Below are positions 1 through 64,000 of a DNA stretch of 64,000 bases, in pieces. The notes under the pieces were generated by a model. It searched no databases. It saw nothing but the letters and a program-made list of their open reading frames with translations, and was not told where the DNA came from. The DNA comes from Paralichthys olivaceus (taxonomy: Eukaryota; Chordata; Actinopteri; Pleuronectiformes; Paralichthyidae), in contig NC_091099.1 of assembly GCF_024713975.1 (NCBI RefSeq), forward strand, positions 15,605,501 through 15,669,500, in the 5' to 3' direction. Made by a program: the position numbers and the translations under genes. Within the stretch, counting starts at the first letter, position 1. The number at the start of each line of letters is the position of its first letter.

Positions 1-161
1 CCACTCCTTACTGACAACCAGCCATCTTCAGTACCTCTACACAAAGTCCACAGACTGTATGACAGGGGCTAGAATGAAACCCACAGGTGATATCTGAGGG
101 TTCAGAGTAATCCAAGGATTTCAACCAGCTCCGTCTTTAGCTGAAATAAGTGACATGTGGT
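1..161. other. clpx 3' flank / 3' UTR
   Basis: This sequence lies downstream of the clpx stop codon on the minus strand and probably holds 3' UTR. No coding exon or clear poly(A) signal was seen in it. Confidence 0.4.
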
Positions 162-7726
<7,565 letters not shown>

Positions 7727-7744
7727 AACTCGTCTTTTGACCTA

Positions 7745-8250
7745 AAACCCTGAAAATGAAAGTGAAGTTACCACCAAGCAAACAGAAAGGGGAGGCTACT
7801 TTAGCAGCGGCGGCTAACAGGCCACTGAGCTACGAACATTTCATAACTCCTACGTCACTGTTAGCATTAGCAAGCTGGGTCACCAAGTGCAGCTTCTAAT
7901 TGTTGAGACCAGTATCATTAGAACCACGATATGTATCAATGGATTAAACCAAAACATGGCTTCCCGTCTAACGTGAGCAATACATGACGAGATAAACAAT
8001 GTTAGCTGGCTAGCTTAAATGCAGAGGTACCTGTTAGCTACTTAAGCTAGGCCCGGGCCAGAGCCACGGAACGCTGCTGCCAGTGGAAATGACAAACGAC
8101 CCCGGGAGGACAGACACCCGGGGCCGGACAGTGGTTCAGCGGGGAGGCTTAACACTACCCCCAGGCCTCACGCATGACTTGGATCGAGCACGACAACAGC
8201 GAAAGTGCGAGCCGACATGTTATTAACTTGCTAGTTTTACTCACAAGGTA
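7745..8250 (-). promoter_or_regulatory. Probable clpx promoter and 5' UTR region, GC-rich
   Basis: Upstream of the clpx ATG the sequence becomes GC- and CpG-rich, most clearly at about 8040-8180 (CCCGGGCC, GACCCCGGGAGG, CCCGGGGCCGG), unlike the AT-rich introns. A TTTTCAG acceptor just upstream of the first coding exon (exon start near 7751 on the minus strand) implies a noncoding first exon here. No TATA box is obvious, as expected for a housekeeping gene. The transcription start is not resolved. Confidence 0.4.
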
Positions 8251-9603
8251 CGATGAAACCACTCGCGTCTGGAGACCAGCCTCCTCCTCGGGAACAACAG
8301 ACCGTCAAAGTCACCGCTGCCTTCGCTTCGTTATTTCAGTGTGACAGGTCAGCGTGTCATGCTAATGTCATGCTAGTGTCACAGTATGCGAACAAGGACC
8401 TAACTGCACCGCGTTGCCTTCCTCCCAGGTGGGACAAGACCCACCGTGATGTAACGCTCGCAGTTATACACCAGGTCGTTCACACGGCTAACCAGCTAGC
8501 CTCCGCTCCCGGTGCACTAGTTAGTACCGCAGATTTGTTAACTGTACTTAGCTGGAACAACATGGAGGCTGCCGTTATGTGTAAGGGGGTTTACACCCAT
8601 CCACACTTGTGGAGATCTACTGTTCAAGCAGGAGGCGTTAACGGAAAGGACTGATGGTGCGTTCAAGGGACCATTGTACTGTACTTTCACAACATGGTGA
8701 ACTTGTGATGCGTTTAGGGATGATCGTAAATGTGGTTTATTAATGACGATGATAACAACAACAACAACAACAAAAATAAAAGAAGAATTTATTCGTATAT
8801 ACAGCACTTCTCAAAGCTACAAAGTGCATTTTGTTTTCAAAAGGATAAAATATAAATTGGAAATTTTAAATTGACACAAATAAACTATAAAAACAACAGA
8901 AGTAAAAGTAACCCTTTTACTTTACACAAACAAATGTGTTGTATAAACACATTAACACTGTCTCTAACTGAACGACCCGTTGAGTTTCGAGGTCACAAAG
9001 GTAACAATACTGTGACACACGTCTCATGAGGCAGATTTCAAAAAACTCAACAGACATGGATGAGCCGATCTTGTTACCTAACCCACTGTAATGTACAGGA
9101 GTCATTACAGCAGGCAAGTATGTTAGGTTACATCACACAAACTATTCACTGAGACATCATAATTATTAGCTGAGAAGTCTTACAAATACAAAACACACTT
9201 AAAGGTTTGGTGTTGACCAGATCTTGACCTTTACCTTATCCTTGCATTTTAAGCACATTAGAGCCACACGGAGTGAGCAGTCATGAATCACAGAGCAAAC
9301 GCCAGTTCAAACAGGATTGTGTAACATCCTGTAGTTGTGTGGGTACAATTCTTTCTTTGCATACATGATTACTATGGAGAACAGGGCTTTCAGGTTTTTT
9401 AGTTGCATTACAAATAGCATTGTCCTGTCAGGTTTGTGCATTATCTTTTAAATAAAGACACAACAATATCCAATGCAAATGTTCCTCCTGAGTCATAATC
9501 TGGAGGAATCTTGAATTTCATTAATAACTACAATAAAAAACAATGAACATGAAACTGATATTTCAAATATTCTTTTATTGCTCATTTTACAGGGTTCTTT
9601 TGG
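8251..9603. other. Spacer between clpx 5' end and gldn 3' end
   Basis: No gene is recognised. An open frame at 8253-8654 lies in the GC-rich clpx promoter flank and has no recognisable domain. There is a short (ACA)n run at about 8757-8774. An AATAAA on the minus strand (9574-9579) lies 25 nt after the gldn stop codon and could be its poly(A) signal with a very short 3' UTR; other A/T-rich candidates lie further left. Confidence 0.4.
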
Positions 9604-12600
9604 TTATTTTGAGGTCACTTTGAGTTTAACTCTGCAGGTTTTCACTTTGCTGTTCTCCCACATATACAAAAGCCTTTTGTTGGGATAGTAAGACACCATA
9701 GCCAAAATGCCATTAGCTGGCCTTAAATCAAAACTTGCATCAAAAGGACTCTGTTTCTTCAAATCAAAAGCATATGCTACTCCTCTGTCCTTATCATCTG
9801 TGAAATAAAGCACACCACATACAATGAAAGCATTTCCTGCTTTAGTTGTGGGGTATGCAGTGTTGATGACAGACTCCACAGAAAATGTGTCGGGGTTGAG
9901 CTTTGCAACCATCGTGTTATCATCTGTATCTGAAGCAAAAATCACCCACAGTCCATTTTCATCCAGAGCAAACTTGAAGTAAGTCTTTGCGTTGCAGAAA
10001 AGATAATTCAGATTGTTGTATCTGCTCTTTGCCATAGTCAGAGTGTCAGTTCTCCCAGTGTTCAGGTCAAATCTGTAAAATCAAAAATGCTTAATATTAA
10101 TCACATGTCATATATCACAAACACATCTACAATTACTGATCAAGGGGTTCTTGAAATGTTGTTTTCATAGGAATGTGATAAACGGACAACCCGAAAAATG
10201 ATGTCTTGGGCCACAGGCTGTGACACAAGCATAAAAACATTTAGGAGACAATTACTGCATATGTAAAACACACACACACACACACGTGCATGCACGCACA
10301 CACTTACTTTAAAAGATTGTTTGTTCCTGCATTGTGGAAGTAAAAGGACCCCTTATAAACAACATGGCCACAGCCCTGGTAGAACCTCCTGACATCTATG
10401 GTTTTGTTGCTCATGCTCTGAGAGGAGGAAATGTTCTCATACTCTGCCAAAATTCGTCCTGAGGAACAAAAGTTCATATGTTAAAACCAACAATCATTCA
10501 GCAAACTCTGTGATTAAACTGTTTCTGTATCAGTCACCTGAAAAATGATCAGCCAGCCAGTATCGACCGTTGTCCAGCAGCGATGCATCTGACATCCAGG
10601 CTCCAAACGTGCTTCTCATTTTGGTGGCTCTCTCCGAACATTTGATATTTTTGATATGGCACTCTAGTGAATAAAAACATGAATTTAGTATCGATGGATA
10701 CATACATACATATTTAGATAGATAAGGTTATTTTTATAATTTTTTCTAACCATTATTTGTCCATTTCTCACTGTCTGTCACATTGATTTTATTGGCAGTC
10801 TGGAGTGGATATGAAGAGTCTAAAGGGGAAAAGACAATTCTCTTCTCATTATTCTTTTCATTAAGTTAAAAAAAGATTGTGGATGTTTATTTTTTTTATC
10901 TTTGAATAAATTAAATCTTGAAAATAATAAATAAATTCTAAATGTGCCTAAGTCAATGCTAAAAGCAAATACATGACTAAAGACAGTTTCCTGCCATTTT
11001 CCATGGGTGTATCAATGACGTTTCCACTGATATTGAAAGTGTTCATCTTTTCAGTCAGTTCAACAGAGAGAGGAGCTGTAAAATAGAATGAAACATATAT
11101 AATGTAGATATAACACAGATAGATGTGTATATAATGGTGTTATATTGCAACATTAAAGCAGAGTCTATCATACTTGTTAATAATTCCAGTGGTGCCCTTG
11201 TAACAGTCTCACTCTTGGTATCATTAAACCTGTGGTGGCTGTTGTCTTGATGAAATGATTCTGACTCTAGAAGATAAAACAGTATTGAGATTAACATGAT
11301 TTATTATTTATTTTGTTAAAGTTTTGTTTTCAAGTTTCTCTGCAGCTCAAACATGTTGTTCACCAGGTTCCACTGTTGAGTCAGTAACGTGGTATTTGTC
11401 AGGTGGACGTGGTGTCGGTGTCACGTTCCTTGTGTTGCTTTCAATCCAGGTGTCCTGTCTGTTGTCTGGACGAGGTGATACTGAGTCTGGGGAAAATAAA
11501 ACAGGATGAGGTCGACCATAATTCTCTAAATAAAACAATGGCTGTATGAGGTCATGCAGTTCAGCCATTCAAAATGCTAGTATACCAAATCTGTTTGTGT
11601 CTAGAAGCTAAACATACAAGTGAACATTGGTCAATACTGACACTAAATGCAGGACGTGCAGACAGTTTCTAACCACTTTTCAATGAGGCAACATTATTTT
11701 CCACCTGTTAGAAATTTTACTGCTGCCTCAGTGATGTTTCCTGTGATGGAGTCTTTCAAGGTGTCGTGGTTGTTCTCTTGATGAATTGATTCTGACTCTA
11801 GAAGGTAAAATAGTATAGAGATTAATATGTTTTTTATTTAAATATAATCAAAGTTTGGCTTGTCTTTAATGTTCCCCTGTAACTCAGTCTTGTTCTTTAC
11901 CAGGTTCCATTGTTGTCTTTAGAAGATTCTTGGCATCACTAACATTCATGTTGTCAGGTGCACGATGTGTTGATGATTCTGAAGAAACGAAAAGGTCAGA
12001 TTCAACAAAAAATACACAGACATTAAAATACCAATAACATTCATTTACTTGTTATAACTGTGCTTAATTGTTGTGGAGTGTATAATTCGAAGTCTTAAAT
12101 TACAAAGTTCACTCACCAGTTTTTGTCCATCTCTCATTGCCAGTAAAATTCAGCTTGTTGTGTCTTGAGTCTAAAGTGATTAGATGAAAATTACTTATTC
12201 ATATTTTCTCATATGTTACTATACATACAGTTGTGTACTATGACTAGTGAGCAGAAGCACAACTAAGAATCATTTCCGAAGATTTTCAATTCAATGGAAT
12301 GGAATGAAAAAATAATTCAGCATTTAGAAGATAAAGGTGAATTTTAAACATTAAGTTGAATAAGTCGACACTGTATCAAATACAGTACATACACAGTAGT
12401 GCGATAGTTCCTTACCACTTTTCATGGGTGTTTTAATGATGCTTCTATTGAAGGCGTCACTGTTTTGGTCCTCAGAAAGATGAGCTGTAGTGTGAAACAA
12501 GACATTTAAGTTTGTGTCTTCATGAGGTGTCGACACATTTAATTTAAATGCAAGTGACTAAAACAGGATGTTTTATAGTTATAGTGAATTTAATCAGCAA

Positions 12601-15600
12601 CACAGGATTCTGTTCATGATATTTTAATGATTCTGTAATATTCCCTCTTTTTGTATAATTTAAGCTGCAAATTCATATAAATAAAAGATATTGTAGTTGT
12701 TTTAAACTATTACAAAACCTTTAATATTAACTTTAATTGCTTCAAACCATATCTGTGGTCTAATGCATATTTGAATATCCATTAACCAGTACGGGTGTGT
12801 TGTTGGATGTAAAATATCTATAATATAATAATTTTTGTGCAGAGTAAATATCATACTGCTGTTAATGTATTTGGAAGAAATTCATCTTGTAAATATTAAG
12901 AATGATTTACTGGTTTGCAGTGAAGAGAAAACTGCTGAAGCTAAATAGTCAATATCAATACAAGTACAGTTTCTCACCATTTTCCATGGGCTCATCAATA
13001 ATAGTTCTGCTGCCATTGACTACATCTCTGCTTTGGTTTGCAGAGAGTGGGGCTGCAAAATAAAAAAGAACATAATATAAAATGTTTCTAAGTTATGGTC
13101 ACTCATTTTATGCAGAATATTCAAATCAGTAATTCTAACCTTTTAGTAATTGTACTGGTGTTACAGAAATATTCTCTGTGTGTGAGTCATCCAAGATGTT
13201 GTGGCTGTTTTCCTTATGAAGTGACACTGACTCTAGAAAATAAAAGGTACACGGTTTAACATGTTGTTCTGATACAGACAAAATGTTATATTTTATACTC
13301 TTTATTTAATTTGGATGGATTTTGAATACAGGACTTTTTATAGTACTGTAATTTTTTTTAATATTGTACTGATACTTTTAGTCCGGTAAAGAATCTGAAT
13401 ACTTCTTCCACCACTTCAGTGTTTCAATCTAAAATCCTTCTCTGCATACTTCATGTGAGCGTAAGTGAATAAACAGGATGCCTTTCATTTCCTCCCAACA
13501 TAAATAAAGTAAAAATAGGTCATTTTTGAGGAATGGGTCCGAAAGCAAGAAACGTTTGTTCCCTCTGATGACACATGGACTGACAGAGCAAAAGAACAAA
13601 AAGAGGATTGCACAAGAATAGAAAAGAGAGTTTGAAAATCTGACTATAAATGTCAAGATTCTAAAACACAGCCATGCCAAAACATTATCTTTAGCAAAGG
13701 ATTACAAGTCATTAATACTTTTTCTGGTATTGAACCACTTCATGAGTTAATGAAGTTTTCCAGTAACTGAAACAATTGCTCACCAGTTTTCTTATCTATG
13801 TTTGTCAACCTCTCTGAGTTTGTAAAGTTCATGACATCAGCGGCTTCATGAGCTGCACGTGGTGTTGGTGAAACTGTGGAAAGAAAGATAACATGGTTTG
13901 ATGTTCCTGTCACATATGTGTGTTTCATGAATGAGATCCAGTATCAGTATTCCAAACCTGTTAATATTTCATCTGGAGACTCTGTAACATTCCTCGTGTT
14001 GGTTTCAATCCAGGACTCATGTCTGTTGTCTGGTTGAGGAGAAACTGACTCTGTAGAAACTAAAACAGAAAGAGGTCAACTATATGTGTGGTCATACAGT
14101 AGAGTCAGATTTCACTGATAATATTAAGGTATCTCAACATTAGTATTTAAGAGTGTGAAGAAATAAATGTGGAATAGGATGTAATAAAAGCAAACTGTCA
14201 GTAACATCCATTTAAAATGTTTGCATTATTAACTGGTCAGTATAATGATAATAAATACTGGACATAGAGTTTGACAGTTTCTCACCATTGAGATATGTTG
14301 TATGACTGATATTTCCACTGTGTTTGAAGGCATCACTGGTGTGACCCAAGTCTCCATAAGGTAGAGCTGTAGAATAAAATCATATATATTCAAAGACTTA
14401 TATTATTATGCAAAGCCTCTAGTTGTGACACAAGCAACAAACATGGGGTATTTGATGATTACAATTTAAACATATTTCTCACCTGTTGATAATTTTAACG
14501 GTGCCTCTGTGACATCTCCTGTGTTGGTCTCATTCAAGGCGTTTGTGTTGTGTTGCGAATGGAATGATTCTGAGTCTAGAAGAGAAATTGATGTTGAGCT
14601 TAAAATATACTGGCATTGCTTTCACCTCGTGAGTCTGTGTGTTTGTGATCACGTTAGAATGTGTTCATGAGACTGTGGCCAAAGGCAAACCACAGAATTG
14701 CAACCATGCAAGATGCACAGATGAGACTTTACAGGAGTGTATTTGAGATCAACATGAAGTCCATGTTTTAAGGTGGGTGTGGTTTGACCCCTTGAGTACT
14801 TGTGAAATAATGCAGTAATTATTACTGAGTACCAATAGGAAGTTTTTTTCTTCAGTCTCTCTGCTGCTCTAAATAGTTCTTTACCAGGCTGCATTTGTGT
14901 GTTGAGTAGTTTCGCAGAGTCGGTAACGTTCAAGACGTTTCTGGTTTCAACGGGTGGATGCGATGTTGGTGATTCTGTAATAAGAAAGATAAGTTTAAAA
15001 CAGAAGAAATGGTGAAGACACATTAATTAACTTAAGACTTCAGTCACAAAAACAAATGATCAAAGTCATGGATTCATATAACAGCTGTTCTCCTGAATCG
15101 TTTCCCACCAGTCGTGTTCATTGTTGTCCTGTTTTCTGTGTCAGTTTCATTCAAGTTGTTTCTGGTCGGGAAAGGAGACGACGCTGAATGAGTAGAGAGA
15201 GAGAAATAGATTTTAAATGTTATGTTTTTGTTTTTTTCTTAAAACTTTCAGATTGTTATGATAATGGATGCTAAGATGCACAAGAAAAGTCCAGGGCTAC
15301 ACCAGCCAATGGTCACAGCAAAGACAATATTTCTCCATTGTCGAAAATGTTATTTATTGAATAATATCATTATGTTGTTACTTATGTATTTATTCTGGGT
15401 GAGTAATCCTGCAATAAAGAAGCAAAACTTTGTGGATATTTTAAAGACAAATTCCAGTATTATATTGTTCATATTTACTGTGTTCTCGGCACTGTGGGGG
15501 CTCTGAGACTTTTATGTTGGGAAATGAAATTCACAGCAAACATGAAAGAAAAAATAATTTAAATTATTCATATTAAACTCAAATTAAGAAAGATTTGATT

Positions 15601-18600
15601 TAGAGTTTTCTCTTGATGAGGATGACTTTGAACTCTTGACCACAGTATCTTTAAAATCCTGTTTACGACGCTGATGACCATTACCTTACCAGCCTGAAAC
15701 ATTATATTTCGTTATATTTTCGTTATATTTTAGTCAAAGAGATCATTCTTTTTATTTTGCAAATTCAAGGTGACCACAGCCACACCAGCAGGTCTAGATG
15801 ATTGTTGATACTCAAAACATTGGCGTCTACGGTCTTCTGTCATTTCTGCAAAGAGGTTTTTAGCAGTGACGATAAAACATACTGGTTGAGAGTAGATGAG
15901 ACGTTCTTACTCATCAGCTTGTTGGTTTGATGAGCGTGTCTGCCGATGGTTCTGTTTCTCACTTTATTAGGATTACATGCAGGTAAGTTTGTACCAGGTG
16001 GACCAGGTGGACCCGGTGGACCCGGTGGACCCGGTGGACCCGGTGGACCCCTTGGACCTTACACACAACACAAGTCAGACATGTAAAACACACCCCAAAA
16101 AAATACTGTTGGTTAAATACAAGAGCTGCTACAACAACAACAACAAACAGAAGACAAGAAGGAAAGACTTAATGTGGGCTGCTGTGTGAATTTGGGATAT
16201 TTTAAAGCATAGGAATAGAATTAATATTAAACCCAAATCTTGTAAAAAATAATAGAGGATTCGTGAGTATATACAACATAACACATAACATAACACAATA
16301 AGATGTAAAATATGGTAGAGCGAGCCTTATAAATCAAGTATAAAAGAACCCCCCCCCTTGTAAAACTATAATTTACTCATAAAACAAAACCATTTTTATG
16401 ATTAGGTGAAAGGTTTTCAGATCGAGCTTTGGGGGAATGTTAGATGTTGTTTTACTGACTTGAAGCAACATCTTCCTTCTGTTAGACACATTATCAATAT
16501 CAGGTTCAAGTATCATTTCGTCTCTCACCCTCAGTGAGAATGTCGTTGCAGGTTTCGTCTTTCAGTCGAGGAGGCCCATGGTCTCCTTTGGGTCCTGGTT
16601 CTCCAACTTTACCAGGGGGTCCTTCAGAATATATTGATAAGTTCATTAGTTCATTTGTTGAAAATAATTACACAAGAGGACAATCGTGTGTGTTTTGTAG
16701 GGATTTTAAAGTGCTGAAACCTTTTCCAAGTGAAAAACAGAAGTCAGTTAATGAGTAAAAGACAAACAAATTGCCCACAACAAACCACAACAAAACTCAG
16801 CATCATTAATGTGTAAACAGTCCAGTAAACAGCTGTGTGGCAGCTATGAACAGAGTGTATTGAAGACAGTGAGTGGGATGCTCATGTAGTTACACAATGG
16901 AGGACTGTTTCAAACTAGACTGACTTCTGTTTCTGAGTTTATTCCCTTTCCTGTTCCACACCTCCACATGGATCGATTATTAGATTTGCGTAAAACCAAC
17001 ACATCTCTCACCTCTTCTCCCTCGTCTCCCCTCCATACCCGGCTCTCCCTGTGCTCCTGGTGAACCAGCTCTACCTAACAGGCAAAAGTACTTTGTTATG
17101 AATTAACCTTTGTTGATTTCATTTCATGTCATGAATGCATTAAACTAACAATCTGTGTTTTTACCTGGAGGCCCAGCTGGACCTGGGGAGAAAAAGCAAA
17201 TAATGTAATCACACATACTGATCACAGCAGAGGCACCAGTATCTATTCAAATACAGTTTTGAAATGCACCTATTAAACAAACCCCTCTGGAGCTGCACAG
17301 GTCCATGAGGGACTTGACCTGAAAAACAGAGACACAATGTTAAATGAGTATCGAGTGTAGGAACGCTGACAAACTGAAGTGTCCTGTTAGAGGAAGCTTT
17401 GCAAAACCACTCATTCACACCCTGACAGCTGAAACTGTTGCATGTCTCTGTATGTTATTTATGTTAAATGTCAAGTATTGAATGTTACATGTTTGTACAT
17501 TTATGTGTTGAAAAAGCTCAAATGCCCCGAGACAAATTTTTCCTAAGAGAGACAAAAAAAAAACGTATCCTAATCTGTTTTATACATTAAAGATTATATT
17601 ATGTTATCTAATATTTTTTCACCCAGATAACTAGCTTTTCACACTGCTGCCCTCTGGAAGGCGCTACAGGTCCTAAAACCTCAAAGTAGATTTAAAGAAT
17701 TTAACTTTTAATTTTAAGTGCAATAATATTCCAACTGAGAAATATTATTGTGTGCAATATAACTGAGTACATATTGGTACATATACTCTGTTTTAATACC
17801 TCTTTTTTTTTTTCATTTATTGTTTGTTTTTATATTTATTCATTAGACTATAAGACTGTAATATGTCTATTTGTATGTCAGTATCTATACCACTGGGATA
17901 CAGCTACTGGTTGTACAATGTGCAATGACACTGAAGGCTTCCAATTGAATTGAATGTCTTGCTTAAACAGCTGATAGCTTAATTCAGAGAGTCATTTATT
18001 GATGATGATAAAAATGTAAGTTCCCAGTCCTATATTTTTGTCAAATACTTGTGTAGCAGAGGTGAATGTGTTGTCACAATATTCAGTATGTATAGAGGGA
18101 AAAGCTCTCAGAGGATATGAGTACAGCTGAGGGTGGAGCAGGTCACCGTCATGCCCCGGTGCTCAACAGTACTCATCCAGGGAACACTCAATGAAAAAAA
18201 ACACCCCTTCTTAATCGCTGCAACAGACTCCTGGATTCTTTGCATTTCATGAATGCTTCTTATCCCAACAGGGAAAAACAGAGGAAAGGTCTCTGTGAGA
18301 AAAGATTCCTCCCCTGTTCTCTGTTGTAGTAACAGCAATCAGAACAACATTAATGAGTTTTTTCTAAAGTACAGTCAATGAACTTGTATATTCACAATCT
18401 CACAAAACAGCCCATATTAAAGCATTTTAGTATCTTACAGGGACCATGGAGTATGTCATCAGCATCAGCATGTCCTTCTCGTCTCGACTTTGTGTCTGTT
18501 CCCCCTCCTGGTTCCTCCTGCTGCGGTGGAGCGTCTTCAGCTCTGCAGCCTCACCATGGTCCGTGGACATGATTCCCGCCTGCAGCCTGCAGCTCTGTGA

Positions 18601-18777
18601 CAGCTCCTGGATCTGTCCGTCCAACCTGAGCAGCTCCTCTGACAGATCCTTCTGCCGAACCAGCAGAAACACGAGACAGAAGGTCAGGATCAGCAGCAGC
18701 ACACACATCCCCACCAGCAGCACCTTCCACGCGTGGAAAACCCCACTTTTCTCCTTCATATCTGTGGCCTGTCGCAT
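9604..18777 (-). CDS. gldn: Gliomedin: type II membrane, collagen and olfactomedin protein with expanded stalk
   Basis: In mammals gliomedin is a Schwann-cell ligand that clusters sodium channels at nodes of Ranvier through neurofascin and NrCAM. Exons: 18439-18777 (membrane anchor, residues about 18-40, then the conserved DMLMLMTYSMVPV motif), 17270-17318 (SLMDLCSS..GVCLIG), collagenous 17165-17182, 17012-17074, 16529-16621 and 15995-16057, sixteen stalk exons listed separately (10751-15183), then olfactomedin exons 10538-10663, 10308-10458 and 9604-10072 (CHIKNI, YQGCGHVVY, FALDENGLWVIFA). Phases close at 2721 nt, 906 aa, against about 551 aa in human; the excess lies in the stalk. The start ATG at 18777 precedes the anchor; the in-frame sequence further upstream lacks an ATG and may be 5' UTR. 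Identity is firm. Individual stalk exons need transcript support, because all are phase 1-1 and could be skipped freely. Confidence 0.92.
10267..10303. repeat. (CA)n microsatellite beside a gldn donor site
   Basis: A run of CA units, partly broken by GTGCATGCACG, lies in the last gldn intron. It ends a few bases from the donor of the olfactomedin exon 10308-10458 on the minus strand. Confidence 0.8.
10751..15183 (-). repeat. gldn: Array of 16 duplicated phase-1 stalk exons in gldn
   Basis: Exons 5' to 3': 15109-15183, 14885-14974, 14483-14575, 14286-14366, 13958-14050, 13784-13873, 13140-13232, 12978-13052, 12416-12484, 12117-12170, 11901-11978, 11705-11797, 11364-11486, 11174-11266, 10995-11075, 10751-10819. 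Each length is a multiple of 3 and each starts and ends in phase 1. I see three related types. Type A is 93 nt, consensus near ESESFHQDNSH..NDT..VTEAP..LLTG. Type B is near APLS.NQS.D.FN.S.ID.PMENG. Type C is near ESPT.RAP..LNVTDS..L..T..PG. Order: C C A B A C A B B C C A (A+C fused) A B C. Every exon carries at least one N-X-S/T sequon. Total 1350 nt, 450 codons. Confidence 0.8.
15995..16057 (-). repeat. gldn: Gly-Pro-Pro exon with 9-bp tandem repeat in gldn
   Basis: On the minus strand this exon reads GPR followed by six GPP triplets, encoded by a nearly perfect 9-bp unit (GGTCCACCG). It is 63 nt, phase 1 to 1. It is the last collagen exon before the stalk array. The plus-strand reading (VDPVDPVDP) is a shadow of it. 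Unit number may vary between individuals because the DNA repeat is so pure. Confidence 0.88.
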
Positions 18778-20505
18778 GGCCGCAGAGTGATCTGAGCTCT
18801 GACAACTCACAGGCACATACAGCTCATATCTGAACACCTGCCAAAAAATGACACGTCACAGGGAAACTACGTTCGAGCTGCTGGAGAGGCATAAACATGT
18901 CAAAATCTGTCTGTAGCTACTGGTGAATTCACATGGAGCCTTGCACAACATCAAGCATCTGGGGAAAAGTTACAGGAACATCTGAGGCTGAAGGACAGCT
19001 CATTAAATGCACAGATTCTTTACAAACATGGCTTTCCTCAGGTTTGTAACCTCATACATTGAAGTGATACAAGTTGTGGGCAACATTTCTACATGCAATT
19101 CTCAAGACTAAGCTTTTAAAAAGATAAAGATTTCTCAGTCCCTTGTCTCCTTGTGTGAGCCGCTGGGTAAATCTCTGCTCTCTTTGTCACAGGTCAGTCT
19201 GACCCAGCTAATTAATTTCCCCTTGAAAAGCCTCCACAGCAGATGAATTGGGGCAGAGGGGTTTCTTTTATTCCAACAGCTAAATGCGAAGTAAGCCCAT
19301 CTAAAAAAAATAATGCAACATGTGAAAGGGCTTTTGTGTGTCTCCTGAATAAAAAAAAACAAAACACCTTTTTTGTACTTTGAGACGTGATCTGGCCTGT
19401 TCGGTTATATGGCGTGTAACGCTACTTGTAACCCCCGAACAGGCAGCGTCTCTAAGCAACCGGTAAAGTGGAGGCTGAACCAAGGATTTATAAACACTTG
19501 AATCCCACTGTGATTTATTTGGTAGGAGAAAGTTGATCATGTTTAAAAGCAGTGTGAGGCAGTGATGTCTTTTCAAACTGCTCCCTAATCTGTCAGGAGA
19601 AGGACAAGAGAAGTAAGTATCACTAATGATTTCCTATTAGTAAATAAATTATTATTACAGTTAGTAAATGTGAATATTTGTGTCCTGTTAATGTAGAGTT
19701 CCATAACTAAACACTCTATTATTTTATTATATTTATATTTTCTATTACAGCTTTCAAACTTTATCCAGCTTTCAAACTTTATCCAGGAATTTAGTTTTGG
19801 GATGTGACTCTGTGATGTTCAGAGAGCTTAAGTGGGAAATTAATACTTTTTTTTCATAGTAGAATTTTTGCTTAGGCATCTGATAATAATAATAATGATA
19901 ATAAAAGTTGGCTACAGCAATATTCTCGACCACCAAGAAATCATCCATCATTACTTTACCCACTCATGTGAACCCCAGACGCTGTTTTCTAATGTTGAAT
20001 CTATAATGGTCCTTTAATCAAAACATGCTTTACCACAATGGTGTAAAAGTGTGAAAGGGGGAAATGATCACATCAAATATAAAGACTGATTTTTATAAAC
20101 TTACTATTACTTTAAAAATGTCTTAAAAGTTATATACTCTATGTAAACTCTTATAAAGGATGTTAGATCATTGTGTAACATCATTTTAATGATTTTATAT
20201 TTAGAATCTAAAAACCTGATACAAACCACTGTGTCCTTCGTGTGCTTCATGTGGGCGTATTGTGGTTTTAGTGTGTAACCAGGGCTTTGTTGATGTGGTA
20301 ACTGTGGGACAGAAGTAAAACAAGGGATGAAAAAGAAGGACGTCCACAGATTCAGCTGCTTGTTTTGTGAGCTCTGCTTGTTGAAGGAGACAGAAGCCAG
20401 AAGCTGTATGAGCATCGGTCAAACTCTATCTGCAGGCAGACTGACGACACTCTGAGCCCGTTCGGTGTGTGTGTGTGTGTGTGTGTGTGTGGAGTTGTGA
20501 CAGGG
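18778..20505. promoter_or_regulatory. Shared head-to-head interval between gldn and cyp19a1
   Basis: gldn is transcribed leftward and cyp19a1 rightward from this 1.7-kb interval, so both promoters must lie in or near it. A TTTTTTGGCAG acceptor-like site on the minus strand just upstream of the gldn first coding exon hints at a noncoding first exon. Before the aromatase start there are A/T-rich stretches (TATATACTC near 20132, TTATAAAGG near 20151) but no confident TATA box, and I could not place the steroidogenic-factor-1 sites known from fish ovarian aromatase promoters. Confidence 0.4.
20465..20490 (+). repeat. (GT)13 microsatellite just upstream of the cyp19a1 start codon
   Basis: Thirteen uninterrupted GT units end 15 bp before the initiation codon at 20506. 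The repeat is therefore in the 5' UTR or core promoter of the aromatase gene. Confidence 0.95.
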
Positions 20506-23500
20506 ATGCTGCCGCTGGACACCTTCACCATCGGCCCCATGGTGGTGGACACGGTACACGGGGTCACCGTTTTTCTGCTTCTTCTTCTTCTCCTGCTGCT
20601 GCTCTTTTCTGCCTGGAGCAGAAACCCATCACACATACCAGGTGAGACTGCTTTCATTGATTTCTCATTATTGTGTCATGCACATTATGTGGTCAGCCTA
20701 AAACAGACGCACAAGACACCATTGTGAAAAAGAGCAAGTACAGGAAAAGAGAGAAAGAAACAAGAGTTGAAGTATCAATAAAAAGAATTCAAAAATACAT
20801 TTAGAATCAAAGGGAGCCAACTTATACATATTAAAATTAAACAACCATTACATTTTAAACAGACATTTCATGTTATATTGATTTTGGATACATATTTAGT
20901 AATTCAGCTTCCGTCTGTAGCCCATGGAGAATGGTGTAATATCCTCAAAAAGAAAAACCTTCTCATTGGCCCTGTTTTCAGAAATGCTTAATGCTTAACA
21001 GGAAACTATTGTGTTTTAATCAACTGCTTTCCTTTTTCTCCTAGGTCCTTCTTTCCTGGCAGGACTCGGCCCTATTCTCTCCTACTCCAGGTTCATCTGG
21101 ACCGGGATTGGAACGGCGAGCAACTACTACAACAACAAATATGGCAGCATTGTGCGGGTGTGGATCAAAGGCGAGGAGACCCTCATTCTAAGCAGGCGAG
21201 TCCTTTTCATATGAAACACCTTTGCAGCCACAGTTTATCCAGTGAATCTGGGAATGAGGTCACGTCACAGTCTGGCTTCACTCGCAGGTCGTCAGCAGTG
21301 TATCACATTATGAGGAGTCCCCACTACACTGCCAGGTTTGGGAGCAAGAAAGGGCTTCAGTGCATCGGGATGAAAGGGAGGGGCATCATTTTCAACAGTG
21401 ATGTCTCACTCTGGAAAAAAGTGAGGACCTACTTCTCTAAAGGTGAGTGATTAGTATAGACTGAGTGTTTGCCTGTCTTGATTCTTATTATATTATATTT
21501 TTTATATTATATTCTTATTTTTACTTTTTTATAGGGTTTAATTTAAATTGTATCTTTCTATTTAGTTTAATGAATCTAATATTACAGGTTTTCGTATCAT
21601 TCTGAATTTGTATGAGATTTTATTTTATTTTTTTGATATCATCCATCATAATTCAACCACGCTTTGTTTTAATTTTTTTAATATTCTATTTTATTCAGAA
21701 CAACATACTTGATTTAGTTAACTTCAATTATCCTTTTTAATAATTACATTTTTTTAAGCTGTCAAGTTCCAGAATGTATGTCCTACTAGGTGGGAGTTTC
21801 ATGGAATTATTATTATTATCATTATTATGTCATCTCTCATTCTATACATTCTATATTTAACATTGAATAAAAATAAATCCAGCTCCTGCAGACTCAAAGT
21901 GGATCAGTTATAATTGTAGTTATTTGTTATCTTTGTTAACAGCCCTGACAGGCCCCACCCTCCAGGGGACAGTGGCGATCTGTGTGAGCTCCACTGCCAA
22001 ACACCTGGACGGCCTGCGGGAGATGACTGACTCCTCCGGCCATGTGGACGCTCTCAATCTGCTCAGAGCCATAGTGGTGGACATCTCCAACAGGATTTTC
22101 CTCAGGGTGCCATTAAATGGTCAGCTGAACGCTCAACGTCTGTAAATGTTTCACTCAAATTGTGAACAGTATTTCCTGCCTGTAAATATTTTCCACTTCC
22201 TGCTCCTGACTGTTTTCTTATTCATAATAACAGAGAAGGAGTTGCTGATTAAAATCCAAAACTACTTTGAGACCTGGCAGACGGTTCTAATAAAGCCTGA
22301 TATATTCTTCCAGATTGGATGGCTCTACAATAAGCACAAGAGAGCGGCGTAAGATTCTCACACTCACCAGTGAAAACACAACATTTGTTTTTGTCTTCAA
22401 CTTAAACTGTTTTGTGTCAACAGTAAAGAGCTGCAGGATGTGATGGAAAGCCTCCTTGAAATGAAAAGACAGATTATTAATGAAACTGAGAAGTTGGATG
22501 AGGATCTTGACTTTGCAACGGAGCTCATCTTGGCACAGGTAGCTCTCTCCCTCTCTACACTAACTGTGTCTTGGAGTTACAGTTTGTGTTTGCTGTGTTC
22601 GGATCACCTTCTTTTCTCTGTGCTGCAGAACCACGGTGAGCTCTCAGCAGATAACGTCAGGCAGTGTGTGTTAGAGATGGTGATCGCAGGACCCGACACA
22701 CTTTCCATCAGCCTCTTCTTCATGCTGATGCTGCTGAAACAAAACCCAGAGGTGGAGCTGAGGATAGTGGAGGAGATGAACACTGTCTCCAGTAAGAGCA
22801 TTTAAAAATGTCATCATGCGACGGATAAATATTGAATTAATCCAAAATCCATCACTGCTGCTTTTTCACTTCCAGATGAAAAAGGTGCTGAAAACCTTCA
22901 CAGTCAAAGCTTGAATGTGCTGGAGAATTTCATCAACGAGTCTCTGAGGTTTCATCCTGTGGTTGATTTCACCATGAGAAAAGCTCTAGAGGACGACGTC
23001 ATTGAAGGCACTAAAATCAGGAAGGGAACCAACATCATTCTCAACGTGGGTCTCATGCATAAGACTGAATTCTTCCCAAAACCCAAAGAGTTCAGTCTGT
23101 TGAACTTTGACAAAACTGTAAGTATCACATCTCTCTCTCTCTTATCAACATTATCAGCTGTTGCTGCTATCATTAATAACTTCTTTACATCTATAATCAT
23201 AATCACTCTTATTGTTTTCATTATAATAATTAGTCTGTCAGAGCTGAAACATGATGATACACAACTGTTCCATCTCCTCCCCATTTTCGTCTGCTCACCC
23301 CAATTGCTCCAGGCAGATGGCCGTCCACACTGTCTGGTTCTGCTAGAGGTTTCTTCCAGTTAATGAGGGAGTTTTTTCTCTCCATAGTCGCCAAAGTGTT
23401 TTCTCATTGTGGGAACTGCTGGGTTTCTCTATAAGTTTTAAGGTTTGAACTTTACTATGTAAAGTGCCTTGAGATAGATAGTGTATATTTTGATTTAGCA

Positions 23501-23845
23501 CTATACAAATAAAATTGAATTCAATAAAATTGAACAATATGTGGCTCTGACAGAACAAACTAATACAAAATGTATGTCTCTACCTCCTCTGTTTGGCAGG
23601 TGCCCAGTCGTTTCTTTCAGCCCTTCGGCTGCGGGCCTCGCTCCTGTGTGGGAAAACACATCTCCATGGTGATGATGAAGGCCATCCTTGTCACCCTGTT
23701 GTCTCGATACACAGTGTGTCCTCGTCAAGGCTGCACCCTCAGCAGCATCAGGCAGACCAACAACCTGTCACAGCAGCCGGTGGAGGACGAGCACAACCTG
23801 GTCATGCACTTCATCCCTCGGACCAAGCCCCACAGTCAGATCTGA
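20506..23845 (+). CDS. cyp19a1a: Aromatase, cytochrome P450 19A1 (ovarian-type likely)
   Basis: Endoplasmic-reticulum P450 that converts androgens to estrogens, central to ovarian differentiation in fish. Exons: 20506-20641, 21045-21195, 21288-21442, 21943-22119, 22234-22348, 22424-22538, 22629-22791, 22876-23117, 23600-23845. Phases close at 1500 nt, 499 aa (human 503). Visible features are an N-terminal membrane anchor with ten consecutive Leu (residues 24-33), the proline hinge after IPGPSF, the I-helix [12 protein letters not shown], the ESLRF (ExxR) motif, and the haem-binding loop [13 protein letters not shown] with its Cys ligand. The segment [13 protein letters not shown] and the neighbour gldn favour the ovarian paralogue over the brain form (cyp19a1b), but the paralogue call is from memory. 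Intron 2 uses a GC donor. It is the only plus-strand gene in the window. Confidence 0.96.
21196..21287 (+). other. cyp19a1a: GC-AG intron 2 of cyp19a1
   Basis: The intron is 92 bp with donor AG|GCGAGT and acceptor CTCGCAG. The frame requires exon 2 to end with two bases (AG) completed by the G opening exon 3, giving ILSR-SSAVYH. A GT donor three bases downstream (CGA|GTCC) would shift the frame and destroy the protein. Confidence 0.88.
23286..23535 (+). mobile_element. 3' tail of a fish retroelement in cyp19a1 intron 8
   Basis: The stretch CAGATGGCCGTCCACAC..GTTCTGCTAGAGGTTTCTTCC..AGGGAGTTTTT..GTAAAGTGCCTTGAGAT..GCACTATACAAATAAAATTGAATT is a very common 3' end of short interspersed or non-LTR elements in fish genomes (from memory; family name not certain). 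It is 5'-truncated and ends in the usual AATTGAATTCAATAAAATTGAA repeats. Confidence 0.75.
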
Positions 23846-24134
23846 ACACAGTGAGGCTGCACACTTTGGATGACGACTATAGTGAAGGAGTTAGGCCTGC
23901 TGAGCTGTCAATGCATTCCTAAACACCAGTCCTATGTATTTCTATATGTTCTTAGATTACTATATTTGTGAGTCACACAATCTACTTTGATCTAACTGAG
24001 CTGAATCTGTATGGAAAAGTAGGTTGTGCTAAAGGGACACATAATCAACAGAGGTACAAAGTTAAAAATATAATTTTTTAACATGTGAAAATGTTGTTTT
24101 TATATTTTGTGTAAGCTTTAAGTTACGATAATCA

Positions 24135-24140
24135 AATAAA
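24135..24140 (+). terminator. Candidate poly(A) signal of cyp19a1
   Basis: AATAAA, 290 bp after the stop codon, in an A/T-rich context. Confidence 0.45.
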
Positions 24141-25402
24141 TACTAAAGTTAAATACCTGTTCTCTCGTAGCAAATATTAATGTATGAGAGAAAAGGCTGT
24201 AAGAAAATATTTGCACTTTTAATAATATCCTTCTTTTCCTCAAGTTCAGCATATTAAAGTCTGTACTGGATAAACAATCATGGACTCAAAGTCGAGTAAA
24301 TTTACATGAGTTTAATTTATTCAGAAGTTAGTAGAATATAGTGACAGGCACTAAGAAAAAAGGATTTCTTCTTTCTGTACCACAGGCACAAATCAAACAC
24401 ACCATCATGGCATTAGAACATAAGGCGTTGGGTTGAAGTTGAGATTTAGACGTCTCGTTTTGTCTCAGATCAGGACACAGGCAAAAAAAAAGAAAAAGGT
24501 CAACTTTCCCTTCAGATTAAATTAAATAAAAGACGTTTTCAAACTGGAAGCCAAATCCGGCACGGCGCAATCAAAACAGTATATGAAGCACAAGATTTGA
24601 TTTTGGGTGAAATTAATATAAAATATCTTCTGTAAGAATATAAATCCAATAAATATGTTTTCAATACTGCTTTGATAGAAAAATATAATAATAAAAAAAC
24701 ACTAAAATCCACCTCTCGCCGAAACTGACAAACCAGAAATATGAGTGCGTAGATGATCCTTTAAGAAGGCAGCATCTACAAAACATCACCACAGTGATTA
24801 ATGGAGAACATGAGCCTCACTGCTACTTTTAAGACAAAATATGCATCAAAGATGTACGAATCAAATGTAACTAATGGACAAACAACAATGTAAACATCTA
24901 TTTGCTGTGAGGAACCTTCAGGTACTGGAGCAGGTTTTCCTTGACAACAAACTATAAAATTATTAGTTTGCTGGCAGAATATTTTAAATAATCGTAAAAA
25001 AAATTGCCCAAGTACTTACAAGAGATTCGGAACAATGAATTTAACCCCTCAGAGGATATACATATTTTCACTGTGTTTCTCTCAATCCACATTTCCATTT
25101 TAAATCAGTATTGCTTGAATTTGTGTTGACAAGAAAGAACAATTTGTTAAGTTAATGACAGCAGTGAAATGTTTTCAGTTACAGTACTAATGTCTGTCTT
25201 CTTTAAATCCAAATGAGCCTCACTGTCATGGTGTCTCTCTCTCTCGAGCATAAGGACCCAAGGCACAGATATTAGTTCATGATTTTTCCCTTGCGATACA
25301 ATAGAAGTTTCATACTAAGCATTCATTTCATTCACAGTCAATGTTTTGACCATTAAAGGTTTCAAGTCATTTTGGAGCCCTGTCATCATCCTCTATGACC
25401 CG

Positions 25403-25970
25403 GCTCAGACCTGGTATTAACATCCATCCTGAGGGATCTGATTCGTCTGCTCATATCCTTGAATTAAAACGTGTCCGGTCTGAGTTTACAGATGTGTCCA
25501 ATGACAAGGTGTGTGTGAATGTGTGAGTGTGTCGGCATGAGTGAGCAGGAGAGAGGAATGAGGAAGTGCTGAAAAATTCTTGTGTGGCTGTTGTGAAGAG
25601 AGATTTGACCAATTTAGGAAAAGTATCAATCATTATGTGGTGATCAGTGTTGATATTGAGCCGGTGGTCACGAACAAATCAACGTAGGGTGAATGAGAAG
25701 CGTGAAAATACATCTGCCGTAAAATAAAACTGCAGTGTGTCAGAGACGTCAGCTGAGTAGGCAGTCGTTTAATGTGGCCCAGGACACATTTACGTTCACA
25801 CAGAGAAAAGAATGTGGCCACATGTGTCCCAGACCATCTCCTAATGAGGTCTCTAAGAGATCGGATCTCAGGACGCATTCAGGACACATTGGGTGAGTTC
25901 AGACCTGGACTTAGAGCGGACCCCTGGTGATCAGACCTCAGATCAGATGTTAATACCAGATCTGAACAGG
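25403..25970. mobile_element. Non-autonomous element with inverted ends
   Basis: The left end (CTCAGACCTGGTATTAACAT) and the reverse complement of the right end (TTCAGATCTGGTATTAACAT) match over roughly 35-40 bp, and both run on into an ATCTGAT-rich stretch. The interior contains no coding sequence. The pattern fits a MITE of about 570 bp. A related fragment (CAGGACACACTTTAATACCAGGTG, in pieces) is seen at about 44243-44300. Confidence 0.6.
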
Positions 25971-26288
25971 ATTTTAAGACTTAAGTATTATTCTGAAACA
26001 CATAGGTTTACACAAACTCCTTTAGCCCTGAAGTTATTCCAAGTCATGATGTTTCAATAGTTGTGATTCTCTTCTACCAATAAAATTCAACAATCCAAGG
26101 ACAGTCAAAACCAAATCTTTCAAAGTAACTCATAGTGGAGGAGATAAATAAATGGTTAACACTGTGATGTAAAGATGTTAACATCAGTTTCATTCTCAGT
26201 TCTGCACTGTGTACGTCTGTGCACCTCTCACTTCAGTGGTTGAGGTTCTGGTTGCTCAGTGGTGTCAGTGGATTGGTGCAGTTGAGGC

Positions 26289-29200
26289 TCAGTCCACCTG
26301 CAGAGCTCTCTGACAGTGGTAGATCAGGCAGTCGGGCAGGTCAGGCACCGGAGAGCGCAACCACACCGCCAGCGCACCGGCGTGCACGCGGCAATGCATC
26401 AGACACGGCTGATCCTGGAGGAGCTGACAAGCTAAAATACCCTCCATTCCTGTGGGCAAAGTGAAGAATGTTACTCACTGACTATATAAAATACTCAAGA
26501 TACATACAGTGCAGGTTGCAAGAGACGGAGACAAAGAAAGAGACCCACTGGTACATACACACTTAAACCTGTATGTAAATAAATATACATTTAGAAAATG
26601 CTCTAATTATAAGTTGCATTAGTTTACCCGTTAACCAGCAATAATCCATAAATAACAACACATCTTGTTGCGTCCTGATGTTTTTGTGTGACCTTATATA
26701 TGCTGTCTATATTTTTAGATTGTTGTTTCAGTATTAAACTATTTATCAATGTGTTTATTACAAATTCCACAATATAAAACTTATAAAAATGAGATCATTG
26801 AAAGATCCGAGTCTGAGCAGGAGATAAATGTATTTTCACCTATGACTTCCACGACACCAAGCTGAAGTTTCCTCTTCAGTACATTCAGAGTGGCTGTGAG
26901 AGGCTCTTCACCATCACCGATCAGTGTCAGATTCTGTTTTGTGTCGTGAGAGAAGTCGAGCCACATTGTGCCATACTCTTCTGTGGACACCGTCAAGGGT
27001 CTGCAGGAAAGAAGAAAGTAAAGTCAGCAACGAATGGTCTCTGCACGGCCGCGCTTTGAACTGGAATGCCACTCAGTAGAGCATATACCTCCACCAGGCC
27101 CAACATTCCCTTTAAAGTCAATCAAACTTCATAGCTAAGCCAACAGAACAGTTTAGATCATGGAATCGTAATCTCTATTGCAGAAGAATTATAGGTTGAT
27201 AAAATGAGGAACCAAATTGAAGCCTAACCCCCAATGAAACCACATTAAAACCAGCTAGACCAAATGTCACACACTGATAAAAATCAGTCCTCTAAATATG
27301 CCAAATTATTTTTTTTATCAAGATCCATGCATTATTCCCTGGGAAATCTGTGATGTATAATAATCTCAAAATGTGAAAGAATGTGACCAAAATTCCTGGA
27401 TCCGCCCCCTGATCCACCGAAATCTGTCTTTCTTGGCCTTTGTCCGATCCTTCAAAGTTTTGTGGAAATCAGTTCTGTAGTTTTTGCATAATCCTGCTCG
27501 TAAACAAACCGACGGGAGAAAACATAAATGTGTCACCTGATGAAGGAGGTCAGAGGGAGTCTGTATGAGAACTGCAGTGTCTGAGGCGTCCCATCGCACA
27601 ACTGGTAAGAAACTATCCCGACTACTTCAACATGAACTGAAGGCCTCTTCACAGTCAGGGAATACTGGTACACTGCTACACCGTGGCTACTCACATCCAC
27701 CACTGGACTGTCAGACAAACGGGATACCTGAAAATAAAATGGCCTTTAATATAAAAGACTATTAAAGACAGCTTCAGTCCTCATTTGTCATTTTTAGCTC
27801 AGTATATTACCTCTAGTTGTTCTGAGTGAAGATCCAGTAGTATCTGTTGAATGGCAGAGGAGTTGGAAATGAAAATGACGAGCACTAAGGAATCCTCCTT
27901 CTGCACATGACAGGCTGAGAGGTCCAGACTTTGGTTCGTGCACAGAGGAGTGATTTCTGAGTGGCCCAGTCCACATAGCTCTGCAGGCAGATGAGAACTG
28001 AGACACAAGTCTTTAGGTCTGTCTGGGTCTTCGTGTGGAGTGGGATCAGCAGCTGCTAAACCATCATCCTCACTGAGGAGGGGGTTACTTTCGTTTACAT
28101 CACTGCCGGTTAAGTTAGCCTCTACATCACAGGTGCCATTAGCAGGCGTAATGATGCCCGGGGAGAGTTCTGATGTGATTTTAGACAAGGAAACGGTCGG
28201 CTCTGAGGTGATGTCCAGCGGGTCATTACACAGCAGGTTATCCACGGTGCTGGGAGTAGAGACGAGGGAACTGGGTGTTTGCTCAATGGTGCTTGGGGAT
28301 GAGCCCTGAATTTTTTTTTTTCCTCTGAATCGACTGGGTGTCGGCTCAGGTTTTCCCATCTGTTAGAGGGAAAACAAGGTCAATTTTCAAAAGTCAAAAC
28401 ATTGCAATATCATCAAATTAGCGGAGATGTAGAGAACAAGTAGATCTGATGTAAAGCCAAAGTGATAAATCTAAAATGTTCTTATTTTTGAATTTTTGAG
28501 AGAAACTTTTGTTCTGATACAGCCAATTTCAATAAATATTTTGCACTTCTGTAACTGTAGGATTAATCTGTGAATCAAGAAAGTCGTTTCCATCACATGA
28601 ACTCACCTTTTTAACATCTTACCTCCTTTAGACCTTCATCAGTTTGAGTATGAATCTTCCCTGATGAAGGTCTGAGATCCATCGGGTTAATAATGTGAGT
28701 TCTTGTAATGGAGTGTGTGTGTGTGGAATACTCTGCTTTTACTTTTGAACTTATCTCCATATTGTGCAGCTCTGCTTCAAACAGACAAAGAATTTAAGCG
28801 CTCACCAGACACATGGGGCTTTGGGAGCTGAGGCCAAAAAACAGTGAGGAAGCCAGCTGCTGTTTATCTTGTTTGGGCTCAGGGGTTGGTGTCAGGGTCG
28901 GAGTCTGGCTGTGTGAGCTGTCAGCCTCCGCCTGCTGGCTGGGTGAGCGGAGGGGACTCGGTACCTCCACCTGGGCAACTTCCTCCACAGATTCCCTCTG
29001 TGCCAGGTACCCCTCCCTCCCCCACACACGCTTCACTCCATCCAGCTTCAGAGTTGTAGAGCTGAAGCAAAAATGGAGAAAAAATCAGTGTGGGTTCAAA
29101 ACAATAAAGAGCGCATAATTCAGAGGTATGCACAGTGTGTCCTCATACCCTCCTTTGTGGGAGAGCTCAGTACTGTCACCCGAGAGACCAGAGCTTATGG

Positions 29201-32200
29201 ACAACAGCGTGGGAGACTGTCTGTCAGCGATGCTGCAGGAGGACATGCTGATGGGCAGGGACAGGCCGTATGGCTCCAGGCTCAACACTGAGGCACACAA
29301 TAGAGTCAGAACAATTCAAAACAAGGCAGCTCACATTGTGCCAAACATGCAACAGTCTGATCGCTTTCAACTGTTTTTACCTTTTGCCTGAGCTAATTCC
29401 TCCTGCCGTTGATGAGGAGGCTTGTATGGAGCAGCGCCAGCAGCCAACGCCTCCGAGACGAACCCATCCAGAAACGACAGAGAGGAATCCACCTTGGAAA
29501 CAAAATATCAACACAACAGCAAGTTTAAACTTCTCCTTTAATCAGGAGGAACAGGTTCTTTGGTACATTTCTGCAGGATTTTAATCAAAGACGTCATATT
29601 TGAGGGTTTGCAAGTACCCTACATCTTTATCACTGAACACTTTCATGACAGAAAAAAAATCACATTACATTACATTTGTATGCATTAAAAGTGTTATGGT
29701 TACTTTCTTTTCAGCTGACCGATACTGAATACTGTTGTGTGGTAAACCCCTCCCTTCACATTTCAGACATGCTAAGACAGCTGCACTGAGACGGCTGAAT
29801 TTATGATCCCTTTTATCGTGGTTAAATACCTTCATTAATCTAATTGTGTGTGTCATGGAGGGCAAGTGGAAGCAGGCTTATTTTCCAAACCATCACATAC
29901 TGAGAATTTACCAGGGAGGAGGTTGAGGTTCCTCCTCCCTGGTAAATTCTAAGTGTGTGATGGTTGGGAAAATAAGCCTTTTTTATAAGCCTAAATAAAT
30001 AAGCCTAAGCCATTGATCTTAATCTGCTGCGGTTACGAGAGTAAAATCATTTTCGGGTGTTTGTGACATCTTTAATCAAGCGTTGACAACATTACTGGAC
30101 ATTTAAAATCAAATTAAATGTCTTCATATTATATCTAGAACCATTACAATCATAAAATCCAAACACTTAAACATAATTATTGTAATTCTGCAGCCCTTTA
30201 TAAATGCTACCTCCAGAGGCTCCAGGCCATCGTCTCGAGGTAGCACCCTGGCTCGTAGTTCAGAGTCTTGGCTGAGGTGCTGCAGCTCCTGAGCCCTCTG
30301 TCTCAGCACTGTGTCCATTGAGCTGATGTATGTTTCAGAAACCTGCTGAGCGACAGCAACACTTGCTCCGCCCTCGCTGAGTTTGGTCATTGCCATGAGG
30401 ACCCAGGTCTTGGTTTCGCTGCTGGTTTGCTTCATATCTAACAGTTTTCCCAGAAGTCGCAGGACTGTGGCTGGTTCAAGTTCCTCCCTCAAGTGAGAGT
30501 ATTCACCGAGGACCTGAGCAAGACAGAGGGGGCAAAGCCTAAGAATGTGTTTTACAGGTAAAGAAAGAGCTTGTGCCTTACAAGTAAAAGTGTTTCTGTA
30601 GGTTTCAACAATTTAAATGTCAGACTTTTTGAGACAATAATGAATGAAATTCAACACATACGTCAAGTACAACAGATTATCAAGAATATGAAGAGTCTAA
30701 GAATTTCTAATTCATCCCCATTATTGAAGATAAGGTAAAGTAGCCCCGTAGAGAATAATCCTCCAAACGCCATGTTGTCTCACAAACTACAGACAGAAAC
30801 AGTAGGTGTTCATATTCTTTCTCACAGCCAAAGAACATATACCGAAGAATATTCCAACCAGGGTGTTTGTAGAGAAAATATACACATTACAAACTACATG
30901 CCACGTAAAAACGTTTATTAAAAAAGTGTTTCTAAGTGCAACAGAACCTTCACTATAAGATCACTGAGATCTTCTCAACAGGCACTTATCACCTTCTAAG
31001 AGTCATATTGATCTCTAAACCATTAAAATGATGGAACTTTGGTATTAAGCTGTAGTTTCTAAATGAGCTTGTTTTTAATTTCCTGTAGTTATGATAATCT
31101 TGCCCAATGTCAGCTGGGATTATATACAGGCCCCCCATGACCTAAAGAGGATAAGTGATATAGATAATGTATGGGTAGCTATGCTAACTGGCATTAATTT
31201 AAATACTGTATTCCTATCTATTCATTTATTTAAATATTCTTCCTTTTTTCGTCTGCAGGTTAGGTAATTAGTGGAGTGTGCTAAATCAAATGCTGTATTT
31301 CTTTTCCTTTTTCCCTTATTGCGCTCATTTTTATTACATAACACTTATACAAAGTGCTCAACATGCAAACGGCACTCACCCAGCTGATGACTTGGAGGAA
31401 GCGCTGTGGCAGCTTGCCAGGCTCTCCTCGCAGCAGAGAGACATATGAATCCACAGCAAACCGCCTCAGCTTCCTGTCCTCCTCCACACTGTCAAATCCT
31501 GGGCCATTAAAGAGACATTAAGCGTCAAAATCGAATCAATATCAGGATCCATTTACTGAACAGCGATGTCACACCACGGGGACACCACAGATTAAATGGT
31601 GGTTATCTCACCCTCTGACAGCAGTTTGAGGAAACAGTTAGGGATGTCAGGCTGCATCATGTCTCCACCCACTGAGAACACTGTGTTCATGGTCTCGATG
31701 AACCATTCATTGTCCGGTGCATATGTATAATGTTTATAGGAAATATCAACAATAGGAAAAAACAAGGTATTACAAATTTAAAGAAATGACCACTGCACGA
31801 CCATGATAAAGTTACACTAGAATAATAATTAATGATCAGAAACACTGGCAGGATGTGGATTTACAGACATTCATAATAATATATGAAATATAGTTGACAA
31901 TGATTTAAGTATAATTTCCTTATTGGATCACTGAATATTATAGCAGGTACTGTGGTTTGTTAATGGCTGTTATTTCAATATTTAGATCAAAGTATTTCTA
32001 CTATCATGTTTATTTTATATAAGGAGTTTACCGTTTTCCAGGTGCAGTGGATCACCAGAAAGAAAAAAAGTGTATAGTATCTCACTGAGAAGGATATTTT
32101 TCTGCAAGTTCTGCCACCTTCCCCACCAGGTCAATAGTAGTGTAGTCATCTGTACTGACGCGCAGAAACTCCAGCATCTTGTCCACAATGACCATGACGT

Positions 32201-35200
32201 TCTGGGCGTTAGTGATCCGAAAGAGCAACTCCAGTGTCTACAAGATAACCCATAACGCACAAAATCCTTTAGCTCCATAAAGTCTGTAACACCAAAATCC
32301 AAACTACACCAACTGTTCGTCTCACCTCACGCTTGATGATGAGGTCAGGGTGATCGAGACACTCTATGATGGTCATCTGATGCTGCAGGGCCAGTTTAGG
32401 ATCCTGTTGGACCACGTAGGTGAGAGCCTTCAAGCCTAAAATAACAGCAGATAAATAAGAGCTTAAATATAAAATCTTGATTCTCAGTGGAGAAAAACTT
32501 ATTGCATTATATATACTTTGTTTTCTTCTAAACTTACCAAGATATTTGAGATTTATCTTCTGTGATAGAACAAAGTTGCCGATGCACTTTGCAGCTTTTT
32601 CCAAAAGGTCAGATTTGGGATGAATTGTGTATACACATTTTACACACTCAAATAATATTGCTGGAAAAAAGAGAGATTAAGGTAAGTGGCTACTGGGACT
32701 ATCTATATGATTTCAAACACATTAATTAGACGTTGCTCTAAATGTGACTCACCATAGGTAATGTTGTGGTTCATCTCTGCTCTTTGTAAAGACTCATCGA
32801 GGACTTCATACATGATCTCACTGGTGCTGTGAATACAGAGCAGACAGAATTTATTATCAGAGCAAAACCACACAAAAGCATCTGAATACATGGTGGGACA
32901 AATTAGAAAATGGTGGACCGCCACAGTCTACATAATAAATGGAAAACACTAAATTACCTTGGGTCATTTTTTCCAAGTAAAGACAATATTCGGAGAAGCT
33001 GGATTTGAAGCCATGGAGCAGGAACACTGTGATAGTTAAAATCTACAGGAAGCTTTCCGCCCACCACCTGTTTTAATATGGTGACAAAACTTGTTGTCAA
33101 GTCCTTGTAACCTTCTGGATTCTCCTGAAACAACAAAAAAATTTAAAAAGTACATGAGAAGATTGCATGATGTCTGTATATTTGTTAACGTAGTAGAAGT
33201 CCATAAAATCAAACTACCTGGATCATCTGTACGTAAATGTGCAGTGACGCTGTCATCACACCAGGATCCTTGTCGCACAGAGCTTTGCGAAACTTGTTGT
33301 GGATGTGTTGAACTTGATTCGGTGCAATCAGGTAGAATTTGTACAGTGCCAGCACCGCTTTCCGTCGAATGATTTCTCTACAAATGTGTTAAAAACCATA
33401 TAATTCAAGAAAAGTTTTCATTAACCACACAAATAGACAAGTAACTAAATGAACTGGAGAGGCAATAAGCATTTCTTACTTTGGGTGATTAAGTTTCTCC
33501 TCCACCAGAGGAAGGATTGCAGGTATCATATCTTTGGGAAACATCTGACTGACGACAGTTAGAGCCATGCACACTTCAATAAGGTTTGTGCTCTGGAGGT
33601 CCTGCAAACACAAAATACATCAGCATTTCTTATTCCAGCTCGGATCCAAGATGACGAATGCTGTAAAAACTCACACCCACCTTTAATACAGTGTTCACAA
33701 GAAGAAGCAGCAGCTCATGATTTTCATTCAGGAACAAGGACACAGCGAGGTAACCTGCAAAATAACACACAAATACTTTTGACTGTGGCAGTGGAGGAAG
33801 ATTCAGTGGAGTTCTTGTCATAAATGGATAAATACAGTCTAAGCAATGACTTAGCTTTTCAGCTTAATACAAACAAACATACCAACTCTTTTCTCCAGAG
33901 CAGTCCCTTGTTGAGCCAGTTTGATGGCATGAATGTAGCTGAAAGAAGCTTCATAACCCAGACTTTCACAGTAGATCGCTCTCACCATTAGCTCCTTCAT
34001 CTGCCTCTGAATCACAATATGACCCAAGAAAGAAGTAAACAAATAAATAGTTCCAGGCATCATTTGAATGATTTGAATGATCTAGTTTCTTGTGCAAAAA
34101 CCAACAAGGAAATCAGAAGAACCGTACCATGGTGGTGTTTGGGGAGGACACCTGTTCTTTGATAGATGCTAGTTCACGCTGGATGAGTTTCTCCTCCTCC
34201 TGAGCGAGAGAAACACACAGTAAAAGCAGTAAGAACTGATGTGCAAAGAAAACTGAGCATATTAGGTTATAGAAACATTCTTCAGCTTGTTAACATATCA
34301 GGATGTTAATGGAAAGGCCCCTGGCGACTTTTCAGAATATTTTAAGAAGGTGGGAAAGATTAAAAAAAAGTCCAACAAAGTTATAACACGTCCTCATGGA
34401 TTTAAAAAACAAAGGGCAACAGGAAATAAGGTCAGGAAAGTATTGGTCTAGCCTTGACAAGTTCTGCTACGTTATGTTATATAACAAATATATCAGGACT
34501 GTCAAGTTTCTACAAATCCACAATCTGACTCTCAATATTACTGTTATGACTATAATATTTTCAATTGATTTGTTTTTAGCACTGATGGCCATGTCACTGT
34601 CATACTGTAGAGTCTTGATTTGTAAAGATTAACAGATCATTGGCTCTTCCGAAAGAGAACAGATTACGTATGTGGTATCAAGTGTGATATAACCACTGTT
34701 TCCACTGTACCACACTAAGGCAATATTGTCAAATCATTAATTCGCATTAATTTCTTTACCAGTCATCTGGGAACCAACAATGGATGAATTATCACACTGT
34801 GGATCAAGATGACACAGTAGATACAATTCTGCCATCTAGTGACTCATTTTTTAACTTCTTTTTACTGCTTTCTCTCTCACGTCAAAAAGCAGGTGCTGTC
34901 ATATTTACAATGAGTCACGAATAATTAATACTTGCAGTTGTACCTCAAGTCAAGCGGTCCGCCGTATGTGATACAACGATCAGGCCAGCCGCACTTACAA
35001 AATTGATGCACATCTTATGGTAAAGGTACTTGGGGTGGGGGGGTCAACATGAACAAGATTAAGGTGAAATTTCTTTGTCACCTCTTAAATAATTTTTAAA
35101 AATATGTTTTAATTAGAGCAAGTTTTCAGTGCCATAATGAAAATGGAGCTGACTTTCCCTTTTTCCCCCCCACAATTTCTACATTAAAATCACTTGAAAC

Positions 35201-35342
35201 ATGACACACAGAGGGGGGTGGGAGGCACCATGAACGGGAGTGAGGTGAAATTTCTGTCACCTCTCTAAATAATTTCATTATTTCCATTTTTTCGCATCAA
35301 GAACCTTAGTTGTTGGGATTTCACAAATGACAGACCATGGCA

Positions 35343-35399
<57 letters not shown>

Positions 35400-35966
35400 T
35401 ATGTAATAAAATAATATGTGCATGTGTTAAGACGTTTTGTGCACACAAGTACAGGTTAGACACATGTTATAAAAGCTGTAGAAATACTGTATGTATGAAA
35501 ACGTTTGTGAGATATAATTGATACATGTGTAAAAACGTATAGTCAGTGTGCTAATGTGTTGTGTGTGTGTTTAATTCAAGTTGACATGTTATGAGAGTCT
35601 GTTGATAGTTTGACTCGTCATGACGTAAATGTCTGAGCTTTATAAAGTAGAACATCCTCTTGGTATTAACAGAATCAACGATGAGCTCAGATATCTTCTG
35701 GAGATTTACAGAACATAAACAAACCTCTTGGAGTTAGCATGGTCATGTTAGCCAAAGCGTGTGATGAGAAAGTGTCAGAGACTCGTGTTGCTTCCCTGAG
35801 CTGCCTCCGTAAATAACACACTCACATGTTTGGACGTGAGCTCGGTGATTCCTCTGATGAGGTTTCCCAGTTTGGAGGAGGAGGAGAGTTTAGCAGATCC
35901 AGGCTGAGAGTCCAGAGACAGGAGGCTGGGCAGAGCTGTCAGGGTCTTCTCCACAACGTCGCTCAT
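26289..35966 (-). CDS. ap4e1: AP-4 complex subunit epsilon-1 (21 coding exons)
   Basis: Large subunit of the AP-4 adaptor at the trans-Golgi network, which sorts cargo such as ATG9A; human loss causes hereditary spastic paraplegia. Exons 5' to 3': 35826-35966, 34128-34199, 33883-34006, 33681-33754, 33480-33601, 33218-33377, 32958-33124, 32753-32826, 32538-32660, 32326-32435, 32098-32237, 31612-31724, 31380-31498, 30211-30513, 29381-29492, 29149-29287, 28806-29061, 27811-28359, 27537-27727, 26840-27000, 26289-26449. Phases close at 3411 nt, 1136 aa (human 1137). An armadillo-like adaptin trunk covers about the first 600 residues (RQMKELMVRAIYCESLGYEA). A Ser/Pro-rich hinge follows, mostly in the 549-nt exon, then the C-terminal ear. 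One intron appears to be U12-type AT-AC. The start was chosen as the ATG opening MSDVVEKTL. Confidence 0.97.
27063..27520 (+). mobile_element. Dispersed repeat (CTCCACCAGGCCC type) in an ap4e1 intron
   Basis: It runs from ATACCTCCACCAGGCCCAAC, through CTGGATCCGCCCCCTGATCC and TTGTGGAAATCAGTTCTGTAG, to TGCATAATCCTGCTCGTAAACAAACC. This is a well-known abundant fish repeat pattern (recognised from memory, family uncertain). Related copies lie at 45275-45510 (opposite orientation), at 48715-48940, and as a short piece near 47868. Confidence 0.65.
29874..29979. repeat. Near-perfect 49-bp inverted repeat (hairpin)
   Basis: Arms 29874-29922 and 29931-29979 differ at only 3 of 49 positions and flank an 8-nt loop (TTGAGGTT). 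It lies in the ap4e1 intron between exons 30211-30513 and 29381-29492. It would form a long hairpin in RNA or DNA. It could be a tiny palindromic transposon relic. Confidence 0.93.
31101..31177 (+). mobile_element. 3' fragment of a tRNA-headed SINE-like repeat
   Basis: CCCAATGTCAGCTGGGATTA..CCCATGACC..AGAGGATAAGTGATATAGATAATG matches the tail of the element also seen at 43183-43360 and, split, at 52425-52985. Confidence 0.65.
31725..32097 (-). other. ap4e1: Apparent U12-type AT-AC intron of ap4e1
   Basis: On the minus strand the exon ends GCAGAAAA and the intron opens with ATATCCTT, the exact minor-spliceosome AT-AC donor consensus. The intron ends TTATAC before ATATGCACCGGAC. Joining at AT..AC gives AEKYAPDNEWF, the family sequence. 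No AG acceptor lies within about 65 nt of the exon, so a GT-AG model fails. A branch-like TTCCTATAAAC (31732-31742) lies near the 3' end, slightly closer than usual. Confidence 0.85.
35346..35396. repeat. (GT)25 microsatellite
   Basis: Fifty-one uninterrupted bases of alternating G and T in ap4e1 intron 1. Length polymorphism is likely. Confidence 0.98.
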
Positions 35967-37748
35967 CTTGGCAGCAGGTTTGTTTCTCCTACAACACAAC
36001 CATCAAATCACCTCGTTATCCCGGGGACTCTCTCCCACATAGAGACACTCAATGTCGGCTGTTACACCTTTAAACAGACCACGAGAGAGGAGCGCTACGC
36101 TGCCTGTCCGCCATTGTTTTGATTCAGCGGCGCAGCCGAGGCTTGTTCACGACGTCACTTCCGCTTGAATTTGAAAAACTTTATTAAAAAGACTAAGATC
36201 CAACAGTATCTGCAGGTAAATTGTGATAATAAATGGCAAAAGTATAAACTCAGGTAAAACATCATATATAATTATATATAATATACAATTCTAAGAATGA
36301 GTCCCTGGTTTAACTGTACACTAAACTACAATAAAGTAAACAATGACAATACAATAATAAAATAAAATATTTAATATGCAAATATAAAATATTTTATATT
36401 AATAGGAAATTACAGCCATTAAACAACTGCATGAAAAGCAGGGGTAGATAACTCACACACACAGACACACAAACACAGACACACACAGATGTATAGATAT
36501 CGACTGGGGGTTCAGTACAATAGTATGTGAGTTACTGAAGAAAGAAAATAAGTTGCAGAATTGATAATACAATAAAAGTACAAGATAAGGTTGACAAAAA
36601 AATGAAACACATTGTTATGATATTCAAAACTCAGTTTATTATGTTTGTAATATCTTGATAAACAGTCCCTTGTATAACTGTACACTTAACTACAATCAAT
36701 AATTACAGTAAATATGAAATTACAGCCATTAGACAACTGCATGAAAATGAGGAGTGGATTCTAACATATATATATATATATATATATATGTATTAGTATG
36801 CAGATATCTTCTGGGGGACCACAGGTTCAGAGGTTGAAGGTGTTTGCAGTGACTGAATGTGCACATAGAGTAGTACTGAGTGGCTTCCACAGCAGGAAGA
36901 GGTAAACCACATGTATTAAGATCACCAGGATGAATGAAAATAAAAACATCTATCAGGTTTACCTTAAAATGTGCTTTCTTACAATAGATTAATATTGGCA
37001 CGTGAGTTACTGTAAAGAAAGTAGAAGTTGGAGAATGAATGATACATGAATTTGCTTTCTGTCCCCATCTTTGATAAACTACTAATTTGCCTTTATGGTC
37101 ATAATATTTTATGCCAGTGCTCATTGATATGTAATATTATTTTTAATTGCTGCAGATAAACTAATATTGACTCACAACAAGTCAATCTAGTCCATCTTCA
37201 CTACTTTCCTAGATTTTCCAATATTTCCCATTGCACAGAAACTACGTATTCCCTACCTCTCCCTATGACTACGACTGACGGAATGAAGCTCTGAGGTTTA
37301 AACCTCACTGCTTCTCCTGCAGATGTCCCATTTGCTTTCACGGATTGCATTCCAATTTTTTTGTGCAAAAAATCTAATAAATAAACAAGTAATTGTGGGC
37401 ACATACAATACATCACTTTTTTGTGTCACTTCTATCCTAGACTGATGCTAGTCACTACCAATTATAATTTCTATAATATACATTTTAAATCTCGAGTTGT
37501 AACCATAAGTATTTCTGTGCAATTTTCTTTCAATCATACTGTAATACAAGCGTGCCATTTGGTTTAATAAGTCTCTGTAATATGTTTCTCTACCATGGCC
37601 AGGAGACTGAAGTATATACAATGCTATTATTATGCTCTATGTACAACCAAGATGGAGTCTCTATCTCTGTGATTGTACTCTAGCAAACAGAAACATTGGT
37701 GTGTCTTCAGTAAGTCTGTGTACCACTTATTCCTCTGTGTCTTCATCC
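35967..37748. other. Spacer between ap4e1 5' end and gnb5 3' end
   Basis: The ap4e1 5' UTR and probable promoter lie at about 35967-36170, with moderately CpG-rich sequence (GGAGCGCTACGCTGCC, TCAGCGGCGCAGCCGAGG). Beyond that the sequence is A/T-rich. It contains a diverged direct duplication (36300-37050), a (TA)n run at 36766-36789 and gnb5 3' UTR. No coding exon was recognised. Confidence 0.45.
36300..37050 (+). repeat. Diverged tandem direct duplication
   Basis: Two copies start near 36300 and 36660. Shared stretches, in the same order, are AGTCCCT..AACTGTACAC..AACTACAAT, AAATTACAGCCATTA.ACAACTGCATGAAAA, GATATC..CTGGGGG, and GTGAGTTACTG.A.AAGAAA. The second copy carries extra sequence, including the (TA)n run. 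Confidence 0.7.
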
Positions 37749-42195
<4,447 letters not shown>

Positions 42196-43567
42196 TTCAG
42201 GGATTAGAGGGGATCTCATATATTTCCTTTGTGCAGGGCAGCGGTGCAGGCGGCGAAAAGGCTTAAAGCGCAGCTAACAGCTGATGCTGCTGTCATGACG
42301 TCACGGGGAGAAGATGCTCCTCCAGCTTCCAGAGGAGGAGGAGGAGGAGGAGGAGTTGGGTCCTGTATCCCAGTGATGCTGCATCCTCAGCAGCAGCAGC
42401 AGCATCACTGTACCCTGTAACTAAATAATGTATTTTCACTGTGAAAACACAACACACTGTGACATAAGCCCTTACAGTTTGATATAAAACACAAAGTAGT
42501 ATTCCAGTGGATGTAATTATTATTTTAACATATTAAGATTCACCTACATTTGCAGGAAGGCTATCTTGTTTTTGTGTTCGACAACATGCTACAATCGTTT
42601 TATTTAGGCTGAATGTTTTTGATCATGACTTTCTTGCTTTTATATTGACTGTGTGAATTTATTCTGTGAGACACCGTTATCATTATTAAATATGTTACAG
42701 GAAATATATTTAAAATGTTCGTTGTAAGAAAATTATTGAAAATTTTATTGATTACACTTTCTCTCACATTTTAATAGAGCCATAGCTACAATTTAGCACA
42801 ATGAGGTCATGTCATTTTTTCCGGTGGAATTTAGGAGATTGAGCAACCTGGGAAATACATTTACATTACATTACATTTATTGGACTCAAATTTGACTACT
42901 TTCAAGGGGACAGAAAATAATTGGGAAATTTAATTTGCAGCCCCAACCATTATTTCCACTATAGATTAAACTGCCCATTATTTACTTTGATAATCTAAAA
43001 TTTCTTGACAATAGAGAGTCTAAACTGATGTATAAGCATAGTCTATTAACCATTACCATACATTTTCTCTTGATCACCTAATTGATAATTCGACTATTCC
43101 ATGCAGTTCCAATAAATTTGACAAAAATATTTTTCTATAAACTGACAAAAGTATGTGATATTGTATGTTGCACATTGTCCCTGTTTCTGGGTGAGTTTTC
43201 TCCAGGTACTCCAGCTGCACAGTCCAAAGACATGTAGAAGGGTTTAAGATAATTGCAGACTCTATACTCTTATACCCCGCATTTCGGCCTATGTCAGCTG
43301 GGATTGGCTCCAGCTCTCCATGTGACCCTCAAAGAATAAGTGGTATAGATGACAGATGGATGGAATAAACAGAAAAAGTAGTTCAGAGGGGATTGACATG
43401 ACCTCAGTCTTTCTTTCTTAAATCCCACCTATGGCCCGACATTTTAAATATGGGGTGTGAATTGTTTATTAAAAGTGTTTATATATTAATATACACATTA
43501 ACATGCAGCCACAGGCCGGTAGATTATGAATCAGTCATATGGAGGGAAAGGTCAGAGGTCCGCTGGG
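42196..43567. other. gnb5 promoter flank and spacer to myo5c 3' end
   Basis: The gnb5 5' flank (42196-42310) is moderately CpG-rich. It is followed by (GGA)n at about 42332-42355 and a short (AGC)n near 42391-42405. The rest is A/T-rich. A SINE-like 3' fragment (TCCAGGTACTCCAGCTG..CACAGTCCAAAGACATG..ATGTCAGCTGGGATTGGCTCCAG..GATGGATGGA) occupies about 43183-43360. No coding exon was recognised. Confidence 0.5.
43183..43360 (+). mobile_element. SINE-like repeat, 3' part
   Basis: It contains the ordered motifs CAGTCCAAAGACATG, ATGTCAGCTGGGATTGGCTC and GACAGATGGATGGA of a very common fish repeat. The tRNA-like head seen at 52925-52985 is absent here. Confidence 0.72.
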
Positions 43568-55124
<11,557 letters not shown>

Positions 55125-57380
55125 GTCTGTGCATTATTATGATGAGTATTGCTGTTAAGGCCTCTTGTCTTTACATTTGTTAATCACCTGTTGTATCACT
55201 TCGTCTGGTTAGCAACGCTCCCCCTGTGACACCACAATCAAGTTACACACACTTACATCATCCGGGCGTCCTTTTCAAAGTAATACGCATCGAATTCATT
55301 CAAAATACTTCTTTGAAAAACACTTATATTTAAAAACTTCTTTAAAACCTTACATTGAATGTTATTCAATTTACAAGTTTGCCCATAAGCTTTATATATT
55401 TCTCCTTTGTAAATCCACATATTTATGTGTTCCTGATAAAAAATGTATTGATGTATCCTGTTAATATACAGTCTATGATATATACAGATACAGGTCATCA
55501 TATTTTGTTACCAATATTAACACTGTCAATGAGTGTCTAATAGAAACTGAGGGGCAGAGATGATGACAGAGGAACAATTGCATAAACTTATTTTCTCTAG
55601 TCATTCCTCCTTGTTTACTTTGACACACCCACACCTCCTGGTATCTAAAATCCATCATTAGACAATGACAAAGGGGAATATTCACTCAAGTTATAAAAGT
55701 ACATAAGATATTACAGTGATGGATTTCTCCGGAACATACCTGAAGCTTTTATTCTGAAGGCTCCCTCCCTCATTGGTCCTGTCTCTTCCTGGTTGTCGTT
55801 CACCTGCTGCAGACTCCTGACTGGTTGGCTCCGCCCTCCTGTCTTGTGACAGGGTGGGTGTGCTCGTTTGATCAAGGATTTAAACAACAAAAGAAACCGG
55901 ATGCAGATCTCAGCCAGAGACCACAGTGTGAGCACAGAGTGAGCACACATCAGCTCCTGCTTCACCAACAAGAAGTTCAGAAAAAGATCATGTTAAGAAA
56001 TAAGAAAGACCTTGTACTAACTTGATCCACGGTATCTGTGGAGTGAAAAGTTGGAAACACATGAAGACGGACTGTAAAGATGATCCAAGAGGCCCAGACC
56101 CAGTTCTCAGGCTTAATCATGAATGCTTTTGCTATATTTTTGTATCTTAAGCATTTTAAAACAAAGGACAATGATGGACATGAAACAATAAAAAATGTAT
56201 TTTAAAAGCACAGCGTTTTGAGTATTTAAGATCCATATTTCATAGTCAGTTACATCAGTCAGGTACATTTCTCCATTTAAATGAATCCAAAAGAGTCAAA
56301 CTTCACTCATGAAGGACTCTCTTGCATCAAATCTGAAGCTCTGCTCCCAAATACATGAGGATTAAAGTGCAGATTACTACTCATTTTATTTAGATACAAA
56401 AAAAATTATAAACCAAGGCACTCTTACTGTGGTGAGCAGGAGCCATTTTTTATCTTCAAAATGCATCAGACACAATAATAAAGTTGTTTTTTCCCACAGC
56501 ACTAGCACCTCGGTTTATTTTATTTTTTGTATCCGACTCCATCACCCCTGTGCCAAAGAGCACCATATATATTTTTACACATATATTTCCAAACAGACAC
56601 TCCTGTCTTTGCTTTACCAGCCTTACTACTTGCTTTATATTTGTCTCATGTAGTTCCCGCATCAGAAAACACAACAGTGATGCGTATGGGTCGACATAGA
56701 GAAATAATTAAATTGATTCAAATCTTCTACATTTACTTGCGAACTCCCGAGTGGTTCACAGGCACCACTTTAGAATAAAAACACTGAGCTTGTGATCTAT
56801 AAGATCTATAACACCTCATGACGGAGTGAAACCCTTTGTGCAGCAGTTTTAAACACATCAAACCATCTTACTGAGACACCATCCCTTAATACGACCAACA
56901 GCATTTAGACTGGTTAACTACAGATACATGAGTTACTACCTGCTCCTTCAACTAGTTCCAGCTATAGGACAGTTCTCCTGAAGCTATATAGTTAGAGTTT
57001 AGTTTCATAAAATTGCTCATAGTTATAATTTTTTTGACAGTTTTTCCAGTGGGACACTCACAATTTCATACCATCAGGAATAAGTATTCCCACAAATACA
57101 TGAATGAAACCACATATTCTACACCTGTATTGGCAAAATATCAGGTGTCACAGGAAATTACATATTAAAAGAATGTTTTGCATATTCACTGTTCATCCAG
57201 TTTTTACTCTTTGGTGTACAGCTAATGCACTGAGGCAGGTAAACAACATATCATTTCTCTACTGCAGAAGGTATCAGTCATACTGAAAACTTTACAGAAA
57301 GCTAAAAACCTTTGGTGAAAAGCAGTCTTTTTTACTTTGGTAAACGAAACACAGAGAACATGGTGTGAGAGGCAGCAGTT
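55125..57380. other. Spacer between myo5c 5' end and myo5a 3' end
   Basis: The left side must hold the myo5c promoter and 5' UTR; the right side holds myo5a 3' UTR. The sequence is A/T-rich without a clear CpG island. An 86-codon minus-strand frame at 55711-55971 shows no known domain. Nothing else was recognised. Confidence 0.4.
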
Positions 57381-60300
57381 CTAGATGCGGTCGAGGAAAC
57401 TCAAATTAAGACTAGCAGGAACCTGGATGGTCTCCAGAGCCACAGAGGAGGGTGTGAAGGGCAGCGTGACGGAGAAGATCTTCTTGCCGTCCATCATCAA
57501 AGTGGATGACTCACCTCTGTCTTTCAAAATGTTCTAAAATACATTTATAAGATAGAGATTTTATTAAAGAAGATACAAAATAGCATAGGATGAAGTAGCA
57601 GTTAGATCTTGTCCATACTTAAAACTGTCCATTTACTTACTTTGATAGTTGTGATGAAAGTGGTCGACACTCGCTCTTCAAATTCAATCACTGGAGTGTA
57701 CAGGGTCAACACTTTTATAATCTGTTGAGAAAAACAAACAATGAATCAAACCCTATCAAAATATTGTGTCAACACGTTTAAAAAGGCTTAAACCTTCACT
57801 GATGACGGACCTGTGCTGTGGTGAGGGCAGTGCACATGTTGCAGATAGCTTGGGCATCTGCCTCCGTCTTCTTCTTGATCTGCAGAAGCTGTGCAGCCTG
57901 TACCAGCGGCTCCAGAGTCTCCTTGGCACCACAGTCTGCCAGCTCCCTCTCCGTCAGCCACTCCTCCAGCTGCCAAACATTGTACCTGAAGCCAGAGGAA
58001 TGATGTGGTAGCAATACAGATTAAATCAATGCATTTCAAATCTCAAGATCACTTTGTTCTGGGTGTATGAAGGACTTACTGACCTACTGATGTGAAAAGT
58101 TGCCTGGAGGTATTATGTGTGTGTCTTGCTACTACAATAAACTGAATATAAAAATGGATTGTAGACTCCAGGCAACTCAACTGGTTTCTTTTAAAGTCTG
58201 TGAGAAAATGATTCGACGTCTCGCTTGATTTATAACGTCAGTGACATTTCATACAGAGTTTATTGTCTCAGTCGCTGGTTTCAAAACATTTTCAATCCAG
58301 CATGATGTTCCTTTTGTTAATTATGGTCCTGTTTAGAGCTGAACAGACGACAAAGCTCAGTATGCATTGGAACGTGGATACCATATGACTGACAACTTAT
58401 ATATTGTTCAGTTCCACAGAACAATATCTTAAATTTGTTTTGGGATGCAAACATTTTCCAAATACTAATTTTATCAGAATTGGGGGGAAATATATCAAAA
58501 TAATTCTTAAATGTTTAAAAGATATTGTGATGTAATTGCAGAACCAATGTTTTTGAAACTAGTTAGTACAGTATATACTGTATATGTGATCATACACTGT
58601 GTGATTTTGTGTATAAGGGGGAAATTTAAGGTGGGAACCATTGTTTAAAAATGGAAAAGAATTGTGGTCATCCAAAGTTTGAAATTAACCCTTTTAATTA
58701 CAGCACTTTCACTGGGCCAAATATACTAAAATCTGATGATTCCCACATTTAACAAAAATCACACCAATGACGAACTCAGACCAATACTCTTTAAACACTC
58801 TAATTTTCATTTCATTAAGAACAATATCATGGCTGCTGTTTGTTCCTTGCTGTACCTGATCTGCAGGCCTTTACTCCAGGAGCACATGTCCTTCCGCAAC
58901 AGCAGGTGGTTGAGGGTGACTGCACAGATGATGTAGAACTGCTGCTTCACCACCTGTTTAATGAGGTCTGGGTCCATCCCATGTTGACTCATGGTGGTGT
59001 GGAAGAGGCCAAGACGCTGCAGGAGGACTTCCACTGTGACAGCCTCCTCCTCTGGGAAACTGGTGCTCCTCTTCCTCAGGCCTGTCGGTTTGGACCCCAG
59101 GACTCCCTGGATTGCCTCGTGCTCCAGCATGCTCGCCACTGCATATAACACATGAAGAAGAAAAATCATGTTGATCTGTAATAGTGAGAGTAAAATTAAA
59201 GCTGCTTTCAGACATGCACTGAAGTCCGGAGATTTTCCTGAAACTTATGGAAATGTCCGTGTCAGTTGCTCCGCAAATTTTTCTAAACTTTTCTTGCAAG
59301 TCCCAAAGTAAAATGTCTCTGGATGAAATAGACACAGATGAAGATGTCCAATTGGAAAGTCAACAAGACTGGAGAGCTTTGGGAGATAAGAGCAGGCTCT
59401 GCAATGTGCTGTGTACAAAAAAAAACTGCTTTCCAGAGAGATATTCATGCCTTCATGTCCTTCCTCCCTCCTGCATGTTCTACCCAGGCACCACACCCCG
59501 CCTGAATGTTCTGGCCAGTTTCCAGTTGTGGTGAACACGTTTGACCTGGACAATCACGTGCTGCAAACTCAGCAGAGGAGCTCATGTCTGAAAACGGTCT
59601 CCTTACCTATCAGGGGCTGCATGACGTTCTCCATGCACTTGATGAGCTGACAGTAGATTTGAATGGCCAGGTCACCAAAGACCTGCTGGTACTCTGACAG
59701 TTCAAAGTTGGACAAGCAGTGCTCGTTTTGTTTGGCAGTGTTGTGCATCATGAAGGCCTAAAAAATGCACAGGTCATAGAGACATCCAGGGTTAATCAGG
59801 GGACATGTCCAGCTTTGGACAGAACTCCAGCATCAAACCACCTCCTGCTTACCTCATCTCCACTGTACTGCTTCAAACAGTGCAACAACCGGCAGCTGTT
59901 GGCCAACCAAAAGGAAACCGCTTCAAAATCACCTCCTCGTCTCTTCAAAGAAAAAAGAAGAATCAATGTAAAAATCAACTCAAGATAAACACGAGTTGCT
60001 TCATGTACACATATCAAAGTTATAAACTGCACCTTGATGACCCCTTTAATGCTGCTGATGGTGGAATTGAGCAGATTGCTGACTCTCCGGTCATTATTCA
60101 CATTGTCTGCATATCGTAGGCACATAAAGATGATGTAGGCAGGAAGCCCAGGAATTAAGCTTACTGCTACACCGCGAGGCTTCAGATCTGAGCGGAATAC
60201 AACATTTCACAGTAAAATACTCAAATAACATCGTCTATCTATGAAGAACAACTTCATGCAATTATAAAACAGTTACGAAAATGATTTGCTTATATAAAAA

Positions 60301-63300
60301 AGGTTCAAACTTACCTATGACCAGATTTTTTAGCAGGCGGTTCTCCTCACCCTCTTTGTACTTCAACATGCCCTGATACTCTTTCTCCTTGCGAGTGATA
60401 GTAACAGCTCTCATGGGAGCGTTCGCTGCAGAGGCATCGTTCATTTGTTGGGTGTTTGCTGAATACAGTAAAGACACAGTGTAAGTAATGACAGAAGTGA
60501 TGCTGTGCTAATATCATCTGGAAAATGTATTTTACAAACACAATCAAACACTTGTTTACCTTCAAAATCACCGACTTTTTTCATGTAAAATTTAAGTTGT
60601 TTTTTCAACTTGCGTATATTTTTATCTTGTTTTTCTTGCCGATCCATGTGCTCCTGAAATGATTCAAACACATTAGAGTGAACATCTGTAAATAGCAAGA
60701 TGATCCTTTTCTTTTAATATTAATTTGTTTATATGACACTTTTTGTTGATAAAATAATATTATCTTGTAGTGCACAAACACCTTTATATTTGACATTTAA
60801 ATTATATTTCGACAGAGGTCTGTAAAGTAAAAAGTAATCACTATAACTGATAATAGCAAAAGATGTTTAGAACAGACTGAGTGGACCCACCAGGTTCTCA
60901 TTGGTGAGCCGTAAGATCTCATGCTTCAGACTTGCGTCGATCCTGGCGTCTTCAGGCAGAAGGAGGCTCTGAGCCAACAGCTTCTGCTGCTGCTCCTTCT
61001 CAACCTTCAGCTTGTTCACCTCCTCGAGTAGATTCCGACACTTCTCACTGTGAACACGCTCCTGCTCCTGCATCTGGCTCTCCAGGAACCTGGAGGATGG
61101 ACAGAGCAGAAACAGTATTTGGTTCCATATGACATGAAACTTTTTGAATTCAGATAACAACACTAGAATATTACTTCATTACCTGTTGGTCTCTTTTAAG
61201 CCTTCATAAGCCAGCCATAGCTCTCCGTCTTCATTCAGAGTGTGGATGTCGAGGGATCTTAAGAGAAAGAATAGAAAAGAATGACACATTACACCTGATA
61301 GATCCACACTAGAACATAGTATCTTCAGTTGTAATGTAACTTAATACTTGTTTCATGATGATAATGGCCAAAGTACAGAAGTATGGGGGAAAACCAGAGG
61401 GCATGAAAGGTAAATGGCAGATAGGCAGCATCAATACAAGACTTTGTAAGTCTTAACGTCTACATGTGAATATGCAGAATCTGGAGGTGAGGGACAAGAT
61501 TTTGGTACCGTCTGGTTTACATTTCATGTTGGACCAGTCATGTTTGAGCAGGCTTTGGTTGCCCACAGGTAACCAAGTTTGTGTTTTGTTTGACTCATGT
61601 GATTAAAAAAACAAGACTGGTTCAACATAGCTCTTCTCTAACACGTACACTGATGCTACATTCTTAGGGGCAGTTTTAGGGTTCAGCATCTTGCCCAAGG
61701 ACACTTCAAAATGTAGACTGAAGGAGCTGGTGATCAAACAACAAACTGATTAAACGACCCACTCTACCCCCTGAGCCATAACCAACCTAAGAACACATTT
61801 CATTTTTTCTGTACCTTCCAGCAGTGTATAACAATGATTTGTCAGTCTGTAGAACTTAGATAAGAGTGGGAGCAGATTGCTCTTACCTGTCAACGTCTTG
61901 AAATGAGGGAATTTCACTGAGGTCTAATTTCACACTCTCTCCCAGTAGAGAGTCCTGAAGGTGAGTGGAAATGGAATGAATTATTTATAAAACATTCCTG
62001 CCATGAATATAACATGAAAATAATAATAAGTGCAGTTGACTTCCTCACCTTATGTTTAAGAGCTTCTTGGCGGACCATGTGCGATCGCAGCAGCAGCACT
62101 TCTTCTTTTCTCATATCCAGCTCCTCATTGGAAGAGGTGAGTTGCTCCATCAGTACCTCGTAGGGCAGAGTACCAGGGGCCGGAGGCATCAATTCACTGT
62201 TCTCACTGGTCAGAGACTTTCGCAGTTCGTTCAGATCCTGCTTCAGCTTCTTGTTCTCAGACTCCAACTCTTGCCTCTGCATTCAGACATCTACAGATTA
62301 ATGTTTGTCTCTATTCACCTTTCAGTACTTCAATGCAAAGATAAGTAATCATAGACAAATGTCTTCAGGGACAGTTATGGGGTGAGTCTTTAATAACAGC
62401 TCTCTTGCTTGGATCCAGATTTACAGTATGTTCTTGACTATGTCGTACCTTCAGTGTCTCCAAATCCAGTTCTGCTCTGCCAACAGTTCTCTGCTCCTCC
62501 ACCTCCTTTTTAGAAAAAGAAAAAGTCAACAATTCAACCACAAATATCAGTGAAACACAATTAATAACTTATTGATCTGTTTCGGAGATTTTCATTGTAA
62601 CCAGCAAGAAACATGGTTGGTGTTTCAGTGCCTACCTTTGCCTTTTCTTGTTGGGCTTCTTCTCTCTTATCCAGCTGCTGCCACAGTGACTGTTTCTCCT
62701 GCTCCAGTTCCTTCACTCTTCTCTGGAGCTTCAGAAGCACAGGCAGGTCCACCTTGGCCTGGGTCTCATCCTAACACAACACAGCAACAACTGACCCACA
62801 GATCTCTCCACAACTAAACTACAATGCTGCACTAATAGGATTATGACACAGATGAGGCTGGAAAAAAACCTTCCACAGCTTTTCCAAGGAATGAATGTCC
62901 AGCTCTCTGTAGTAAATTGATCAACTCAAATACCGACACACCAAGAATTCCTTCTATATTCCATCCTTTTATCAGGGGCACTAATATAATGTCCACTGAA
63001 GGCTGAAATCATGCAGATGTTATTGAAATCATGTGAATTCAGGTTAATAGGAAAATCTAGTTACCCAACTATTTACAGAGATATGGTGAGCATGTTCAGG
63101 ATTTAACTCACTGAAGTTAGTACAAAAATGTCAATGTTTTACCTCTAAGCTGAGGGTGAGAAGTTCACACTCAAATATAAATCACTTTTGATTATGCAGC
63201 ATGATTTGTGCTTTAGTACATTACCTCTGTTTGTATAGAGCTGTCCTCTCCCTCTGTAGAACTTAAGCTGTGACTAAACTCTGATGAGTTACTGCTGTAG

Positions 63301-64000
63301 TTGGAGTCTGTCCTCTTGTGACCAGATTTGCTTGAACTCTGCTGTGTGAGAGGAAGACACAACAAAACATGTGAGAGAAAGAATCCATCAGGGCTAAACT
63401 TGTACCTTTGGATATTTTGAACCTTTTTCTTGGTGTTGCATCTTCTAAGTGCCATGTTATTTGAATCTATGAATGAAGAGGTTTCCAAAATATCATCCAC
63501 AAAGGAGAAAATCCACACTTCCTGTCTGGTGGTCTGAGGCCTTGTGCTGAAAACATCACTACAGCAAATAAATCATTTAAGCTTCTAGATGTTCAGATTT
63601 TCTTTTTTTAATGATTTGTAATTTTATCTTAATCAGGGCACCTCAAATTGTTTGTATTTTTACTGACAGTGTGTGTTGTCCTCATGTTTTTTTGCCAAAA
63701 AACGCTTCCTCACATTGCTGAGCTCCATCTTCTCTTTCAGGTCTCTTTGCCGCTCCTCCAGGTGCAGGTGTTCACTCAGCAGACTTTGGTAGCGAGAACG
63801 TTCTTCCGTTAAGTCCTTCTCCAGCTGTTTTGTGTTCTCAACGTTGGTTTTAATCTCTGAAACAAAACAATTGAGATTGGTTTATTCTGAATTTAAGCTG
63901 CTACAGGTCAACTGTAAAGGTTTAAGATGAGCTCTTCAGTACCTGTTAACTTTTGTGCTTGTTCAACGACTAATGTGTTCAGTTCGTCTTTTTCACTGTT
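57381..64000 (-). CDS. myo5a: Unconventional myosin-Va, 3' part (cut by the window edge)
   Basis: Processive organelle motor (melanosomes, synaptic cargo). Exons 5' to 3': 63943-64000 (incomplete), 63714-63856, 63225-63341, 62636-62770, 62449-62505, 62049-62276, 61887-61954, 61183-61257, 60891-61089, 60560-60653, 60315-60458, 60033-60187, 59853-59942, 59607-59757, 58856-59138, 57811-57985, 57641-57721, 57381-57533. About 801 codons are present: distal coiled coil ([39 protein letters not shown]-like [14 protein letters not shown]) and the whole globular tail ([62 protein letters not shown]). The wording of the tail favours Va over Vb. The motor and IQ region lie to the right of the window. 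No exon equivalent to the mammalian melanocyte exon F was seen between 60653 and 60891. Confidence 0.94.
61655..61797 (-). mobile_element. tRNA-derived SINE-like repeat in a myo5a intron
   Basis: On the minus strand, TATGGCTCAGGGGGTAGAGT (A-box-like) is followed by GTTTGATCACCAGCTCC (B-box-like) and TGTCCTTGGGCAAGATGCTGAACCC, a very common fish SINE motif order (from memory). It is the same strand as the gene. Confidence 0.72.

Follow-up and report, generated by a model that had tools for sequence, protein, structure and literature searches.

Two gliomedins in the fish Paralichthys olivaceus, one with a probable spacer of sixteen tandemly duplicated, sequon-bearing exons

Results

The DNA analysed here (the window: 64,000 nucleotides of Paralichthys olivaceus contig NC_091099.1, positions 15,605,501 to 15,669,500) carries a gliomedin gene, gldn-long, in which 16 short exons lie between the collagen region and the olfactomedin (OLF) domain. 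We consider it probable that this stalk is a disordered, cysteine-free, N-glycosylated spacer that arose by repeated tandem exon duplication after genome duplication. New here is a second, compact gliomedin (gldn-short) on contig C1 of the same genome, alongside the expanded copy in the window.

Structure of the gldn-long gene

The gldn-long frame is intact at 909 aa on the minus strand, and its exons outside the stalk are the following.

18439..18777, minus: exon 1, with start codon, hydrophobic membrane segment (by reading) and furin-type RSRR, DMLMLMTYSMVP
17270..17318, minus: exon 2
17165..17182, minus: collagen exon, 18 nt
17012..17074, minus: collagen exon
16529..16621, minus: collagen exon
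15995..16057, minus: last of the collagen exons in its short form, which has a weak donor (the long form would run to 15911)
15911..15994, minus: candidate extension of that same exon, in frame, with a phase-1 donor, one sequon and one Cys
10538..10663, minus: first olfactomedin exon, phase-1 acceptor; its ECHIKN aligns with ECLIKS of gldn-short
10308..10458, minus: second olfactomedin exon
9604..10072, minus: third olfactomedin exon, stop codon included

The true end of the last collagen exon may be 15911; similarity between the extension and the tail of gldn-short is not significant (P 0.11). The initial annotation had named the gene gliomedin and placed the stalk between the collagen and OLF regions, and both assignments stand. 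Pfam matches are to OLF (210 bits) and Collagen (42 bits), the three best matches of the OLF domain among solved sequences are all gliomedin (204-206 bits) with noelin next (110 bits), and an aromatase gene adjoins. The collagen region, between the membrane segment and OLF, holds runs of 15 and 7 G-X-Y triplets, and the RSRR lies near the membrane segment at residue 85, as a pattern match only.

The sixteen stalk exons

As first proposed, 16 stalk exons of 54-123 nt, all multiples of 3 and all phase 1-1, lie at 10751-15183 on the minus strand. They are listed here with their types.

15109..15183, minus: exon 1, type A
14885..14974, minus: exon 2, type A
14483..14575, minus: exon 3, type B
14286..14366, minus: exon 4, type C
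13958..14059, minus: exon 5, type B
13784..13873, minus: exon 6, type A
13140..13232, minus: exon 7, type B
12978..13052, minus: exon 8, type C
12416..12484, minus: exon 9, type C
12117..12170, minus: exon 10, type A, the shortest (54 nt)
11901..11978, minus: exon 11, type A
11705..11797, minus: exon 12, type B
11662..11695, minus: candidate remnant of the end of a type C exon, inside the intron that follows exon 12 (weak, E 0.13)
11364..11486, minus: exon 13, a fusion of a type B 5' part (like exon 5) with a type A 3' part (like exon 11)
11174..11266, minus: exon 14, type B
10995..11075, minus: exon 15, type C, GC donor
10751..10819, minus: exon 16, type A

All 16 are open in the claimed frame with no stops, against 24 and 36 stops in the other two frames, and together they encode 453 aa in units of 18-41 residues. 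Donor scores are very unequal (-0.6 to 10.9); that of exon 15 is poor, and since it is a GC donor, skipping of this exon is plausible.

Absence of self-similarity had been named beforehand as an outcome that would count against duplication, and self-similarity proved to be present beyond chance: comparison of the stalk region with itself gave 15 self-hits, and none in each of 30 shuffles. With equal phase at both ends, lengths divisible by 3 and mutual similarity (about 65-84%), the exons have the features of tandemly duplicated symmetric exons. Exons 11-12 were duplicated as a block, intron included, to give exons 13-14 (79% over 155 nt), and the order A-B-C occurs three times (permutation P 0.010, for a triplet picked once the order was known). 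The proposed division into types A, B and C is upheld as three families related by duplication, except that exon 13, a B+A fusion, is no single type. At synonymous sites, type B copies are less diverged from one another (pS 0.41) than are the OLF domains of gldn-long and gldn-short (pS 0.86).

The claim that every stalk exon bears a sequon also survived scrutiny, since the observed 16 of 16 exceeds what shuffling and neutral drift produce. Within-exon shuffles gave a mean of 8.6 sequon-bearing exons and a maximum of 15 (n=5000), and in a crude neutral-drift simulation 16 were reached in none of 1000 runs at about 63% identity to the start and in one of 1000 at about 70%. The best-kept columns of type A are the two of the sequon, N and S/T; type B exons carry one sequon each, at one of two places. 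There is no Cys in the 453 aa, and FoldIndex is -0.13 for the stalk versus +0.09 for OLF.

The compact gliomedin and genome duplication

The gldn-short protein has 568 aa, and a single 84-nt phase-1-1 exon (28 residues) occupies the place of the 16 exons (453 residues) of gldn-long. The size of gldn-long had at first been set against human gliomedin; the nearer comparison, which was missed, is this compact copy in the same genome. A short collagen-OLF linker such as that of gldn-short is absent from gldn-long, and we take the long linker as altered architecture and a short one as no defining feature of gliomedin. The OLF domain of gldn-short matches solved gliomedin at 303 bits versus 206 bits for gldn-long. 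Judged by sequence, gldn-short is the nearer to mammalian gliomedin, and gldn-long is the expanded and diverged copy.

On C1 the neighbouring genes are a TNFAIP8 family member, an aromatase, gldn-short and a Rav1p_C (dmxl2-type) gene, and in the window gldn-long is accompanied by two others.

20506..23845, plus: aromatase gene (97-bit match) adjoining gldn-long, cyp19a1b by its neighbour ap4e1, labelled after passages of PMC9141715
30124..30612, minus: open frame beyond the aromatase, with a match to AP-4 epsilon (ap4e1) of 63 bits to solved AP-4 epsilon-1

Pfam gave no match for the four frames read as ap4e1, and the single one of these put to a structure search matched AP-4 epsilon-1; NCBIfam gave none for the TNFAIP8-family frame, as expected of a prokaryote library. 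The gldn-long and cyp19a1b genes stand head-to-head, their start codons about 1.7 kb apart. Passages of PMC9141715 place gldn, dmxl2 and tnfaip8l3 beside cyp19a1a and ap4e1 beside cyp19a1b, and derive the cyp19a1a/cyp19a1b pair from genome duplication. Because of these passages and the neighbouring genes, C1 is assigned by gene neighbourhood to the cyp19a1a side of the teleost genome duplication and the window to the side of cyp19a1b, the brain aromatase, with the second gliomedin in the matching duplicated neighbourhood. The same neighbours and passages argue against the reverse labelling (the window aromatase as cyp19a1a, that of C1 as cyp19a1b); an ovary role for gldn-long, which rested on it, is withdrawn.

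Discussion

In gldn-short, one short phase-1-1 exon lies between collagen and OLF. Following the whole-genome duplication of teleosts, the cyp19a1b-side copy would have come to hold in its stead a run of exons, which would have grown via tandem duplication of blocks of one to several exons, often A-B-C, with one fusion. Once translated, the exons would give a long, acidic, cysteine-free, disordered segment to which nearly every exon contributes one N-glycan. The number of exons would thereby determine how long the spacer from collagen trimer to olfactomedin heads is and how many glycans it carries. Frame, phase, composition and sequon would be kept, with the remaining sequence under weak constraint. 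As Maertens is said to have found in 2007, BMP-1 cuts mammalian gliomedin in the part corresponding to the stalk, and because of this the added segment could alter the release and spread of the OLF head in the matrix rather than its reach from the cell surface. The initial idea that the stalk sets how far OLF reaches from the glial membrane is doubtful, since passages of PMC3810605 report that at mammalian nodes gliomedin is detected only in a secreted form cleaved by furin and BMP-1, and RSRR is kept in gldn-long.

Could the exons be misread intronic repeats or an assembly artefact? The region is indeed repetitive, but the copies are too unlike (about 65-84% alike) for collapsed or doubled reads, and splice sites, frame and phase are all consistent, which makes this very improbable. 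Drift without function is less easily set aside: gldn-long would be a relaxed copy in which symmetric exons multiply, tolerated since the frame survives whatever their number and the segment is disordered, their length going unused. High pN/pS, the poor donor of exon 15 and an OLF domain further from solved gliomedin (206 vs 303 bits) agree with it; the intact 909-aa frame, the 16 of 16 open frames and the 16 of 16 sequons, a count unreached in the 1000 neutral-drift runs at the greater divergence, argue against it, and we regard it as rather unlikely. A somewhat better candidate, still doubtful, is a stalk tuned by splicing, as first suggested, in which exon sets would vary by tissue or stage to give a family of stalk lengths. 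The uniform 1-1 phase and the very unequal donors (-0.6 to 10.9) would suit it, but symmetric phase is equally needed for tandem duplication to be tolerated.

The two copies might instead have divided their labour, gldn-long acting mainly in brain and gldn-short elsewhere, for example in gonad. The head-to-head arrangement with cyp19a1b (about 1.7 kb) points this way, as do the brain bias of cyp19a1b and ovary bias of cyp19a1a in passages of PMC9141715, and the higher gldn expression in female tuna gonads given in passages of PMC10449831 would fit the cyp19a1a-side copy. However, those tuna passages leave the gldn copy unspecified, mammalian GLDN adjoins CYP19 too, neighbouring genes need not share regulation, and passages of PMC8067493 expect neither an interaction nor, going by NCBI, expression in the gonad; such a division seems to us no likelier than drift. 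We still favour the duplicated, glycosylated spacer. Its furthest extension, that after the teleost genome duplication the brain-aromatase-side copy turned into a novel matrix protein of the nervous system in fish, its reach and sugar coat set by the count of one-glycan exons, with selection on exon number and sequon and hardly on the rest, is improbable.

Mammalian GLDN and gldn-short have in common with gldn-long a membrane segment followed by collagen repeats and OLF, a furin-type motif and an aromatase neighbour; gldn-short differs in having one 28-residue stalk exon rather than 16 exons with 453 residues. Duplication of symmetric (1-1) exons is reported for extracellular proteins, in Patthy's 1-1 modules and by Letunic in 2002, and there, as in the gldn-long stalk, tandem copies arise without frame change. 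Unlike folded 1-1 modules, the gldn-long units are 18-41 residues long, probably disordered, and sequon-bearing. In CD44 the variable-exon stalk is a row of small in-frame exons that encodes a glycosylated spacer, an arrangement shared by gldn-long; the latter, described here from genomic sequence, differs in having usually one N-sequon per exon and three interleaved families. Among the matches listed in literature searches on gliomedin and gldn (exons, zebrafish, teleosts, ovary, aromatase), which lay mostly outside subscription papers, duplicated gliomedin exons were not found.

The pair is a natural experiment within one genome: two gliomedins of common ancestry, with stalk pieces of 28 and 453 residues, allow a test of whether, in a matrix protein, exon copies count out how long a spacer is and how many glycans it bears. 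The stalk exons show sequence drift while every exon retains a sequon. Finally, the name 'gldn' in a fish expression study may stand for one or the other of two proteins that differ greatly.

The gldn-long gene and its stalk exons

The window spans positions 15605501-15669500 of contig C7. Its gliomedin gene, here called gldn-long, was found by reading and with scripts to be complete on the minus strand, with a start codon at 18777, a stop at 9604 and 25 exons encoding 909 residues. Pfam Collagen and OLF (olfactomedin) are both matched, and the closest solved protein to its OLF domain is gliomedin. It is arranged head-to-head with an aromatase gene that scores 97 bits against solved P450 19A1, the two start codons being about 1.7 kb apart, and AP-4 epsilon (63 bits) lies beyond the aromatase.

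The initial annotation placed 16 duplicated, symmetric exons between the collagen and OLF parts. All 16 are present from 15183 down to 10751 (numbered 1 to 16 in that order) and are 54-123 nt long; every one is phase 1-1 with a length that is a multiple of three. There are no stops in the claimed frame and 24 and 36 in the other two, and when stretches of the same lengths were placed at random in neighbouring introns, a mean of 2.0 of 16 and a maximum of 8 were free of stops (5000 trials). The predicted self-similarity was found as well: at a threshold of E<=0.01 the stalk region gave 15 matches to itself and none in each of 30 shuffles, and among 11 other window stretches read forward as controls, nine had no such match and the other two had 4 and 1.

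Exon families and their duplication

Three types, A, B and C, had been proposed, and these families were recovered, with the exception that exon 13 does not belong to a single type.

Stalk exons of gldn-long (minus strand) by type
Type A: exons 1, 2, 6, 10, 11, 16
Type B: exons 3, 5, 7, 12, 14
Type C: exons 4, 8, 9, 15

Its alignments show exon 13 to be a fusion, with a B-type 5' part nearest to exon 5 (81% over 102 nt) followed by A-type sequence like exon 11 in the 3' part. Types A and B look related, as searching with the type A profile also brings up exons 13, 5 and 3 (E 0.0006 to 0.002). Exons 11-12 align with 13-14 right across the intron (79% over 155 nt), and most other self-matches extend no more than a few tens of bases beyond the exons. 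An A-B-C triplet occurs 3 times (P 0.010 by permutation of exon order, exon 13 being entered as B followed by A and the triplet picked after the order was seen). The introns hold two weak relicts of further stalk exons; in the exon 8-9 intron, the stretch at window 12628-12667 is similar to type B exons over their 3' part (E 0.85) and is possibly a dead exon.

On a frequency-based score, the donors of exons 1-14 and 16 lie between 4.4 and 10.9. The donor of exon 15 is GC and scores -0.6; its type C relatives 4, 8 and 9 have GT, and the frame would be kept if exon 15 were skipped. The donor of the collagen exon preceding the stalk is weak (1.6), and an alternative phase-1 donor at 15911 scores 3.9; this candidate extension would add 28 residues.

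Sequons are kept in the stalk

A sequon (N-glycosylation signal) is indeed carried by every stalk exon; within-exon shuffles gave a mean of 8.6 and a maximum of 15 of the 16 (5000 shuffles). The 453 residues hold 21 sequons in all, whole-stalk shuffles gave 11.4 +/- 2.8, and 21 was reached in 6 of 5000. When neutral drift to the observed divergence was simulated, crudely (star tree, single starting member, one substitution scheme), 8.0 +/- 2.1 exons kept a sequon and 16 was reached in none of 1000 runs; with drift slightly reduced (to about 70% identity to the start, from 63%) an average of 9.2 exons kept one, and 16 was reached in one run of 1000. The best kept type A columns are the sequon N and S/T, and six of seven A pieces carry it; the piece that lacks it is the 3' end of exon 13, an exon with a sequon in its B part. 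Each type B exon has exactly one, at either of two places, and three of the four type C exons share a place, exon 4 differing.

A second gliomedin gene

A search of the genome (588 Mb, 25 contigs) for OLF gave 41 pieces, among which C1:24284234-24284916 led to a second gliomedin gene, gldn-short, on contig C1, with 10 exons and 568 residues. Its collagen exon and OLF are separated by a single 84-nt exon, phase 1-1. Against solved gliomedin its OLF scores 303 bits and that of gldn-long 206 bits; the OLF domains of the two genes share 53% identity, and both genes retain a furin-type motif. Three Cys of the gldn-long OLF region (window 9604-10663; residues 670, 780 and 900) lack a gldn-short counterpart and could form an extra disulfide or be a free thiol. 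A GC donor also ends the fifth exon of gldn-short (L034:1349, GAGG|gcgagt), the collagen exon before the last.

An aromatase (90 bits) lies on the opposite strand, head-to-head with gldn-short, with start codons about 4.3 kb apart. A TNFAIP8-family gene lies beyond it, and on the far side of gldn-short are matches to Rav1p_C (24.8 and 35.1 bits, cut-off 27). C1:24242000-24320000 holds tnfaip8l3-like, aromatase, gldn-short and dmxl2-like genes in a row, the head-to-head pair mirroring that of the window. Elsewhere, two OLF matches at C12:16083134-16087750, on the same strand about 3.9 kb apart, each nearly a whole domain in one open frame, are likely a tandem pair. The match at C4:7498-7968 lies inside an open frame of 2660 residues near the contig end, which is unusual for an OLF gene; the frame may be a stop-free repeat.

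Genome duplication and timing

The sections of PMC9141715 drawn on here place tnfaip8l3 and dmxl2 around cyp19a1a, give ap4e1 as the neighbour of cyp19a1b (brain aromatase), and mention gldn with cyp19a1 and cyp19a1a but not with cyp19a1b; in this genome, by contrast, gldn is on both the cyp19a1a and cyp19a1b sides. By gene content, the neighbours TNFAIP8 family and Rav1p_C assign C1 to the cyp19a1a side of the teleost duplication, and AP-4 epsilon assigns the window to the cyp19a1b side. The presence of two aromatase neighbourhoods itself points to a teleost. At synonymous sites the type B copies differ clearly less from one another (pS 0.41) than the gldn-long and gldn-short OLF domains do (0.86, saturated), which puts the origin of at least the type B copies after the split of the two genes; types A and C (0.67 and 0.57) are less clear.

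Constraint and a proposed role

Pooled values give pN/pS of 0.56 for type A, 0.80 for B and 0.68 for C, and in the exon 12-14 pair the exons are no better conserved than the adjoining intron; the stalk sequence appears to be under weak constraint at most. It has no Cys in 453 residues, a net charge of -29 and a FoldIndex of -0.13, versus +0.09 for OLF, consistent with a disordered spacer that matters for its length, composition and glycans.

Maertens, in 2007, is said to have placed a BMP-1 cut of gliomedin between collagen and OLF. In the portion of PMC3810605 used here, the sole gliomedin form detected at mammalian nodes is secreted and has been processed by furin and BMP-1; freeing the OLF part promotes oligomerisation and incorporation into the matrix. 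Because of this secreted, cut form, the kept furin-type motif and the position of the stalk in the part where BMP-1 would cut, we suggest that the added segment would determine how the OLF heads are spaced on the collagen trimer in the matrix, how flexibly they are held, and their glycan coat. As to expression, cyp19a1b, the neighbour of gldn-long, is described as brain-biased in flatfish in the text cited from PMC9141715, which makes brain a candidate site of gldn-long expression, and an excerpt of PMC10449831 has gldn, copy unspecified, rising in female gonads of tuna.
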